A DNA stretch of 64,000 bases, from positions 248,001-312,000 of the forward strand of contig NZ_CP072203.1 of assembly GCF_017654315.1 (NCBI RefSeq). Reading direction: 5' to 3'. The notes under the pieces were generated by a model. The model made no database searches, was not told the origin of the DNA, and saw only the letters and a list, made by a program, of their open reading frames with translations. The translations under genes and the position numbers were made by a program. Numbering within the stretch: the first letter of the stretch is position 1; every line of letters begins with the position of its first letter. Shown piece after piece: positions 1 through 64,000 of this stretch. The stretch comes from Gordonia polyisoprenivorans (GTDB lineage: Bacteria > Actinomycetota > Actinomycetes > Mycobacteriales > Mycobacteriaceae).

Positions 1-419
1 ATCAACCGCTTCGGCAGTCCGAGCTTGCGTCCGATGGCCACCGCGGTGACCGCGTCGGGCGGTGCGACGATCGCCCCGAGCAGCAACGCCAGCGCGAAGG
101 TGAACTCGGGGATCAGTAACGACGCGATCCACCCGACGGCGAAGGCGGTGATGACGACCATCGCCACCCCGAGCCCCAGGATCGGCTTGATGTTGCGCAC
201 GAAGCTCGGCACCGAGAAGCCCAGCGCTGCGGAGTACAGCAGCGGTGGCAGCACGACCGTCAGCAGGATCTCGGATTCGAGTTCCACATGCGGCATGCCC
301 GGGACGAAGGAGACCGCCAGCGCGACCACCACGATGATCAACGCGGGTTGCATGCCGCGCCGGTCGGCGATCGCGGTGATGATGACGGCACCCACGAGCA
401 CCAGGATCAACAGTTCCAT
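1..419 (-). CDS. Na+/H+ antiporter, N-terminal part (runs off window)
   Basis: The gene starts with ATG at 419 on the minus strand and stays open for 139 codons to the window edge, so only the N-terminus is present. The peptide begins MELLILVLVGAVIITAIADR and contains about four hydrophobic helices. It includes VVLPPLLYSAAL and GAIVAPPDAVTAV, which are typical of CPA1 (NhaP-type) monovalent cation/proton antiporters. Family knowledge: these are integral inner-membrane exchangers of Na+ or K+ for H+. The aqpZ gene follows downstream-to-upstream on the same strand with about 80 bp between them, so the two may share an osmo-ionic role, which is inference. The subfamily cannot be fixed from the fragment. 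Confidence 0.85.
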   Translation of the reverse strand, partial: MELLILVLVGAVIITAIADRRGMQPALIIVVVALAVSFVPGMPHVELESEILLTVVLPPLLYSAALGFSVPSFVRNIKPILGLGVAMVVITAFAVGWIASLLIPEFTFALALLLGAIVAPPDAVTAVAIGRKLGLPKRL

Positions 420-502
420 GGGCAGTGATTCTCGCAGCGGCTGTCCGATTTCGCCGGTTGCGGAGTTTCGTCAACTGCCCGCGTTCGCCGCGGCCGACGC
501 GG

Positions 503-1279
503 TCAGGCGACCGGTGTCTCCTCACGCGCCGACGCACCGTACTTGAACTTGCCGTCCTCGAAGAGCAACGGATAGATCAGTCCGCCGACGATGCCCCCGA
601 TGAGTGGGGCGACCCAGAACGCCCACAGTTGGCCGGGCGCGCCGTCGCCGTTGAAGAACGCCACCGCCGTCGAGCGTGCCGGGTTCACCGAGGTGTTGGA
701 GATCGGGATGGACACCAGGTGGATGAGTGTGAGGGTGAAGCCGATTGCCAACGGCCCGAATCCCTTCGGCGCCCGGCCATCGGTCGCGCCGAGGATGACG
801 ATGAGGAAGAACGCGGTCAGCAGGATCTCGGCGATCAGGACCGCGGCGAGCGTGTAATGGCCCGGACTGTGGTCGCCGTATCCGTTGGCAGCCATGTTGC
901 CGGTGGCCGTCCAGCCGGGTCTGCCCTGCGCTATCCCATAGATCGCGAGACCGGCGAGCAGACCACCGGCGACCTGAGCGATCCAGTAGCCGGGCAGATC
1001 CTTCCATTCGAGTCGCCCGCTCACCGCAGCGCCGAGCGAGATCGCCGGATTGAAATGCGCCCCGGAGATGTGGGCGAGGGCGTAGGCCATGGTGACCACG
1101 GTCAGTCCGAACGCCAGCGCGACGCCCAGATAGCCGACACCCACCTGGATGAGCGTCCCCTTGTCGTCCCCCTCGGCGACTTGCTTGGCAGCGAAGACCG
1201 CGGTTCCGCAACCTCCGAGGACAAGCCAGAATGTACCGAACAATTCGGCCGCGTATTTGGTGAACGGAGCAGAAATCAT
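503..1279 (-). CDS. aqpZ: aquaporin Z (MIP family water channel)
   Basis: This 258-residue membrane protein has both signature boxes of the MIP family: HFNPAISLG (NPA at 77-79) and [14 protein letters not shown] (NPA at 199-201, followed by R202). The second box and the preceding HLVSIPIS are very close to those of bacterial AqpZ, so it should be a water-selective channel rather than a glycerol facilitator. Six membrane spans and two half-helices fit the length. The ATG at 1279 is chosen because GAGAGG lies six bases upstream and the protein then starts [17 protein letters not shown], as is usual. A 24-codon upstream extension is possible but has no support. Confidence 0.95.
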
Positions 1280-1420
1280 GACAGCCTCTCGAGGTGGTTG
1301 GGTGAGCACACACGTCACTGGCAGAACTTGAGCAACTTCAGTGCACACCATTTACGACCTTTTCCACCCAAAGGCGGCGAAACGGTGACCAGGCTGACAT
1401 CCGACGGTGATGTGGGAGAC

Positions 1421-1457
1421 AAAAACCCCGCCACCGTTGTCGCTGGTGGCGGGGTCT
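1421..1457 (-). terminator. intrinsic terminator downstream of tRNA-Arg
   Basis: An 11-bp perfect stem (ACCCCGCCACC at 1425-1435 with GGTGGCGGGGT at 1445-1455) encloses a 9-nt loop. On the minus strand it is followed by five T residues (complement of 1421-1425). It lies immediately 3' of the tRNA-Arg gene, as expected for a Rho-independent terminator of that transcript. Confidence 0.9.
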
Positions 1458-1463
1458 TGAGAG

Positions 1464-1536
1464 TGCGCCCGTAGGGATTCGAACCCCAAACCTTCTGATC
1501 CGTAGTCAGATGCTCTATCCGTTGAGCTACGGGCGC
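1464..1536 (-). tRNA. tRNA-Arg (anticodon ACG)
   Basis: The 73-nt gene folds into a cloverleaf. The acceptor arm is GCGCCCG/CGGGCGC with discriminator A, the D arm is AGCTCAACGGATAGAGC, and the anticodon loop CTACGGA gives anticodon ACG. The T arm contains GGTTCGAATCC. The CCA end is not encoded. The ACG anticodon (wobble A, normally deaminated to inosine) reads CGN arginine codons. A T-tailed terminator follows directly. Confidence 0.97.
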
Positions 1537-1611
1537 GTGAATATTAAGTTGTCATGCTGTTCAGCTGTCGTGCTGTTCAGTTGTCACCGCGGTCGGCGCG
1601 ACTGCGGTCGG

Positions 1612-1700
1612 CGGAGGCGAGAGGATTTGAACCTCCGGTCCCGTTTTAGCGAGACAACTCATTAGCAGTGAGTCCCATTCGGCCGCTCTGGCACGCCTCC
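1612..1700 (-). tRNA. tRNA-Ser (anticodon GCT)
   Basis: The 89-nt class II tRNA has acceptor stem GGAGGCG/CGCCTCC with a G discriminator. The anticodon loop CTGCTAA gives anticodon GCT, which reads AGC and AGT serine codons. A long variable arm (TTGTCTCGCTAAAACGGGAC region) marks it as serine type, and the T arm carries GGTTCAAATCC. It sits about 75 bp upstream of tRNA-Arg on the same strand, so the two are probably co-transcribed. Confidence 0.96.
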
Positions 1701-1831
1701 TAGCGGAGTCCTTTCGAACTGCCGAAGCGAAAGATTACACACCGCCCGGCGGCAGAAGCAAACCGCGCGGTCAGAGCCGGATCGCCGGGTCCGGGCACCG
1801 TCCGCCACGACCGTGGACCTACAGTTGGACG

Positions 1832-2896
1832 GTGACCTTTCGCATCCGTCCCGACCTCGCCGACCTGCCCGTCTACGTCCCCGGCAAGACGTTCCCGGAC
1901 GCGGTGAAGCTTGCCAGCAACGAGGTCACCTTCGGTCCGCTCCCCTCGGTTCTGCAAGCGATCTCACATGCCGCGGCCGGCGTGAACCGATACCCCGACA
2001 ACGGGATGGTCGAGTTGACCGACGCGTTGGCCAAGAACCTCGGCGTCAGTCCTGAGGAAATCCAGGTCGGGTGCGGATCGGTGATCCTCTGCCAGAACCT
2101 GATCCTGATCACCTGCCGCCCCGGCGACGAGGTCGTCTTCGGCTGGCGCTCCTTCGAGACCTATCCCCTCGCGACGCGGCTCGTCGGGGCGATGCCGGTT
2201 CAGGTGCCTCTCACCGGCGACGACGTGCATGATCTTGCGGCCATGGCCGACGCGATCACCGATCGCACCCGCCTGATCTTCGTCTGCAACCCCAACAACC
2301 CGACCGGGACCGTGGTCACCGCCGACGATCTGCGCGCCTTCCTGCAGTCGGTGCCGTCGGACATCGTCGTCGCCCTCGACGAGGCGTACCTCGAGTACAC
2401 CCGCCTCGACGACGACCACGCCTACGACGCCCTCGAGTTGCGCCGCGAGTTCCCGAACCTGGTCGCGTTACGCACGTTCTCCAAGGCGTACGGGCTCGCC
2501 GGCCTGCGCGTCGGGTACGCGATCGGCGATCCGGAGATCATCACCAGCCTGGGTAAGGCGCATGTGCCGTTCTCGGTCAACAGCGTCGCGCAGGCCGCAG
2601 CTCTGGCCTGCCTGGAGGCCGGCGACGAACTACTCGAGCGCACCGATGCGGTGGTCGCCGAACGTCGGCGGGTCACCGAGCGGCTCCGCGCCGCCGGTTA
2701 CCGGGTACCCGACTCGCAGGCGAATTTCGTGTGGCTCGACCTGGCCGAGAGGTCGTCAGAGTTCGCGCGCGCGGCGATCGACGCCGGGGTCGTGGTGCGG
2801 CCATTCGCCGACGACGGCGTGCGGGTCACCGTCACCCATCTCGACGAGAACGACAGCTTCCTGGCCTTCGCCGAGCGGTGGATCCGCGCCGACTGA
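1832..2896 (+). CDS. pat: aromatic amino acid / histidinol-phosphate aminotransferase (HisC2/Pat type)
   Basis: This 354-residue class I/II PLP aminotransferase carries the cofactor lysine in RTFSKAYGLAG (K218). It also has CNPNNPTGT at 152-160 and DEAYLEYT at 183-190, which are typical of the HisC branch. Actinobacteria usually carry a second HisC copy used as an aromatic aminotransferase (Pat), acting on phenylpyruvate and similar acids. The location away from other his genes favours that assignment, but substrate choice is inference. The start is a GTG at 1832 that gives the standard N-terminus (TFRIRPDLADLPVYVPGK). The length is normal for the family. Confidence 0.88.
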   Translation: MTFRIRPDLADLPVYVPGKTFPDAVKLASNEVTFGPLPSVLQAISHAAAGVNRYPDNGMVELTDALAKNLGVSPEEIQVGCGSVILCQNLILITCRPGDEVVFGWRSFETYPLATRLVGAMPVQVPLTGDDVHDLAAMADAITDRTRLIFVCNPNNPTGTVVTADDLRAFLQSVPSDIVVALDEAYLEYTRLDDDHAYDALELRREFPNLVALRTFSKAYGLAGLRVGYAIGDPEIITSLGKAHVPFSVNSVAQAAALACLEAGDELLERTDAVVAERRRVTERLRAAGYRVPDSQANFVWLDLAERSSEFARAAIDAGVVVRPFADDGVRVTVTHLDENDSFLAFAERWIRAD

Positions 2897-2916
2897 GGTC
2901 TGTTGCGGCAGGCGGC

Positions 2917-3918
2917 TCAGTACAGGTGCCGCGAGACCGTTCCCCAGGCGGCGGGCAGATCCTGCTCCCAGTAGGCCCAGGTGTGCGTCCCGATCAGGCG
3001 GAAGCCGTCGGTGTAGGGCACGTTGTGGGTGCGCAGATCCCACGCGAACTCCAATGAGCATCGGTAGGCACCGGCCTCCAGCGCCGAGGACGACGCGGTG
3101 ACCGCTACTGGCGGACCTTCGTCGGGCTCGATGCGACGCGTGATGTCCAGTGGGCCGATGGCACCGGAGCCGGCGGAGATGAAGATGTCCTTACCGCGCA
3201 ACGCGTTCAGATGCAGGCTCGGGTCATGCGCCTGCCAGCCGACGGACCCGAACGGGCCCCACATGTTGGTGGCGTCGCCGCCGTCGCGACCGACGGTGGT
3301 GCGCACGTAGGCCTCGTTGGCCGCTCCGGACACCGGCGGGCACCCACTGAGCGACGCGAGACCCGAATACAGCTCGGGATGACGGATGGCCAGCGCGAAC
3401 GACGCCTGTCCGCCCATCGACAACCCGATCACCGCATTGCGGCCGTTGCCGTTGAACCGCGAATTGATCAGCGGGGGAAGTTCTTTGGTGAGGAAGGTCT
3501 CCCACATCGGCTTACCCAGCTTGGGGTCGGCATGCTGCCAGTCGGTGTAGAACGTGCCCGCTCCACCGACCGGTAGGACGACGTTGACATTCTTGTTCGC
3601 GAAGAACGCGCCGGCGTGGCCCTTGGTGATCCAGTCGCTGACGTCGCCGTCGGCACCGGCGCCATCGAGCATGTAGACCGTCGGGCGCGGGCCACTGGAG
3701 TACGCCGGGGTCAGCACGCTGACCTTGATGCGCTGTTTCATCGACGGGGAATCCACCCAGACGTCGGTGCGCAAATCGCTCATCGGCTTGGTGGTGACGA
3801 TGCGTGCCTCGACGCGTGGCGCCGCTTCCGCCACTGCTGGACCGAACAAACCCGCACCCAGGACGCCGACGCCGAGTATGGTCGCCACCATTGCGGCCAC
3901 TCGCCTTGTGCCCATCAT
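2917..3918 (-). CDS. secreted mycolyltransferase, antigen 85 (esterase D-like) family
   Basis: This 333-residue alpha/beta hydrolase of the antigen 85 type starts with a signal peptide (MMGTRRVAAMVATILGVGVL...AEA-AP). The nucleophile elbow is GLSMGG (S167), and VYMLDGAGADGDVSDW and FYTDWQ are conserved in corynebacterial/mycobacterial mycolyltransferases. HTWAYWEQDL near the C-terminus carries the catalytic His. Family function: transfer of mycolic acid from trehalose monomycolate to arabinogalactan or trehalose outside the membrane. The ATG at 3918 is preferred because GATGAGG lies 6 nt upstream. An ATG at 3930 overlaps that SD and is the alternative. A paralogue lies at 17962-18957. Confidence 0.9.
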   Translation of the reverse strand: MMGTRRVAAMVATILGVGVLGAGLFGPAVAEAAPRVEARIVTTKPMSDLRTDVWVDSPSMKQRIKVSVLTPAYSSGPRPTVYMLDGAGADGDVSDWITKGHAGAFFANKNVNVVLPVGGAGTFYTDWQHADPKLGKPMWETFLTKELPPLINSRFNGNGRNAVIGLSMGGQASFALAIRHPELYSGLASLSGCPPVSGAANEAYVRTTVGRDGGDATNMWGPFGSVGWQAHDPSLHLNALRGKDIFISAGSGAIGPLDITRRIEPDEGPPVAVTASSSALEAGAYRCSLEFAWDLRTHNVPYTDGFRLIGTHTWAYWEQDLPAAWGTVSRHLY

Positions 3919-4096
3919 CAATAACCTCATCCCACCCGCCGACGGCGGTAGCCCACGAACGCATTGCGGTACCGCACTTCGCAGGTACACCGCCCCCATT
4001 ATCGGGGACGCCGCGCGGATGGAAGACTACTAGCGGGTAACAAAAGCGTGAAGACCCGAACGTGTTTTCACAGCCGGCATTCAGGAGCGTGGGTCA

Positions 4097-4576
4097 GTGA
4101 GTACCGCAAACACCGGCCGCAACTCAGTAAACACCGCAGGTGAGAGCGGTTTGGGCGCACACGAATTCGCGTTCACCGCGGAGGTCGGCGTGCGCTGGTC
4201 GGACATGGATGCTTTTGGTCACATCAACCACGCCCGGATGGTCACGCTCATGGAGGAAGCCCGGATCGCGTGGCTGCTCTCCGCGGGCGAGGAGTACACC
4301 CCGCTGATCAAGAGCGCGATGATCGTGCACGTCGAGATCCGATATCAGAGCCAGCTCCGCCACGACGACTCGCCGTTGCGCATCGGCATGTGGATCAAGG
4401 GTTTTCGGTCCGTCGACTTCACCATCGGCTATGAGATCCGGGGTGCGCATGCCGATCCGATGAGCAAACCGGCGTGTGTTGCGAGCACTCAGATGGCCGT
4501 CGTCGACGTCGAGGCGCACAGTTTGCGTCGACTCACCGATACCGAGAAGGGTTACTTACGCACCTGGTCACGGTGA
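4097..4576 (+). CDS. acyl-CoA thioesterase, 4HBT hotdog fold
   Basis: This 159-residue single-hotdog-domain protein contains WSDMDAFGHINHARMVTLMEEAR, the active-site helix of the 4-hydroxybenzoyl-CoA thioesterase family with the catalytic Asp at D36. The first 20 residues are a low-complexity Ser/Thr/Gly leader. It probably hydrolyses an acyl-CoA; the acyl chain cannot be told from sequence. The start is GTG at 4097. It is transcribed away from the mycolyltransferase at 2917-3918, with about 180 bp between the divergent starts. Confidence 0.85.
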   Translation: MSTANTGRNSVNTAGESGLGAHEFAFTAEVGVRWSDMDAFGHINHARMVTLMEEARIAWLLSAGEEYTPLIKSAMIVHVEIRYQSQLRHDDSPLRIGMWIKGFRSVDFTIGYEIRGAHADPMSKPACVASTQMAVVDVEAHSLRRLTDTEKGYLRTWSR

Positions 4577-4599
4577 CCGCGGTTGAGCGACCGCGGGGG

Positions 4600-5841
4600 T
4601 CAGGACGGTTCGTACCGTGCGGGGAGTTCCCTGGGAACCGCTGGTGAGAGACGAGAGATGTTTCCCTGCAAGACATCCCGATAGATCCGTAGCTGCTCCT
4701 CACCACTGCGGACCTGTTCGGACAGTCGTTTGGCGTTGTCCATGGAGATCTCGCGATCACCGGACCGGGCGACCAGAGCGTCGATCCGATCGTCGATGGT
4801 CGCGGCTTTGTTGTATTCGGCCAGAATCCGCAATTCCGTTGCCGCGGACTCGACGACGTGGGCCACGTCGGACAACGCCTGCACCCGATCGATCAGCTCG
4901 GACCACACCGGCCTTAGCGTGGTTTCGCGGCGGTCGATCTGTTCGGCGAAGGCCCGGTCGAAGCCACCATTGCGTTTGGCCCGGTCCAGGTCGACGCGCA
5001 CCGCACGCAAGGCGATGACGTCGGCGGCGATCTCGGCGAGTTCGGAGTGCAGGTTCACCTGCGTGCGCTGCACCGCGAAATGGTCTGAGCGCCAAGCGGG
5101 ATTGGTCATGATCCGGTCGTAGTAGTGGCCGGCGATGAACAGCAACGTCTCGTATCCGTCGACGAAGTTCGCCGACCCGGGCACCGCGGGCGCCTGGGTG
5201 TCGCGGTCGGTGGCCGCGGTGACCTGTTCGGCCCACTGCTCGACCTGACGATTCCCGGACCGCGCCGCAACCTGCCCGACGACACCGGCGATGCGCTCAA
5301 CCGCAACAGTGCCGGCTCGGCGCACGGCGCGCATCGTGCCCACGTTGGGGGTCGGCGTGCACAGCAGGCCGGCGAAGAGCCGTTCGCGCTCGTCGAGTTC
5401 GAGATACACGTTCTCGCGGCGTTCGCGGCGGACGGCGCGCGTGCTGCCGGCGAAGACGCCCTTGCCGGTGACGAACGCCTTGTGTGCGTCCTCGCGTCGT
5501 CGGACCAGACCGTTGAGCCGGTTACGCATCACCGCGGCGATCACACCGGGCACCATCGGCCCCGACTGCTGCGCCTCGAGCTGGATGATCGCTCGCTGCA
5601 GACGTCGCATCTCGCCGAAGCCACCCGGCACGATTGGCAACGGCAGACCTGTGGACACGCGGCGGATCACGATCGCCCGGCCCGTCGGCGTGAGATAACC
5701 CGAGGCGACCAGGATCGCGGCCACATCGGACAGTTCCGGCCGTTCACCGGGCATCGCCGACCGGTCACACCACTGCCGGATCTCGCCGCTGCTCGGACCG
5801 CTGATCCGTGCCGCTCCCCGCATTCCGCCGTCGTCGATCAT
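4600..5841 (-). CDS. conserved actinobacterial protein of unknown function
   Basis: I do not recognise this 413-residue soluble protein. It starts with an acidic region, then a segment resembling a small regulatory motif (LSDVAAILVASGYLTPTGRAI). Long, charged, helix-rich stretches follow (about residues 120-170 and 260-400) with high coiled-coil character (QIDRRETTLRPVWSELIDRV). There is no signal peptide or membrane span. ATG at 5841 is chosen because GAGGCGGGAAC precedes it and a longer reading would overlap the acyltransferase gene. The intergenic gap to that gene is about 60 bp on the same strand, so an operon is possible. The coding pattern is strong over the full length, so it is a real gene. 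Confidence 0.7.
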   Translation of the reverse strand: MIDDGGMRGAARISGPSSGEIRQWCDRSAMPGERPELSDVAAILVASGYLTPTGRAIVIRRVSTGLPLPIVPGGFGEMRRLQRAIIQLEAQQSGPMVPGVIAAVMRNRLNGLVRRREDAHKAFVTGKGVFAGSTRAVRRERRENVYLELDERERLFAGLLCTPTPNVGTMRAVRRAGTVAVERIAGVVGQVAARSGNRQVEQWAEQVTAATDRDTQAPAVPGSANFVDGYETLLFIAGHYYDRIMTNPAWRSDHFAVQRTQVNLHSELAEIAADVIALRAVRVDLDRAKRNGGFDRAFAEQIDRRETTLRPVWSELIDRVQALSDVAHVVESAATELRILAEYNKAATIDDRIDALVARSGDREISMDNAKRLSEQVRSGEEQLRIYRDVLQGNISRLSPAVPRELPARYEPS

Positions 5842-5903
5842 GTTCCCGCCTCGTGACCCTGCTTGTCGGCCATGCTGCCTCTGCGCCGTCTTGCTCACCC
5901 ATG

Positions 5904-7049
5904 CTACCTGCGGGAACCGACGGTCCCGGGTGTCCGCGCACGCCACAGCGGCGACGTCACACGGTGCAGCGCCCACGCAAGCACGACGCTGATGACCGCG
6001 GTGAGACCGAACGCGATCAGCACGTTTCCGCTGAACACGTGGTAGCCGAGCGCGGCCATGACCACCTCGAGGACGATGACGTGCACACAGAACAGCTCGT
6101 AGGAGATCTCACCGAGGAACACCATCGGTCGGCTGGCACACACCCGCGCCCACCAGGACCGCTGATCGGCGCCGGTGAGCGGGCCGACGAGACCGACGGC
6201 GATCACCAGATACAGCACGTGCTTGACGATCGTCGCCGACCCCGTCGTCGGGGTGATCGTCGGTTCGCCCGCGATCGAGCCCCCGGACACCAGAAACGCG
6301 GCGATCGCGATGCCCACCCACGCGGTGGTGTTCCACCGGCGGATCAGCGGTGCGCAGGCCGCGAGCAACATGCCGCCGACGAACCAGCCGAAGAATGCCG
6401 GCGCCCACAGTCGTGCTGTCGGATTCACCCCCGCACTGCCTGCGACGATGACCGACCACACCGGGCTGACCAGCAACAACGGCACCAGCGCCGCGATGAG
6501 AAGATCCGGTCGCCACCCGCCGCGCCTGCCCGACACACGCATCACACCGACCACGACGACCCAGCCGATCAGCGGCAGGACGAGGTAGAACACGACTTCG
6601 GCGGCTAGGCTCCACATCTGTGTCAGCCCGGAGTGCAGGTGCCCGAACCCGTACACCTGCGTCAGCGTCATGTTGCGCAGGAAGCCCGACCAGCCGGTGC
6701 CGGTCGGTGACGCCTCGCCGCCGGGCGGGGCGATCGCGTACAGCAGATAGACGCCGACCACGGTGATCCAGTACGCGGGCAGGATGCGTCGTGCCCGGTG
6801 CCAGAAGTAGCGTCCGACGCCTGGCAGTTGCGTGTCGCGGGTGGTCTCGCGCGCCGCCCGCACCCATGGCGTGAACAACAGGTACCCCGAGAGCACGAAG
6901 AAGATCGCGACCCCGATCTCGAAGCGCGCGAACAGTCGGCCGACGTAGTCGTCTGTGTAGTGCCCGGTCCAGAACGCGGCGTGGGTCAGGCACACCGACA
7001 GCGCGGCGATCGTGCGCACGCCGGTGAGTGAGGGAACGCGCGAGGCCAT
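5904..7049 (-). CDS. membrane acyltransferase, AT3 (acyltransferase 3) family
   Basis: This 381-residue polytopic protein has about ten membrane helices and begins LTGVRTIAALSVCLTHAAFWTG, the usual N-terminal helix of the AT3/OafA family with its conserved His. RYFWHRARRILPAYW is the conserved Arg-rich loop. Family members O-acylate sugars, lipids or antibiotics at the inner membrane; the acceptor here is unknown. ATG at 7049 gives the standard N-terminus MASRVPSLTGVR. Upstream in-frame codons cross into the divergent corA region and lack family similarity. The divergent spacing to corA is only about 58 bp, so their promoters must overlap. Confidence 0.88.
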   Translation of the reverse strand: MASRVPSLTGVRTIAALSVCLTHAAFWTGHYTDDYVGRLFARFEIGVAIFFVLSGYLLFTPWVRAARETTRDTQLPGVGRYFWHRARRILPAYWITVVGVYLLYAIAPPGGEASPTGTGWSGFLRNMTLTQVYGFGHLHSGLTQMWSLAAEVVFYLVLPLIGWVVVVGVMRVSGRRGGWRPDLLIAALVPLLLVSPVWSVIVAGSAGVNPTARLWAPAFFGWFVGGMLLAACAPLIRRWNTTAWVGIAIAAFLVSGGSIAGEPTITPTTGSATIVKHVLYLVIAVGLVGPLTGADQRSWWARVCASRPMVFLGEISYELFCVHVIVLEVVMAALGYHVFSGNVLIAFGLTAVISVVLAWALHRVTSPLWRARTPGTVGSRR

Positions 7050-7107
7050 GCGCCGATCCTGCCAGCCGCACCGCCGCCCACCGCGCAGGTGGTGGCACGA
7101 TGATGCC

Positions 7108-8199
7108 ATGGTGGGCACATCGGATCCGGATCGCGGAACACGCATTCGCGGCCAGATCTGGAAGAAGGGCCAGAAGGTCGACGGCTTCTCGATCGACGGC
7201 ATCTCCGATCATCTCGACTGCGCCGACACGCTCATCTGGGCCGATCTCGACTGCCCATCTCACGACGATCTGACAGCGCTGGCACAAGAACTCGACCTCA
7301 ACAGCTTCGCGATCGAGGACACGATCGCCGCCGCCGAACGCGTCAAGACCGTGAACTACCGCGACTACACATTCATGACCGTCTATGCGATCACCGCCGC
7401 CCCGACCGGTGACGACGCGAACCCGTCTGCGGGCGACGAGAACCCGACGACCGGCTACGCAGCGCGTCCGGATCAGCACTCCCCGTATGCGCAACGCGCC
7501 AAGTCGTTTGTTCTGCATCGTGTTTCGATCTTCGTCAAGCAGAACGCGTTAATCACGGTGCGGATGACACCGGGATTCGACATCTCCGTCGTGACCCAGC
7601 GGTGGGAGGAGATCGGCGGCGAACAGTACGGCATCGGCGCGTTGCTTCACGGTCTGCTCGACGTGGTCGTCGACGGACATTTCGACGCGGTCCAACGCCT
7701 CGACAACGACATCGAGGATCTCGAGGCCCTGCTCTTCGACGAGTCCGTCGCCGCCCGAACATTGCAGCGCCGAACCTACGATCTCCGTAAGGATCTCGTG
7801 CTTCTGCGTCGAGTCGTGGTGCCCATGCGCGAGGTCATCGCGGCGATCCAGCGTCACCGCTACGAGAACGAGGCGCCACCGGAACTCGACCCCCACTTCT
7901 CCGACCTCTACGATCACGCGCTGCGGGCGGCGGAGTGGACAGAATCGTTGCGCGACATGGTCACCACGGTGTTCGAGACCAACCTGTCGTTGGCCGACGC
8001 GCGCCTGAACACCGTGATGAAGAAGCTGACGGGGTGGGCCGCGATCATCGCCGTACCCACCGCCATCACCGGTTTCTACGGCCAGAACGTCTCGTTCCCG
8101 TTCTTCCAGACCACCACCGGTTTCGTGGTCAGCTCGGTGTTGATCGTGGTCACCGTGATCGCCCTGTACACCACGTTCAAGCGGCGAGACTGGTTGTAG
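7108..8199 (+). CDS. corA: CorA-family divalent cation transporter
   Basis: This 363-residue protein has the CorA layout: a long N-terminal cytoplasmic funnel (residues 1-300), then two C-terminal membrane helices. The pore signature GFYGQN replaces the classic G-M-N type loop (YGMN), with Gln for Met. The short tail FKRRDWL is typical. It should carry Mg2+ or a related cation as a pentamer. Residues 105-130 (DDANPSAGDENPTTG) are an insertion of low complexity. The stop lies only 39 nt before the a1 arm of the retron RNA on the same strand, so co-transcription is possible. An effector role for CorA is speculation. Confidence 0.9.
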   Translation: MVGTSDPDRGTRIRGQIWKKGQKVDGFSIDGISDHLDCADTLIWADLDCPSHDDLTALAQELDLNSFAIEDTIAAAERVKTVNYRDYTFMTVYAITAAPTGDDANPSAGDENPTTGYAARPDQHSPYAQRAKSFVLHRVSIFVKQNALITVRMTPGFDISVVTQRWEEIGGEQYGIGALLHGLLDVVVDGHFDAVQRLDNDIEDLEALLFDESVAARTLQRRTYDLRKDLVLLRRVVVPMREVIAAIQRHRYENEAPPELDPHFSDLYDHALRAAEWTESLRDMVTTVFETNLSLADARLNTVMKKLTGWAAIIAVPTAITGFYGQNVSFPFFQTTTGFVVSSVLIVVTVIALYTTFKRRDWL

Positions 8200-8238
8200 T
8201 CCGCCACTATGCACGCCGCCCGTGGCACGATGGCTTGT

Positions 8239-8399
8239 GATGGGCGACGGGTGTGGTGAGAGAGGATCGGTTCGATCCGTCTCAGGGGTAACCCCTGGGT
8301 GCAGTTCACAGTTGGGCCCTGCGTCCGACGCCGGCCGGCACGCTGCGCGTGCACCACGGCGCCGCACCATGGTTATGGTCACCACGCCCGTCGTGCATC
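8239..8399 (+). ncRNA. retron msr-msd non-coding RNA (candidate)
   Basis: Two 21-nt arms, 8239-8259 and 8379-8399, are inverted complements. They give 18 Watson-Crick pairs, two G-U pairs and one G-G mismatch; the core CGACGGGTGTGGTGA pairs with TCACCACGCCCGTCG. This matches the a1/a2 arms that enclose msr-msd in retrons. Just inside a1 the RNA reads GAGAGAGG, offering G8260 (or G8258) as branching guanosine. Two perfect small hairpins follow (8260-8283 with loop GTT; CAGGGG-TAA-CCCCTG at 8283-8297), then a weaker one (8297-8326), as in msr. The msd part holds a long hairpin at 8326-8364 with apical GCACGC-TGC-GCGTGC. The RT start is 47 nt after a2. Boundaries are my reading; production of msDNA is not shown. 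Confidence 0.85.
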
Positions 8400-8445
8400 T
8401 TCTGGACGCCCGTGCTCGCTGTGTTCGATGCTGCCGGATCACTCG

Positions 8446-9717
8446 ATGACCGACGCCACTCTGGCTTTCGATCAAGTCCGCGAGCTCGCCGCCGAGTTCT
8501 CGCGGATCTACACCGGATGGACCTGGCCGGAGGTGCTCCGCGCCTTGCGAGCAGTACTCGCCCGGGATCTGGCGGATGCGGTGGCACCCCGCCTGTTCGA
8601 GCTCTCCCCGACCGAACCTCGCCATCCCGAAGCTGTGCTCGTCGAGGCCCTCGCACCGTGGACGTTGCCGCCGCCGGAGCCGCCCCTCATCCTCCGGCCA
8701 CAGGAGCCCCGATCGAGTGGGACTGTGCGGGAAGGACTTCCCGATCTCTACGACGTGACACAGTTGGCGCACTGGCTGGATTTCACCGTGCCAGAACTCG
8801 AGTGGTTTGCCGATCGCGGCGGTTGGCTACGGACTTCGCGACCGCCTTTACGCCACTATCGAATCTGGCGTCGGAGCAAGCGGGACGGCTTTCGGGTGAT
8901 CGAAGCGCCAAAGCCGCGGATGCGCGAAACCCAGCGCCGCCTGCTGCGGCGCCTCGTGGAACACATCCCGGCGCATCCCTGCGCGCGCGGTTTCGTGGCC
9001 GGATCGTCGACCACCGCTTTCGCGTGGCCCCACTCCGATCGACCCGTCGTACTGCGCGCCGACCTCCGACATTGCTTCGAAACCATCACCACTGCCCGGG
9101 TGTGCAGGGTGTTCCATGATGTCGGCTACCCGGCACACATCGCCCGAATCCTTGCCGAACTCTGTACCACTGCAACACCCATCGATGAACTCGGTGGCAT
9201 CGATCTGGCTCATCGTGCGCTGCTGCGCGATCGCCACCTCCCGCAGGGCGCTCCGACGTCACCGCATCTGGCGAACCTCGTGATGCGCGGGCTCGATCGC
9301 CGGCTGGACGGGTACGCCCGTGCCAATGGGCTGCGCTATACCCGATACGGCGACGATCTCGCCCTCTCGGGAGACTCCATGGACGCCGATCGCACGTTGT
9401 GGGTGGTCCTGAAGATCATTGAGGCCGAGGGTTTCACAGCACACCCCGACAAGGTCCGCGTCATGTACCAGCACCAACAGCAACGCCTTGCGGGGTTGGT
9501 GGTCAACGACCGACCCCAGGTCTCACGCGCCTCCTACGACAACCTGCGCGCACTGCTGCACAACGCCGCGGTGCACGGCGCGCAGTCGCAGAATCACACC
9601 AACCATCCCGACTTCCGCGCACACGTGCTCGGACTGATCTCTTGGATCGGTGCCACCAATCCCACGCGCCGCCAACGTCTCCTACAGATGGCCGACGCCG
9701 TCGACTGGGACTCCTGA
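8446..9717 (+). CDS. retron-type reverse transcriptase
   Basis: This 423-residue RNA-directed DNA polymerase has the catalytic Asp of motif A in RADLRHCFETIT (D206). It has QGAPTSPHLANLV (267-279), the form typical of retron RTs, and RYGDDLALSG with YGDD at 301-304. HPCARGFVAGSS (177-188) occupies the position of the retron NAxxH motif. LAGLVVNDRPQVSRASYDNL (348-367) corresponds to region Y, with LAG in place of the usual VTG. LRALLHNAAVHGAQSQNH and HPDFRAHVLGLI resemble the Myxococcus Mx162-like clade. Residues 1-130 form an extension without a recognised domain. ATG at 8446 is chosen because the in-frame upstream stretch overlaps the msr-msd RNA. No partner protein is fused or follows. Confidence 0.92.
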   Translation: MTDATLAFDQVRELAAEFSRIYTGWTWPEVLRALRAVLARDLADAVAPRLFELSPTEPRHPEAVLVEALAPWTLPPPEPPLILRPQEPRSSGTVREGLPDLYDVTQLAHWLDFTVPELEWFADRGGWLRTSRPPLRHYRIWRRSKRDGFRVIEAPKPRMRETQRRLLRRLVEHIPAHPCARGFVAGSSTTAFAWPHSDRPVVLRADLRHCFETITTARVCRVFHDVGYPAHIARILAELCTTATPIDELGGIDLAHRALLRDRHLPQGAPTSPHLANLVMRGLDRRLDGYARANGLRYTRYGDDLALSGDSMDADRTLWVVLKIIEAEGFTAHPDKVRVMYQHQQQRLAGLVVNDRPQVSRASYDNLRALLHNAAVHGAQSQNHTNHPDFRAHVLGLISWIGATNPTRRQRLLQMADAVDWDS

Positions 9718-9756
9718 CGCCGCTCGCCACCTCCCCCGATGCTTGCCCCTTCCCCC

Positions 9757-10150
9757 CGATGGTCGAGGTGCGAGTCGCGTGCGGCGAGCCTCGAGACCGC
9801 TTGCAGTGACGCTGGTTCGGGATCACCGGGTGGTGCGGATGCCTCTCGGCGAGAGGGGTCTCGAGGCTTCGTCGCTGGCGCTCCTCGGCACCTCGACCAT
9901 CGGAGTAGAACGGCTCCTTCCCCCGATGGTCGAGGTGCGAGCCGCGTGCGGCGAGCCTCGAGACCGCCTGCAGCGACGCTGGTTCCAGATCGACGGGTGG
10001 AGCGGATGCCTGTCGGCGAGCGGGGTCTCGAGGCCCGGCGCCTGGGGCGCCGTGCACCTCGACCATCGGATGGGAAGGCCCGGAGCATCATTCGAACATT
10101 TCCCCCGATGGTCGAGGTGCGAGCCGCGTGCGGCGAGCCTCGAGACCCTG
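9757..10150. repeat. five palindromic REP-like units in a tandem mosaic
   Basis: A roughly 42-bp imperfect palindrome beginning CGATGGTCGAGGTGCGAG and ending GAGCCTCGAGACC occurs at about 9757-9798, 9923-9965 and 10106-10147. A reversed variant (GGTCTCGAGG...CACCTCGACCATCG) occurs at 9857-9902 and 10023-10068. The spacers are also repeated: GACGCTGGTTC and CGGATGCCT recur, so the larger unit is about 165-180 bp. The region has no gene and separates the retron RT from the 13E12 remnant. The hairpins could end or attenuate RT transcription. Confidence 0.85.
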
Positions 10151-10500
10151 GTGAGATGACAAGCATCGCAACCACATCCACTACCCACTCGACGAGTTGT
10201 CCACAGATTTCTCGAGCCGTGACCATTGGCGACCGTTCAACCACGCCGACCCCGAGGCCGGTGGGTGGACGGTGCTCGGTGATCTGATCCCGCTGTGTCG
10301 GGCTGATCACCAACGCAAGCATCTTGCCGAATGGGTGCCGACGCTCCTTCTGGATCGGCGGGTGCAGTGGCGGAGCCGGCGGACGGGGCAGGTGATTGTT
10401 ACGTATCCGCGGTGACGGTCTCTATGTTCGTGGGGTGGAACCAGATGTGGCTCACCAGGTCTCGAGGCTCCTCGCTAGCGCTCGTCGCACCTCGACCACC
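10106..10500 (+). mobile_element. internally deleted 13E12-type element (MITE-like derivative)
   Basis: The 395-bp segment keeps both ends of the element at 49314-51278, in opposite orientation, but lacks about 1.57 kb of its interior. The left end carries the palindrome and then GGTGAGATGACAAGC and CACATCCACTACCCACTCGA, matching the region upstream of the full-length gene. The right end has GGGGTGGAACCAG, CTCACC and GGTCTCGAGG, matching the region after the full-length stop. Both ends are thus the same inverted palindromes. This is the structure expected of a non-autonomous derivative, or alternatively of a decayed duplicate. Confidence 0.7.
10216..10415 (+). pseudogene. C-terminal remnant of DUF222/HNH (13E12) gene
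   Basis: The reading frame encodes DHWRPFNHADPEAGGWTVLG, LIPLCRADHQRKHLAEWVPT and ends RRTGQVIVTYPR. It is nearly identical to the last 65 residues of the HNH protein at 49396-51051. The N-terminal DUF222 part and the first HNH cysteines are missing. A frame opens upstream at 10197 by chance across the deletion junction (near 10215). It should be non-functional. Confidence 0.85.
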
Positions 10501-10618
10501 ATGAAAATGCACCTCGACCACCAGGAAACGGCACCTCGACCATCGGGGGGAAAGTCCTTGACCATGGGGGAAGGGTTCTCGACCATCTGGAGGGGGAGGG
10601 TCCTCGACCACCGAGGCG
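10456..10618. repeat. REP-like palindrome with degenerate partial copies
   Basis: One reversed palindrome (GGTCTCGAGGCTCCTCGC...CACCTCGACCACC, about 10458-10500) is followed by a chain of short fragments of its right arm. CACCTCGACCA or CTCGACCA recurs about four times between 10500 and 10612, each followed by a G- or A-rich tract. No gene is present. The fragments look like repeated partial duplication of the repeat end. Confidence 0.75.
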
Positions 10619-11845
10619 TCAGATCCCCATCACTTCGCGATAGTGGGCGTATGCACCGGCCACCTCGTCTTCGGTGAGACCGAACTCTTCGAGGGAATAG
10701 CGGTGCACGCCATGGGCATTCTGTTGATGGGATTGTCGGTGCCGATGCATGGCGGCACGGGTCGGGCCGTCGAGTTCCAGGCCGGCGGCGCAGTAGATCC
10801 GGTCGATCTGCGCCATCGGGTCGGCAATGAGGTCGTCGTACCGCACGTCGACGAATCGATCCGGATGGTGTTGGCGTACAACGAGCGCCCGTTCGGTCAT
10901 GTCGACGTTGCGGCGCAACCAATGTCGCGCGACGGCAGCGGCATCGACGGAGTCGGAGAACATCGAATGGCCGTGAGCGAGCATGCTCGAGAACGAGGCT
11001 GTGGTGCGCACCGGGTCGCGGTGAGTGTTGACGATGACCGCGTCGGGAAACACGTCGAGCAGCGTGTCGAGATGCTCCAGATGTGCGGGCGTCTTGAGCA
11101 CCCAGTGCAGTCGTCGGTCCTGCTGCGCGAGTACCTGCAACAGCACCTTCAGATACTCGTACGACGGTCGGGCGTCCTGGCGCGCCAACCACTCGGCATA
11201 CGCAGGTACGTTCAGCATCGCCTCCGGCACCTGGGATAACAGTGAATACTCCTGCAGCAGAACATCTTCCTCCGGACCGTCGGCCTCGACGGCGTGGATA
11301 GCGAAGAACTGCGGGTTCAGGTATCGCAGGGCGAGTTCGGCGAGCTTGGTTTGTGCGATCCGCACCCGTGGCCGTGCATCTGCCCGCTCCCATCGGCTTG
11401 GCAGCAGGTGTACCACTTCCCACGATTGCACCGCGCGCATCCTCGGATCGGCGCCGATCAGCCTGTGCAACATGGTGGTTCCACTGCGCTGAAGGCCGGC
11501 GATCACGATCGGTGGGGTGATCGGCTCGTCGAGTATTTCGGGCTCGGCCTCCAGCAGTGCGGCCACCCGCAGACGCGTCGTGAGCAGACCGTGCAGGCGT
11601 GCGCGAATCACCAGCGCCCCGAAATAGTTGAGGTTCGCCTCGTCGACAATCGAACGGGTCAACACATCGAGAGCTTCGTCGGTCAGCGCGTCGGCTTCCC
11701 ATGCCCGCCTCGCCGACTTCTCAGCACGCCGCCGCAACGCGTCGGCGGACAGATCCGGCCCGAGACCGCGTCGAACCAGCTCGGCACCAACATGATTGAG
11801 CACTCGGATACCGCGTCGCCGAAACGGCTCGAATCCGTCAGACAT
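10619..11845 (-). CDS. sulfotransferase family protein
   Basis: This 408-residue protein carries GLQRSGTTMLHRLI (117-130), the 5'-phosphosulfate-binding loop of PAPS-dependent sulfotransferases. IVNTHRDPVRTTASFSSM is the 3'-phosphate-binding segment (HRDP with a downstream Ser). RYDDLIADPMAQIDRIY is the usual C-terminal strand. Mycolate actinobacteria have many such proteins acting on lipids or small molecules; the acceptor is unknown. It lies 15 bp downstream of the DUF1214 gene on the same strand, so the pair is probably one operon. The start at the ATG of MSDGFEPF is consistent with this spacing. Confidence 0.88.
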   Translation of the reverse strand: MSDGFEPFRRRGIRVLNHVGAELVRRGLGPDLSADALRRRAEKSARRAWEADALTDEALDVLTRSIVDEANLNYFGALVIRARLHGLLTTRLRVAALLEAEPEILDEPITPPIVIAGLQRSGTTMLHRLIGADPRMRAVQSWEVVHLLPSRWERADARPRVRIAQTKLAELALRYLNPQFFAIHAVEADGPEEDVLLQEYSLLSQVPEAMLNVPAYAEWLARQDARPSYEYLKVLLQVLAQQDRRLHWVLKTPAHLEHLDTLLDVFPDAVIVNTHRDPVRTTASFSSMLAHGHSMFSDSVDAAAVARHWLRRNVDMTERALVVRQHHPDRFVDVRYDDLIADPMAQIDRIYCAAGLELDGPTRAAMHRHRQSHQQNAHGVHRYSLEEFGLTEDEVAGAYAHYREVMGI

Positions 11846-11860
11846 CGGGAGACCCGGGCG

Positions 11861-13087
11861 TCAGAGTTCGCGAACCCGAGCGACCGGCACCACCCGAGTC
11901 CGTGGTTGCGGATGGTCTTGTGCCCGAATCCAACGGAAAGTCATTCCGCCACAGTCATGTCCGGTGGTGTGTAGCCAATTCGGCACGCCGGGATCGGTGT
12001 GCGCGACGACGATTCGCACGCTCCCGTCGGGCCGATACTTGGCGGTGTGCTTGTTGACGTGGATCGTCGAATACCGGTAATCCAGCGACTCGAGCCAGTG
12101 GTTGTCGAGTTGGAAGTTCCAGGCCTCACACTCGGGGATCTCCGCGTCGATCACCATCGCCTCGTCGGAACGCAGACGCCAATAGCTGTGGTAGTAGATG
12201 ATATTCGGGTCTCCACCGGCCTTCGTCGACTTCTCCGGATCGAACATGGGGAGTTCGTTGGTGTGCTCGGCGAAGTCGTGCGCCCACTTGGCGAACAGCA
12301 TCGACGCCCCGGCCACAAGCAGACTCGCCTTTCGGAGCCCGGCATCGAGCTGTGCGGCGGTGAGCGGCTCGGGTGGCGGTGGCGCCTGATCGTTGCCGGC
12401 TACGACAGCCGGATCGTAGAGCGCGATGTGCAGATCGGCGGGCACCTCGGTGCTGCGGTCGGCGAAGGTCTGGCGCACGATCAGCAGCCCGGTATCAGCG
12501 GTCATCGGCAACCAGTTGCCGTCCTGCCCCTCAGGCCAGGGGCGGCTCGCACTGACGATCAACTCGAAGGTGCCATCGTCGGCGATCTGCAGGTCTGAGG
12601 CCTCGACGTATCCGGTCGTCGGCATCTGACCGCCCTGACCGTAATTGCCCTCCTGCGTCCCGAAACCGAGATAGTCGACGGTGCCGCGCGTTCCGCTGAT
12701 GCGGTAGGTGAGCGTCCCGTCTATCGTCGCGTTTTGGTAGTAATTGTCGGGATTGTCCGAGCCCATCTTGGCGGTCTCATGAATCATCCTGCGCAGCACG
12801 GGAGCTCGCGGGTCTGCGTATTCGACGAACGCTTCGAGTCCGGCGCGGGTGAGCCGCGACAGATATCGGTAACCCTCGGCCTGGGTCAGCGGATCGGTCG
12901 GCGTCCCCGGGTACATGATCGATGCGCCTGCCGATTTCAGAGTGTCGCAGAACTCTTCCCACGCCTTGCCGGTGGCCACCCGGGCCTCGGCGACGTCGTC
13001 GGGGGTCTTGCCGCGAACCTTCAGCCAGGCCACGCGGGCCCGCCGGAATCCGTCGAGTGCCGAGGTCGCCAGCGTTCGGCCGTTCAT
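11861..13087 (-). CDS. DUF1214 domain-containing protein
   Basis: This 408-residue soluble protein has a C-terminal DUF1214 region (about 290-390) containing SYWRLRSDEAMVIDAEIPEC and WNFQLDNHWLESLDYR. The N-terminal half includes YYQNATIDGTLTYRISG. The family has no established reaction. In related genomes it is often beside sulfotransferases or lipid genes, and here the sulfotransferase gene follows 15 bp downstream, which suggests a shared substrate pathway (inference). No signal peptide or membrane span is visible. Confidence 0.82.
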   Translation of the reverse strand: MNGRTLATSALDGFRRARVAWLKVRGKTPDDVAEARVATGKAWEEFCDTLKSAGASIMYPGTPTDPLTQAEGYRYLSRLTRAGLEAFVEYADPRAPVLRRMIHETAKMGSDNPDNYYQNATIDGTLTYRISGTRGTVDYLGFGTQEGNYGQGGQMPTTGYVEASDLQIADDGTFELIVSASRPWPEGQDGNWLPMTADTGLLIVRQTFADRSTEVPADLHIALYDPAVVAGNDQAPPPPEPLTAAQLDAGLRKASLLVAGASMLFAKWAHDFAEHTNELPMFDPEKSTKAGGDPNIIYYHSYWRLRSDEAMVIDAEIPECEAWNFQLDNHWLESLDYRYSTIHVNKHTAKYRPDGSVRIVVAHTDPGVPNWLHTTGHDCGGMTFRWIRAQDHPQPRTRVVPVARVREL

Positions 13088-13150
13088 GCCCGATCTCCGT
13101 TCATGCCGCGTGAATCATTCGGTGTTCACATTACGATTCGACGGGCCCGC

Positions 13151-14473
13151 TCAAAACGACTTGCGCGCAGTCTTCGGATCGCCGTAGGTGATGGCACGTT
13201 CGCGCCGGGTGTCGGTGAGCAGTGTCGCCGCCCAGGTCACCAGGGTCCCGGTACGATTGCGGACGCCGGCGAGGAAGGCGATGTGGATCGCACCCCAGGC
13301 CAGCCAGCCCACCCGACCCGACAGGCGCAGCGGACCGGTCTCCAGGATCGCGTTCTTCCGGGAGATATAGGCGGCGCTACCGAAGTCCCGGTACCGAAAA
13401 GCGGGTCGCTCGGAGCCTCCGGCGAGGAGCCCGGCGATCACCTCTCCGGCGTGCCTGCCGCCCTGCATCGCCACCTCCGCGACTCCGGGCAACTCTTTGT
13501 ACGAGCTGATGTCGCCGACGACGAAGATGTCCGGATGGCCCGGAACCGACAGGTCGTCCCCGACCGGAATGGTGCCGCTGTGATCCTGTTTCACCCCGAC
13601 TGCGTTGGCGAGCGCCTTCACGAACGGCACCGCCTCGACGCCGGTCGTCCACAGCGTGGTACGAGCACCAAAGGTGTGCACCTCCCCGGACTTCTTCTCG
13701 GTGATCTCGACGGTATCGGCACCAACGTCGGTGACGTGCACCCCGAAATGTGTTTCCACGCCCAGGCGTTCGAGGGTGCGCAACGCACTCGTCGACAGCG
13801 ACGGACTGAACGACGGCAACAGTCGGTCGGCCCCCTGGAACAGGATCACCCGCGCCTCGTCCGGGTCGATGCTGCGGAACTCCCGCTCCAACGCGTTGTG
13901 CGCCAATTCCCGGATCTGGCCTGCCAGTTCGACACCCGTGGGCCCGCCGCCGGCGATCGCGAAGGTCAGCCACGGCTTGCGCTGTTCGGGATCGGGCAGG
14001 GTCTCGGCGACCTCGAATGCGCCCATCACCTTGCGGCGGATGGCAAGTGCGTCGTCGAGGGTCTTCATCCCGATGGTGTGCTCCATCAGGTGATCGTTGC
14101 CGTGGTAGGCGGTGCGCATGCCGACCGCGACGACGAGGTAGTCGTACCCGACTTGCTCGACCGACGAGTCGAGCCGGGTGACGGTGACCGTGCGTGCCGC
14201 GGGATCGATGTCGGTTGCCTCGGCGCAGTAGACGTCGGCGTTGCGTTGTCTGCGCAGCAGGTGCCGGATGGGGCTGCTGATCGAGCCCTCCGACAGCAGG
14301 CCCGTCGCGCACTGATAGAGCAACGGCTGGAACAGGTGACTCGTACCGCGATCGATGACGGTCACCTTCGCGTTCGCGCGCCGGAGGCTGCGCGCCGCGT
14401 GCATACCGGCGAAACCGGCACCGATGATGACCACGTGCGGCCGGGTGTCCCGGCGGGGTTGGGACGCATTCAC
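13151..14473 (-). CDS. ndh: type II NADH dehydrogenase / FAD-dependent NAD(P)H oxidoreductase
   Basis: This 440-residue flavoprotein has the FAD-binding motif VVIIGAGFAGMHAARSL at the N-terminus. A second Rossmann motif, FAIAGGGPTGVELAGQIREL, serves NADH. Also present are LFQPLLYQCATGLLSEGSIS and the FAD-contacting FVVGDISSYKELPGVAEVAMQGG. The C-terminus contains a hydrophobic stretch (GWLAWGAIHIAFLAGVRNR), as in membrane-bound NDH-2 enzymes. It should oxidise NADH and reduce menaquinone without pumping protons. The start is GTG at 14473 (N-terminus VNASQPRRDTRPHVVIIG); the coding frame extends further upstream but without family similarity. Confidence 0.88.
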   Translation of the reverse strand: MNASQPRRDTRPHVVIIGAGFAGMHAARSLRRANAKVTVIDRGTSHLFQPLLYQCATGLLSEGSISSPIRHLLRRQRNADVYCAEATDIDPAARTVTVTRLDSSVEQVGYDYLVVAVGMRTAYHGNDHLMEHTIGMKTLDDALAIRRKVMGAFEVAETLPDPEQRKPWLTFAIAGGGPTGVELAGQIRELAHNALEREFRSIDPDEARVILFQGADRLLPSFSPSLSTSALRTLERLGVETHFGVHVTDVGADTVEITEKKSGEVHTFGARTTLWTTGVEAVPFVKALANAVGVKQDHSGTIPVGDDLSVPGHPDIFVVGDISSYKELPGVAEVAMQGGRHAGEVIAGLLAGGSERPAFRYRDFGSAAYISRKNAILETGPLRLSGRVGWLAWGAIHIAFLAGVRNRTGTLVTWAATLLTDTRRERAITYGDPKTARKSF

Positions 14474-14514
14474 CTCGCCGATTGTGGCAGAAAGTTCGGC
14501 GCCGCGAGCGCCCC

Positions 14515-14850
14515 TCAGCTCTTCGCCGGTACCGCCGAGGTCACCGCGACGGTCACCGCCGCCGCTGCAGCGGTCGCCGCGAAGACCGACGGCCAGGCAC
14601 CGACCTTCTTCGCCAGTGGATGCGAGATGGCGAAGGCGGCAACGTAGCTGCCGAGCAGCCCGCCCGCGACCGCGGGTCCGCGCCGCAGCCATTCGCGAGT
14701 GCAGTAGGCGCCGGCCGAGGTGACGACGACACCGCCGAGTTCGCGACGGCCCGTCGCACGAAAAGCGCCGAAGCCGCCGACCAGGCCGACGGCGACACCA
14801 GCAACAGTGGGATCGAATGCCATGCGCGTCAGCCTACGCACGTCACTCAC
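14515..14850 (-). CDS. small membrane protein of unknown function
   Basis: This short protein has three to four hydrophobic helices (TVAGVAVGLVGGFGAF, LGGVVVTSAGAY, AVAGGLLGSYVAAFAIS, VFAATAAAAAVTVAVTSAV). Two starts are plausible. GTG at 14850 overlaps the end of the fragment at 14843 and gives 111 residues. ATG at 14823 gives 102 residues (MAFDPTVAG). It lies about 40 bp upstream of ndh on the same strand. No family is recognised. Confidence 0.6.
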   Translation of the reverse strand: MSDVRRLTRMAFDPTVAGVAVGLVGGFGAFRATGRRELGGVVVTSAGAYCTREWLRRGPAVAGGLLGSYVAAFAISHPLAKKVGAWPSVFAATAAAAAVTVAVTSAVPAKS

Positions 14851-14974
14851 CCAGCAGGTACTTGCGCTGCATCCGCGACGAAGAGCTGTGAGACGTCGCC
14901 CCCACCTCGGTCGCCTGCGATACCCACTCCACCGGATGGTCGGGCCAGTCGATATCGAGGGGCTGGCCAGAGAC
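14843..14974 (-). pseudogene. C-terminal fragment of a lost gene
   Basis: A minus-strand frame with no start codon encodes about 43 residues: QPLDIDWPDHPVEWVSQATE, then VGATSHSSSSRMQRKYLLGE and a stop. Its stop overlaps the GTG start of the small membrane protein, as in an operon junction. Two TGA codons precede it, and the DNA beyond 14975 is clearly lower in GC. This looks like the tail of a gene cut by insertion of the neighbouring low-GC segment. The parent family is not recognised. Confidence 0.35.
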
Positions 14975-15291
14975 TCATCACCACTTCACGCCAACCTCAG
15001 GCTCCCGACTCAACCTCGTCGGGGTGTGGTGTGCAATCATCGACCGACAAGCAATACGCCGAGAAATCTTCACCGGCGTCACCGACCTCAAAGGGACCAA
15101 TAGTCAACCAGTTTCAGAAACGAACCACTGGTCGGAACTACCTGCCACCTCTCACTGGAGCTTCCCTCCGATAACCGATTCTGGTATTGAGGCTCGCAAC
15201 ACCGTTAGAGAACAAGAACCTCCGACAAATCCACAGCTGTTCGTCCGACCTCAAGTTCCTCTCGTTACCGGTTCGGCTCCGTCGATGACGG
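14975..15291. other. gene-free, lower-GC stretch
   Basis: About 317 bp with no credible reading frame and lower GC than the surroundings. I see no tRNA, hairpin terminator or repeat. It lies between the gene fragment at 14843-14974 and the convergent end of the TetR gene region, and may mark one edge of acquired DNA. Confidence 0.5.
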
Positions 15292-15918
15292 TCAATTCGT
15301 CAGTGCCACAGAGATACTTGCACGAATCCACCCCTTCAAACGTGTCGCGGTCCAGTTACGTTCGACAGTGAAGTACCGATAGGTCGTCGGGCTGGTGACG
15401 TAGCTGAGGATGTCAGCGAACTCGTCGACCTGATTGTCGGAGATCAGCTCTCGATGAACAAACCAGTGACAGCCGGTGTGGATGTCGTCAAGTCGGCGCA
15501 GTTCAGACCGTTCGAGTTGCTCGCCGATGGCGGGATCGGTGTCGGCCGCAAGTGTGGCGGCATGCCACAGATCGGCGATCCGACTGTTGGCCTCGGTCAC
15601 GTAATCGACGTAGCGGCGAATAGCGCGATCGGCGTCGTCGTCGGACATGATCGCCACGAACTCTGGCCGCTCGAGCAGTGACACGAACTTCTCATCGCCA
15701 GTGAAGCTGCGCTCGAGTACCGCCATCATCAGCTCAGCCTTGGAGCCCGCCTGATACACCGAGCCCACCGACACCCCGGCGTGCTCAGAGATCTGCTGCA
15801 GCGTGGTGCGCGAATACCCGTGCGTCACGAACAACACCTGAGCGGCATCGAGAATGCGTGCACGTGTCTGTGCAGCAGTGACCGCCCGCTTACGCGCGGT
15901 GTACTGCCGCTTTGTCAT
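15292..15918 (-). CDS. TetR family transcriptional regulator
   Basis: This 208-residue regulator has an N-terminal TetR DNA-binding domain: RARILDAAQVLFVTHGYSRT followed by TLQQISEHAGVSVGSVYQAG. The ligand-binding helices that follow are variable. ATG at 15918 is chosen because GAAGGGAT lies a short distance upstream and the protein then has a usual short basic N-terminus (MTKRQYTARKRAVTAAQTR). It is divergent from the glycosyltransferase at 16101 across a 182-bp gap, so it probably controls that gene and itself. I could not find a convincing palindromic operator. Confidence 0.9.
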   Translation of the reverse strand: MTKRQYTARKRAVTAAQTRARILDAAQVLFVTHGYSRTTLQQISEHAGVSVGSVYQAGSKAELMMAVLERSFTGDEKFVSLLERPEFVAIMSDDDADRAIRRYVDYVTEANSRIADLWHAATLAADTDPAIGEQLERSELRRLDDIHTGCHWFVHRELISDNQVDEFADILSYVTSPTTYRYFTVERNWTATRLKGWIRASISVALTN

Positions 15919-16100
15919 CGTCGATCCCTTCATTGAGGTTGGAACCACACCAATCATACCGACCGGACCTGACATCGCCACGATTCACGAACGGGGACCA
16001 CTCCGTCGAACAAGCACGACAACGAAGTTGATCATTCGGCCGCATACGCGTTCTATTTTCGGTAGAGTCTGAACTTATTGAAAAGTGAGGAGGTAGCGCG

Positions 16101-17384
16101 GTGGCGCGCATACTGCTGTGCAGCACCCCATTGGCCGGCCATGTCGGCCCGATGACCGCCGTCGGGCACGGCATGGTCGAACGCGGCCACGAGGTGATCA
16201 TGGTGACCGGCTCGCGATTCGCAAATCACGTCACCGACGCCGGCCTCACGATGCACCCGCTGGCCGGAATCGCCGACTTCGACGAACGCGATCCGGACAG
16301 CTTCCTCCCGGACCGGGACCATCACCGAGGGCTCGCGTTGTCGCGTTATCAGGTCGAGAACACCTTTGTCCGTCCGCTGCTCGATCAAGCAGCCGCCGTC
16401 AACGAAGTCATCGACACCGGCGACATCGGCGCGGTGTTGTGCGACGGAACCTTCGCCGGAATCGTCCCGCTATTATCTCGGTCCCGCGATCAACGGCCGC
16501 CCGTGATGGGTCTCGGCACAATGCCGTTGGCACAGACCAGCCGTGACGTTGCCCCGTTCAACAGCGGACTTCGGCCGATGCCGGGCCTGGTGGGCACCAC
16601 TCGCAACCGGATCGCCCATCAGGTCGTACGTCGTGGAATGTTCGCCTCGACCCAACGCTACGCGGCCGGCCTCGTCGGCGCTGCCGGCGGCCGGCTCGAT
16701 CACTTCATCCTGGATCTGTCGAGTGCATTCGATCGGTTCTTCCAACTCGGACCGGCCGAATTCGAGTACACACGTTCTGATCTCGCAGAGAACACGGTGT
16801 TTGTCGGACCAGTCGGAGGCGCGGACCGACAAGTGACACAACCTCAATGGTGGCCGGAGCTTCTCGCCGACCAACGCCCGATCGTCCACGTCACCCAGGG
16901 CACTCTGGACAACCATGATTTCTCCCAGCTGATCGAACCCGCCATCGAGGGACTCGGAGACGCCGATGTTCAGGTGGTCGTCACCACCGGCGGCGCCGAT
17001 CCCGACGGCATCCGCCTGGCATCCAACACTCGGATCGCGCGATTCCTCGACTACGACGCACTGCTCCCCCGCACCGCGGTGATGGTCACGAACGGCGGCT
17101 ACGGCGGAGTGCTGCTCGCGTTGCGCCATGCGGTACCGGTGATCGTGGCACCCGGTGCAGAGGACAAACCCGAGGTGGCCGTCCGGGTACAGCACTTCGG
17201 CGTCGGAATCGATCTCAGGACGCGCCGACCGCAGGCGTCGTCGATTGCCGACGCGACGATCCGGGTCCTGGCCAATGACAGCGTCAAACGGTCGTGTCTT
17301 GCCATGGCAGAGGCAATCGCCACGTATGCCCCCCTCAGCACGATTGCGAACGCTCTGCACGATGAACTCGACCTGGCCAGATGA
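16101..17384 (+). CDS. glycosyltransferase, GT1/UGT (GT-B fold)
   Basis: This 427-residue protein begins MARILLCSTPLAGHVGPMTA, the acceptor-domain start of MGT/UGT-type glycosyltransferases. Near the C-terminus is the nucleotide-sugar pocket VMVTNGGYGGVLLALRHAVPVIVAPGAEDKPEVAVRV. It should transfer a sugar to a small hydrophobic acceptor (lipid, macrolide-like or xenobiotic). The start is GTG at 16101 with a strong AGGAGG 7-10 nt upstream. The gene sits alone, divergent from a TetR regulator, an arrangement often used for inducible detoxification, which here is inference. Confidence 0.88.
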   Translation: MARILLCSTPLAGHVGPMTAVGHGMVERGHEVIMVTGSRFANHVTDAGLTMHPLAGIADFDERDPDSFLPDRDHHRGLALSRYQVENTFVRPLLDQAAAVNEVIDTGDIGAVLCDGTFAGIVPLLSRSRDQRPPVMGLGTMPLAQTSRDVAPFNSGLRPMPGLVGTTRNRIAHQVVRRGMFASTQRYAAGLVGAAGGRLDHFILDLSSAFDRFFQLGPAEFEYTRSDLAENTVFVGPVGGADRQVTQPQWWPELLADQRPIVHVTQGTLDNHDFSQLIEPAIEGLGDADVQVVVTTGGADPDGIRLASNTRIARFLDYDALLPRTAVMVTNGGYGGVLLALRHAVPVIVAPGAEDKPEVAVRVQHFGVGIDLRTRRPQASSIADATIRVLANDSVKRSCLAMAEAIATYAPLSTIANALHDELDLAR

Positions 17385-17961
17385 CGCGCAGCCCGACGAG
17401 CACATCCAGCGGGAACCGCGAACAACAGACCACTCACAGTGTGGCCCTCGCCCTGACTTGAAAGATGTTGCCCAATAACCGTTCCTGAACTCTTGACCCT
17501 GATCGCACTGATGGCGTATGCCGGTTACCATCAGTAGCGACGGCATCGACTGGTTGACTCCGTGAGCCCTGGGTTTCACCACACTCGGCAACACGGGAGC
17601 ATCCAACCGGCAGATCAACAACACGGGAGCATCCAACCGGCAGATCAACACTGCTCGCATCGACCGTTACGGGCCGAACTCCAAGGCATCCCACGTTCTG
17701 CGATGATTCGCAACCACGACTGTCACTGCACCACAGTACAATCGGAGATCACATGCCCCTGGGTTTTGTCCTCGGTCTGGCACCCTGGTTTCTGTTCTCG
17801 GTACTGAGCCAACGACTCGGCGGCGAGTCGGTCGCCATCGCCGCACCGATCCCTGCGCAGACGCGTTCTGGTCGTGGTGCGGCGTCAACACCCGTTCCAT
17901 CGAGATTCGTTGGATCAGTGAATCCGGCCAGGATTCGACAAACACTTCTGCTCGATCGTCG
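17385..17961. other. gene-free region with a tandem duplication
   Basis: About 577 bp with no credible gene. Apart from the 30-bp tandem repeat at 17591-17650 I see no clear terminator or promoter. GC is lower than in the flanking housekeeping regions. Confidence 0.6.
17591..17650. repeat. perfect 30-bp tandem duplication (two copies)
   Basis: The 30-bp sequence starting ACACGGGAGCATCCAACCGG and ending CAGATCAACA occurs twice, head to tail, without mismatch (17591-17620 and 17621-17650). The copies are identical and directly adjacent, which suggests a recent slippage event. It lies in non-coding DNA. Confidence 0.95.
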
Positions 17962-18957
17962 TCAGAGTCCACGCGCAAGCTCTCGGTACACGAGTGCCAG
18001 ATCAGCGGACCAGTAGGGCCAGGCATGGGTTCCGACGTCCCGGAAGTGCTCGGTGGGGGTGAGTCCCACAGCCCGCATTCGCGCCGCAAAGTCTCGGCTG
18101 CACGCGTTCACGCCTGCTTCGAGCACGGCTCCGGTCGCGACCTTCTCGAGTCGATTGCGGCCCGGGTCGAGTCGCGTCTTCCTGTCCAGGGGACTCGGGA
18201 CACCGGATCCCGCAGTGATGACGACCTGCTTGCCGCGCAGCGAGTCAAGGCGTCGGCCGGGATCATGATCAGACCACCCCGGTGCGCCCCAGTCACCCCA
18301 CATATTCGTGGCGTTGCCACCGTCGCGGGCGAGGACAGCGCGAATCTGGCTCTCGTTGTCGATACCTGTGGTAGGCGGACAACCGCTGATCGACCCCACA
18401 CCCGTGTACGTCCTCGGGCGTCGAGTCGCCAGTGTGAACGCGGCCTGACCACCCATGGACACGCCGGCAATCGCGTTACGGCCGTTGCCTCGATAGAGGC
18501 GGTCGATGAGTGGAGGCAACTCGACAGCCAGAAACCTCTCCCACCGCGGACGGCCGAACACCGGATCCGATCGCTGCCAATCGGTGTAGAACGCACCCTG
18601 CCCGGCGGGCAGCACCACATTGACAAACTTGTCGGCGAAGAATCGGTCGGCGCCGGCCTCGTTGATCCAGTCGCTGACCTCACCCTTACGGCCTCCCCCG
18701 TCGAGGAGGTACACGGTGCCACGCGACCGACTGCCCTGCGGGTGCAAGACGCTGATCGGCACCGTACGACCCATCGCCGGCGAGGAGATCAGCAAGTCAT
18801 CACGCTGCAGCCCGATCGCGCGGTGTTCCACCACCGTAGCGACCATCGGTGCAGCCGAAACCGCACCCGGTGTCGAGGCCACACCGATGCCCACGGCCAC
18901 GAATACGCACACCCATAGGCACAGGCCCGAAGCCGACGCACTGACACGACAGTTCAT
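17962..18957 (-). CDS. secreted mycolyltransferase, antigen 85 family (second copy)
   Basis: This 331-residue protein is a paralogue of the product of 2917-3918. It has a signal peptide (ending near VSAAP, residue 37), VYLLDGGGRKGEVSDW, FYTDWQRSDPVFGRPRWERF, the nucleophile elbow GVSMGG (S167), SGCPPTTG, and the C-terminal HAWPYW with the catalytic His. It should move mycolates between trehalose and cell-wall acceptors in the outer envelope. Its start overlaps the stop of the SnoaL-like gene by 4 nt (ATGA), so translation is coupled. Pairing a mycolyltransferase with a SnoaL-fold protein is unusual. Confidence 0.9.
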   Translation of the reverse strand: MNCRVSASASGLCLWVCVFVAVGIGVASTPGAVSAAPMVATVVEHRAIGLQRDDLLISSPAMGRTVPISVLHPQGSRSRGTVYLLDGGGRKGEVSDWINEAGADRFFADKFVNVVLPAGQGAFYTDWQRSDPVFGRPRWERFLAVELPPLIDRLYRGNGRNAIAGVSMGGQAAFTLATRRPRTYTGVGSISGCPPTTGIDNESQIRAVLARDGGNATNMWGDWGAPGWSDHDPGRRLDSLRGKQVVITAGSGVPSPLDRKTRLDPGRNRLEKVATGAVLEAGVNACSRDFAARMRAVGLTPTEHFRDVGTHAWPYWSADLALVYRELARGL

Positions 18958-19364
18958 CCGGCGAGAAGACCGAGTTGGTCGAGAAGATCGAGCTGGTCGA
19001 AGTAGAGGTGTTCCGAGATCAGCTCGGCATCGTGGACGCGGTACGTGGCACTCCAGCGAAACGACACGGACTTCCCGGTCGCCGGTACCGGACCCGATGG
19101 ACTGTTCAGAATCCCGTCGTGCACACCGTCGAACACGCCCTCGACAGAGGCATCAGCGCCATCGACGATCGCCGAGTGGACGGTCAGCCGACCGTCGGAG
19201 AAGGCCGCTTGAAATACGGACAGGAACTCCAGCACGCCATCGCGCCCGTTGAATGTTCCTCCCGGACCGATCAACTCGGCATTTTCAGACCACGGCTCAT
19301 CGTCCGGAGTGCGGGCGTTGAACGACTCAATGTGCCGGTCGATCACTGCTCGGGTCTCGGTCAT
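18954..19364 (-). CDS. SnoaL-like / NTF2-fold protein
   Basis: This 136-residue small alpha+beta barrel protein reads TRAVIDRHIESFNARTPDD, then AELIGPGGTFNGRDGVLEF, the layout of SnoaL-like polyketide-cyclase/NTF2 proteins that either bind a ligand or act on a ring compound. SVSFRWSATYRVHDAELIS is the typical late strand pair. The catalytic role is not predictable. It is the first gene of a two-gene unit with the mycolyltransferase, with stop and start overlapping. Confidence 0.8.
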   Translation of the reverse strand: MTETRAVIDRHIESFNARTPDDEPWSENAELIGPGGTFNGRDGVLEFLSVFQAAFSDGRLTVHSAIVDGADASVEGVFDGVHDGILNSPSGPVPATGKSVSFRWSATYRVHDAELISEHLYFDQLDLLDQLGLLAG

Positions 19365-19849
19365 CGCCGTCCTCCTCTACTTTGAATACGGTCAGACTAC
19401 ACCGAAATGGAATAGGCGGGACACCCCCGAGGTATCAGGTATTCACCGACGAGCAGTGAGTCGGGATCGAACCGTTGCTGCCGTCGAATGGCGCGAAAAT
19501 ACGCTCGTCCATGCGGCAAGCATCGGCCAGTGGTGGAGGTAGTGCTTATCGGGCCGCACTACACCGCCGACCTGTCTGCGGCGTCGAGGAGCGCACTGGT
19601 CACCGACGCCTGAACTCGTTGGCACCTCCACATGGTTGCCAGATCGATGTCGGTGCTGACGTGGTCATCGCCGATGAACAGGTTCGCGATCGAGGTTCCG
19701 GCGAGTACCGGCTTGACTCTTTCGGCAAGCGATGTGGACCCCCATCAGGATCCCCGGTGGGACGTTTCGGCGAAAACGTATCGACGCCCCTCGTCGAGGC
19801 CTGCTGTCACACTGGACTGCATGGCCCCCCTGTCTGCGAACCCCACCCC
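19365..19849. other. 485-bp region without a recognised gene
   Basis: No reading frame here has both a start and family similarity. A minus-strand open stretch near 19575-19740 (ANLFIGDDHVSTDIDLATMW) has no start codon and is not recognisable. The flavoprotein gene downstream can be read back into this region, but that part lacks similarity and appears non-coding. I see no repeats or terminator. Confidence 0.5.
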
Positions 19850-21586
19850 GTGACCGAACCGATGCCCGGCACGGCTGCCGGCCCCGAAACACCCACGCCG
19901 ACCATCCTTCTGGTGTCCGGCAACCACGCCGATGCCCTGTCCGACGAGTTCGGCCGGTACCGACGCGATTACCACGTACGCTGCGTGTCCTCGTCGATCG
20001 AGGCCATCACCACCCTCGGGCAACTGTCCTCGCAGGGTGAGCCCATCGCGCTCATCGTCGCCGAATCCGAACTACCGGACATGCCAATCCTCGAGGCACT
20101 CGGCACCTTCCGCAGCATCGTCCCCACCGCCCGACGGGTCGTCGTCATCCACTGGGACCGCTTCGCCGCGACGTCGGAGACACTGCGGATTCCGCTGCGC
20201 AAGGGCAAGTTCGACACATTCCTACTCATGCCGCGCGGAGCCCGGGACGAGGAGTTCCACTACGCGATCACCGAGATGCTCTCGGATTGGGGCGCCACGA
20301 TCGCCGCGCCCGTCGTCGAATCGATTCGCATCATCGCCGACACGGAAAGCCCACTGACACTGGAGATCCGCGACCTCCTCGACCGCATGGGCATGCCGCA
20401 CCGCACCCACACGCCCGACAGCCCCGCCGGACGCGAGGCGCAGGCGGCCTTCGACCACAGCGCAATCGACGGCACCGACGGCCCGAGGTTCCCCCTGGTC
20501 CAGTCGATGGTCAGCAAGTCCCACCGCACGGTGATCGCGCCGCGCTCGGCGCGCGACGTGTCGGTGATGATGTACGGGCGCCCGTCGGATGTGGCCGAGG
20601 ACTCCGTGGTGGATCTCGCGATCGCCGGAGCCGGCCCGGCCGGCCTGGCCGCCGCGGTCTACGCCGCCAGCGAGGGGTTGTCGACGGTGGTCATCGAGTC
20701 CTCGGCGATCGGCGGCCAGGCCGGCACGAGTTCGATGATCCGCAACTACCTCGGCTTCCCGCGCGGCATCTCCGGCATGCGGCTGGCCCAGCGCGCCCGC
20801 ACCCAGGCGGTGCGCTTCGGCGCGCGGTTCTATTCGGGTTGGGCCGTCGAACGACTCGAAGTCGGCGTCGAGAACCGGCCGCATTGCCTGATCACCGACG
20901 GTGGCGACGTGCGCGCACACGCGGTACTCATCGCCAGCGGGGTCGCCTACCGCCGGCTCGGCGTCGACTCCCTCGAGGCACTCGTCGGGCTCGGGGTGTT
21001 CTACGGGGCGGCGATGTCAGCGGCACGCGAGATGGAGGGCCGCGACGTCATCGTCGTCGGCGGCGGCAACTCCGCCGGGCAGGCCGCGATCCACCTCGCC
21101 CGATTTGCGCGATCGGTGACGATTGTCGTCCGGCGCGCCGACCTCACCTCGACGATGTCGCAGTACCTGATCGGCGAGATCGCCTATCACCCGCGGATCA
21201 GCGTCTGCGGCGGGTGCGAGGTCGTCGACGGCGGTGGATCGCCGACGCTGGATCGGATCACGCTGCGCCACCGCAGCACCGGCACGCTCGAGGAGCGGGC
21301 CGTCGGCGGTCTGTTCCTGCTCATCGGCGCGGAGCCGCACTGCGAATGGATCCCCGACGACATCGCCCGTGACGCACGCGGTTTCGTTCTCACCGGGCGT
21401 GATGTTCCCAAGGATCGCTGGGGTGACGGGCTACCGCCGGCGAACCTGGCGACCAGCGCACCGGGCGTGTTCGCGGCCGGCGACATCCGTTCGGGGTCGA
21501 TGAAGCGGGTCGCATCGGCGTCCGGGGAGGGTGCCGGTGTGGTCCCGCTGGTGCACCAGTGGGTGGAGGCCAGAGCGCTCGGCTGA
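19850..21586 (+). CDS. pseudo-receiver fused to thioredoxin-reductase-like flavoprotein
   Basis: This 578-residue two-domain protein starts with a receiver-like domain (residues 18-150). The acidic pair is missing (TILLVSGNHADAL), and the phosphoacceptor position reads IVAESELPDM with Glu (E72) for Asp. From about 250, a thioredoxin reductase fold follows: DLAIAGAGPAGLAAAVYAAS for FAD, GGQAGTSSMIRNYLGFP, VIVVGGGNSAGQAA for NAD(P)H, and a C-terminal FAAGDIRSG. The redox CxxC is replaced by FYGAAMSAA, so it cannot reduce thioredoxin in the usual way. Fused response-regulator/TrxR proteins are known in actinobacteria and their function is unclear. GTG at 19850 is the likely start; ATG at 19862 is possible. 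Confidence 0.85.
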   Translation: MTEPMPGTAAGPETPTPTILLVSGNHADALSDEFGRYRRDYHVRCVSSSIEAITTLGQLSSQGEPIALIVAESELPDMPILEALGTFRSIVPTARRVVVIHWDRFAATSETLRIPLRKGKFDTFLLMPRGARDEEFHYAITEMLSDWGATIAAPVVESIRIIADTESPLTLEIRDLLDRMGMPHRTHTPDSPAGREAQAAFDHSAIDGTDGPRFPLVQSMVSKSHRTVIAPRSARDVSVMMYGRPSDVAEDSVVDLAIAGAGPAGLAAAVYAASEGLSTVVIESSAIGGQAGTSSMIRNYLGFPRGISGMRLAQRARTQAVRFGARFYSGWAVERLEVGVENRPHCLITDGGDVRAHAVLIASGVAYRRLGVDSLEALVGLGVFYGAAMSAAREMEGRDVIVVGGGNSAGQAAIHLARFARSVTIVVRRADLTSTMSQYLIGEIAYHPRISVCGGCEVVDGGGSPTLDRITLRHRSTGTLEERAVGGLFLLIGAEPHCEWIPDDIARDARGFVLTGRDVPKDRWGDGLPPANLATSAPGVFAAGDIRSGSMKRVASASGEGAGVVPLVHQWVEARALG

Positions 21587-21593
21587 CAGCGGC

Positions 21594-22652
21594 TCAGTCA
21601 TCGAGCGCGGCATGGAACTCCGCGACCCGCGGCCACGTCTGGCTCGTGGCCGCCTCACCGGCGATCAGGCCGAGATGGCTGGTCTCGACGGTCGTGAACT
21701 GCACCTGCGGGGAGTCGGTGAACAACTCCACCCCGTGATGTGCGGCCTGCCAGCTGGCGATGGCGTCGCGGTGACTGCCGAACAGCGCGATCGGCAATCC
21801 GATCGAGGTGAGATCCACGCGGCGGCCGCCGAAATCGACCACACCCGACGCGAGTTCGCCGCGGTAGACGAAGTTCTCCCACATCTGTTCCGACACCTTG
21901 CCCGCATATCCGGGCATCGAATTCTGGAAGCGATCAATGACCTGCATGCGTGCCAGCGCCTCGGTGTCGTGGGCGTTGCGCATGATGTAGCCGGGTTTCT
22001 TCAGTTCCCGCTGCCACGCGGTCCCGCGGTAGGCGATGCGCACCAGCGGGGCGGGGATACCACCGAATGCCCGCAGTGCCGCGGTGACGGCCTTGCCGCC
22101 GGTCGGCTTCATCACCTTCTTGACCAGCGGATACGGAGGCACCGCGTCGTAATCCAGGGGTGTGCCGATGGCGGCGATCGAGCGGATCGGCAGGTCCGGA
22201 TGCGCGGCGGCCATCAACAAGCTGATCGTGCCGCCGATACTCCACGCCACCAGATCCACCTGCTCGGCGCCCGGGTGGTCGTCGAGCACCCGGCCGATGG
22301 CCTGCGGCACGATGTCGTCGAAGTAGTCCTCGAACCCCATGTCCCGCTCGGCGCGACCGACCTCACCGAAGTCCACCACATACGGCACCCGACCGATCTC
22401 GAGGAACTGTTCGACCACCGACTGCCCGGGCCCGAGGTCGTAGCATCGCGCCGACACCGCGAGCGGCGGTACGAGCAACACCGGCGGGCGCCCGGTGGCG
22501 CGGGCCGCGGCGACCTGCTCGTCGGTACCGTATCGTCGCAGCTCACGGTGTGTGTCCGGAGACAGGACGGTGTGCGGGGTTTCGATGTCCGGGGCCATCT
22601 GATGTCCACCGGCCAGACGCAGCACCAGCAAAGCGCCATCGAGTGTCGACAT
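21594..22652 (-). CDS. alpha/beta hydrolase, PhaC (polyhydroxyalkanoate synthase)-like
   Basis: This 352-residue protein aligns in outline with class I/III PHA synthases: PPVLLVPPLAVSARCYDL, YVVDFGEVGRAERDMGFEDY, and a nucleophile elbow AWSIGGTIS. The nucleophile is Ser (S138), whereas true synthases use Cys (GxCxG). The later Asp/His pair fits ALFGSHRD and TSHLGLIAG. It is thus more likely an esterase or an acyltransferase than a polymerase. ATG at 22652 gives MSTLDGALLVL; a TTG three codons upstream is the alternative. It is convergent with the flavoprotein gene, with 7 bp between the stops. Confidence 0.8.
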   Translation of the reverse strand: MSTLDGALLVLRLAGGHQMAPDIETPHTVLSPDTHRELRRYGTDEQVAAARATGRPPVLLVPPLAVSARCYDLGPGQSVVEQFLEIGRVPYVVDFGEVGRAERDMGFEDYFDDIVPQAIGRVLDDHPGAEQVDLVAWSIGGTISLLMAAAHPDLPIRSIAAIGTPLDYDAVPPYPLVKKVMKPTGGKAVTAALRAFGGIPAPLVRIAYRGTAWQRELKKPGYIMRNAHDTEALARMQVIDRFQNSMPGYAGKVSEQMWENFVYRGELASGVVDFGGRRVDLTSIGLPIALFGSHRDAIASWQAAHHGVELFTDSPQVQFTTVETSHLGLIAGEAATSQTWPRVAEFHAALDD

Positions 22653-22687
22653 GCGCCGCAATCTACGCGACCGGCGGCCGGCGATCT

Positions 22688-23398
22688 CTACGAGGCATGC
22701 TCGCGGGAGTCGGCCGCGGAATCGGCGTCCTCGTCCCAGAAGCCGACGGCCTCGAGGCTGCGGATCAGTCGGTCGCGGGCATCGGCGAATCGCGCATGGA
22801 TCTCCTCGCGGATCGCCTGCTCGTCACCGTCGCGCAGATACCCGATGAGACGACGATGACTGGCCACCGCCTGCTTGCCCCACTCGGAGTCCTGGGCGTA
22901 CAGCTCATCGGGCGAATACTTGTTGGCGGAGAACAGGAACCACGCCAACTTCTTGCTGTGCGCCATCAGGTTCACCCGACGGTGAAAGGCGAACTCGCGA
23001 TCCAGGACCCGGTCGGCGTTGCCCGCGTTGACCGCCCTCTCCAGCTCATCGACGACCTCGGCGAGTTCGGTGAGACTTCTCGTGAGGTCCGGGTCGGCGA
23101 TGGCGTGGGTCGCCAGCCGCGCCGACAACTCGGCCTGCATCCAGAAGATGTCGACGATGTCGCCGCGTCCCAGACTCTCCACGATGAAGCCGCGATGCGG
23201 TGACGAGCGGACCAGTCCCTCCCCGCGCAGCGTCACCAGCGCCTCACGTACCGGCGTGACGCTGCAACCGAGCGCGGATGCGGTCTCATCGAGCCGGATG
23301 AACTCCCCCGGCCGGATCTCCCCGGTCATGATCCGGGTCCGCAGATGGTCGGCCACCTCGTCGGTGAGCTGTCGACGACCCAGCCGCACAGCAGCCAT
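22688..23398 (-). CDS. GntR family regulator, FadR subfamily (candidate mce regulator)
   Basis: This 236-residue regulator has an N-terminal winged helix (LTDEVADHLRTRIMTGEIRP, then LGCSVTPVREALVTLRGEGL) and an all-helical FCD ligand domain with the metal-binding Asp/His pattern (DREFAFHRRVN...HRRLIGYLRDGD). ATG at 23398 has AGGAGG 7 nt upstream. It lies 190 bp beyond the end of the mce operon on the same strand. In mycobacteria a FadR-type protein (Mce1R) represses mce1, so a similar role is a reasonable inference. Confidence 0.88.
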   Translation of the reverse strand: MAAVRLGRRQLTDEVADHLRTRIMTGEIRPGEFIRLDETASALGCSVTPVREALVTLRGEGLVRSSPHRGFIVESLGRGDIVDIFWMQAELSARLATHAIADPDLTRSLTELAEVVDELERAVNAGNADRVLDREFAFHRRVNLMAHSKKLAWFLFSANKYSPDELYAQDSEWGKQAVASHRRLIGYLRDGDEQAIREEIHARFADARDRLIRSLEAVGFWDEDADSAADSREHAS

Positions 23399-23588
23399 CG
23401 CCTGTCCTCCTGTCCTCATCCCCGTCCCGACGACTCGATGACCGAGGCCGGACGGGCGCGGTGGCGGCGCTCGTTCGGCCGTCGCAGGGCCGCGGGGGGT
23501 ATTCGATCAGTCAACCGTACGGCGCGCACGCCCGCCAGCGGATGGATCGGGCGATTGTCACGTAGACGTGGACGGTGACCGGACACAC

Positions 23589-24503
23589 TCACACCATCGG
23601 CCTGTCGTGCTTCATCCGGCTGCGCAGATCCCGCATCAGCATGCGGCTGCCACCGAATCTGATCGACTTCGGCAGGAACTTGTTGACCACGGAGACGAAC
23701 GTGAACAGGTGCTCGAAGCGTCTGCGGTCGTCGTCGGTCCATTCCAGGCCGAGCTGATCGCGGTAGATCGGCGGCAGCGAGCCGATCGTCAGAAAGCGCA
23801 GCAGATTCACGAACGGCAGCCGGATCAGCGGGTTGATCATCCGCAGATCGACGAGGTCGTTGAGGAACTCGCATGTCGTGTCGTCGATCACGATGCGTTG
23901 GCACGCCACGTTCCAGTAGTGGTCGAACTCTGTGCGGGTGGCCGGCCACATGTCCTCCGGCACCTGCAGGGTGGTGCCGAGTGTCTTGCCCGATTGGTAG
24001 AACTCGTCGGCTTCGTCCTCGCTCATCACCCCGTGCAGCAGGATGTGCATGTCCTCGATGCCGACGAACAGACAGGCCGCCACCCACATCTGCAGTTCCC
24101 GGTTGAAGGCGTTGTATTTCACCGGGCTCTGGTCGTCGGAGCGGACGTGACGATGCGCGGAGTTGACGGCCTCCCGGAAAGCCGCCTTCTCCTCCTCGGT
24201 GCCGAGGATCGCGACGGCGAGATACTGGCCGGTGGTGCGGGCCCGTTTCCACGGGTGGTGCATCAGTGAGCCCGATTCGACCTTGCTCTCCATGACGCCG
24301 TAGGCGACCTCGGGCCAGCCGAGCTGCATGACGACGTTGGCCGCGCCGCCGGCGAAGGACCAGAAGTCGATGGCCTCCTGGATGCGGGCGGGTTTACGCA
24401 GGCTCGTGGCGCGACGTTTGCGGGTGGTGATCTTGATACGTGTTCTGGCGGTGGTGAGTTCAGGCGCCGTGTGGTCGAGATCAGGGAGATAGCTGGCCGC
24501 CAT
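23589..24503 (-). CDS. MpaB/DUF2236 family protein (putative oxygenase)
   Basis: This 304-residue soluble protein belongs to the DUF2236 (MpaB, rubber-oxygenase Lcp catalytic) family. It has EAIDFWSFAGGAANVVMQLG, VNSAHRHVRSDDQSPVKYNA, NRELQMWVAACLFVGIEDMH and a basic C-terminus. The conserved His in AHRHVR could ligate heme, as in Lcp. Unlike secreted Lcp there is no signal peptide and it is shorter. It follows the Mce-associated gene by 47 bp, so it is the last gene of the mce operon. Oxidation of an imported lipid is a plausible but unproven role. Confidence 0.82.
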   Translation of the reverse strand: MAASYLPDLDHTAPELTTARTRIKITTRKRRATSLRKPARIQEAIDFWSFAGGAANVVMQLGWPEVAYGVMESKVESGSLMHHPWKRARTTGQYLAVAILGTEEEKAAFREAVNSAHRHVRSDDQSPVKYNAFNRELQMWVAACLFVGIEDMHILLHGVMSEDEADEFYQSGKTLGTTLQVPEDMWPATRTEFDHYWNVACQRIVIDDTTCEFLNDLVDLRMINPLIRLPFVNLLRFLTIGSLPPIYRDQLGLEWTDDDRRRFEHLFTFVSVVNKFLPKSIRFGGSRMLMRDLRSRMKHDRPMV

Positions 24504-24550
24504 GACGGCCCCTTTCGTCGGTGGGAGGTACTCGGGTGGGTGGCGTGACC

Positions 24551-25321
24551 TCAGATGGTCTCGACGTTGTCGACGAGCCAGTGGTCGCCGGATCGTTTGA
24601 GGGTGACCAGCATTCGGTACGGCTGGTTCTTTCCGTCGGGGGCGACGACGTTGGTGGCCTTCTGGTTCACGAAGAGCAGGACCGTCGCCGTGCCGGCATC
24701 GATGTTCTCCACCGCGGCGTGGGGGACCTCGGCGGTCGCCTCCCCCTTGCCGTCGGTGACGATCTGGGTCAATGCCGACACCATCTCGCTGTACTTGGCC
24801 GCGAAGTTCTCCGTCGACATCGACGCGATCGCATCACGGTTCTTGTTGAGGTCCCGATAGTCGAAGCTGGAGAGTTTGATCGCGTAATCACGTGCGGTGT
24901 CGGTGGCCTGTGTGCGCATCTGCGCGGTCACCGCACCGTCGGAGTCGTTGCCCGAGAACGCCTCGTACCCGAAGTATCCGGCGAGGGCGATCGCCGCGAC
25001 GAGTAGTACCGCAAGCACGCCGGTGATCCACGGCAGCACCCGACGCCGCTCCGAGGCCGGTGTGCGCCCCGCCGCAGGTGCGCTCGCCGAGTCCTGTTGT
25101 GGATCATCGGGTTCGGTGTCCTTGGTTTCTGTGTCCGCGGGTTGGGCGGCCGACTGGGCCACCGTCGTGACCGCCGCTGCCTTGGTGCGCTTCTTGCCGA
25201 GCGGACTGTTCTTGGGCACCGACACCGCCGCCTTCGCTGTCGGCTCGGTCTCGGTGACCGAATCCGGTTGTGACGAATCCTGTTGTGCCGTCTTCTCACT
25301 CGCGGTGATGTCAGTTGCCAT
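24551..25321 (-). CDS. Mce-associated membrane protein
   Basis: This 256-residue protein has a long acidic, Pro/Ala/Thr-rich cytoplasmic N-terminus (1-95), one membrane helix (VLPWITGVLAVLLVAAIALA), and an exported domain of about 130 residues. The exported domain carries ATDTARDYAIKLSSFDYRDL and VENIDAGTATVLLFVNQKAT, as in Mam proteins encoded after mceF in mycobacteria. Mam proteins are thought to stabilise Mce complexes. Its start overlaps mceF by 11 nt, showing tight operon coupling. Confidence 0.88.
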   Translation of the reverse strand: MATDITASEKTAQQDSSQPDSVTETEPTAKAAVSVPKNSPLGKKRTKAAAVTTVAQSAAQPADTETKDTEPDDPQQDSASAPAAGRTPASERRRVLPWITGVLAVLLVAAIALAGYFGYEAFSGNDSDGAVTAQMRTQATDTARDYAIKLSSFDYRDLNKNRDAIASMSTENFAAKYSEMVSALTQIVTDGKGEATAEVPHAAVENIDAGTATVLLFVNQKATNVVAPDGKNQPYRMLVTLKRSGDHWLVDNVETI

Positions 25322-26561
25322 GTTGTGCCCTTTCGAGGAGTTCGCGCCACCATTGCAGGAGTTCGGCGCCGTTGGGGATCAGGAGGGGGTCGGTGACCGC
25401 CGGTGGACCCGACACCCCACCGGGACTCGTCCACGAGGACGTTCCGAGATCGTCGGGACGCGGCGCATTCACCGCGCCCCGCTGTTCGAGTCCGTTGCCG
25501 GGCGGGCAGTACCGGGTGAGGTTCGGGTCCGAGGGCGTGAGATCGCCGACGGTGCGCCGCGGTTCGTCGTAGAACATGCACACCGGCCCCTGGGTCCCGA
25601 TGAGCGCGAAGTCGCCGCGGCCGTTCTTGACGATGGATCGCAGGTCGATCAGACCCTGCGGGATCGTTTGCAGGCCGGTCTGCAGGGCCGCCGAACGGTT
25701 GCTGATGACCGGCTCCACGGTTGCCAGGTTGGCCAGTACCCCACCGAAGGTCCCGCGGTACTTGTCGAACAGTTGTTGTGCGTGGTTCAGCGCTGCCGGG
25801 GAGTGATCGAGCAGGTAGACGAACACCGGTTGTTCGGAGTCGAGTTGGTCGGTGAAGGAGGCCACCGAGCGCATCCCGGTCTCGAACGATGCGGTGTTGT
25901 CACTCATCGCGTGCAGGACGTTGAGCCAGTCACCGAAGAGCCCCTGCAGGATCGGTGCGTTGCGGCTGACGAGATCCGACAGTTGGAGTCCGTTGGACAC
26001 CAGGGTGTTCAACGAGTCGGGGTTCTCGCCGAAGGCCTGGTACATCTCGTTGCCGACGGTCGCGAGGTTGCCCGGGCCGATGCTCTCGAGCACCTTGGCG
26101 GCCTGCGCGATGATGGCATCCATCTGCATCGGCTGCTTGTCGGCGGGCGCGGCGATGGTGTCACCGCTGTGCAGATAGGGACCGTCGTCGGAGCTCGGGA
26201 TGATGTCGACGCTCTGGATGCCGGCCATCGTCGCCATGGTCACCTGCATGTACGCGTTCTTCGGGATGCGGGTGTTGCCGCGGACGACGAGTTCGACATT
26301 CGCGGCGTCTCCGGAGCCGTCGAGCGTGACCGCGTGCACGGTGCCGATGTCGACCCCGCGCAGGGTGACACCGGTCCCCGCGGTGAGGCCGAAGGCATTG
26401 TCCATCCGGGCGTGCAGGGTGAGCTTGTCGCCGAAGCCTTCCGGGCCGGCGACGAAGTTGATGCCGTAGGGGATGACGATCGCCGCGATGATCAGGAAGA
26501 TCGCGAACTGGATCGATCCGGTCGGCAGCTCATATCGCTTGCCGCGCAGGGTGAGTGCCAT
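25311..26561 (-). CDS. mceF: Mce family protein MceF
   Basis: This 416-residue protein has an N-terminal membrane anchor (TGSIQFAIFLIIAAIVIPYG) and an MlaD/Mce domain at about residues 45-120 (MDNAFGLTAGTGVTLRGVDI, IGTVHAV). A long helical region follows. The C-terminus contains paired cysteines (GPVCMFY, RYCPPGNG). Position as sixth mce gene identifies it as MceF. It should be part of a periplasmic hexameric tube moving lipid through the envelope to the YrbE permeases. There is a one-base gap to mceE. Confidence 0.92.
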   Translation of the reverse strand: MALTLRGKRYELPTGSIQFAIFLIIAAIVIPYGINFVAGPEGFGDKLTLHARMDNAFGLTAGTGVTLRGVDIGTVHAVTLDGSGDAANVELVVRGNTRIPKNAYMQVTMATMAGIQSVDIIPSSDDGPYLHSGDTIAAPADKQPMQMDAIIAQAAKVLESIGPGNLATVGNEMYQAFGENPDSLNTLVSNGLQLSDLVSRNAPILQGLFGDWLNVLHAMSDNTASFETGMRSVASFTDQLDSEQPVFVYLLDHSPAALNHAQQLFDKYRGTFGGVLANLATVEPVISNRSAALQTGLQTIPQGLIDLRSIVKNGRGDFALIGTQGPVCMFYDEPRRTVGDLTPSDPNLTRYCPPGNGLEQRGAVNAPRPDDLGTSSWTSPGGVSGPPAVTDPLLIPNGAELLQWWRELLERAQHGN

Positions 26562-26562
26562 G

Positions 26563-27675
26563 TCAGCGACCTCCGTTCGGTCGCGTCGGGCGGCCCGACC
26601 GGTGGGCGCCGGGGAGTCCGCCGGTGAGGGCGTCGGTGAGATCGCCGGGTGTCGGCAGAGGCTGTCCCGACAGCAGCATCCCGCCGGTGAGGATCTTGTC
26701 GATGCCGCCGGGGATGTCGAGGGCGCCGTCGAACACCAGGTAGTCGCCGCGGATCGACCGGGTGAAGTTGGCCATGAACTGATTCATGTGCGTCAGCGTC
26801 TGCCCCACGTTGTCGTTGAAGGTGCCCAGCGAACTCACCAGTGCGTTCGCGTCGGTCACCAGCGAATTCAATTGTGGTTGCCGGCCCCGGGTGATCGCGT
26901 CGGCGCTACGGGCCAGCGAGGTGGTCTGTGACATCAGGGTGGCCAGCTGATCACGTTGCGCGGCCAGCACATTGACCGCAGCAGGGGTCTGCGACAAGAA
27001 GTCCTCGACGAGATTCTGCTGTCCGGCGAGCGTGTCGGTGACGTCGGCGGCCGCCGACATCGCCGCGTTGAAATCGTCGGTGTAGCGCGATGATCGGGCG
27101 AGCAGGCGGTTCAGGGTGTCGATCAGCATTCCCACCTTGTCCGAGCGTTGGTCGAATGCCTCGTTCAGGCTCGCCATCACCGACTGCAATTGGCTCACAC
27201 CGCTGCCGGAGAGGACGTTGCCCAGGGCCGCGAGGGTCCCTTCCACCTGCGGACCGACGCTGGTGGCGTCGAGACCGATGCGGGCACCCCCGCCGAGATG
27301 GCCCTGCGGGTTCTGCGGTGGGGTCAGCCGGATGAACGGGGTGCCCAGCGCCGACGGGAGTTCCACCGAGGCACGAACATTGGCCGGGAGATCGGTGTGA
27401 TCGTCGAGGGACAGCGTCAGTTGTGCGTGCCCACCGCCGAGGGCGATGTCGGTGACCCGGCCGACGATCTGCTGACCGCTGCGCACGTCGGAGCCGTCGA
27501 CGACACCATCGGCGGTGCTCAGTTCGGCGGTCACGTCGAAGGTGCCGCGGGCACCGGCCAACGGCAGATCCTGCAGTCCCGTCGCGCACCCGCTCACACC
27601 GCAGGCCACTGTCAGCGCGGCCGCGGCACCGAGCGCCGGCCGCCGCCATCCACGGACACCTCGCATGGCTGCCAT
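26563..27675 (-). CDS. mceE: Mce family lipoprotein MceE (LprK type)
   Basis: This 370-residue Mce protein has a lipoprotein signal peptide (GWRRPALGAAAALTVACGVSGC) with lipobox VSGC near residue 27-30. The Mce domain follows (STADGVVDGSDVRSGQQIVG), then a long alpha-helical region. Lipidation of the fifth Mce protein is the rule in actinobacterial mce operons. ATG at 27675 shares its A with the mceD stop (TGATG), so translation is coupled. A longer in-frame reading into mceD has no support. Confidence 0.93.
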   Translation of the reverse strand: MAAMRGVRGWRRPALGAAAALTVACGVSGCATGLQDLPLAGARGTFDVTAELSTADGVVDGSDVRSGQQIVGRVTDIALGGGHAQLTLSLDDHTDLPANVRASVELPSALGTPFIRLTPPQNPQGHLGGGARIGLDATSVGPQVEGTLAALGNVLSGSGVSQLQSVMASLNEAFDQRSDKVGMLIDTLNRLLARSSRYTDDFNAAMSAAADVTDTLAGQQNLVEDFLSQTPAAVNVLAAQRDQLATLMSQTTSLARSADAITRGRQPQLNSLVTDANALVSSLGTFNDNVGQTLTHMNQFMANFTRSIRGDYLVFDGALDIPGGIDKILTGGMLLSGQPLPTPGDLTDALTGGLPGAHRSGRPTRPNGGR

Positions 27676-28823
27676 CAGCGGCCTCCCTGTGGGGGCAGGG
27701 CTCCACCGGAGATCGCCGAGACGATGCCCAGCGGGTCCGACGAGCTGATCGGGAACGAGATCGGATTGGTCAGTCCCGCACCGACACACAGCGGCATCGG
27801 GAATCGGTCGCACAGCGGTTTGAGGGTCTTGAACTGTGCCAGTGTCGTCGAGATGTTCAGCCGGATTCGCCCGCGATGGTCGGGGCCGATCGTGCTCGAC
27901 AGGTTCTGCATCATCAGTGGTGCGAGATCCATGAATTCGGCCAGTCCCGACTTGTTGGCGGCCAGGGTGTCGCCGAGCGCCTTGAGGTTTTCGGCGACCA
28001 CGCCGACATCGTTGCCGTGGGCCATGGCAAAGGCGTTGACCTGATCGAAGATCACCTTGAGATCGTTGATCGGGGTGGTGATGTCCTGGTTGGCCGAGGC
28101 CCACTGGTTGCTCAGCGCTCCCATCGAGTCGATGAGCCCGTCGAGGGAGACCTGTTTGGCCTGGAAGGTCTGCATGAGTTGGTTGAGTGAGTCGATGAGA
28201 TCCTGAATGTCGTCGGCGTGGGCGCCGACGATCCCGCTCGCCGATGCCAATTGGCTCATCGCCGTGTTGAATTCGGGCCCACCGCCATCCCAGGACTGCG
28301 CGGTGCGGGCCAGCAGGGTTCCCACATCCGCCGACTGCGGATCGGCCGACGGGCCGAGGATCTTGGTCAGCGTGCCGAGGCTGCCCATCAACTGGTCGAA
28401 ACTGATCGGCGAGTGCGTCCGCTGTTGGGGAATCGTGTCGCCGTCGGCGAATTCGGGTCCCTTGGTGTAGGCCGGTCCGAGTTCGAGGTGACGGTCACTG
28501 ATCACCGACGGGTTGAGCACATAGGCCTGCACGTCGGCGGGCAGCCGGACGTCCCCGGCGATGGTCATCTCCACGCGGACGTGATCGCCGCGCGGATCGA
28601 CGGCCGTGATCTGACCGACCGGCACCCCGAGGACCGTCACCTTGGAACCGGTGTACAGGCCGTTGACGAAAGCGAAATCGGCGTTGACGGTGGTGGTGTC
28701 GGGAGTACGGCCGAAGACGTACCACGTCCCGGCGACCAACGCGGCGATCACCAGCAGTGCGGCGAAGATCTTCCCGCCGTAACGTTTCCGGTGCCGGACC
28801 TCGCGAACCTGACGAAAAGTCAT
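27675..28823 (-). CDS. mceD: Mce family protein MceD
   Basis: This 382-residue protein has a basic N-terminus, one membrane helix (IFAALLVIAALVAGTWYVFG) and an Mce/MlaD domain (NADFAFVNGLYTGSKVTVLG, VPVGQITAVDPRGDHVRVEM). A helical C-terminal half of about 200 residues and a C-terminal Pro/Gly tail follow. ATG at 28823 overlaps the mceC stop by one base. It is a component of the envelope-spanning Mce lipid conduit. Confidence 0.92.
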   Translation of the reverse strand: MTFRQVREVRHRKRYGGKIFAALLVIAALVAGTWYVFGRTPDTTTVNADFAFVNGLYTGSKVTVLGVPVGQITAVDPRGDHVRVEMTIAGDVRLPADVQAYVLNPSVISDRHLELGPAYTKGPEFADGDTIPQQRTHSPISFDQLMGSLGTLTKILGPSADPQSADVGTLLARTAQSWDGGGPEFNTAMSQLASASGIVGAHADDIQDLIDSLNQLMQTFQAKQVSLDGLIDSMGALSNQWASANQDITTPINDLKVIFDQVNAFAMAHGNDVGVVAENLKALGDTLAANKSGLAEFMDLAPLMMQNLSSTIGPDHRGRIRLNISTTLAQFKTLKPLCDRFPMPLCVGAGLTNPISFPISSSDPLGIVSAISGGALPPQGGR

Positions 28824-29866
28824 CAGCGGCACCCCTGCATCACACCGAGCACACACAGCATGTTGTCGGGGATCACCGCCGACGGCGAGACGACGTCGGC
28901 CCAGTTGCCGTTGCCGGTGGCGTCGGTGACGGTGCGCATGGCCGGCGGCAGTTGTTGCAGGATCGCGTTGATGTGGTCCACATTGTCTTTCAGGGTCGTC
29001 GTCACCGATTCGATGTTGGTGGTCAATTGCCCCATCGGTACCTGCGGGAAGGTGGCCGCCATCTGCCCGAGCACGATGCGCAGGTTGTCGACGAGCCGGG
29101 TCAGCACCACACGCCGGACCACGAGGGCCTGCACGATCGCCTGCGCGCTCGACAGCGCGTCGGAGATCGAATCGGTCTGTGCCGCGGTGACGGTGGCCAG
29201 TCGTTTGGACAGCGACAGCAGCTGGTCGAGTTGGGAGCCGGTCCCGGTGATGACCGATGCGGCGCCGGCCGCCCCGCGCAGTGAGGCGTCGAGCGTCGTC
29301 GAATCCGGGATGATCGACTTCATCGTCGACATCATCGCCCGCAGCACGTCGGGGTCGATCTGTGCGGACGCGTTCACCGAGGCGGCCGAGATGTCGTCGA
29401 GACTGTACGGACTGTCGGTGCGGGACAACGGGATCGTGTTGTCGGGGCCCACCTGTCCGTGCCCACCGGGGACGATCTCCAGATAGCGCTTGCCGAGTAC
29501 GGTGCGCAACCGGACACCGGCGCGGGTCTGATCACCCAGCGGCTGACCGTTGTCGAGCCGAAAGCCCACGCGCACATGGTCACCGGCGAGGTCGATGCTC
29601 TCGATCCGCCCGGCCGGTACCCCGGAGACGAGAACGGGGTCGGCGGTCGTCAGACCGGAGGCATTGGCGAGGTCGGCGGCGTATGGCGAGGTCCGCAGCT
29701 CATAGCGCAGCTGCGGGACACCGATCGCCACGAGGACGAGGACGAGCAGGGTGATGATGCCCGCGGTACCGAGAACCGCAGGCGAGGCTCCTTGAGAACG
29801 CTTGTCGGACTTGAAGACGAACTCGAGGATGCCGACGAAGACATCGATCAATCTGACCAGGAACAT
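28823..29866 (-). CDS. mceC: Mce family protein MceC
   Basis: This 347-residue protein has a membrane anchor at about 33-50 (GTAGIITLLVLVLVAIGVPQ), an Mce domain (ANASGLTTADPVLVSGVPAG, RIESIDLAGDHVRVGF), the conserved RTVLGKRYLEIVPGG and a helical C-terminal half. It is shorter than typical MceC proteins, which often carry a long Pro-rich tail; that tail is missing here. It is spaced 6 nt from mceB and overlaps mceD by 1 nt. Confidence 0.92.
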   Translation of the reverse strand: MFLVRLIDVFVGILEFVFKSDKRSQGASPAVLGTAGIITLLVLVLVAIGVPQLRYELRTSPYAADLANASGLTTADPVLVSGVPAGRIESIDLAGDHVRVGFRLDNGQPLGDQTRAGVRLRTVLGKRYLEIVPGGHGQVGPDNTIPLSRTDSPYSLDDISAASVNASAQIDPDVLRAMMSTMKSIIPDSTTLDASLRGAAGAASVITGTGSQLDQLLSLSKRLATVTAAQTDSISDALSSAQAIVQALVVRRVVLTRLVDNLRIVLGQMAATFPQVPMGQLTTNIESVTTTLKDNVDHINAILQQLPPAMRTVTDATGNGNWADVVSPSAVIPDNMLCVLGVMQGCR

Positions 29867-29872
29867 TCGTGA

Positions 29873-30892
29873 TCACCTACACACCGAGGAATGTTGGGGC
29901 CCGAAGATGTTGGCCTCCAGATCGAAAGCCTTCAACGTGAAGTTGCACAGGTAGAGCATCATGAATCCGCCGTAGCGTCCGCTGGCGTTGATCTTCGCGG
30001 CCATCACCGGGAACTGCTCGAGGAACCGTGTGAACTGCTCGGTCTGCGGAATCCACGACGAGGTCACGTCGCGCAGCCCGGTCAGTGTCGACGCGAATTG
30101 TCCGTCGGCGGCGGTCATCATCTGCGCCAGGGACGACAATGCGCGATCGCCGCTGTCGAGCAGCGCGCCGAGTTGCCCGTTGTCGCCGATGATCGTCGAC
30201 GTCAACTGATTCAGGCCGGTGAACAGCTCGGTCATCTGCGGGCTGCGTTTCTCGACCGTCGTCATCAGCACGTTCATGTTGGTGACCAGCCGGGTGAAGA
30301 TGACACCGTTCTCCGACAGGTTCTGCCCCATGCTCGCGATCTGCCGCAACAGCAGTTCCACCGAACCGGCCCGACCCTCGAAGGTGTCGACGAAGCCGCG
30401 GGCGAGTTCGTTGACCTGCTGCGGTTGCAGCGCACTGAACAGCGGCTGGAACCCGTTCATCAGTGCGGTCAGGTTGATCGGCGGAGTCGTTGCGGCGAGC
30501 GGGATCTCGTTGCCGGTGCGGACCGGCTGATCGTCGCCGGCCGCGGTCAGCGCGATGTAGCGGGCGCCGAGCATGTCGCCGTAACGCACTGCGGCGTGGA
30601 CGCGTTCGGGGATGACCTTGTCCTTTTCGACCTGCACGGTCACCGACGCCTGCGCGGTCCCGTTCGCACCGGGCACCAGCGCGATCGAATCGACCCGACC
30701 GATTCGCACGCCGGCCATCTTGACCGGGTTGCCGGTGACGAGCCCTTCCGCGTCGGCGAAGTGGATGACGTAGTCGTCGGTCGGCCCACCCACCGGTACC
30801 CGCAATGTGTTGACGACGAGTACGGCGGCCACGATCCCGATGATCACGAACGAGACCGCCTTGATCAGGGTCCACGGGGACAGGGTGGTCAT
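29873..30892 (-). CDS. mceB: Mce family protein MceB
   Basis: This 339-residue protein has an N-terminal anchor (AVSFVIIGIVAAVLVVNTLR) and an Mce domain (FADAEGLVTGNPVKMAGVRI, GRVDSIALVPGANGTAQASV, YGDMLGARYIAL), then a helical region. The C-terminus contains two cysteines. It starts with an ATGA overlap with the end of mceA, so translation is coupled. It is the second Mce subunit of the lipid importer. Confidence 0.92.
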   Translation of the reverse strand: MTTLSPWTLIKAVSFVIIGIVAAVLVVNTLRVPVGGPTDDYVIHFADAEGLVTGNPVKMAGVRIGRVDSIALVPGANGTAQASVTVQVEKDKVIPERVHAAVRYGDMLGARYIALTAAGDDQPVRTGNEIPLAATTPPINLTALMNGFQPLFSALQPQQVNELARGFVDTFEGRAGSVELLLRQIASMGQNLSENGVIFTRLVTNMNVLMTTVEKRSPQMTELFTGLNQLTSTIIGDNGQLGALLDSGDRALSSLAQMMTAADGQFASTLTGLRDVTSSWIPQTEQFTRFLEQFPVMAAKINASGRYGGFMMLYLCNFTLKAFDLEANIFGPQHSSVCR

Positions 30893-32220
30893 GACGGGCT
30901 CACCTGCGCTCCGCGGACCATCGGCCCGAGCATGACCACGGTGGCCGGATTCGGCTGTCCCCCGGCCTCATCGGCCGACGACCCGACGCCCACCATGCCT
31001 TCGAGCCGGCGCAGGGCGGGGCGTTCGCCGGTGCCGTCGATGGTCACGTCTCCGGAGAACGCCGACGGTGTGGCGGTCGGGGCGGTCGGGGTGCGTACCG
31101 GCGGGTTGAGCACGGTGCCGTTCGGCTGGCCGGGCGCGCGCACCGGGCCGACGCCGATCTCGGCCCCTGTTCCGGTGCACTGTGATCCGCGCACGGTGCC
31201 GTAGGTCGGGCAGTCCGCCGCGGTGTAGGGCATCGGTTGAGAGAAGGTGGGCACGGCGGTGATGTTGAACTTTCCGGTGGAGAACACCTGCGCTCCGGCG
31301 ATGGCGAACTTGTCGGCCTCCGACAGGGTGCGAGAGAGTCCGTTCGGGTTGTCGGCGACGGTGGACAGGATCGTCGACGTCGAGGTCAGCACGGTGATCA
31401 GGTTCTGGCGTTGTGCGGCGACGAACGGACCCGCCGTTCCCAGATAGCCTGCGGCCGAGGCGAAGAACGACGCCAGGCTCTGTGAGTGCTCGAGGATGCC
31501 CTCGGAGATGTGGGTGACCGAGGCGAGGGTTTCGGTGATCGCCGGGGTGGCGCGCTTGAGGGATTCGACGACGCGCCGGAATTGCGGTGTGGCGTCGATG
31601 AACTCATCGACCGCCGATTCGAGTTGCTGCGACGCGCTGGCCCACTGGTCGATCATCAAACCCAGATCGGCGCCGCGACCCCCGATGGCCTTGTTCACCG
31701 CCGCCAGGGCCACGGTCATCTTCTCCGGTTGCACCTCGGCGATGAGGTCGCTCATCTTGGTAAAGATGTCGTAGAGGTTGATCGCGTCGGGACCCGAATC
31801 GACGGTGATCTCATCGCCGTCGGACAGCGAGTGCGCGCTGTGCTCGAGTTGCGGGGCGGGGACAAGCTGAACGTAGATGTCGCCGAAGAACGTTCGCGGC
31901 AGCACGCGCATCATCACGTTCGACGGGATCGACCCGATCACCGAGTCCTCGATCGTCAGGTTCACCTCGGAGGACTGGGTGCCGGCGTCGATCGAGGAGA
32001 TCTCGCCGACCTTGACGCCGTGATAGCGCACCGGCGCACCGGTGGTGATCAACCCGGCCTGCACCGGTACCTGGGCGTGGATGACGGGGTCCGAGTTGGT
32101 CAGATGCGTACTGCGGGCGACCATCCAGAATGCGAAGGCGCCGACCAGGATCATCGCGATGACCGCACGCACGATGTATCCGCCGCGTGACACCGGATTG
32201 CCCGGCAGCATGACCGTCAC
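30889..32220 (-). CDS. mceA: Mce family protein MceA
   Basis: This 443-residue protein is the first Mce subunit. It has a membrane anchor (IVRAVIAMILVGAFAFWMVA), an Mce domain (AQVPVQAGLITTGAPVRYHG, VKVGEISSIDAGTQSSEVNL, LPRTFFGDIYVQLVP), a helical stretch and a Pro/Thr-rich C-terminus (PPVRTPTAPTATPSAFSGDV) with two cysteines upstream. It follows yrbEB after one base. Family role: lipid or sterol binding in the cell envelope; the substrate is not readable from sequence. Confidence 0.92.
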   Translation of the reverse strand: MTVMLPGNPVSRGGYIVRAVIAMILVGAFAFWMVARSTHLTNSDPVIHAQVPVQAGLITTGAPVRYHGVKVGEISSIDAGTQSSEVNLTIEDSVIGSIPSNVMMRVLPRTFFGDIYVQLVPAPQLEHSAHSLSDGDEITVDSGPDAINLYDIFTKMSDLIAEVQPEKMTVALAAVNKAIGGRGADLGLMIDQWASASQQLESAVDEFIDATPQFRRVVESLKRATPAITETLASVTHISEGILEHSQSLASFFASAAGYLGTAGPFVAAQRQNLITVLTSTSTILSTVADNPNGLSRTLSEADKFAIAGAQVFSTGKFNITAVPTFSQPMPYTAADCPTYGTVRGSQCTGTGAEIGVGPVRAPGQPNGTVLNPPVRTPTAPTATPSAFSGDVTIDGTGERPALRRLEGMVGVGSSADEAGGQPNPATVVMLGPMVRGAQVSPS

Positions 32221-32221
32221 G

Positions 32222-33082
32222 TCAGATCCCCATTCCCGGGATCTGGGGCACCAGCCCCCACAGCCCGAATGTGAAGATGACGTCGAAGATACCGATGGCC
32301 AGGATCGAGGTTCGCAGAGCGCGTCCGGCCGCCTGCCCGACGCCTTCGGGACCGCCGCTGGCGAAATATCCGTAGGAACAGTGCACCAACGTGACGATCG
32401 CGGCGAAGACCACCGCCTTGATCGCCGAGTAGAGCAGGTCGGCGGGCGTCAGTGCCAGGTGGAAGAAGTATTCGTAGGTGCCCGACGATTCGCCGTTGCA
32501 CCAGACCACCACCAGTCGGGTCGCGATGTAGCTGGCGAGCAGACCGATCATGTAGATCGGCAGGATGCAGACCATCGCCGCGATCATGCGGGTGGTCGCG
32601 AGGAACGGGATCGAGCGGATCGCCATCACGTCGAGCGCGGCGATCTCGTCGGAGATCCGCATGGCACCGACCTGCGCGGTGAAGCCGGTGCCGACCTTGG
32701 CCGCGAGCGCGATGGCGACGACGACCGGTGCGAGTTCACGGGTGTTGGCGATCGCCGAGAGCATGCCCGACAAGGTGGTCATACCGACGAGTTGCAGTCC
32801 GCGATAGGTTTCGACGCCCAGCATCATGGCCGCGGCCAGCGACATCGCCAGGACGATGCCCATCGTCCCACCGCCGGACAGCAGCGACTTGCCACCGAAG
32901 GTCACCTCGGCGATCTGGTTCAGCACGTGCTTGCGGTAGTGCACGAGTGTGTAGGGCACCGCGGCGATCGCGCGCAGGATGAAGGTGACGTACTCACCGA
33001 GCCGGACGAAGCCGTCGACGAATGCGGAGAGCCGGCGCGTCGAGCGCACCCGGATGCGATAACCGATGTCTGCGCTGACCAT
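32222..33082 (-). CDS. yrbEB: YrbE/MlaE family permease, YrbEB
   Basis: This 286-residue permease of the MlaE family has about five to six membrane helices. Conserved regions are FGGKSLLSGGGTMGIVLAMS, TRELAPVVVAIALAAKVGTG and AQVGAMRISDEIAALDVMAI, the EQ-loop-like segment that contacts the ATPase (MceG/Mkl). No ATPase gene lies in the window, and in mycolate bacteria it is usually encoded elsewhere. The gene is directly adjacent to yrbEA (start 33082, previous stop 33083). Confidence 0.92.
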   Translation of the reverse strand: MVSADIGYRIRVRSTRRLSAFVDGFVRLGEYVTFILRAIAAVPYTLVHYRKHVLNQIAEVTFGGKSLLSGGGTMGIVLAMSLAAAMMLGVETYRGLQLVGMTTLSGMLSAIANTRELAPVVVAIALAAKVGTGFTAQVGAMRISDEIAALDVMAIRSIPFLATTRMIAAMVCILPIYMIGLLASYIATRLVVVWCNGESSGTYEYFFHLALTPADLLYSAIKAVVFAAIVTLVHCSYGYFASGGPEGVGQAAGRALRTSILAIGIFDVIFTFGLWGLVPQIPGMGI

Positions 33083-33892
33083 CTAATACGACCCCACTGC
33101 CGGCACCATCACCGAATAAAGCTGTGACAAAACGGTGTTGAAGATGAACACCAGAGCGAAGGCGATCACCACCGCCTCGTTGACGGCATCGGCGACTCCC
33201 CGTGGACCGCCGCGAGCATGTAACCCCTTGAAGCAGGCCACGATCGTCGACAACAACGCGAACACCGCCGCCTTGACCAAGGCCATCACGAAGTCCGAGG
33301 TGCGGCCGTACTGGCTGAACGTCGCCATGAACGCGCCGGCCGGAAGATGTTGCACGTAGACGTGATAGAGGTAGCAGGCACCGACACCGGTCACGGTGAT
33401 CAGCGAGCACAGCACCAGCGACACGATGATCCCGGCGGCGATGCGCGGGGCCACGAGCCGCTCGATCACGTTGAGGCCCATCACCTCCATCGCATCGACC
33501 TCTTCGCGGATCTTGCGGGAACCCAGGTCGGTGCAGATCGCGGAGCCCGCGACACCGGCCATCATCAGCGCACTGACGAGGGCCGAGGCCTGTCCGACGA
33601 TGATGAAGGCGACGACGGCGCCCGAATAGCCGCCGGCGCCGATGCGGCCGGCGAGTTCGCCGACCGACACCGCGATGAACACGCCGACCGGGATCATCAG
33701 CAGCAACGACGGCCCGGTACTGACCCGGCCGATGAAGACCGTCTGATTCACCGTTTCGGTGATCGAGAGACGGAACCGGAAGATGGCGACCACGAGCGAA
33801 CCGATCGCTTGTAGCGCAAAGCCCAATGTGTGTCCGGCCTCATTGGCCAGATCACGTAGCGGCCCCTTGGATGCGGGCAGCTCGAACGCCAT
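33083..33892 (-). CDS. yrbEA: YrbE/MlaE family permease, YrbEA
   Basis: This 269-residue permease is the first gene of the mce operon. It shares the MlaE fold: FIGRVSTGPSLLLMIPVGVF, SALVSALMMAGVAGSAICTD and LGSRKIREEVDAMEVMGLNV (the ATPase-contact helix). ATG at 33892 yields MAFELPASKGPLRDLANEAG. The 12 upstream in-frame codons are not conserved. With YrbEB it forms the inner-membrane permease of the importer. Confidence 0.92.
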   Translation of the reverse strand: MAFELPASKGPLRDLANEAGHTLGFALQAIGSLVVAIFRFRLSITETVNQTVFIGRVSTGPSLLLMIPVGVFIAVSVGELAGRIGAGGYSGAVVAFIIVGQASALVSALMMAGVAGSAICTDLGSRKIREEVDAMEVMGLNVIERLVAPRIAAGIIVSLVLCSLITVTGVGACYLYHVYVQHLPAGAFMATFSQYGRTSDFVMALVKAAVFALLSTIVACFKGLHARGGPRGVADAVNEAVVIAFALVFIFNTVLSQLYSVMVPAVGSY

Positions 33893-33929
33893 ACGACCCC
33901 CAGGTGTGGCATGTGATCGAGATCTCAAC

Positions 33930-33941
33930 TGTCGATCGACA
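33930..33941. promoter_or_regulatory. 12-bp perfect palindrome upstream of the mce operon
   Basis: TGTCGATCGACA is a perfect palindrome 38 bp upstream of the yrbEA start, within the divergent region shared with the secreted-protein gene at 34007. It is a possible operator for the FadR-type regulator at 22688. An AT-rich tract (TACTTAATATATGAAATG, 33950-33967) beside it is the likely promoter zone. GATC-centred palindromes arise easily by chance, so this is tentative. Confidence 0.4.
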
Positions 33942-34006
33942 CGCTAACATACTTAATATATGAAATGTGAAACACGAAGATTCTGCGTCGAATGGAGCTC
34001 ACCGAC

Positions 34007-34411
34007 ATGAGACCGATGTCTGTCCGAATCGCCGTGACCACGGCGTTTGTTGCCATCACCGCTGCCATGGCCGGTGTTATGGGTGTCGGACCGGCGTCCG
34101 CCGCGGCGGTCCCCACCCTCGCGGTCACCGCCGCGGGCACCGCCGATTGGACGATCACCTATGACACCGGAACCGGCCCGCACACCGATGGCCGATGCAC
34201 CGTCGTCGTCGATTCGCGCACCCTCGTGCGAGACGGCACCGAACGCACGCTGACCCTGCCGGGCTCCGCAGTCCGCCCCGGCCGGCATCCGGTCCGCGTG
34301 CGATGCGGCGCCGCCACCAGCCCGACACTGTGGATCTATGCGCCCCGCGGCCAGATCAACGACATCGGCACCTGGGCCTCCAACACCACCGCCGGGGTGC
34401 TCGGGATCTGA
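34007..34411 (+). CDS. small secreted protein of unknown function
   Basis: This 134-residue protein has a clear signal peptide (MRPMSVRIAVTTAFVAITAA, cleavage after GPASA near residue 30). A beta-rich domain of about 100 residues follows, with two cysteines (GRCTVVVDSRTLVRDG and VRVRCGAATSPTLW) likely forming a disulfide. ATG at 34007 has GGAG 9 nt upstream; ATG at 33992 is in frame and possible. It is divergent from the mce operon. No family is recognised. Confidence 0.7.
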   Translation: MRPMSVRIAVTTAFVAITAAMAGVMGVGPASAAAVPTLAVTAAGTADWTITYDTGTGPHTDGRCTVVVDSRTLVRDGTERTLTLPGSAVRPGRHPVRVRCGAATSPTLWIYAPRGQINDIGTWASNTTAGVLGI

Positions 34412-34460
34412 ACGTCTCCCGTGGGCCGATGGTCGTGTCGAACCAGCCTCGGCTGACGGC

Positions 34461-34625
34461 GGTCTCGAGGGTCGGCGCCAGGGGCGCCTCCCACCTCGAC
34501 CATCGGGTGGGGCCTTTCATCGGTGGTCGAGGTGACCGATACGGCACCGGCGGCAACTCTTCTGATCGATGGTCGAGGTGCGAGGCGCGTGCGCCGAGCC
34601 TCGAGACCCCCTGCCACGGCGCTGG
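34461..34625. repeat. REP-like palindromes, inverted pair
   Basis: A reversed copy (GGTCTCGAGGGTCGGCGCC...CACCTCGACCATCG, 34461-34505) and a forward copy (CGATGGTCGAGGTGCGAGGC...CCTCGAGACC, 34567-34608) face each other. A partial right arm GGTGGTCGAGGTGACC lies between them (about 34522-34535). The tail GGCGCTGGTTTCACCACC after the forward copy is shared with the copy at 63240. The pair fills the gap between the secreted-protein gene and the kinase. Confidence 0.85.
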
Positions 34626-34658
34626 TTTCACCACCACCTCACCAGCATAATCGGCACG

Positions 34659-35507
34659 ATGAACTCCTCGTCGCGTGTCGCCGTGGTCGGCACCCTCAAT
34701 CTCGACCAGGTGGTGCACGTCGAGCGTCTACCCGCCGACGGTGAGACGGTCCTCGGGCTGTCCCAGACGGAGCGACCGGGCGGCAAGGGCGCCAATCAAG
34801 CCGCGGCAGCGGCGGCGATCACCTCGACGTCGGTGATCGCCGCGATCGGTGACGACGTCGCGGGCACCACGATGCTCGAACATCAACGCGCCCAGGGGGT
34901 CGACGTCGAGCACGTTCGTCGCGTCACCGGCCTCAGCGGGCGGGCGGTCATCGAGGTCGACGCCGACGGCACCAACCGGATCATCGTGCTTTCCGGTGCG
35001 AATGCCGAGCTGACCGCCGACCACGTCACGGCGTCCTTGGACGCTCTTGACCCAGAAGTGGTTCTCACACAGCTGGAGTCACCCCGCGAGGTCACCGACG
35101 CCGCGGCGCGGTGGTGCCAAGCCCATCTGAGGCGCTTCGTCCTCAATCCCAGTCCCGTGGCGGCACTGGATGATTCGATCCTGGAACTAGCCGACCCGCT
35201 GGTCGTCAACGCGATCGAGGCCGCCTACTACGGCACAGCCGATGATCTCGAGTTGGCGGCGCAACGGCTTCGCTCATGCTGCACGTCGGCGGTGATCACC
35301 CTGGGCGCCGAGGGGGTGCTCGTCGTCGACGACGGCCGGGTCACCCGCATCAACGTGCGCGGAGTCACCGCCGTCGACACCACCGGGGCCGGTGACGTCT
35401 TTGCCGGAACCCTGGTCGCACACCTCGCCGTCGGCGTCGAGCTTCCGGAGGCGGCGGCGCTCGCCGCGGACACCGCAACCGATTTCGTGTCCCGGCCACG
35501 CACCTGA
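34659..35507 (+). CDS. PfkB family carbohydrate kinase (ribokinase-like)
   Basis: This 282-residue sugar kinase has VAVVGTLNLDQVVHVERLP, the first PfkB signature ERPGGKGANQAAAAAA, and the catalytic DTTGAGDVFAGTLVAHLA with the general base Asp in GAGD. The resemblance is greatest to ribokinase (RbsK), so ATP-dependent phosphorylation of ribose or a similar sugar is likely. ATG at 34659 is preferred because an in-frame extension upstream translates REP repeat DNA. It is slightly short for RbsK (about 300 residues). Confidence 0.87.
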   Translation: MNSSSRVAVVGTLNLDQVVHVERLPADGETVLGLSQTERPGGKGANQAAAAAAITSTSVIAAIGDDVAGTTMLEHQRAQGVDVEHVRRVTGLSGRAVIEVDADGTNRIIVLSGANAELTADHVTASLDALDPEVVLTQLESPREVTDAAARWCQAHLRRFVLNPSPVAALDDSILELADPLVVNAIEAAYYGTADDLELAAQRLRSCCTSAVITLGAEGVLVVDDGRVTRINVRGVTAVDTTGAGDVFAGTLVAHLAVGVELPEAAALAADTATDFVSRPRT

Positions 35508-35527
35508 CGACCCCGCAATCGATCCCC

Positions 35528-36637
35528 TCAGTCCGCGGCACCCAGCCGATCCTCGGGCCGAAACGGCTCGGCAACCGTCCCGGCGACCACCGACTCGGCG
35601 AGCGACTCGCCGAGGACCGGTGCGTGTTTGAAGAGATTGTGTCCGGCAATCACGTACGCATTAACCGACTTCCAGATCGCCACCCCGTCGTCGCCCCAGG
35701 GCAGACGCGTGACCCAGCAGTGCACGATGCCGATCGGTTCGTGGACGAGCCCGGGAAGCGCTCGCGAGGCGTAGGCGATCGCGTTGTCGGCCGAGTGGGC
35801 CAGGGCGTCGACGTCGTCGATGGCTCCGTCATCATGCGCGACAACCGAATCGGAGAGACCGAGCCCGAAAGCGGAGCGGTCGGGATAGGCAGCGGCATAC
35901 ACGCCCGACACCCCAAATACTCCGCTGCCGTCCTGCAGTGTCGGCAGCCGGTCGACAACCTCGCGCAGGGCGAACGACACCCGGACGTGCGCACCGAGTT
36001 CGACCGGTATCGCCACCGAGAGCGCGCGGGCCAGAGCCGCGCTACCGCGTCCGGCTGCCACCACCACCGCACCGTGCGTGGATACCGTTGTCGGGGTGCG
36101 TATCTCGACTCCGTCCGGGCGGTCGCGCACAGTGATCACCTGCTCGGCGACCAGCCCCGAACCCGACGACTCCGCTCGGGCCTCGTCCGCCAGGCGCGCA
36201 ATCGCGGTCCGGGTATCGATCGACCCGCCCTTCGGGTCGAATACCGCGCCGCCGTCGTAGTGGCCGAGAATCGGTAGCAGCGAGCCCAGTTCGTCACGAT
36301 CGACGAGCCGCGCCCCGATGTCGGGATGATCTTCGAGGACGGCCAGCCGCCGCACGGCGGTCGGTCCGAGTGCGAGCGCGCCGTCGTCGCTGACGAGTCG
36401 TACACCGAAGGTGTCCTCCCAGTCGCGCCACTGTCGTCGCGCGCGGACCGCGAGTGCCACCATTCGCGGATCGTCGTGGGCGTGCCGGAAGATTCGCGAC
36501 ACTCCCGCCGACTGTCCCGAACCGGGCGTTGCGGACTCGAAGACCGTCACCGAGTACCCACGGGAACGTAACGCGTGTGCCGCCGACAGTCCGACGATGC
36601 CCGCGCCGATGACGGCGACGTCCGAGGTGGTGGTCAT
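35528..36637 (-). CDS. FAD-dependent amine/amino-acid oxidase, DAO family (sarcosine oxidase-like)
   Basis: This 369-residue flavoprotein has the N-terminal dinucleotide motif VAVIGAGIVGLSAAHALRSR and GQSAGVSRIFRHAHDDPRMV, a pattern of monomeric sarcosine or N-methyl amino-acid oxidases. VVVAAGRGSAAL and a C-terminal YVIAGHNLFKHAPVLGESLA, which closes around FAD, are also present. It likely oxidises a secondary amine, giving H2O2. The ATG at 36637 is directly before MTTTSDVAVIGAG. It is convergent with the PfkB kinase gene. Confidence 0.85.
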   Translation of the reverse strand: MTTTSDVAVIGAGIVGLSAAHALRSRGYSVTVFESATPGSGQSAGVSRIFRHAHDDPRMVALAVRARRQWRDWEDTFGVRLVSDDGALALGPTAVRRLAVLEDHPDIGARLVDRDELGSLLPILGHYDGGAVFDPKGGSIDTRTAIARLADEARAESSGSGLVAEQVITVRDRPDGVEIRTPTTVSTHGAVVVAAGRGSAALARALSVAIPVELGAHVRVSFALREVVDRLPTLQDGSGVFGVSGVYAAAYPDRSAFGLGLSDSVVAHDDGAIDDVDALAHSADNAIAYASRALPGLVHEPIGIVHCWVTRLPWGDDGVAIWKSVNAYVIAGHNLFKHAPVLGESLAESVVAGTVAEPFRPEDRLGAAD

Positions 36638-36748
36638 GTGCCCGACAGTACAAGCGCACGGCTTCTGACACGACAGGGTTTGGACGCGACTGCTCTGGGG
36701 TAACCGAGACATCCGGGGAGAGAGAACAGACACGAAAGGAGCAGCACC

Positions 36749-37318
36749 ATGGCTGACGAACTCAAGGGAATCACCGTCGCATTTCTCGTCGCACCCGAGG
36801 GCATCGAGCAGGTCGAGCTCACCGAACCGTGGCGGGCGGTCGAAGAGGTCGGCGGCACGCCGAAATTGGTGTCCACCGACAGCGGCACGGTGCAGGCATT
36901 CGAGCATCTCGACAAGGCCGACACCTTCGGCGTCGACGCCACCACCGACACCGTCACCCCGGACGACTTCGACGCGCTCGTGTTGCCGGGTGGGGTGGCC
37001 AACCCGGACTACCTGCGCACCGTCGACTCCGCGGTCGACTTCATCAAGGGCTTCTTCGACGCGGGCAAGCCGGTCGCCGCGATCTGCCACGCACCGTGGA
37101 CTCTCGTCGAAGCCGATGTGGTGCAGGGTCGCTCGATCACCTCGTGGCCGAGTGTGAAGACCGACATCGTCAATGCCGGCGGTAACTGGGTGGACCAGGA
37201 GGTGGTGGTGGATCGCAACGGGCCCAACACCCTCATCTCCAGCCGCAAACCGGACGATCTGGCCGCCTTCAACTCCGCACTCGTCGTGGAGTTCGGTCGC
37301 AGCACCACCGACGCCTGA
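36749..37318 (+). CDS. DJ-1/PfpI family protein (type 1 glutamine amidotransferase-like)
   Basis: This 189-residue protein has a DJ-1/PfpI fold: KGITVAFLVAPEGIEQVEL (with Glu20 before the elbow), DALVLPGGVANPDYLRT and the nucleophile motif AAICHAPW (C113, H114). Family members are stress-related glyoxalases/deglycases or proteases. A GAAAGGAGC Shine-Dalgarno precedes ATG at 36749. It is close in size and sequence style to general-stress proteins such as YfkM. Confidence 0.9.
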   Translation: MADELKGITVAFLVAPEGIEQVELTEPWRAVEEVGGTPKLVSTDSGTVQAFEHLDKADTFGVDATTDTVTPDDFDALVLPGGVANPDYLRTVDSAVDFIKGFFDAGKPVAAICHAPWTLVEADVVQGRSITSWPSVKTDIVNAGGNWVDQEVVVDRNGPNTLISSRKPDDLAAFNSALVVEFGRSTTDA

Positions 37319-37470
37319 ACACCGCCGACGCCTGAGTAGCGCCCGCGGCGTCGCGTATATCGATTCGCAGACGCCGGGGAACACCATGCTGTCCGATTCG
37401 GTCCGGACTGCGATTGAATAGGCATCAGTGTTGTCGCGTCGGGCGATGACCCCGGCGGAAGACCGCGACG

Positions 37471-40400
37471 ATGTCACCGGACACCAGCACGAGTCAGACT
37501 CCTACCCGCACCCTGCGCGTGGCGCTCGCCATGCGTGGCGGAGTGAGCATGGCGGTATGGATCGGCGGGGTGATCGCGGAGCTCGATCTGTTGCGGCGGG
37601 CCACCGATGACACCTCTGATACGTCGGGCCGCGCGAAGATCTATCGTGAGTTGCTCGGCGAAGCCCACTACAAGGGTGTGGAGTTCGACATCCTCGCCGG
37701 AGCCAGCGCGGGTGGGCTCAATGCGGTGCTGTTCGCACTGGCGCAAAGCTATGGGGTGGTCACCGATTCCATCGTCCGCAAGACGTGGGAGAACGACGGC
37801 GGTCTCTGGGATCTGCTGCGCAGCCCCGCCGACAATGCCGCTGCGGATCGATGGTCCGGCTTTCGCGCCGTCGACTCCGTGTTGTCCGGCGACGGCCGAT
37901 TCCTGACGCTTGCCGTCGGCGCGGTGAACAAGATCGCCGCCGCGCCGAGACTGTCGAAGCGACCTCCACCGCAAGCACTGAGCGTCGAACTCGCCGCCAC
38001 CCTGCTCCCCGACCCGGACAAGCAGGTGACCACCGCCCGCGGCGGGTTCTCCTTCACCCGCCGGCCCGGTGGCCTCGGCTCGCAGTACTCAACGATTCCC
38101 GGATTGGGCGACGACGAGGCCGCCGCCGAGATCGCTCGGCAGGCCATGGCACTGGCCATCCGATCGACGTCCTCGTTCCCGGGTGCCTTCGAACCAGCCA
38201 CGGTGTATTCGATCGACTCACCCGAGGAGATCGCGCCGAACACCGGCGGAAAACCCAACATGGACAGAGTGTTTCCGTTCGCTCGCGCTGCCACGGGTGA
38301 CGACACAGCAGGCAGCACCACCGCGCCCGGTGAGGCACCTTTTCTCGTCATCGACGGTGGGGTCTTCGACAACATCCCGATCGACCGGGCGATCCGCGCC
38401 ATCCAACGCGCCCCTGCGTCCGCGCCCACCGAGCGCGTGCTGATGTACCTCGACCCACAACCGCCCGCGCAGCCCGAGCCCATCCCGATACCGGCGACGG
38501 ACAATGCGCAGCGACGAGTGCTCGCCAAGCAAACCGCCCAGTTGTCGCGCTGGCTCAACGTCATTCGCTCCGGCATGTCGATGAAGAGTCGACAGGAGTC
38601 GGCCGAGGACGAGATCACCTACATCCGCGAGCACAACGACAGCGTCCTCGCACTGCGCGGGCGCACCGAGGAACTCGCCGCGTGGTTGGGAAACGCCACA
38701 GGTCCTCTGCCGAGCATTCCGGTGAGCCGCTACATCCAGTCCCGGATCGGTTCCGACGCACAACATTACAGCGAGATCCTCACTGAACCCCACACGATGC
38801 TGTTCACCCCGCCGTTCCGGGCCGCGCCACGCACACCCGTCGAACCGCTGATCAGCCTACGTATCAAAGACGCACTCGCGCAGGCCTACACGAGGGTCAC
38901 CCCAGGATCGGCGGCAGCCGGCTCCGACGCGCAGGCCCAGTCGGTGATGAGCCGCGGGGACGTCACCGCCGCCATCGATGCGACGCAATTCCTGATCGCC
39001 TGGGCCCGTGCACTCGAAGGCGCAGGAGTCGGTGCCGCGAGCGCGTTCAAGCCCTCGCTGTATCGCTGCGGCGCCGTGCTCCTACAAGCCCGCCATCTCA
39101 CCGTCGACACCGCACTGGCTTCGGTGGCCGCGACCCCGGAGCAGTGGACCGATGCACTCGTCGACGGTATCGCCACGCAAGACGCGCTGACCATCAGTGC
39201 CGATGTCAACAATGCACTGGCCCAGGGCAACAGCGTCGACGACGCCACCTTCTACAGCGCCCTGTCACCGTCGACCGAGGCGAGTGGAGTCGGGTTCACA
39301 TCCGACGGTGGGACAGCGGCGCTCACCACGATCTGGACCCACCTCCACGCGCATCTGGCAGCCCTCGTGACCGCCTCCGCGCGCGCCAACGAGGAATTCT
39401 GGAATGAGTCCTTGTATCACGCTCTGGCTCAGAGGCTTCCCGCGGAGACCACATACACCGCGTACGAGATCGTGCGCCTCATCGCGGTGTCGGGCGGACC
39501 CGACACCCAGTCGGTCATCCGCTACCACCAGATCACCGGCGACGAGCCTCCCGTCTCCATCGGCCCCGGTTATCTCGATGCCCTTCGCGCCGACGCCGTG
39601 GCGACCCAGTTGGAGGCATGGCTCAAGCACGACATTGCGGTCGAGGCCATCGATCCGCAACAGTTGTCCGAGTGGATGACCAAGATCGATGGTCTCCAAC
39701 GTGCCGAGGACAAGCTCTGCGGCACACCACTGGCCCGTTTCGCCGGCTTTCTCGACTGGCGGTGGCGCGCGAGCGACTGGCGTTGGGGCCGACTCAACGC
39801 CGCCTCGGGCATCGTCGACCTTCTCCTGCCGGACGATCCGCGTGCCGACGCCGAGCAGATAGCGCAGCAAGACGCGCAGCGACTCCTCTACAAGACAAAC
39901 CTTCAGAGCGAGATCGTCGCCGAAGACCCCGACGCCCAAGCGATTCCCGCGCGCGGTGCCGGTGCGATCACCGACCTCCCGTCGTCGTATCGCGTGGGTC
40001 TCGTCTCGCGCGCGTCCGGTCTGGTGATCCGGGCGTTGCAGCCGGCGTCGATCTTTCCGAGCCCGGTCAAGAAATCCGTCGTGATCATCGGGGTCGCACT
40101 GTTGCGCGTCCTCCCGGTCCTGTTGGGGTTGATCGTCGACCCGCTGCGCCTGCTGATCGCGCTGGCGGCGACCCTGCTGACGTCGTTTCTCCTGCCGGGC
40201 GATTCCGAGACGGGGCCGGTGCTCTGGTACACCGTCTCCGCTCTCACCGGCCTCATCGGCCTTCTGATGGTCTCACGTTCCCTTGCCGCAGAAAGCAAGT
40301 GGCGCAAGATGGACGGCCGACTCAAACAAGCCGTCAGCGGCGGCCCACACCAGTCCTGGCTGACCACCCTACGCTCCGCGGAAAAGAAGACACGAAAGTG

Positions 40401-40995
40401 GCGTCAGTGGACCGCCGCGGTGGGCGTCGGCTGTATCGCTGCCGCGGTGATCACCGGCGTCCTCACCGGTGAACGCGTGGTGACGCGCTACCAGATCGAG
40501 CCGTTGCTCATCGTGTGGGTGCTCGTCGCCGGCGGGGCGATCACGCTCGCCCTCCGTTGCACGAAAGTGCCTCCCGCACTGACATACAACCCACCGGCGG
40601 TGCAGGGATTCGGCCGACGTCTGCGGCAGCGGGTTCCCCTGATCGTCGCAGTAGTGTTCATCGTCGCGATCGTCGTCGCCGCGTTCTGGGGTGACGCCAC
40701 CCCGCCGAGCGCCCCGATCTACACCGCGGTGCTCGCCGCGGCGTGCAGCGCCGCCCTCGTCGCGTGCTCACTGTGGGGGTGGACCTCAGCCGCCCAGGTC
40801 TACACCTACGCGGCTCCCGCCGCGGTCCTCTCGGGGGCAATCGCCGCAGTCTTCGACGTCTGGGTCATCCCGGAGTCGGCGCTGCCCCTGACAGTCCTCG
40901 TTCCGGTGATCGTGTGGTGGCTCTACCTCGCGGTGTTCCTGGGCAACGTCACACCACGCACCTCCGAGGAGATGGGCTTGCGCCCAACCGACTGA
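37471..40995 (+). CDS. large patatin-like phospholipase with C-terminal membrane domain (DUF3376 type)
   Basis: This 1174-residue protein has an N-terminal patatin domain (1-330). It shows RVALAMRGGVSMAVWIGGVI (oxyanion loop), LAGASAGGLNAVLFAL with GxSxG nucleophile S79, and FLVIDGGVFDNIPIDRA with catalytic Asp at about 295. The middle (about 350-840) is helical and matches the DUF3376 pattern of actinobacterial patatin-like proteins. From about 860 to the end there are eight or nine hydrophobic helices, so the enzyme is membrane-anchored. It should hydrolyse acyl lipids at the inner membrane face. The C-terminus overlaps the convergent regulator gene by 73 nt. Confidence 0.88.
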   Translation: MSPDTSTSQTPTRTLRVALAMRGGVSMAVWIGGVIAELDLLRRATDDTSDTSGRAKIYRELLGEAHYKGVEFDILAGASAGGLNAVLFALAQSYGVVTDSIVRKTWENDGGLWDLLRSPADNAAADRWSGFRAVDSVLSGDGRFLTLAVGAVNKIAAAPRLSKRPPPQALSVELAATLLPDPDKQVTTARGGFSFTRRPGGLGSQYSTIPGLGDDEAAAEIARQAMALAIRSTSSFPGAFEPATVYSIDSPEEIAPNTGGKPNMDRVFPFARAATGDDTAGSTTAPGEAPFLVIDGGVFDNIPIDRAIRAIQRAPASAPTERVLMYLDPQPPAQPEPIPIPATDNAQRRVLAKQTAQLSRWLNVIRSGMSMKSRQESAEDEITYIREHNDSVLALRGRTEELAAWLGNATGPLPSIPVSRYIQSRIGSDAQHYSEILTEPHTMLFTPPFRAAPRTPVEPLISLRIKDALAQAYTRVTPGSAAAGSDAQAQSVMSRGDVTAAIDATQFLIAWARALEGAGVGAASAFKPSLYRCGAVLLQARHLTVDTALASVAATPEQWTDALVDGIATQDALTISADVNNALAQGNSVDDATFYSALSPSTEASGVGFTSDGGTAALTTIWTHLHAHLAALVTASARANEEFWNESLYHALAQRLPAETTYTAYEIVRLIAVSGGPDTQSVIRYHQITGDEPPVSIGPGYLDALRADAVATQLEAWLKHDIAVEAIDPQQLSEWMTKIDGLQRAEDKLCGTPLARFAGFLDWRWRASDWRWGRLNAASGIVDLLLPDDPRADAEQIAQQDAQRLLYKTNLQSEIVAEDPDAQAIPARGAGAITDLPSSYRVGLVSRASGLVIRALQPASIFPSPVKKSVVIIGVALLRVLPVLLGLIVDPLRLLIALAATLLTSFLLPGDSETGPVLWYTVSALTGLIGLLMVSRSLAAESKWRKMDGRLKQAVSGGPHQSWLTTLRSAEKKTRKWRQWTAAVGVGCIAAAVITGVLTGERVVTRYQIEPLLIVWVLVAGGAITLALRCTKVPPALTYNPPAVQGFGRRLRQRVPLIVAVVFIVAIVVAAFWGDATPPSAPIYTAVLAAACSAALVACSLWGWTSAAQVYTYAAPAAVLSGAIAAVFDVWVIPESALPLTVLVPVIVWWLYLAVFLGNVTPRTSEEMGLRPTD

Positions 40996-41801
40996 GCGGT
41001 GGTCGTGTGCTCTTGCGGCTCGCACTTCGAGAAGAGGTCCCTGGTTTGCTGATCTGCCGGGAGGAATGTTTCGAGATGCAGCTCCTCCAAAGAGACGTCA
41101 GTCGCTGTCTCCAGCTGGGTCGAGACGCTGAAGAACCGCAGAGTCCCTTCGGCGGAATCGAGTTCGAGAGTGAGAACGGGCCCGGCTCCGGGTGGCGCGC
41201 TGAGCACGTCTGGAACGTTCGACACGATGTCGTCGGCAAGCTCGAGATGGCGGGGATCGTGAGTGCGATTCGCCCGATGGGTGACCTGCCGGTACAGATG
41301 GCCGGCCCAGGTGTTGAGATTGCGGATGCGGGTGGAGATCCCGTCGGGGTGCAGGCACACACGCAGCACGTTGACCGGCGGCTCGAGGAGTGCGGGTGCA
41401 CATCCTGCCAACAGACCTTCCGTCGCATCGTTGGCGTCGATGATGTTCCAATAGCCGTCCAGAATGAGTGCGGGATAGGGGCGATGGGCATCGAGCAGAC
41501 CGCGTAAGCCGTCCATCACGGCCGCGACCGAAGCGTCATCCCGATCACGGGCCTCGTACCGGGGCGCGTACCCGCCGGCAAGAAGCACTCGATTGCGCTC
41601 TCGAAGTGGTAGGTCCAATTGCTCGGCCAGATGGAGGAGCATGTCGACGCTGGGGTGCGCCTTGCCTGTCTCCACCCGGCTCACATGTCGACTGGACACA
41701 CCGGAGCGGTTCGACAGTTCCTGCTGGCTGAGCCTGCGGCGCTCTCGCCAGATCCGGAGCATGGCACCCGCACTGTCGGCGTTCATGGGTGTCGCGACCA
41801 T
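40923..41801 (-). CDS. XRE family regulator with MmyB-like ligand-binding domain
   Basis: This 292-residue regulator has an N-terminal helix-turn-helix (MLRIWRERRRLSQQELSNRS, GVSSRHVSRVETGKAHPS). A MmyB-type PAS-like sensor follows (YPALILDGYWNIIDANDATE, NLLRV-like VNVLRVCLHPDGISTRIRNL, HRANRTHDPRHLELADDIVS), which in relatives binds fatty acids. The last 25 or so residues lie beyond the usual family end and are encoded inside the end of the patatin gene, which suggests loss of the original stop. It is divergent from an NTF2-like gene with a 25-bp palindrome between them. Confidence 0.88.
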   Translation of the reverse strand: MVATPMNADSAGAMLRIWRERRRLSQQELSNRSGVSSRHVSRVETGKAHPSVDMLLHLAEQLDLPLRERNRVLLAGGYAPRYEARDRDDASVAAVMDGLRGLLDAHRPYPALILDGYWNIIDANDATEGLLAGCAPALLEPPVNVLRVCLHPDGISTRIRNLNTWAGHLYRQVTHRANRTHDPRHLELADDIVSNVPDVLSAPPGAGPVLTLELDSAEGTLRFFSVSTQLETATDVSLEELHLETFLPADQQTRDLFSKCEPQEHTTTAQSVGRKPISSEVRGVTLPRNTAR

Positions 41802-41832
41802 GAACGAAAGAGTAGACAGCGCACGTCCAGTC

Positions 41833-41857
41833 GGCCATGACCTCCAAGGTCATGGCC
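41833..41857. promoter_or_regulatory. 25-bp operator candidate between XRE regulator and NTF2 gene
   Basis: GGCCATGACCT (41833-41843) and AGGTCATGGCC (41847-41857) are perfect inverted 11-bp arms around CCA. The palindrome lies 32 bp upstream of the regulator start and 65 bp upstream of the NTF2-like start. It is the only strong dyad in the divergent gap, as expected for the binding site of the dimeric XRE/MmyB regulator. Confidence 0.7.
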
Positions 41858-41921
41858 CACACGCAGCAGTCATCGTCAGACTCCTTACGGGAAACAGATT
41901 CCCGTGAAGAAGGAAGGAAAA

Positions 41922-43614
<1,693 letters not shown>

Positions 43615-43615
43615 G

Positions 43616-44101
43616 TCAGGCGTCTTTGGCGTCGAGCGCGGCGGCGACGTCCGCCGGGAACCCGCCGGTGGCGATCGGCCCCCACGACGTGGGCGTGACC
43701 CGGATCAGCGACTTGTTCTGCAGTCGCATCGCTGCACGGTATTCATCCCAATCGGGGTGCTCACCGGAGATCGACCGGAAGTAGTCGACGAGACCGTCCT
43801 CGGCGTCGGGCATGTCGAGGACCTCCGCGGTGCCGTCGACCTGAACCCACGGGCCGTTCCACTCGTCGGAGATGACGCACACGCTGACCTGCGGGCGCTT
43901 CTTGGCGTTGGTGGTTTTCGCGCGTCCCGGATAGGTGGCGATCACGATGCGGCCCTGGTCGTCGACGCCGCCGCTGACCGGCGAGATCTGCGGGGCGCCC
44001 GAGTCCCGGGTGGTGAGCAGCAACATCTTGTGGCGCGGCCGCAGGAACTGTTCGAGCTCGGCCTTCTCGACATCGGTGGCGGTGGCAATGGTTCTGGGCA
44101 T
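43616..44101 (-). CDS. PNPOx-like split-barrel oxidoreductase (F420 or FMN dependent)
   Basis: This 161-residue split beta-barrel flavin/deazaflavin-binding protein has KMLLLTTRDSGAPQISPVSG, GRIVIATYPGRAKTTNAKKR, PQVSVCVISDEWNGPWVQVD and GTAEVLDMPDAEDGLVDYFR. This is the pattern of the PPOX class F420-dependent family (Rv1155-like). A short N-terminus beginning MPRTIATATDVEK is used; ATG at 44101. It is convergent with the dialkylglycine decarboxylase, with stops almost touching. The substrate is unknown. Confidence 0.85.
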   Translation of the reverse strand: MPRTIATATDVEKAELEQFLRPRHKMLLLTTRDSGAPQISPVSGGVDDQGRIVIATYPGRAKTTNAKKRPQVSVCVISDEWNGPWVQVDGTAEVLDMPDAEDGLVDYFRSISGEHPDWDEYRAAMRLQNKSLIRVTPTSWGPIATGGFPADVAAALDAKDA

Positions 44102-44217
44102 GTCTCCACCGTAGGCGACGCGCGACATCCGGCGGACACGTCTCGGTCCCGAGGTCGCCCGCCACGCCGGGCACCGGGCTTATGGTGTGACAGACCCCGA
44201 GCGAAGGAGAGACCACC

Positions 44218-46269
44218 ATGTCCGATGCTCCGACCGTGGTGGCCCCACCGCCCACCGCAGGTCTTCGCGAATTGACCGTGCGCGGCGTGATTCTCGGCGG
44301 CCTGATCACGCTGGTGTTCACCGCGGCCAACGTCTACCTGGGCCTCAAGGTGGGTCTGACCTTCGCCACGGCCATCCCGGCCGCGGTGATCTCGATGGCA
44401 GTGCTGCGCTTCTTCTCCCATCACTCCATCGTCGAGAACAACATCGTGCAGACGATCGCGTCGGCCGCGGGTACCTTGTCGGCGATCATCTTCGTCATCC
44501 CCGGTCTGGTGATGATCGGATGGTGGACCGGATTTCCGTACTGGATCACCCTCGCGGTCTGCGCGGTCGGCGGCATCCTCGGCGTCATGTATTCGATTCC
44601 GCTGCGTCGGGCGCTGGTCACCGGCTCGGATCTCCCGTACCCGGAAGGTGTTGCCGCAGCAGAGGTCTTGAAGGTCGGCGAGACCTCCGTGGGGGTGGAG
44701 AGCAACCGGGCGGGCCTCAAGGCGATCCTCATCGGTTCGGTCGGTTCGGCTCTGTTCGCTCTGCTGGCGAAGATGCGGATCTTCACCGACTCCGTGTCGG
44801 CGGTCTACCGGATCGGCAGTGGCGGAAGCATGTTCGGCGCGAGCCTGTCGCTGGCACTGATCGGCGTCGGCCACCTGGTGGGTCTGACCGTCGGAATCGC
44901 GATGCTCGTGGGTCTGGTCATCTCGTTCTTCATCCTGATGCCGATCTACTCGTGGGGCGATTTCACGGCTGCCACCGGCGCCATCGGCGACACCATCGAC
45001 ACCGTCTTCTCCTCCGACGTCCGGCTCATCGGCGCCGGGGTGATCGCGGTCGCCGCCGTGTGGACTCTCCTGAAGATCATGCGGCCGATCATCACCGGTA
45101 TCTCCGGCGCGCTCACCTCCGCGCGCTCACGCCGCGCCGGGGTCACCGTCGACATCACCGAACGCGACATCCCGTTCCCCTACGTCATCGGCACAGTGCT
45201 GGTGATGCTCATCCCGATCGGGCTGTTGCTGTGGGACTTCGTCCACACCGCGAAAGCCGGCTCGTCCTCGATGCCGCTCGTCGGGTCGGCCGGCGGCATC
45301 ATCACCGTCACCATCGTGTTCGTCGCCATCATCGGCCTGGTGGTCGCGGCGGTCTGCGGCTACATGGCCGGACTGATCGGGTCGTCGAACAGCCCGATCT
45401 CCGGTGTCGGCATCCTCGTGGTGATCATCGCCGCGGTGCTGATCAAGGTCGTCTACGGCACCGCGACCGGCGACCAAACCGACGCACTGATCGCGTACAC
45501 GTTGTTCGCGTCGGCGATCGTCTTCGGCGTGGCCACCATCTCCAACGACAACCTGCAAGACCTCAAGACCGGTCAGCTGGTCGGTGCCACACCGTGGAAA
45601 CAGCAGGTCGCGCTCATCATCGGCGTGCTGTTCGGGTCGGCGGTCATCCCGCCGATCCTCGGGCTCATGAACGATTCGTTCGGCTTCGCCGGTATGCCCG
45701 GCGCCGGCGAGGACGCCCTGTCGGCGCCGCAGGCGCAACTGCTGTCCACTCTTGCCAAGGGCGTGCTCGGCGGGTCGCTGGACTGGGGTCTGCTCGGCAT
45801 CGGCGCACTCATCGGGATCGGCGTCATCATCGTCGACGAGGTGCTCGGGCGGACGACTGGGCGATTGCGGTTGCCTCCGCTGGCCGTCGGTATGGGCATG
45901 TACCTGCCGATGTCGTTGACGCTGATCATCCCGGTCGGCGCGATCCTCGGTGTGTTCTACAACAAGTGGGCCGACCGTCGGGGCGGCGACGTCGAGCAGA
46001 AGAAACGAATCGGTGTGCTCATGGCCACCGGTCTGATCGTCGGCGAAAGCCTCTTCGGCGTGGTCTATGCGGCGATCGTCGCCGCCTCCGGGGACGATGG
46101 CGTGCTCGGGGTGGTTGGCGACTCCTTCGAGAACTACGCCAAATGGCTCGGCATCGTGTTCTTCATCCTGCTCATCCTCGGGCTCTACAAGTGGGCCCAG
46201 CGGATCGCGGGGTCGATGGGCGGCACCGGGGTCGGGCCGAGCGAGCCCGTCGACGTCACCAAACGCTGA
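44218..46269 (+). CDS. OPT family oligopeptide transporter
   Basis: This 683-residue polytopic protein has about sixteen hydrophobic segments. It carries GGLITLVFTAANVYLGLKVG, NIVQTIASAAGTLSAIIFVI, DLPYPEGVAAAEVLKVGE (the conserved PYPEG region), GLIGSSNSPISGVGI and a long second half, typical of the bacterial OPT/YSL family. Members import oligopeptides or metal chelates by proton symport. A GCGAAGGAGAG Shine-Dalgarno precedes ATG at 44218. The substrate class cannot be narrowed. Confidence 0.92.
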   Translation: MSDAPTVVAPPPTAGLRELTVRGVILGGLITLVFTAANVYLGLKVGLTFATAIPAAVISMAVLRFFSHHSIVENNIVQTIASAAGTLSAIIFVIPGLVMIGWWTGFPYWITLAVCAVGGILGVMYSIPLRRALVTGSDLPYPEGVAAAEVLKVGETSVGVESNRAGLKAILIGSVGSALFALLAKMRIFTDSVSAVYRIGSGGSMFGASLSLALIGVGHLVGLTVGIAMLVGLVISFFILMPIYSWGDFTAATGAIGDTIDTVFSSDVRLIGAGVIAVAAVWTLLKIMRPIITGISGALTSARSRRAGVTVDITERDIPFPYVIGTVLVMLIPIGLLLWDFVHTAKAGSSSMPLVGSAGGIITVTIVFVAIIGLVVAAVCGYMAGLIGSSNSPISGVGILVVIIAAVLIKVVYGTATGDQTDALIAYTLFASAIVFGVATISNDNLQDLKTGQLVGATPWKQQVALIIGVLFGSAVIPPILGLMNDSFGFAGMPGAGEDALSAPQAQLLSTLAKGVLGGSLDWGLLGIGALIGIGVIIVDEVLGRTTGRLRLPPLAVGMGMYLPMSLTLIIPVGAILGVFYNKWADRRGGDVEQKKRIGVLMATGLIVGESLFGVVYAAIVAASGDDGVLGVVGDSFENYAKWLGIVFFILLILGLYKWAQRIAGSMGGTGVGPSEPVDVTKR

Positions 46270-46275
46270 GGCCGC

Positions 46276-46896
46276 TCACTGCGCCGGTGGCTCGTCGACG
46301 ACGATCGCCGACAGCGCCGCCAACATCTGCGCACCCCATGCCTCGTCGAGACCGCCCTCGCGATGCATGAGGGTGTGCAGAATGGCTGCGCCACCGAGCA
46401 TTTCGACGAAGATCGTCGGGTCCACGTCGACGCGCAGTTCTCCACGTTCGCGAGCGTCCATGAGACGTTCGGCGACGCCGCCGAAGACTCCGGCGAAGCC
46501 CGCGAGCACTCGCTGATGCACCGCCGGGTCGGCGGCCATATCGGCGATCAGTCCCGGTAGCGCCGCCCGCGTCACGGGACTGCCGAACACCGCGCACACC
46601 TCCTCGACCATCTGTGCCACGTCCTCGGAGATCCGTCCGCTCTGCGGCACGAGCGTGGTGAACCGGCCGAACGTGGCGTCGTGTACCAGGTGCGGTTTGG
46701 ACTCCCATCGCCGATAGATCGCGGTCTTGGTGGTGCCGGCACGATGTGCAACCGCGGCGACCGTCACCCCTGCATATCCGGTCTCGGCCAGCAGTTCACG
46801 TGCCGCGTCGAGTACCGCGGTATCGATGCTGCCGTCACGGGGCCGTCCGGCGGTTTTCCGGATTCCGCTGCGGGCGCTCGCGTCCTCTGCTGTCAT
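46276..46896 (-). CDS. TetR family transcriptional regulator
   Basis: This 206-residue regulator has the TetR DNA-binding region at 20-70 (AVLDAARELLAETGYAGVTV, AAVAHRAGTTKTAIYRRWES) and a C-terminal TetR_C-like domain with ADPAVHQRVLAGFAGVF. Its start codon lies 40 bp from the divergent phosphotransferase start with an inverted repeat between, so it probably represses the phosphotransferase pair and itself. It is convergent with the OPT transporter gene. Confidence 0.9.
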   Translation of the reverse strand: MTAEDASARSGIRKTAGRPRDGSIDTAVLDAARELLAETGYAGVTVAAVAHRAGTTKTAIYRRWESKPHLVHDATFGRFTTLVPQSGRISEDVAQMVEEVCAVFGSPVTRAALPGLIADMAADPAVHQRVLAGFAGVFGGVAERLMDARERGELRVDVDPTIFVEMLGGAAILHTLMHREGGLDEAWGAQMLAALSAIVVDEPPAQ

Positions 46897-46898
46897 AA

Positions 46899-46915
46899 CG
46901 CTACCGAGCGTAGCG
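46899..46915. promoter_or_regulatory. TetR operator candidate
   Basis: CGCTAC (46899-46904) and GTAGCG (46910-46915) are perfect inverted arms around CGAGC. The 17-bp dyad starts 3 bp from the TetR start codon and lies 20 bp before the phosphotransferase start. This is the usual place for a TetR-type binding site that would block both genes. Confidence 0.65.
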
Positions 46916-46935
46916 GAATGAGGAAGGAATCACCG

Positions 46936-48105
46936 ATGGCCGACACGGCGCCTCCACACAGCGGTCACACCCCCACGGTCGACACCCACGTCGACCCGTT
47001 GCAGCGGTCGGCACGCGACACCACGGAGGTCCCACTCATCCTCGCCGACTGGATCGGCAGCCGCGGGGACTCCCCTCGCGGTACACCCCAGCTGCACATC
47101 GACGCCGGTGTCGACGCGAACGGCATGTCGTCGGAGACGATCATGGTCGATGCGCATTGGCCCGATGGGGGTTCACCGGCCGACGAACGGTGGGTGATGC
47201 GCATGGCGCCGCGACCCGAGGACATCCCCGTCTTCGACACCTACCGACTCGATCACCAATACGAGACGATGCGACTCGCCGCCGAGGCCACCGGCCTTCC
47301 GATCCCCCGGATGCGGTGGCTCGAGCCGACGGGCGCGCTGTTGGGGTCGCCTTTCTTCCTGATGGATCGCATCGACGGGCTCGTCCCACCCGACGTCATG
47401 CCCTACACCTTCGGCGACAACTGGCTCTTCGACGCCCCCATGGAAAGCCAACGTGCCCTGCAGGATTCGACGATCGAACTGGTGGCGCGACTGCACTCGA
47501 TTCCCGAGGCGTCGACGACGTTCAGGTTCCTACGCGAGGGCCAATCGGCCACCGGGTCGGACCTGCGCAGCCGTCTCACCTGGCTGGCGCAGTGGTACGA
47601 GTCGTCGACGACGATCGGCCGGTCCCCGCTGGTCGATCGGGCATTGCCGTGGCTCGAGGACCACTTCCCCGACGACGTCGCCGCGTCGGATTCGGTACTC
47701 ATCTGGGGTGATGCGCGGATCGGCAACGTGATCTACCAGGACTTCACCCCCGCGGCGATCCTCGACTGGGAGATGGCCACCCTCGGACCACGCGAGCTCG
47801 ACGTGTCGTGGATGATCTTCGCGCACCAGGTCTTCCAGGAGCTCTGTGGGCTCGCGGCGCTGCCCGGCATGCCACATTTCCTGCGTGAGAACGACGTTCG
47901 CGACACCTATCGAGAATTGACCGGAGTCGAACTCGGTGACCTGCGGTGGTTCTCGGTGTTCGCGGGGGTGATCTGGTGCTGTGTGTTCATGCGCGCAGGC
48001 TCCCGACGCGTGCATTTCGGTGAGATCACCCGGCCCGCCGACGTCGACGCCGAACTCTTCTATCACCGCACCCTGCTGGAACGTCTTCTCGAGGAAGGAC
48101 CATAA
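46936..48105 (+). CDS. phosphotransferase family protein (APH/ACAD10-like kinase)
   Basis: This 389-residue protein kinase-like-fold enzyme has RWVMRMAPRPEDIPVF (ATP-loop strand), LGSPFFLMDRIDGLVP (hinge), WGDARIGNVIYQ (catalytic loop, Asp then Asn) and AAILDWEMATLGPRELDVSW (metal-binding DWE). Relatives phosphorylate hydroxy-acyl-CoAs or alcohols rather than antibiotics. GGAAGGAA precedes ATG at 46936; an ATG at 46918 is in frame. It is coupled to the next gene by TAATG overlap and lies divergent to a TetR regulator. Confidence 0.85.
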   Translation: MADTAPPHSGHTPTVDTHVDPLQRSARDTTEVPLILADWIGSRGDSPRGTPQLHIDAGVDANGMSSETIMVDAHWPDGGSPADERWVMRMAPRPEDIPVFDTYRLDHQYETMRLAAEATGLPIPRMRWLEPTGALLGSPFFLMDRIDGLVPPDVMPYTFGDNWLFDAPMESQRALQDSTIELVARLHSIPEASTTFRFLREGQSATGSDLRSRLTWLAQWYESSTTIGRSPLVDRALPWLEDHFPDDVAASDSVLIWGDARIGNVIYQDFTPAAILDWEMATLGPRELDVSWMIFAHQVFQELCGLAALPGMPHFLRENDVRDTYRELTGVELGDLRWFSVFAGVIWCCVFMRAGSRRVHFGEITRPADVDAELFYHRTLLERLLEEGP

Positions 48106-49220
48106 TGCTCGGACCCACCGACGAATTCCCCATTCACCAACTCCCCCAGCCGATCGCATGGCCGGGTAGCTCCGACCGGAACTTCTACGACCGCTCCTAT
48201 TTCAATGCGCACGACCGCACGGGCGAGATCTTCCTCATCACCGGTATCGGGTACTACCCGAACCTCGGCGTCAAGGATGCGTTCGTCCTCATCAGCCGAG
48301 GCGGCACCCACACTGCGGTACACCTGTCCGACGCGATTGACGACGACCGCCTCAATCAGTATGTCGGCAACTATCGTGTGGAGGTCAGCGAACCTCTGTG
48401 CTCGCTGCGTATCGTCCTCGACGAGACCGACGGAATTTCTGCCGATCTCACCTTCACCGGGCTGTTCGACGCGCTGCAGGAAATGCCGCATGTGATGCGC
48501 ACCGGTCGGCGAATCACGTTGGACGCCCAGCGTTTCGCACAACTCGGCACGTGGCGTGGACAGCTGGTGATCGACGGTGAGGAGATCGCCGTCGACCCGG
48601 CGACGTGGCTCGGGTCGCGTGACCGCTCGTGGGGTATCCGTCCCGTCGGCGAGGCCGAACCCGCGGGACGTCCGGCCGACCCGCCGTTCGAAGGGATGTG
48701 GTGGAACTACATCCCGATGGCGTTCGACGACTTTGCCCTTGTCCTCATCGTCCAGGAGAACCCCGATGGATTCCGAACCCTCAACGACTGCAGCCGCATC
48801 TGGAAGGACGGACGTATCGAACAACTCGGGTGGCCGCGCATCACCGCGCACTACCATTCCGGGACAAGGATTCCCACCGGTGCCTCGATCGAGATGACCG
48901 ACTCCGCGGGCGGCACGGTCTCGCTCGAGGTCAGGTCGTTGTTGGCCACACCGCTCCACGTCGGCGGCGGGTACGGCGGTGACCCCGACTGGACGCACGG
49001 CCTGTGGAAGGGCGAGGGCTTCACCGAGCGGGTGACCTACGATCTGGCCGATCCCGCTGTCGCCGGCCGCATTCCGTTTGGGATGATCGACCACGTCGGC
49101 ACCGCGACCTGCCGCGAATCCGACGGCACCACCCGAGAGGGCTGGGGCTTGTTCGAGCACGGCGCCCTCGGTCGCCACGACCCGTCCGGATTCGCCGACT
49201 GGCTGTCGGTGGCGCCGTAG
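48105..49220 (+). CDS. conserved protein of unknown function paired with phosphotransferase
   Basis: This 371-residue soluble, beta-rich protein is like those annotated as DUF7065/DUF7064 (family name from memory, not certain). Features are GEIFLITGIGYYPNLGVKDA, GLFDALQEMPHVMRTGRRIT, SRDRSWGIRPVGEAEPAG and MWWNYIPMAFDDFALVLIVQ. The SWGIR and lipocalin/AttH-like strand pattern suggests a hydroxysteroid- or terpenoid-binding fold, which is inference. The start shares a base with the previous stop (TAATG), so the pair is one operon and one pathway. Confidence 0.72.
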   Translation: MLGPTDEFPIHQLPQPIAWPGSSDRNFYDRSYFNAHDRTGEIFLITGIGYYPNLGVKDAFVLISRGGTHTAVHLSDAIDDDRLNQYVGNYRVEVSEPLCSLRIVLDETDGISADLTFTGLFDALQEMPHVMRTGRRITLDAQRFAQLGTWRGQLVIDGEEIAVDPATWLGSRDRSWGIRPVGEAEPAGRPADPPFEGMWWNYIPMAFDDFALVLIVQENPDGFRTLNDCSRIWKDGRIEQLGWPRITAHYHSGTRIPTGASIEMTDSAGGTVSLEVRSLLATPLHVGGGYGGDPDWTHGLWKGEGFTERVTYDLADPAVAGRIPFGMIDHVGTATCRESDGTTREGWGLFEHGALGRHDPSGFADWLSVAP

Positions 49221-49270
49221 CCGGCGGTGCTGCGCGTCGCGCGCCTCCCCGATGTCGGCGGCCATTCCCC

Positions 49271-49380
49271 CGATGGTCGAGAACCTCCACCGATGGTCGA
49301 GAACCCTTCCTCCCGATGGTCGAGGTGTGAGGCGCGTGCGCCGTGCCTCGAGACCCGGTGAGCTACAACTGGTTCCACCC
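49271..49380. repeat. REP-like palindrome with two partial copies
   Basis: A full palindrome (CGATGGTCGAGGTGTGAGGC...TGCCTCGAGACC, 49314-49355) forms one end of the 13E12 element. Two short left-arm fragments (CGATGGTCGAGAACC) stand just before it at 49271 and 49291. The tail CTGGTTCCACCCC matches other copies. Confidence 0.85.
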
Positions 49381-51278
49381 CACAGCGGAATTCCGTCACC
49401 GCGGATAGGTGACAATCACCTGCCCCGTCCGACGGTTCCGCCACTCCACCCGCCGATCGGTGTAGAGCGTCGGCACCCACTCCGCGAGATGTTTGCGTTG
49501 GTGATCAGCCCGACACAACGGGATGAGGTCACCGAGCACAGTCCACCCTCCCGCCTGGGGGTCGGCATGGTTAAAGGGCCGCCAGTGGTCGAGGTCGCAC
49601 AGGTGTGACGGCATACCGCAGTAGGGGTATCGGCACCAGGCGTCGTTGGCGAGCACCTCAGCGCGCAGTGTGGCGCTGGGTGCATAGGTCAATGCCCCAG
49701 GGGGTGGCACGGTGTGACCGCCGTGTCCGGTCGGATCCGCCGGCGGCGCCTGGGGTCGGTCGGAGATCTGCGGGATGAGTGGTCCGGCGGTACGTGCGGA
49801 TTTGGGGTAGTGGATGGTTTTCGCTACGTCGGCGAGGGTGGTGGCGTAGCTGGGGTCGATGGGACCGTATCCCTGCAGGCGTGTCACCAGCTCACCGTCG
49901 GGATCTTTCAGGACCGTCAGTACGGGTGCACTGGGTACGACCAGGGCACGTCCGAACGCCACCGGCACCTCATCCGTGGTTGGCTCATCCAGGGGGTCGG
50001 GGATCTCGGGTTCGACGACCGGCTCCACCACATCGACAGGTTCCTGCGCCTGCGCATTGGCAGGTTCCGGCGCACTGGAAGGTTCGATGTCCTCGAGTTC
50101 GGGCACATCGGCGTCGGCGGGTTCGGGTAGCAGGTCGTCCCACGCTGCCGCGTCCTGGGCGTCGGCGGGAGTTTCGGCGGAGTCGTTCCTGTTGCCAGCA
50201 CGGCCCTTGGCGCAATCGGCCAAGCCGCATTGGCAGTCGAGGTGGGCTCCGGGGACGCCGGTGATCTCCCCGAGGGCGATCACCCGCAGCGATCCCACGC
50301 GGCGGGGGTCCTTGCGGCAGGTACGTTCGTCAACGAGGGCGTTGATCTGCGTCGTGAGAAACACCCCGTAATGGGCGGGCACAACCGCATCCAGAGAGGA
50401 GTGCCCCGCAACATCGGGGGTGATGGTCACGTTCCCCACCAGGTCGGTGATGGTCTCACGGTCCTCGATAACGCTGTCGGGGTTCATCGAGATCAAGGCG
50501 GCGTCGAGTTGTTGCGACAGCACCGGGTCGGTGGTGGCGCGGGATCCGTAGTCCAGGACGATCTCCTCGAACGTCATCTCCTCGTTGTCACCGGACTCGT
50601 CACCGGTATCGACGCTGTCGCTGTCGCTGTCGGTGGTGTCGGTGTCGCTGCCGCGTTGGGCGGCGCGCGCCATGATCGAAGCCCGATTCGTGGAGAGCTC
50701 TCCATTCAGGTAGGCGGCACGGATCAGCGGTAGCTTCTCCAGGAGGTCCGCCAGCGCTATCCAACTCCCGGCTTTGCTACGGGAGATCTTGAACTGCAAC
50801 GATACTTCGGCCCGGCCGAGTCTCTCGGCATGCTCGACGACCGAACCCCACACACCGGTCTCGGGCCGATCGGCGAGATGCTCGTGAAATACCCGCTCTG
50901 CCAGCTCGGCGGCAGCCAGCACTGTCCGGGCTTCGTATTTGCGGGACTCGCGTAGCAGGTCCGGGCCGGTTTCGGTGAGCTCATCGCGGGTCATGGCTGT
51001 GATCGCGGCAGCATCGGCATTTGGATCGGTGAACGTCAACGTGGTCGACACCAGATACCTCCCCTCCCGCGATCGGACTTGATGAGAACAAGTGTACGAA
51101 GGGATACCGACAAAACCGGTCCGATGATCGCCAGACCGGAGAAATCTGTGGACAACTTCTTTCGGGCGCGTCGACTGGGCGCTCAATCACGTCGAGTGGG
51201 TAGTGGATGTGGTTGCAATGCTTGCCATCTCACCAGGGTCTCGAGGCTCGCCGCACGCGGCTCGCACCTCGACCATCG
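49314..51278 (-). mobile_element. 13E12-type element bounded by REP-like inverted repeats
   Basis: The segment of about 1,965 bp is bordered by imperfect inverted repeats of about 50 bp: 49314-49362 (plus strand, CGATGGTCGAGGTG...GAGACCCGGTGAG) and 51229-51278 (inverted, CTCACCAGGGTCTCGAGG...CCATCG). It contains one gene (DUF222/HNH). A second locus, 10106-10500, keeps the same ends and lacks the middle. Mobility is inferred from this comparison. REP13E12 elements of mycobacteria are the known analogue. No target-site duplication was identified because the ends merge into further palindromes. Confidence 0.6.
49396..51051 (-). CDS. DUF222 and HNH endonuclease domain protein (13E12 repeat family)
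   Basis: This 551-residue protein has an N-terminal DUF222 region (ELAERVFHEHLADRPETGVW, SLQFKISRSKAGSWIALADL), a Pro/Glu/Asp-rich variable linker (about 300-420) and a C-terminal HNH domain. In the HNH domain CRYPYCGMPSHLCDLDHWRP supplies the metal cysteines and catalytic DH, followed by LIPLCRADHQRKH. GTG at 51051 has GGGGAGG 6-8 nt upstream. The 13E12 family is multicopy in mycolate actinobacteria and its cleavage target is unknown. A truncated second copy lies at 10216-10415. Confidence 0.9.
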   Translation of the reverse strand: MSTTLTFTDPNADAAAITAMTRDELTETGPDLLRESRKYEARTVLAAAELAERVFHEHLADRPETGVWGSVVEHAERLGRAEVSLQFKISRSKAGSWIALADLLEKLPLIRAAYLNGELSTNRASIMARAAQRGSDTDTTDSDSDSVDTGDESGDNEEMTFEEIVLDYGSRATTDPVLSQQLDAALISMNPDSVIEDRETITDLVGNVTITPDVAGHSSLDAVVPAHYGVFLTTQINALVDERTCRKDPRRVGSLRVIALGEITGVPGAHLDCQCGLADCAKGRAGNRNDSAETPADAQDAAAWDDLLPEPADADVPELEDIEPSSAPEPANAQAQEPVDVVEPVVEPEIPDPLDEPTTDEVPVAFGRALVVPSAPVLTVLKDPDGELVTRLQGYGPIDPSYATTLADVAKTIHYPKSARTAGPLIPQISDRPQAPPADPTGHGGHTVPPPGALTYAPSATLRAEVLANDAWCRYPYCGMPSHLCDLDHWRPFNHADPQAGGWTVLGDLIPLCRADHQRKHLAEWVPTLYTDRRVEWRNRRTGQVIVTYPR

Positions 51279-51540
51279 GGAGGAAGGAAGCGCTCGACGA
51301 TCAGGGGACGAGCAAACATCCGGGGGGATGGAGGCGCTCGACCATCGATCTGAGGTGACCGAATGATGCTCCGGGTCTTTCCATCCGATGGTCGAGGTGC
51401 CGAGGAGCGCCAGCGACGAGCCTCGAGACCCCGCTCGCCGATCATTGTTCGCATCTCCCGTCGAACTGAACCAGCACCGGCGCAAGCGGTCTCGAGGCTC
51501 GCCGCACGCGGCTCGCACCTCGACCACCGGGGGAAGGGTC
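51236..51540. repeat. REP-like palindromes, three copies
   Basis: Copies occur at 51236-51278 (reversed), 51386-51430 (forward, with centre GCCGAGGAGCGCCAGCGACG) and 51487-51530 (reversed). Spacers match those of the 9757-10150 block: CATCCGATGG with CCGGGTC and CATCATTCG, and the tail CCGGTGCTGGTTCAG in inverted order. This 300-bp stretch therefore belongs to the same mosaic. Together with 51052-51235 it fills the gene-free gap between the HNH gene and the membrane protein at 51577. Confidence 0.85.
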
Positions 51541-51576
51541 GACCGCCAGGGGAAGCGACGGCGTCCGCTGCGGGAC

Positions 51577-51996
51577 CTAACCGAACTGCCCCACTGCGAA
51601 GCCGACGAGAAGTACTGTCACACCACCGATCTCGCCCAGAATGAGTGCGGTCATCGACAGGCGAAGGGCGCGATCGGGGTGCGCGAACTGATTGGTGGTG
51701 TCGCGACGCATGCCGTGCCCGATGTAGGTGAGGATTGCGCCGAGGAAGAACACGATCGGGATGCCGGCGGCCACGAGATCGAGCCACGCGGGCCACGCGC
51801 TGAACTGCACGAGCGCAGCAAGCAGAGCGGTGGCAAAGGAGTACATCAGCGCCGCACGGTGGGCGATGTCGACGTAGGGATGCGCGAGGTGATCGGGGGC
51901 GGTCAGCATCTGCTGGTACTTCCACACGCCGAGGACCAATGCCAGTAACAAGATCAGACCGGCGACGAACAGGACGATCGCGGCCTCTGTGCTCAT
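51577..51996 (-). CDS. small integral membrane protein of unknown function
   Basis: This 139-residue protein has four hydrophobic helices (IVLFVAGLILLLALVLGVW, AALMYSFATALLAALVQF, LVAAGIPIVFFLGAILTYIG, ALILGEIGGVTVLLVGFAVG). A short polar loop RDTTNQFAHPDRA follows helix three. No family is recognised. Its start lies only 14 bp from the divergent histidine kinase start, so at least one of the two is leaderless or starts further in. Confidence 0.7.
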   Translation of the reverse strand: MSTEAAIVLFVAGLILLLALVLGVWKYQQMLTAPDHLAHPYVDIAHRAALMYSFATALLAALVQFSAWPAWLDLVAAGIPIVFFLGAILTYIGHGMRRDTTNQFAHPDRALRLSMTALILGEIGGVTVLLVGFAVGQFG

Positions 51997-52010
51997 GCGA
52001 TCATCGTGCC

Positions 52011-53210
52011 ATGCGCGATCCGCTCTCCACCGGTGGTCTGACCCGTCGCGGGTTGATCATCGATGTGGCGATCGCCGTCGTGTTCGCATTGATCGCCATC
52101 CCGATTCACCTCGGACAATCCACGTCGGCCGCGGTCACTGCTGCCGTCGTGTCGATCGCCTTGGCGCTGCGGCGGCTGGCACCCAGCGTGTTGATCGTGC
52201 TGGCCCTGGCCTCGGCGGCGGTGCAGGTGGCCACCGACCAGATCGCAGTCGTGGCGTCCTTGGCCTACTTCCCACTGTTCGCCACCGTCGGCGGACATCC
52301 CGATCGTCGTGTGCGGTTCGGTTCCCTGGCGGTGGCGATCGCCGGATGTGTCGTGGCCGGTTGGGAATTCCCGCACGCCTACGTCGACGCCGCGGGCAAC
52401 GCGGTCGCCATCCGACTGTTCGGATTTGCCGGTGCGGCAGTCGTCGTCATCGGCGGCTGGGCTTTCGGTTTCATCCGTTACCAGCGCCGCATGGTGCAGC
52501 AGGCGGCGATCGCCGAGACCATCGCCGAACTCGAACGCAAACGCCTACTCGATCTCTACGACGAGCAATCCGAGCGCACCAGGCTCGCACGCGACATGCA
52601 CGATGTGGTGGCGCATTCGCTCGCTGTGGTGGTGGCACAGGCCGAAGGTGCCAGGATGCTGCTCGACGCCGACCCGGAAGCCACCCGGAAGGCGTTGCAC
52701 GTCATCGCCGATACCGCGCGCGGAGCCCTCGGCGACGTCCGCGGACTCCTCGAGCAACTCCGCAACGAGGATGTGTCGTCGGCGTCGCGCTCGGATCGCG
52801 ACACCCTGTTCGACCGGATGCGGGCGGCCGGCATGACCATCGATACCCAGGAAACGGGCAACGACGAATCGGTTGATGCGAACATCACCCGGGTAGCCGG
52901 GCGTGTGCTCGGCGAGGCACTCACCAACGCGCTCAAGTACGGTGACCTCGCTGTGCCCATCGTCGTACGTATCGAGTGGACGCGCGGATGCTCCATGACG
53001 GTGTGGAATGCGCTGTCGGACAATCCCTTGGCCCCGGGTGGAGCGGGACAGGGTATCGCGGGTATGGCCGAACGGGCAGCGCAGATCGGCGGAACGCTTC
53101 GCAGTGCTCGCGACAACGACGACGGATGGCTCGTCTCTCTGCAGATCCCCGCATCGCTCCCCGACACGATGCGCGAAACCCACGAACCCGGAGGAACGCA
53201 GACCCGATGA
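52011..53210 (+). CDS. two-component sensor histidine kinase (NarL/DesK type)
   Basis: This 399-residue kinase has five to six N-terminal membrane helices (residues 13-155) with almost no extracytoplasmic part, then a HisKA_3 dimerisation domain with the phospho-His in LARDMHDVVAHSLAVVVAQA (H197). The HATPase domain shows LGEALTNALKYGD and GGAGQGIAGMAERAAQIGG. It resembles DesK-type sensors of the membrane state. Its stop overlaps the start of the LuxR-type regulator (ATGA), so the two are translated together. The ligand is unknown. Confidence 0.92.
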   Translation: MRDPLSTGGLTRRGLIIDVAIAVVFALIAIPIHLGQSTSAAVTAAVVSIALALRRLAPSVLIVLALASAAVQVATDQIAVVASLAYFPLFATVGGHPDRRVRFGSLAVAIAGCVVAGWEFPHAYVDAAGNAVAIRLFGFAGAAVVVIGGWAFGFIRYQRRMVQQAAIAETIAELERKRLLDLYDEQSERTRLARDMHDVVAHSLAVVVAQAEGARMLLDADPEATRKALHVIADTARGALGDVRGLLEQLRNEDVSSASRSDRDTLFDRMRAAGMTIDTQETGNDESVDANITRVAGRVLGEALTNALKYGDLAVPIVVRIEWTRGCSMTVWNALSDNPLAPGGAGQGIAGMAERAAQIGGTLRSARDNDDGWLVSLQIPASLPDTMRETHEPGGTQTR

Positions 53211-53848
53211 TCCGCATCGCCTTGATCGATGACCAACCGCTGTTTCGCGGAGGTATCGCCATGATCATCGGTAGCCAACCCGACATGGAGGTGGTCACCG
53301 AGGAGTCGACCGCCATCGGCCTCACCGGGGTGGTCCGCACCACCAGGCCCGACGTCGTGTTGATGGATGTGCGGATGCCCGGTGTCGACGGCATCACCGC
53401 CACCGCCGACCTCATCGCCGATCTCGGCGAGGATGCACCGAAGGTGTTGGTACTGACCACCTTCGACACCGACGAGGCAGCTGCCTCGGCGATCGCCGCC
53501 GGTGCCAGCGGATTCCTCCTGAAGGACGCTCAGCCCGACCTCCTTCTCGCCGCCATCCGAGCGGTCGCCGACGGCAGCCAGGTGGTCGCCGCGTCGGCGA
53601 CCCGCCGGCTGTTCGAGACACATCGGACACGTGTGGGAGCGCCCGGACCGGAGTACGCACAGCTGACCCCTCGAGAACGCGAGATCCTCGTGCGCGCCGC
53701 CCACGGGTTGTCGAACGCCGAGATCGCCGCGGTCGAGGTGCTGTCCGAGGCCACGGTCAAGACGCATATCTCTCGCATCCTCACCAAACTCGCTGTGCGC
53801 GACCGTGTTCAGCTGGTCGTGTACGCCTACGATCACGGCCTCGTCTGA
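53207..53848 (+). CDS. LuxR/NarL family response regulator
   Basis: This 213-residue regulator has a receiver domain (IRIALIDDQPLFRGG, phosphoacceptor D54 in VVLMDVRMPGVDG, KDAQPDLLLAAIRAV) and a C-terminal LuxR helix-turn-helix (LTPREREILVRAAHGLSNAE, LSEATVKTHISRILTKLAVR). It is partner of the histidine kinase with overlapping stop and start. Dyads with GATGTAC just downstream of its gene and upstream of the ABC exporter are the likely binding sites. Confidence 0.93.
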   Translation: MIRIALIDDQPLFRGGIAMIIGSQPDMEVVTEESTAIGLTGVVRTTRPDVVLMDVRMPGVDGITATADLIADLGEDAPKVLVLTTFDTDEAAASAIAAGASGFLLKDAQPDLLLAAIRAVADGSQVVAASATRRLFETHRTRVGAPGPEYAQLTPREREILVRAAHGLSNAEIAAVEVLSEATVKTHISRILTKLAVRDRVQLVVYAYDHGLV

Positions 53849-53871
53849 CCGAGACACCCGTTCTGCACGAC

Positions 53872-53916
53872 CCGGCGTACATCTCTGGATGTACGCCGGA
53901 CCGACCTGCGATGTAC
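53872..53916. promoter_or_regulatory. GATGTAC operator cluster upstream of ABC exporter
   Basis: A perfect 12-bp inverted repeat, CCGGCGTACATC-TCTG-GATGTACGCCGG (53872-53899), is followed by a third half-site GCGATGTACCCG (53908-53919 region). It lies 75-100 bp upstream of the exporter ATP-binding gene. There is no T-run after the stem, so it is not a standard terminator. LuxR-type regulators of this class bind such spaced dyads, so control by the response regulator is a fair inference. Confidence 0.65.
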
Positions 53917-53973
53917 CCGATTTCCGCACCGCGGCCGACGATCTCACGGACACACGAACGTAGCGTCGACTCC

Positions 53974-54729
53974 ATGAACGCACCCGATACACCTGCCGTC
54001 GTCTTGCGCGACGTGTCACGCACCTACGGCGACGCCGCCAACCCCATCCACGCACTGCGTCACGTCTCTCTGGAACTGCATCGCCGCGAGTTCACCGCGA
54101 TCATGGGCCCTTCCGGGTCCGGCAAGTCGACGCTGATGAACGTCATCGCCGGGCTCGACGACATCAGCTCCGGGCAGATCTGGCTCGGCGACACCCCGAT
54201 CGCGGGACTCGACGACACCGCCCGAACCATGCTGCGCCGCACCACCATCGGCTTCGTCTTCCAAGCCTTCAACCTGATCCCGACGCTCACCGCCGACGAG
54301 AACATCCGGCTCCCACTCGTACTTGCCGGGATAACGCCCGATGCCACACAGCAGGCGTGGATCGCGCATCTCGTCGCAACGCTCGGTCTGCGCGACCGGC
54401 TTGATCACCTGCCGTCGGAACTATCCGGCGGACAACAGCAACGGGTGGCGATCGTGCGTGCTCTCGCATCCCGCCCGACGATCATCCTCGCCGACGAGCC
54501 GACCGGCGCTCTCGACACCCGTACGGGCCGAGAGGTGTTGACGCTGTTGACCACCGCCGCCCGCGAGTACGGTCAGGGTATCGCGATGGTCACCCACGAC
54601 CCGGTGGCCGCCTCCTACGCCGACCGGATTGTGGTGCTCACCGACGGCGCGATCGTCGGCGAGTACCGCGGTCTGAATCCTCGCCAGATCTCCGACCTGC
54701 TGATCGGGTTGCAGGAGGTTCCGGCATGA
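53974..54729 (+). CDS. ABC transporter ATP-binding protein (LolD/MacB type)
   Basis: This 251-residue ATPase has Walker [10 protein letters not shown] (45-53), Q-loop [18 protein letters not shown], signature [17 protein letters not shown], Walker [13 protein letters not shown] and switch His in AMVTHDPV. The FQAFNLIP and GQQQR pattern places it in the lipoprotein/macrolide exporter group (LolD, MacB, BceA). Its stop overlaps the permease start (ATGA). It is probably induced by the adjacent two-component system, as in BceAB-type detoxification modules. Confidence 0.93.
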
Positions 54730-56096
54730 AGGCCACCTCGACGCGCCTGACCGTCGGGTCGCTGCGCGAGTTCGCCACCATCGGTGTGGTGTCGGCACTC
54801 TCGGCCACCTATGGCGCCGCCCTGCTCACCACGTCGCAGATGCTGTCGGTGATCTCGGCACACAAAGGCGGCTCCGCGGGGGCGGCCCTCGACGTCGTCG
54901 CCTCGGTGTTCATCATGATCGCGCTGTTCGTGTCGGCGATCGTCATCAGCAACGGGGTCACCACCGTGATCGCCGGACGCCGCAACCAGTTACGGCTTCT
55001 GCGGCTCATCGGGGCGAGTTCGGCGCAGTTGCGCGCGAGCCTGACCCGGGCTGTCGCCCTCGACGCGGCGATCGGCGCCGTCATCGGGGTGACGCTGGGC
55101 ACGGCCGGAACCGATATCACGCGAATCATTCTGGTACACAATGGCACAATCCCGAGTCTTGACTATCCATGGTTTCCACCCGGGGTGATCGGTGCCGGTG
55201 TCGCCGTCCTCGCCACCGCCGTGGTGGCTGCTCGGGTCGGCACCCGCGGCGCGCTGACCGGTATGGCGGCCGCCCCGGCACGAAGCGACATCGGCACGGC
55301 GCGGCGCGTCGTCGCCGCGGCGCTGCTCCTCGTGGGTGCCGGTCTCCTCGCGCTGGCTGCACTGCTGGGCGAGCGCGGCAGCCTCGCGGGTTTCATCGTG
55401 GCATTCTTCGGTGCGGCAACATTTTCCGTCGGCGCGCTGATCGGCGCACCCCTGATCGTGCCGGGTTTGGTGCGACTGAGTGGACGCACGCTCGGCGCCG
55501 GCGCGCCGTCGGTGGTGGCCCGCAAGAACGCGGTCAGCGACCCGCACCGCACCACCCGGTCGACCCTGGGTCTGTTGATCGGGGTCACCCTGGTGACGAC
55601 GATCGCCACCGGTATGACTGCGCTGACCCGTTCGGTCGACAGCTGGGACCTCTCACCCGCCAACGCCGCAGCCACCCGTGAGACGTTGTCGGTGATGACG
55701 GCGATCCTGATCGCCATGGTCGCCATCTCGGTGATCATCTCCGCGGTCGGGTTCGTATCGACGATGTCGCTCACCGTCATCGGGCGGACCCGGGAGATCG
55801 GCATGCTCCGCGCGATGGGATTCACGACGCGACAGATCCGTTCGATGATCTTCCGGGAGTCGCTGGCGATGTCGGGGACCGCGGTCGCAGCCGGCCTGGT
55901 GCTCGGTATCGTGTTCGGAACTGTCGGCAGTCAGTCGCTGGTCGGAGCGCTCACATCCGGCATCCCACTCGGATTACCCTGGGCGGCACTGGCATCGATC
56001 ATCGTGGGCACCTTCGCACTGGCGCTGGTGGCGTCATTGCCGCCGAGTCGGCGCGCGGTGGCGGTGACCCCGGTCGATGCCCTGGCGGTGCAGTGA
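54726..56096 (+). CDS. ABC transporter permease, FtsX-like (MacB/BceB type)
   Basis: This 456-residue permease has about eight membrane helices in two FtsX halves. The first helix set is near residues 20-120 with GRRNQLRLLRLIGASSAQLR. A second set around 310-456 has TRETLSVMTAILIAMVAISV, IGRTREIGMLRAMGFTTRQI and RSMIFRESLAMSGTAVAAG. No large extracytoplasmic sensor loop is present, unlike BceB. It pairs with the ATPase gene by ATGA overlap. Substrate probably a membrane-active compound or lipid; not deducible. Confidence 0.9.
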   Translation: MKATSTRLTVGSLREFATIGVVSALSATYGAALLTTSQMLSVISAHKGGSAGAALDVVASVFIMIALFVSAIVISNGVTTVIAGRRNQLRLLRLIGASSAQLRASLTRAVALDAAIGAVIGVTLGTAGTDITRIILVHNGTIPSLDYPWFPPGVIGAGVAVLATAVVAARVGTRGALTGMAAAPARSDIGTARRVVAAALLLVGAGLLALAALLGERGSLAGFIVAFFGAATFSVGALIGAPLIVPGLVRLSGRTLGAGAPSVVARKNAVSDPHRTTRSTLGLLIGVTLVTTIATGMTALTRSVDSWDLSPANAAATRETLSVMTAILIAMVAISVIISAVGFVSTMSLTVIGRTREIGMLRAMGFTTRQIRSMIFRESLAMSGTAVAAGLVLGIVFGTVGSQSLVGALTSGIPLGLPWAALASIIVGTFALALVASLPPSRRAVAVTPVDALAVQ

Positions 56097-56126
56097 CCCG
56101 CCGGTGCGAGGACCCGGGGAGTCGGA

Positions 56127-57347
56127 TCAGAGTAGCTGCGTCAACGGCACATCGGCGTCTGCTGCCCGATCGAGATCGATGGGTCGGCCCGCGGTGATGA
56201 GCGCCTTGATGTCGTCGAGCTGATCCCAGATGTTGACCTGCATGCCGGCGAGTACCCGCGCATCGTCGGACACCCATAGCGCCACGAACTCGCGGGCCGC
56301 GACATCCCCGCGCAGGATGACGGTGTCGTCGGCGCCGGCGAGTCCGGCGTATTCCATGCCGAGGTCGTACTGGTCGGTGAAGAAGTACGGGAGGTTGTCG
56401 TACTCGGCCGCGCCGCCCAACAGGTTGGTGACCGCGACCGCCGGCTGGTTCAGGGCGTTCGCCCAGTGTTCGGTGCGCACCCGCCGCCGGAGCACCGGGT
56501 GCTCGGCGTTGGCGATGTCACCGACGACGAAGACGTCGGGATTGCCACTGCGCAGCCCGGCGTCGACGAGGACACCACCACCGTCGATGTCGAGACCGGC
56601 GGACTCGGCAGGCCCGAGCGCCGGGACCGCGCCGGCGGCGACGAGTACCGCGTCGGCGTCGACGGTGGTGCCGTCGCCGAGCCGGATGCCGGTGGCGAAG
56701 CCCTCGGTTTCGAGGATCTCCTGCACCTGCACGCCGGTGCGCAGATCGATGCCGTGCTCGCGGTGCAGGTCGGCGAAGACCTGCGCGACCTCGCGGCCCA
56801 TCACCGAGAGCAACGGTAGTTCGCCGACCTCGGCCACGGTGACCTCGGCGCCGCGTTGGCGCGCCGACGCCGCGACCTCCAGGCCGATCCATCCGCCACC
56901 GATGATCGCCAGCCGACGTCCGGGACCGATGTCGTCACCGAGCGCGGTCGCCTCGTCGAGGGTGCGCAGATGATGCACGTGTGCGGTGTCCTCGCCGGGA
57001 AGGTTCAGGTGTCGGGAGGACGAGCCCGTGGCCAGCACCAGCTTGTCGTACGCGACGGTCGAACCATCCGGTAGCACAACCTGTTTGGCGTCGATGTCGA
57101 CCCGCTCGACGGTGGTACCGGGACGGAGGTCGATGTTGTTGTCGCGATACCAGTCCGCATCGTGGACGGTGAACTCGGCGGGCTGCTTCGTGCCCGCAAG
57201 AAACTCCTTGGACAGCGGCGGCCGCTCGTAGGGCAGATGGTCCTCCGCCCCGATCAGCACGACGTCGCCGTCGAAATCCTGTTCGCGCAGCGCCTCGGCG
57301 GTCTTGGCTCCCGCCAGGCCGCCGCCGACGATCACCACAGCCGTCAT
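56127..57347 (-). CDS. ferredoxin/rubredoxin--NAD(P) reductase
   Basis: This 406-residue flavoprotein has VVIVGGGLAGAKTAEALRE for FAD, RPPLSKEFLAGTKQP (the conserved LSKxxL), LVLATGSSSRHLNLPGED and LAIIGGGWIGLEVAASARQR for NAD(P)H. DVFVVGDIANAEHPVLRRRV, EHWANALNQPAVAVTNLLGG and a C-terminal reductase domain follow. This is the pattern of ferredoxin reductases serving P450 or ring-hydroxylating oxygenases (ThcD/BphA4 like). ATG at 57347 follows GGAAGGTAGG. It is divergent from crtE and might feed electrons to a carotenoid oxygenase, which is inference. Confidence 0.9.
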   Translation of the reverse strand: MTAVVIVGGGLAGAKTAEALREQDFDGDVVLIGAEDHLPYERPPLSKEFLAGTKQPAEFTVHDADWYRDNNIDLRPGTTVERVDIDAKQVVLPDGSTVAYDKLVLATGSSSRHLNLPGEDTAHVHHLRTLDEATALGDDIGPGRRLAIIGGGWIGLEVAASARQRGAEVTVAEVGELPLLSVMGREVAQVFADLHREHGIDLRTGVQVQEILETEGFATGIRLGDGTTVDADAVLVAAGAVPALGPAESAGLDIDGGGVLVDAGLRSGNPDVFVVGDIANAEHPVLRRRVRTEHWANALNQPAVAVTNLLGGAAEYDNLPYFFTDQYDLGMEYAGLAGADDTVILRGDVAAREFVALWVSDDARVLAGMQVNIWDQLDDIKALITAGRPIDLDRAADADVPLTQLL

Positions 57348-57403
57348 GGCGTTCCTACCTTCCTGGTGGGTACTCGTCCCACCGTACGCGCACCCATCCG
57401 GGG

Positions 57404-57465
57404 TCGGAGCGGCTCCGAATGGCCCGTGATAAGTCCACCCCCGACCTGTCCTGCCCGACCTGTCC
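57404..57465. promoter_or_regulatory. dyad and 12-bp direct repeats before crtE
   Basis: TCGGAGC-G-GCTCCGA is a perfect palindrome at 57404-57418. Two direct copies of CCCGACCTGTCC follow at 57440-57451 and 57454-57465, spaced 14 nt start to start. Both lie in the 135-bp gap between the divergent ferredoxin reductase and crtE starts. They could be binding sites for a carotenoid regulator; none is encoded in the window. Confidence 0.4.
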
Positions 57466-57482
57466 CGCTTTGAGGAGGCCGA

Positions 57483-58592
57483 ATGGATTCGTTGCGCGAG
57501 CATTCCCCATGCCGCGCGGCGGAAGTGATCCGCACGTGTGTCGACCGGATGCTGCTATCCACCATCGACGGCCATGCGACGATCCTCACCGGCGTCGATC
57601 CGGACGTCGGGCGTCTCACGGACGCCATTCGCGCCGCCGCGGTGGGCGGCAAACGGCTGCGCGGACAGTTCTGCGTCTGGGGCGCACGAGCTGCTGCCGA
57701 GGTGAGGAGTCCCGCCGGGGCCCCGAGTACACCCGGGGTGTGGGAGACGGCCACCGCCATCGAGATGTTCCACCTGGCCGCGCTCATCCACGACGACATC
57801 ATGGACAGCAGCGACGCACGACGCGGGATGCCGACTGTTCACCGCGCCTTCACTGATCGGCATGTGGCCGAGCACCTGTCAGGAGACGCACGAGCGCACG
57901 GGTCGGCGATGGCGATCCTCGCCGGCGACCTGTGCCTGATGTGGTCGGACGAGTTGCTCGGCGATGCCGTCGCCGATCTCGATCGCCCCACGCGATCGGT
58001 CGTCCGGTCGATGTGGTCGACGATGCGCGACGAGGCCTTCGCCGGGCAGACCCTCGACATGCTCGGGCAGACGCGTGAAACGATCACCCGCCGGCGCGCC
58101 CGGACCATCCTGCAGTACAAGAGCGCCAAGTACACGATCTCCCATCCCCTGCGGCTCGGAGGCGCGCTGGCCGGGGCGCCCGCCGGCCTCCTCGCGCAGT
58201 ACGACGAGATCGGCGTTCTCGCCGGCGAGGCGTTCCAACTGCGTGACGACGTCCTCGGAATGTTCGGCGACCCCGCCGAGACCGGTAAGCCGGTCATCGA
58301 CGACCTCCGGGAGGGCAAACGGACGCTGCTTGTCGCCCTCGCCCAGGAGCGCGCCGACCCCGCGGGGAGGCGCCTGCTGACCAGGGCGTTGGGCAACCCG
58401 GAGGTCACCGTCGACGACCTTCTCGCGGTACGGGAGTTGATGGTGGCCACCGGCGCGCTCGCCGAGACCGAGGTCCGCGTCGACGATCTCACCGCGGCCG
58501 CGCAGCAGGTGATCGATCGCATCGAGGTCGACGACCTCGCACGCGAGGCACTGCGGGAACTGGTGCGGCAGTCGGTGAGGCGACGCTCATGA
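57483..58592 (+). CDS. crtE: geranylgeranyl diphosphate synthase
   Basis: This 369-residue trans-prenyltransferase has GGKRLRGQFCVWGARAAA (IPP-binding), the first Asp-rich motif LIHDDIMDSSDARRGMPTVH (DDxxD at 104-108) and the second motif LRDDVLGMFGDPAETGKPVI followed by GKRT. The residue pattern and the adjacent carotenoid genes support GGPP synthesis for C40 carotenoid. ATG at 57483 has GAGGAGG 5-6 nt upstream. The stop overlaps the start of the next gene by 4 nt, so crtE leads the operon. Confidence 0.9.
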   Translation: MDSLREHSPCRAAEVIRTCVDRMLLSTIDGHATILTGVDPDVGRLTDAIRAAAVGGKRLRGQFCVWGARAAAEVRSPAGAPSTPGVWETATAIEMFHLAALIHDDIMDSSDARRGMPTVHRAFTDRHVAEHLSGDARAHGSAMAILAGDLCLMWSDELLGDAVADLDRPTRSVVRSMWSTMRDEAFAGQTLDMLGQTRETITRRRARTILQYKSAKYTISHPLRLGGALAGAPAGLLAQYDEIGVLAGEAFQLRDDVLGMFGDPAETGKPVIDDLREGKRTLLVALAQERADPAGRRLLTRALGNPEVTVDDLLAVRELMVATGALAETEVRVDDLTAAAQQVIDRIEVDDLAREALRELVRQSVRRRS

Positions 58593-59299
58593 CGGTGACA
58601 CCGTCGGCGAAACCGGTCGTCGAACTGCGCATCTGGGGCGTGGATCGGGTGGGACCAGCACTCCTGCGGGTGGCGTCGGGCCGAAGGGCGTTGCGCCAAC
58701 TGCCCGGCCTGCGGTTCGCGAAGGTGTTGGGAACGGGCTCGGCGCGCACGTTCACCCCGCGCGACGCCGACGCTCACCACTGGGCACTGCTGACGGTGTG
58801 GGCCGATGCCGATGCCGCGGCGACCGGCGCGGCATCGCGCTATCTGCGGTCCTGGGATCGAGCGGGCAGCGAGGCGCTGACCGTACGTCTGGTGCCGTTG
58901 TCCTCGCGCGGGCAGTGGTCACGGCGAGAACCCTTCGGCACCAACGCCACTCGAGCACGCGGCACCGACTGGACGGGCCCGGTGGCAGCATTGACCCGGG
59001 CGCGGCTGCGGCCCACGCGCATGGCGTCGTTCTGGCGGGCGGTGCCCGCGGTGGTCGCGGATCTCACGGCCGCACCGGGAGTGCGCCTGGCGCTCGGGGT
59101 CGGCGAGGCACCGATCGGGCTGCAGGGCACCTTCTCGCTCTGGGAGAACGCGTCTGCGCTGACCGACTTCGCCTACCGGAGTGCAGGTCACGTCTCGGCG
59201 ATCCGCGAGACCGGCCCACAGCGCTGGTACGCCGAGGAGTTGTTCGCCCGGTTCGGCGTCGAGTCGGTGACCGGAACCTACCGGGGGATTGCGCCGTGA
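58589..59299 (+). CDS. CrtA-like (spheroidene monooxygenase-like) protein
   Basis: This 236-residue protein resembles spheroidene monooxygenase CrtA: RFAKVLGTGSARTFTPRDAD, HHWALLTVWADADAAATG, PVAALTRARLRPTRMASFWR and VGEAPIGLQGTFSLWENASA. In phototrophic bacteria CrtA adds keto groups to acyclic carotenoids. In mycolate actinobacteria the product is not established, so the substrate is inference. It overlaps crtE and cruF, with GTGA at its stop. Alternative: a related ligand-binding protein with no redox role. Confidence 0.75.
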   Translation: MTVTPSAKPVVELRIWGVDRVGPALLRVASGRRALRQLPGLRFAKVLGTGSARTFTPRDADAHHWALLTVWADADAAATGAASRYLRSWDRAGSEALTVRLVPLSSRGQWSRREPFGTNATRARGTDWTGPVAALTRARLRPTRMASFWRAVPAVVADLTAAPGVRLALGVGEAPIGLQGTFSLWENASALTDFAYRSAGHVSAIRETGPQRWYAEELFARFGVESVTGTYRGIAP

Positions 59300-60123
59300 C
59301 CGCTGACGATGTGGTCGACCGTGCCGAAGCCACATCTCGGCGGCGGCCCCCGCCCCTACGGGTGGCGGCGTGGATTCTGTTGGCCACCAGTGTTGGTGTG
59401 CAGATCGCGTTTCCCCTCACCGGCGGCGGCAACGTCGTGCTCACCACGATCGTCGTGGTGGCGATGTCGGCGGCAATGCTGTGTCACAGTGCGGCGACGC
59501 ACGGTGGGCGCGGACTGCTCGGTCTTCTCGCCGTGGCCGGCGGTGGCGGTCTGCTCGCCGAGGCCGTCGGGGTCCACACCGGAATTCCCTTCGGGGAGTA
59601 TGCCTATACCGGAGCCCTCGGCGGTGAGATCCTCGGCGTCCCGGTGGTGGTGCCGCTGGCCTGGATCATGATGGGATGGCCCGCGTTCATCGTGGCGCGA
59701 CGACTCACGGGCCGAAGCTCCTGGGCGGTACCACTTCTGGGTGCTTACGCGTTGACTGCGTGGGATGTGTTCCTCGATCCGCAGATGGTCGACGCCGGGT
59801 ACTGGCGGTGGTCGTCGCCGCATCCGGCGTTGCCGGGTGTCGACGCGATTCCGCTGACCAACTTCGTGGGATGGCTGCTGGTGTCGGCGTTGATGATGGC
59901 GGTGCTCAGCGTGGCGATCGGTCGTCAGGAACCCGCATCGATGACCGATCGTCGCGCCGCCGAGTTGCTTCCGCTGGTCGCCTACCTGTGGGTGTATGCG
60001 TCGTCGGTGATCGCGCATCTGGTGTTCTTCGGTCGGCCACCGGTGGCACTGGTCGGCGGACTGGTGATGGGTGCTGTCGCAATCCCGCTGGCCGTCAGCA
60101 TGTTCCGGGAGGCTCGTCGATGA
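59296..60123 (+). CDS. cruF: CruF-type carotenoid 1',2'-hydratase (DUF422)
   Basis: This 275-residue polytopic protein has seven or eight membrane helices. The DUF422 core contains TGIPFGEYAYTGALGGEILG, VPLAWIMMGWPAFIVARRLT, YALTAWDVFLDPQMVDAGYW and IPLTNFVGWLLVSALMMAV. CruF hydrates the terminal psi-end double bond of gamma-carotene or bisanhydrobacterioruberin-type carotenoids to give the 1'-hydroxyl. GTG at 59296 overlaps the previous stop; a longer in-frame reading lies inside the CrtA-like gene. The next gene is a GT2, as in other CruF/CruG pairs. Confidence 0.88.
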   Translation: MTADDVVDRAEATSRRRPPPLRVAAWILLATSVGVQIAFPLTGGGNVVLTTIVVVAMSAAMLCHSAATHGGRGLLGLLAVAGGGGLLAEAVGVHTGIPFGEYAYTGALGGEILGVPVVVPLAWIMMGWPAFIVARRLTGRSSWAVPLLGAYALTAWDVFLDPQMVDAGYWRWSSPHPALPGVDAIPLTNFVGWLLVSALMMAVLSVAIGRQEPASMTDRRAAELLPLVAYLWVYASSVIAHLVFFGRPPVALVGGLVMGAVAIPLAVSMFREARR

Positions 60124-61286
60124 TCATCCGGCCGCGTGACCTCGCCCGATGGGTCGTGAACTCCGGTACCGCTTTGGCGGCGGCCTCCCTCGTGCTGACC
60201 ATTTCCAATGCCCGGCGGATTCGCACCCCGGATGTCGATGCGCTGCCCGCGGCCGAGCCGTTGTCGGTGCTCATCCCGATGCGCGACGAGGCCGCGAACG
60301 CGCCGGGGTGTCTCCGTGCGGTGCTCGCGGCGATCGATCGTTGGCCGGGGCCGGCCCGGATCGTCGTCGTCGACGACGACTCGACCGACGACACCGCGGA
60401 GATCCTGGCGATCTGCGCGGCCAACGACCCGCGCGTCACGGTTGTCGCGGGAACACCGCGGCCGGACGGATGGCTCGGCAAGTCGTGGGCGTGTCATCAA
60501 GCAGCACAGCAAGTTCCGTGTAGCGGGGTTCTCGCCTTCGTCGACGCCGATGTGCGGGTCAGCCCGTTCGCGTTCACCGCGACCGTCGCGGCCCTGCGCG
60601 TCGCCGGGCTGGCACTGTTGTGCCCGTATCCCCGTCAACTCGCCGACAGCCCGGCCGAGCGGCTGATCCAGCCGCTGCTGCAATGGTCGTGGATGAGCAC
60701 GCTGCCGCTCGGGATCGCGGTGCGGTCGTCGCGTCCTAGCCTGTCCGCGGCGAACGGACAATTCCTGGTCGTGGATGCCGAGACATACCGCCGCGCCGGC
60801 GGCCACGCAGCCGTCGCGGGTGAGGTTCTCGAGGACATCGCTCTGCTCCGTGCGATCAAGTCCGTCGGCGGTATGGGCGGGGTGGGCGCCGGTGCGCACC
60901 TGGCGCAATGCCGGATGTATCACGGCCACCGCGAGATTCGGGAGGGTTACCGTAAGTCGTTGTGGTCGGCGTTCGGTTCACCCGCCGGGGCCGTCGGCGT
61001 GGTGACGATGCTGGTGCTGGCCTACATCGTCCCGGCGGTGGCGGCGCTCACGGGCTCTCGGATCGGGCTGCTGGGATACGCTGCAGGCGTGGCGTCACGA
61101 GCGATCTCGGCGTCTGTCACCGGCGGGCGCGCGTGGCCGGACGCGTTGGTCCATCCGCTGTCCATCGCGGGTTTCGCGGCGCTCACCGCGGATTCGCTGC
61201 AGGCGCATCGCCGAGACCGATTGCGCTGGAAGGGGCGTGCGCTTCCCGGGACGACACCGCGAGGGCGGGTGACTCGCCGTGGCTGA
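60120..61286 (+). CDS. glycosyltransferase family 2, CruG-like carotenoid glycosyltransferase
   Basis: This 388-residue membrane-associated GT-A protein has LSVLIPMRDEAANAPGCLRA, IVVVDDDSTDDTAEILAICA, DVRV metal site in LAFVDADVRVSPFAFTATVA, and AVAGEVLEDIALLRAIKSVG. About three C-terminal helices follow. It is directly after cruF with ATGA overlap. In Synechococcus and Rhodococcus a GT2 (CruG) adds sugar to the CruF-made 1'-hydroxyl, so carotenoid glycosylation is likely here. Confidence 0.85.
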   Translation: MIIRPRDLARWVVNSGTALAAASLVLTISNARRIRTPDVDALPAAEPLSVLIPMRDEAANAPGCLRAVLAAIDRWPGPARIVVVDDDSTDDTAEILAICAANDPRVTVVAGTPRPDGWLGKSWACHQAAQQVPCSGVLAFVDADVRVSPFAFTATVAALRVAGLALLCPYPRQLADSPAERLIQPLLQWSWMSTLPLGIAVRSSRPSLSAANGQFLVVDAETYRRAGGHAAVAGEVLEDIALLRAIKSVGGMGGVGAGAHLAQCRMYHGHREIREGYRKSLWSAFGSPAGAVGVVTMLVLAYIVPAVAALTGSRIGLLGYAAGVASRAISASVTGGRAWPDALVHPLSIAGFAALTADSLQAHRRDRLRWKGRALPGTTPRGRVTRRG

Positions 61287-62766
61287 GGTCATCGTGGTCG
61301 GGGCCGGCGTCGGCGGGCTGGCCGCAGCCATCCGGCTGCAGCACGCCGGGCATCGGGTGAGCGTCCTCGAGCAATCGACTGCGGTGGGCGGCAAACTCGG
61401 AACCCTCGAGCACGACGGCTTCGTCTTCGACACCGGCCCGTCGTTGGTGACGATGCCTCACGTTCTCTCCGAACTGTTCGCGGCGACCGGCGCACCCGTC
61501 GACGACATTCTCGAACTGCAGCGGCTCCCGATCGCCGCCCGGTACCGGTTTCCGGACGGGACCGGCCTCGATGTTCCCGGCGACTTCGCCGAGATCCCCG
61601 CTGCGCTCGACGCCGCTCTCGGAGCCGGTTGTGGCGCGCAGTGGTCGGGGTTTCTCGATCGCGCCCGCAGGATCTGGGACGCCACCCACGGGCAATTCCT
61701 CGAAGCGCCGATCAGCCTGCGCGACATGACTTCTCTCGCGCGCAGTGTGGACGACGTGCGGACTGTCGCCCCGTGGTCGTCGCTGCGGGGCCTTGCGTCC
61801 CGGTATCTGCACGACCCGCGGCTTCGCATGATGGCCGACAGGTACGCCACCTATACCGGCTCCGACCCGCGTCGCGCCCCGGCCGCGCTGGCGAGTGTGC
61901 CCTGGGCCGAACAGCGTTGGGGTTCCTGGTATGTGCGCGGCGGCCTGGGCCGCATCGCCGTTGCGCTCACCGATCGTCTCGCCGCCCTCGGTGGATGCGT
62001 CGAGACCGGGACCGCGGTGCGTGAGATCCGCGTCCGCGACGGCCGCGCCGACGGTGTCATCACCGCGTCCGGCGACCTGCGTCGCGCTGATCTCGTGGTG
62101 GCCAATGCCGATGCAGCTCAGGTGTATTCCTCACTCGTGCACACGTCGTCGGCGCGCCGCCAACTCCGTCGATTGCAGCGGAGCACACCGTCGTTGTCGG
62201 GTTTCGTCATCATGCTCGCCCTCGACGACGAGCCACCCGGACAGCCACATCATCGCGTGTTGTTCCCCGCCGACTACGACGCCGAGTTCGACGCGGTCTT
62301 CGGCCACCACGGAGCACCACGTCCCGTCGCCGATCCCACCGTCTACATCACTGCACCGGAAGACCCGGCCATCGTCCCTGCCGCGGGAACCGGGGCCTGG
62401 TTCGTGCTGGTGAACGCGCCGCGCCACCACCCGGATTCGGGAATGGATTGGGACAGCGACGGTCTCGCTCATTCCTACGCCGACCACGTGTTGGAGGCGA
62501 TGGCCGCTCGCGGAACCGACGTCCGCCATCGCATCCGTCGCCGATTCGTACTCAGCCCCGCCGATCTCGCCCGCCGCACCCTGACGCCGGGCGGTTCGAT
62601 CTACGGCAGTTCATCCAACGGTCCGCGCGCCGCGTTCTTGCGCCCCGCGAACGCCTCCCCCATTCCCGGCCTCTACCTCGTCGGCGGTTCGGCGCACCCC
62701 GGCGGTGGGCTGCCGTTGGTTCTGCTGTCCGCGAAGATCACCGCCGGGCTCATCGGCCGGGCATAG
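61279..62766 (+). CDS. CrtI-family carotenoid desaturase/oxidase
   Basis: This 495-residue FAD enzyme has EVIVVGAGVGGLAAAIRLQH at the N-terminus, FVFDTGPSLVTMPHVLSELF and RGGLGRIAVALTDRLAALGG. A C-terminus GLYLVGGSAHPGGGLPLVLL is typical of CrtI/CrtN/CrtD/CrtO flavoenzymes. A GSIYGSSSNGPRAAFLRPAN stretch is more like CrtD/CrtN types than phytoene desaturase CrtI. A second, convergent CrtI gene is present at 63272, so this copy probably handles a later step (3',4'-desaturation or keto group). Start GTG at 61279 overlaps the GT2 end. Confidence 0.82.
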   Translation: MAEVIVVGAGVGGLAAAIRLQHAGHRVSVLEQSTAVGGKLGTLEHDGFVFDTGPSLVTMPHVLSELFAATGAPVDDILELQRLPIAARYRFPDGTGLDVPGDFAEIPAALDAALGAGCGAQWSGFLDRARRIWDATHGQFLEAPISLRDMTSLARSVDDVRTVAPWSSLRGLASRYLHDPRLRMMADRYATYTGSDPRRAPAALASVPWAEQRWGSWYVRGGLGRIAVALTDRLAALGGCVETGTAVREIRVRDGRADGVITASGDLRRADLVVANADAAQVYSSLVHTSSARRQLRRLQRSTPSLSGFVIMLALDDEPPGQPHHRVLFPADYDAEFDAVFGHHGAPRPVADPTVYITAPEDPAIVPAAGTGAWFVLVNAPRHHPDSGMDWDSDGLAHSYADHVLEAMAARGTDVRHRIRRRFVLSPADLARRTLTPGGSIYGSSSNGPRAAFLRPANASPIPGLYLVGGSAHPGGGLPLVLLSAKITAGLIGRA

Positions 62767-62796
62767 GCGAGCGCTCCATCGTCACACCGGATACCC

Positions 62797-63262
62797 TTCG
62801 GCACAAGAGGTCTCGAGGCTCCTCGCTAGCGCTCGTCGACACCTCGACCACCGTATGGAAGCCGTCCCCCTCTCGATGGTCGAGGTGCGAGGCGCATGCG
62901 CCGAGCCTCGAGACCACCGTCACCGGTACTGTTTTCGACCCACCGTGGCCTGGAAACCCTTCAGCACAAGAGGTCTCGAGGCTCCTCGCTAGCGCTCGTC
63001 GGCACCTCGACCACCGTATGGAAGCCGTCCCCCTACCGATGGTCGAGGTGCGAGGCGTGCGCGCCGAGCCTCGAGACCACCGTCACCGGTGCTGGTTTCG
63101 ACCCACCGTGGCCCGGAAACCCTTCAGCACAAGAGGTCTCGAGGCTCCTCGCTAGCGCTCGTCGGCACCTCGACCACCGTATGGAAGCCGTCCCCCTACC
63201 GATGGTCGAGGTGCGAGGCGCACGCGCCGAGCCTCGAGACCGCCTGCTACAGGGCTGGTTTC
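62797..63262. repeat. 163-bp tandem repeat array built from REP-like palindromes
   Basis: Three tandem units start at about 62797, 62960 and 63123. The distance between successive GGTCTCGAGG boxes (62809, 62972, 63135) is exactly 163 bp. Each unit holds a reversed palindrome (centre CGCTAGCGCTCGT), a spacer TATGGAAGCCGTCCCCCT, and a forward palindrome. A tail ACCGTCACCGGTGCTGGTTT and CCTTCAGCACAAG complete it. The last unit is cut after the forward palindrome. It lies between two crt genes that converge and may form transcription-stopping hairpins for both. Confidence 0.9.
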
Positions 63263-63271
63263 ACACCACCA

Positions 63272-64000
63272 CTAGGGAGCCATCGACGGCCCGGTGGAAT
63301 GGTCTCCGCGTAGACGCTTGCGGATCAGTTCGGCGCTGATGAGGCACATGGGCAGTCCGATGCCGGGGCGGGTCGAGCCGCCGGCATAGTAGAGTCCGTC
63401 CACCTTGCGTGATCGATTGGTGGCCCGCAGGAAAGCGCTCTGGCGCAACGTATGTGCGGGCCCGAGCGCACCACCGGACCACGAGTTGACGTCGACGGCG
63501 AAATCGCCCGGCCCCATCGTGCGGCGTACGACGATCCGGTCGGCGAGGTCCTCGATGCCCGCCCAGTCGGCGACGAGTTCGATGGCGCGGTCGGCGGCCT
63601 GCTCGATCACGGGATCGCCTGCGCCGTCGACACCGCCGCGCCCCAGCGACGGGTCGGGCGGTACGGGTACCAGGATGAACAGATTCTCATGCTCGCTCGG
63701 CGCCACCGAATCGTCGGTCGCCGACGGCCGGCACACATACAGCGACGCGGGCTCGGGAACGCGGGTGGGTTCGGAGAAGATGGCGTCGAAGTTCGCGTGC
63801 CAGTCCTGTGTGAAGAACAGCGAGTGGTGCGCGAGTTGTGGCAGCCGCCCACGCACCCCGAGGAAGACCAACACCGCCCCGGGTCCCGACGTCCGGCGGT
63901 CCCACCACCGTTGCGGGAATGTCTGCAATCTTCGTGGCAACAACCGCGTTTCGAGGTGGTGCAGATCGGTCGCGCCGATCACGATGTCGGCAGGCAGCAC
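63272..64000 (-). CDS. crtI: phytoene desaturase CrtI, C-terminal part (runs off window)
   Basis: The gene continues past the window edge, so only 242 residues are present. They include FLGVRGRLPQLAHHSLFFTQ, FDAIFSEPTRVPEPASLYVC, NLFILVPVPPD, WSGGALGPAHTLRQSAFLRA and the FAD-closing YYAGGSTRPGIGLPMCLISA. This is the standard C-terminal region of bacterial CrtI phytoene desaturase. Expected role: desaturation of phytoene to lycopene. It is convergent with the crtE-to-crtI-like operon, so crtB and other genes may lie beyond the window. Confidence 0.9.
   Translation of the reverse strand: MLPADIVIGATDLHHLETRLLPRRLQTFPQRWWDRRTSGPGAVLVFLGVRGRLPQLAHHSLFFTQDWHANFDAIFSEPTRVPEPASLYVCRPSATDDSVAPSEHENLFILVPVPPDPSLGRGGVDGAGDPVIEQAADRAIELVADWAGIEDLADRIVVRRTMGPGDFAVDVNSWSGGALGPAHTLRQSAFLRATNRSRKVDGLYYAGGSTRPGIGLPMCLISAELIRKRLRGDHSTGPSMAP

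Follow-up and report, generated by a model that had tools for sequence, protein, structure and literature searches.

Does the interval between a CorA-like transporter gene (ending at 8199) and an opposite-strand sulfotransferase gene (10619-11845) of Gordonia polyisoprenivorans hold a complete retron, and what might such a retron do? Retrons are bacterial units that copy a small structured RNA into DNA and are mostly tied to anti-viral defence. We analysed a 64,000-nt stretch, hereafter the window (bases 248001-312000 of the single-contig 6.03-Mb genome), in which a structured RNA and a 423-aa reverse transcriptase (RT) occupy this interval (Table 1). In a 2019 review, the isolated msDNAs come from Alpha-, Delta- and Gammaproteobacteria, and Actinobacteria have only bioinformatic predictions (PMC6868368); one study of retron editing in Actinobacteria drew its retrons from an earlier census that had been tested in E. 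coli (PMC12262390). An initial annotation had proposed an actinobacterial retron at this site, and the nearest named relative found was indeed from Gordonia oryzae (96%). From its anatomy, RNA covariation and RT, we conclude that the locus is very probably a complete retron (probability roughly 85%).

Table 1 Features of the retron locus, in window coordinates
Feature	Position	Strand	Remarks
Presence/absence unit (promoter, ncRNA and RT)	8213-9741	+	From comparison with the RT-free G034 site
Element resembling an extended -10 promoter	8223-8231	+	TGGCACGAT; predicted start near the 5' end of a1
a1 arm	8239-8259	+	GATGGGCGACGGGTGTGGTGA; pairs with 8379-8399; covaries among relatives
Predicted priming (branching) guanosine	8260	+	GAGA context; G invariant in 47 of 47; putative role
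msr hairpin 1	8264-8278	+	4 of 5 modelled pairs compensated, 47 sequences
msr hairpin 2	8279-8302	+	8-bp stem, 3-nt loop (CTCAGGGG-TAA-CCCCTGGG), plus 2 further pairs; 5 of 10 pairs compensated
msd stem-loop	8326-8364	+	Outer 7 pairs, inner 5 pairs; 10 of 12 compensated over helices 4 and 5
GG adjoining a2, predicted first cDNA template bases	8377-8378	+	Invariant in 47 of 47; putative role
a2 arm	8379-8399	+	TCACCACGCCCGTCGTGCATC; partner of a1; covaries among relatives
Retron-type reverse transcriptase, 423 aa	8446-9717	+	ATG start at 8446
N-terminal four-helix domain of the RT, about residues 1-75	8446-8670	+	AlphaFold pLDDT mostly >90

Read directly, the ends of the 161-nt RNA form 20 pairs over 21 positions, two of them G-U wobbles, and a single G-G mismatch, much as the initial annotation had described; the distance from a2 to the RT, given there as 47 nt, is 46 nt, and the RT open reading frame (ORF) runs to 9717. 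Retrons are expected to carry one to three msr hairpins (stems of ~7-10 bp, loops of 3-10 nt) followed by an msd stem-loop. Here we found two of the former and one of the latter, each with compensatory changes, so that the msr-like and msd-like hairpins proposed earlier hold up, as does the msr-msd-RT order, which fits with a 3-nt-loop msr hairpin and a junction bearing the predicted priming G. The first msr hairpin is short (5-6 bp). The msd stem, with 12 modelled pairs, lies at the short end of the 10-50 bp range of retrons (PMC6868368) and is interrupted, which counts against a retron. Folding of the RNA, a check suggested with the initial annotation, gave -94.3 kcal/mol compared with -70.8 +/- 4.3 in 200 shuffles (z = -5.44; none of the 200 as good). 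The 161-nt RNA had no match in Rfam. Inverted arms are commonplace in the window (49 pairs of at least 17 nt within 250 nt, many derived from a dispersed repeat), and the a1/a2 pair is absent from the 25 of these 49 that were listed. As inverted repeats alone are not unusual here, we accept the arms as real because of the comparative evidence.

That evidence comes from RT protein matches in 42 of 121 related genomes and from 26 named RT loci of Gordonia, Rhodococcus, Dietzia, Williamsia, Nocardia, Tsukamurella, Hoyosella and Nocardioides; once 8 duplicates were removed, 48 distinct loci were left. A simple pattern, GGGG-N3-CCCC, located an msr hairpin upstream of the RT in 43 of the 48 and was absent in five Tsukamurella loci; the Tsukamurella stem reads CAGCGG/CCGCUG in place of CAGGGG/CCCCUG, a swap that keeps the pairing. 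In a MAFFT alignment of the 27 closer loci, 18 of 47 pairs had changes on both sides, including 12 of 20 in a1/a2, a level that neither 500 shuffles nor six slid versions attained. A covariance model built on these 27 recovered the RNA upstream of the RT in 20 of 21 held-out loci (E <= 1.2e-5), all five from Tsukamurella included. Two results weigh against the retron reading: the model missed Nocardioides L056, which gave only a partial match (E 0.45), and matches were weaker in more distant families (40-65 bits). In total, 47 of the 48 loci matched, 27 of these being the training set. When the 47 were aligned to the model, an alignment that leans towards it, compensatory changes appeared in 37 of 47 pairs (18 of 20 in a1/a2), and 95.2% of pairing cells were paired compared with 33.7-48.5% when slid. 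The arms on whose covariation the initial annotation had staked its claim thus covary in both alignments. G-U cells outnumbered A-C cells (124 versus 31; 46 versus 19 in a1/a2), which indicates that the + strand is the working RNA. As judged by these alignments, the RNA is conserved across many related actinobacteria.

Every one of the 47 loci ends a1 with G-C and A-U pairs, has a G directly after them and carries GG before a2; the predicted priming site, GAG after a1 and GGUC into a2 with the TC of a2 included, is therefore invariant. The priming G of described retrons lies within the inner end of a1 or immediately 3' of it, in the contexts TAGC, CAGA, CAGC, GAGC and ACGC (PMC6868368). The GAGA context found here is close to CAGA and GAGC, although GAG[A/G], as seen across the loci, departs from the usual TAGC and counts against a retron. 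By this layout, G8260 would be the primer and G8378 the first template base. In the examined loci the RNA directly precedes the RT and is in line with it, and it could also be a structured leader of the RT gene (an attenuator or a translational control element) that is never copied, the RT acting elsewhere. However, the junction bases are invariant, the spacing between a2 and the RT start differs from locus to locus and a scan found no terminator-like site, which together make a leader very improbable.

Upstream of the RNA model start, TGN[CT]ANNNT occurs within 16 nt in 27 of the 47 loci and TANNNT in 13 more, against a background of 1.8% of 1880 control windows. The 7 of 47 loci with neither pattern count against the retron reading, and a generic promoter scan found none. 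In the mechanism that we propose for a retron, a promoter just upstream would start a transcript at about 8239 that carries both the msr-msd RNA and the RT, and the a1 and a2 arms would close the RNA. The RT would bind the msr, most likely at the 8-bp, 3-nt-loop hairpin, and the 2'-OH of G8260 would prime copying from G8378 leftwards through the msd stem-loop. The product would be a branched RNA-DNA with, very roughly, 50-75 nt of DNA, both its size and its end point being predictions.

The RT carries LPQGAPTSP and YGDD, in agreement with the QGAPTSP and YGDD read earlier, and is closest to solved retron RTs both by sequence and by predicted fold. PADLOC models RT_other (576.5 bits) and RT_outgroup (550.7 bits) match it nearly end to end, placing it in a retron RT clade already in PADLOC; none of the numbered PADLOC types fits it best. 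Some features point the other way. NCBIfam retron models match below their cut-off, the best being the St85 family (156 versus 235). Region X reads FAWPH, with H invariant in 66 aligned proteins and A in the consensus but no N of the NAXXH motif, and region Y reads LAG rather than VTG, its L and G invariant in 66 aligned proteins; both were counted against a retron. In retron RTs, H, A and N of NAXXH are conserved in 100%, 87% and 62%, respectively, and VTG is present in only 47% of retron-clade RTs, with I/L at its first place in 26% (PMC4244168). A rival reading is an RT-plus-ncRNA defence system of the DRT kind (unknown group/Abi-like), in which the RT would copy a template in the RNA by another priming mode and the product would itself be the effector. 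Against it, retron RTs score far higher by sequence and fold, and retrons have the priming layout seen here, in which the a1/a2 stem closes the RNA and an invariant G sits immediately inside. We regard such a system as improbable. A DRT2-type system, considered separately, was rejected (NCBIfam Drt2, 35.5 bits versus a cut-off of 390).

A strictly filtered whole-genome search with the RNA model gave one match in each of 28 of the 121 genomes, all 28 also carrying the RT, and within the genus the identical 22 of 59 genomes carry both. Fourteen genomes had an RT without an RNA match. One of them, G068, belongs to the family and has a broken RT fragment; the other 13 come from different families of the order and count against the retron reading. 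Four of these (G075, G082, G090 and G110) gave weak RNA matches when their loci were searched. Decayed RT copies, with stops or truncation, were present in G006, G035 and G068.

The locus is a discrete unit of ~1.5 kb that relocates, being absent from one closely related corA site and lying elsewhere in relatives. In G034, corA (98%) and the sulfotransferase gene (96%) are present with no RT match; homology to the window ends at 8212 and restarts in repeat copies from 9741 on, and the right edge of the unit is uncertain because the repeat has several copies. Among the 22 genomes of the genus, several of them draft assemblies, corA adjoins the retron in two (G000 and G001) and has no match in seven; in the remaining 13 it lies 12 kb or more away or on a different contig. 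On a Dietzia plasmid, the RNA and RT adjoin merA, and on a Tsukamurella replicon labelled a plasmid, they lie between polA and rpsA. The draft Tsukamurella loci seem to have these polA/rpsA surroundings too, which leaves the plasmid label open to question. Most groupings in a 29-row RT tree follow genus, so inheritance accompanied by loss and relocation explains the pattern as well as transfer does.

The repeat at the right edge of the retron-free G034 site is a dispersed GC-rich sequence (CCCCCGATGGTCGAGGTGCGAGCCGCGTGCGGCGAGCCTCGAGACC), with three direct copies immediately after the RT (9751-10147) and related inverted arms at about 34484-34588, 51236-51510 and 62809-63246. G034 (L072 up to 3219) has extra sequence between the repeat and the sulfotransferase gene, which we take to be an HNH/DUF222-like gene. 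Of this sequence the window retains only a piece of the 3' part, at 10221-10520 (87% over 301 nt), so that the site varies in at least two respects.

Two diverged retron lineages exist in one genus: best-segment identity to the window's RT is 46-50% in L021-L023 and L025-L027, compared with 61-96% in L005-L012 and L014-L019. At E <= 1e-40, RT_outgroup matched in 3 of 296 sampled genomes of the phylum, our own included (at most five candidates scored per genome, among the matches listed), and the RT clade looks rare outside a few families. The same model also matches in Methanosarcina acetivorans, one of 14 control genomes. Our own genome has a second RT (G000:C1:2449329-2449965; L002 and L003), formed by two neighbouring RVT_1 matches in different open frames and possibly a group II intron RT.

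Relatives also occur in Burkholderia, where three RTs of 43% identity (L158, L160 and L161) follow an RNA of the same plan, with a closing stem, a GGGG-CUA-CCCC hairpin and an msd-like stem-loop (L158 3440-3665, L160 and L161). CAAGC follows the first arm, giving an AAGC junction nearer the classical AGC priming motif. The covariance model gave no credible match to the one Burkholderia locus searched. Common descent of the Burkholderia and actinobacterial RNAs is likely.

We found no effector gene linked to the unit. With RT and ncRNA masked, neighbouring ORFs of at least 50 aa were common to 25 of 406 pairs among 29 loci. Of these 25 pairs, 21 were within a genus and the other four involved different ORFs at unrelated positions, so that none of the 29 loci revealed a consistent cross-genus neighbour. 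Within 700 nt downstream of the RT, no short ORF was common except within a genus. The window's ten genes examined near the retron have metabolic, transport or unassigned roles, and PADLOC matched no defence gene among them, which counts against a retron. Without a neighbour consistently shared across genera, the locus appears to be a stand-alone retron whose N-terminal helical domain has no clear match. Among the 121 genomes, 15 gave a match to this domain, in every case within an RT ORF, and a fold search with it gave no clear match, which leaves room for an effector role.

Since the search for a linked effector gene came up empty, the case for defence is one of analogy. We lean slightly towards a role in phage defence, which might be exerted by the RT N-terminal domain, by the RT-DNA itself or by an unlinked host protein. 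A true retron with a non-defence role (housekeeping, stress or selfish maintenance), or with an unlinked host effector, is a serious contender that we place somewhat short of even odds: the lack of common neighbours, the largely metabolic and transport surroundings, the patchy presence and the decayed copies all suit it. Patchy, relocating units are, however, typical of defence genes. Retrons are also described as bacterial immune systems (PMC12548924). More tentatively, the locus may represent a class of effector-free two-part retrons, each made of one ncRNA and one RT that has an N-terminal helical domain of its own; either this domain alone or the RT-DNA would then stand in for the separate toxin of typed retrons, and such a 1.5-kb cassette would move among actinobacterial chromosomes and plasmids and reach Burkholderia.

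For an actinobacterial clade without a numbered PADLOC type, these results provide an ncRNA supported by covariation, a residue predicted to prime cDNA synthesis and a minimal unit of 1.5 kb, making the role of effector-free retrons directly testable. For DNA-production tools, they add a retron whose natural hosts are high-GC Gram-positives.

Compared with typed retrons, the locus provisionally stands apart in having no linked effector and different junction and region Y motifs; its status as a distinct variant is provisional because the RT clade is already in PADLOC, actinobacterial retrons have already been predicted and PADLOC includes msr-msd models. Its RT belongs to the clade of RT_other and RT_outgroup. 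Type XIII (RT_XIII) is the best numbered type (301 bits, residues 91-418), but scores about half as high as RT_other, leaves the N-terminal part of the RT uncovered and shares no neighbour genes that we could find. Ec86 (Eco1) has a separate effector, to go by the title of 7v9x, whereas none is linked here; VTG is replaced by LAG and the usual TAGC by GAG[A/G]. The second msr hairpin is similar to the RT-binding stem described for Ec86 and Ec73. The myxobacterial retrons Mx162 and Mx65 have an RT with an N-terminal extension, as here, and GAGC or CAGC at the priming G, resembling GAGA; Mx162 makes 162 nt of DNA, whereas the stretch available here would be ~75 nt.
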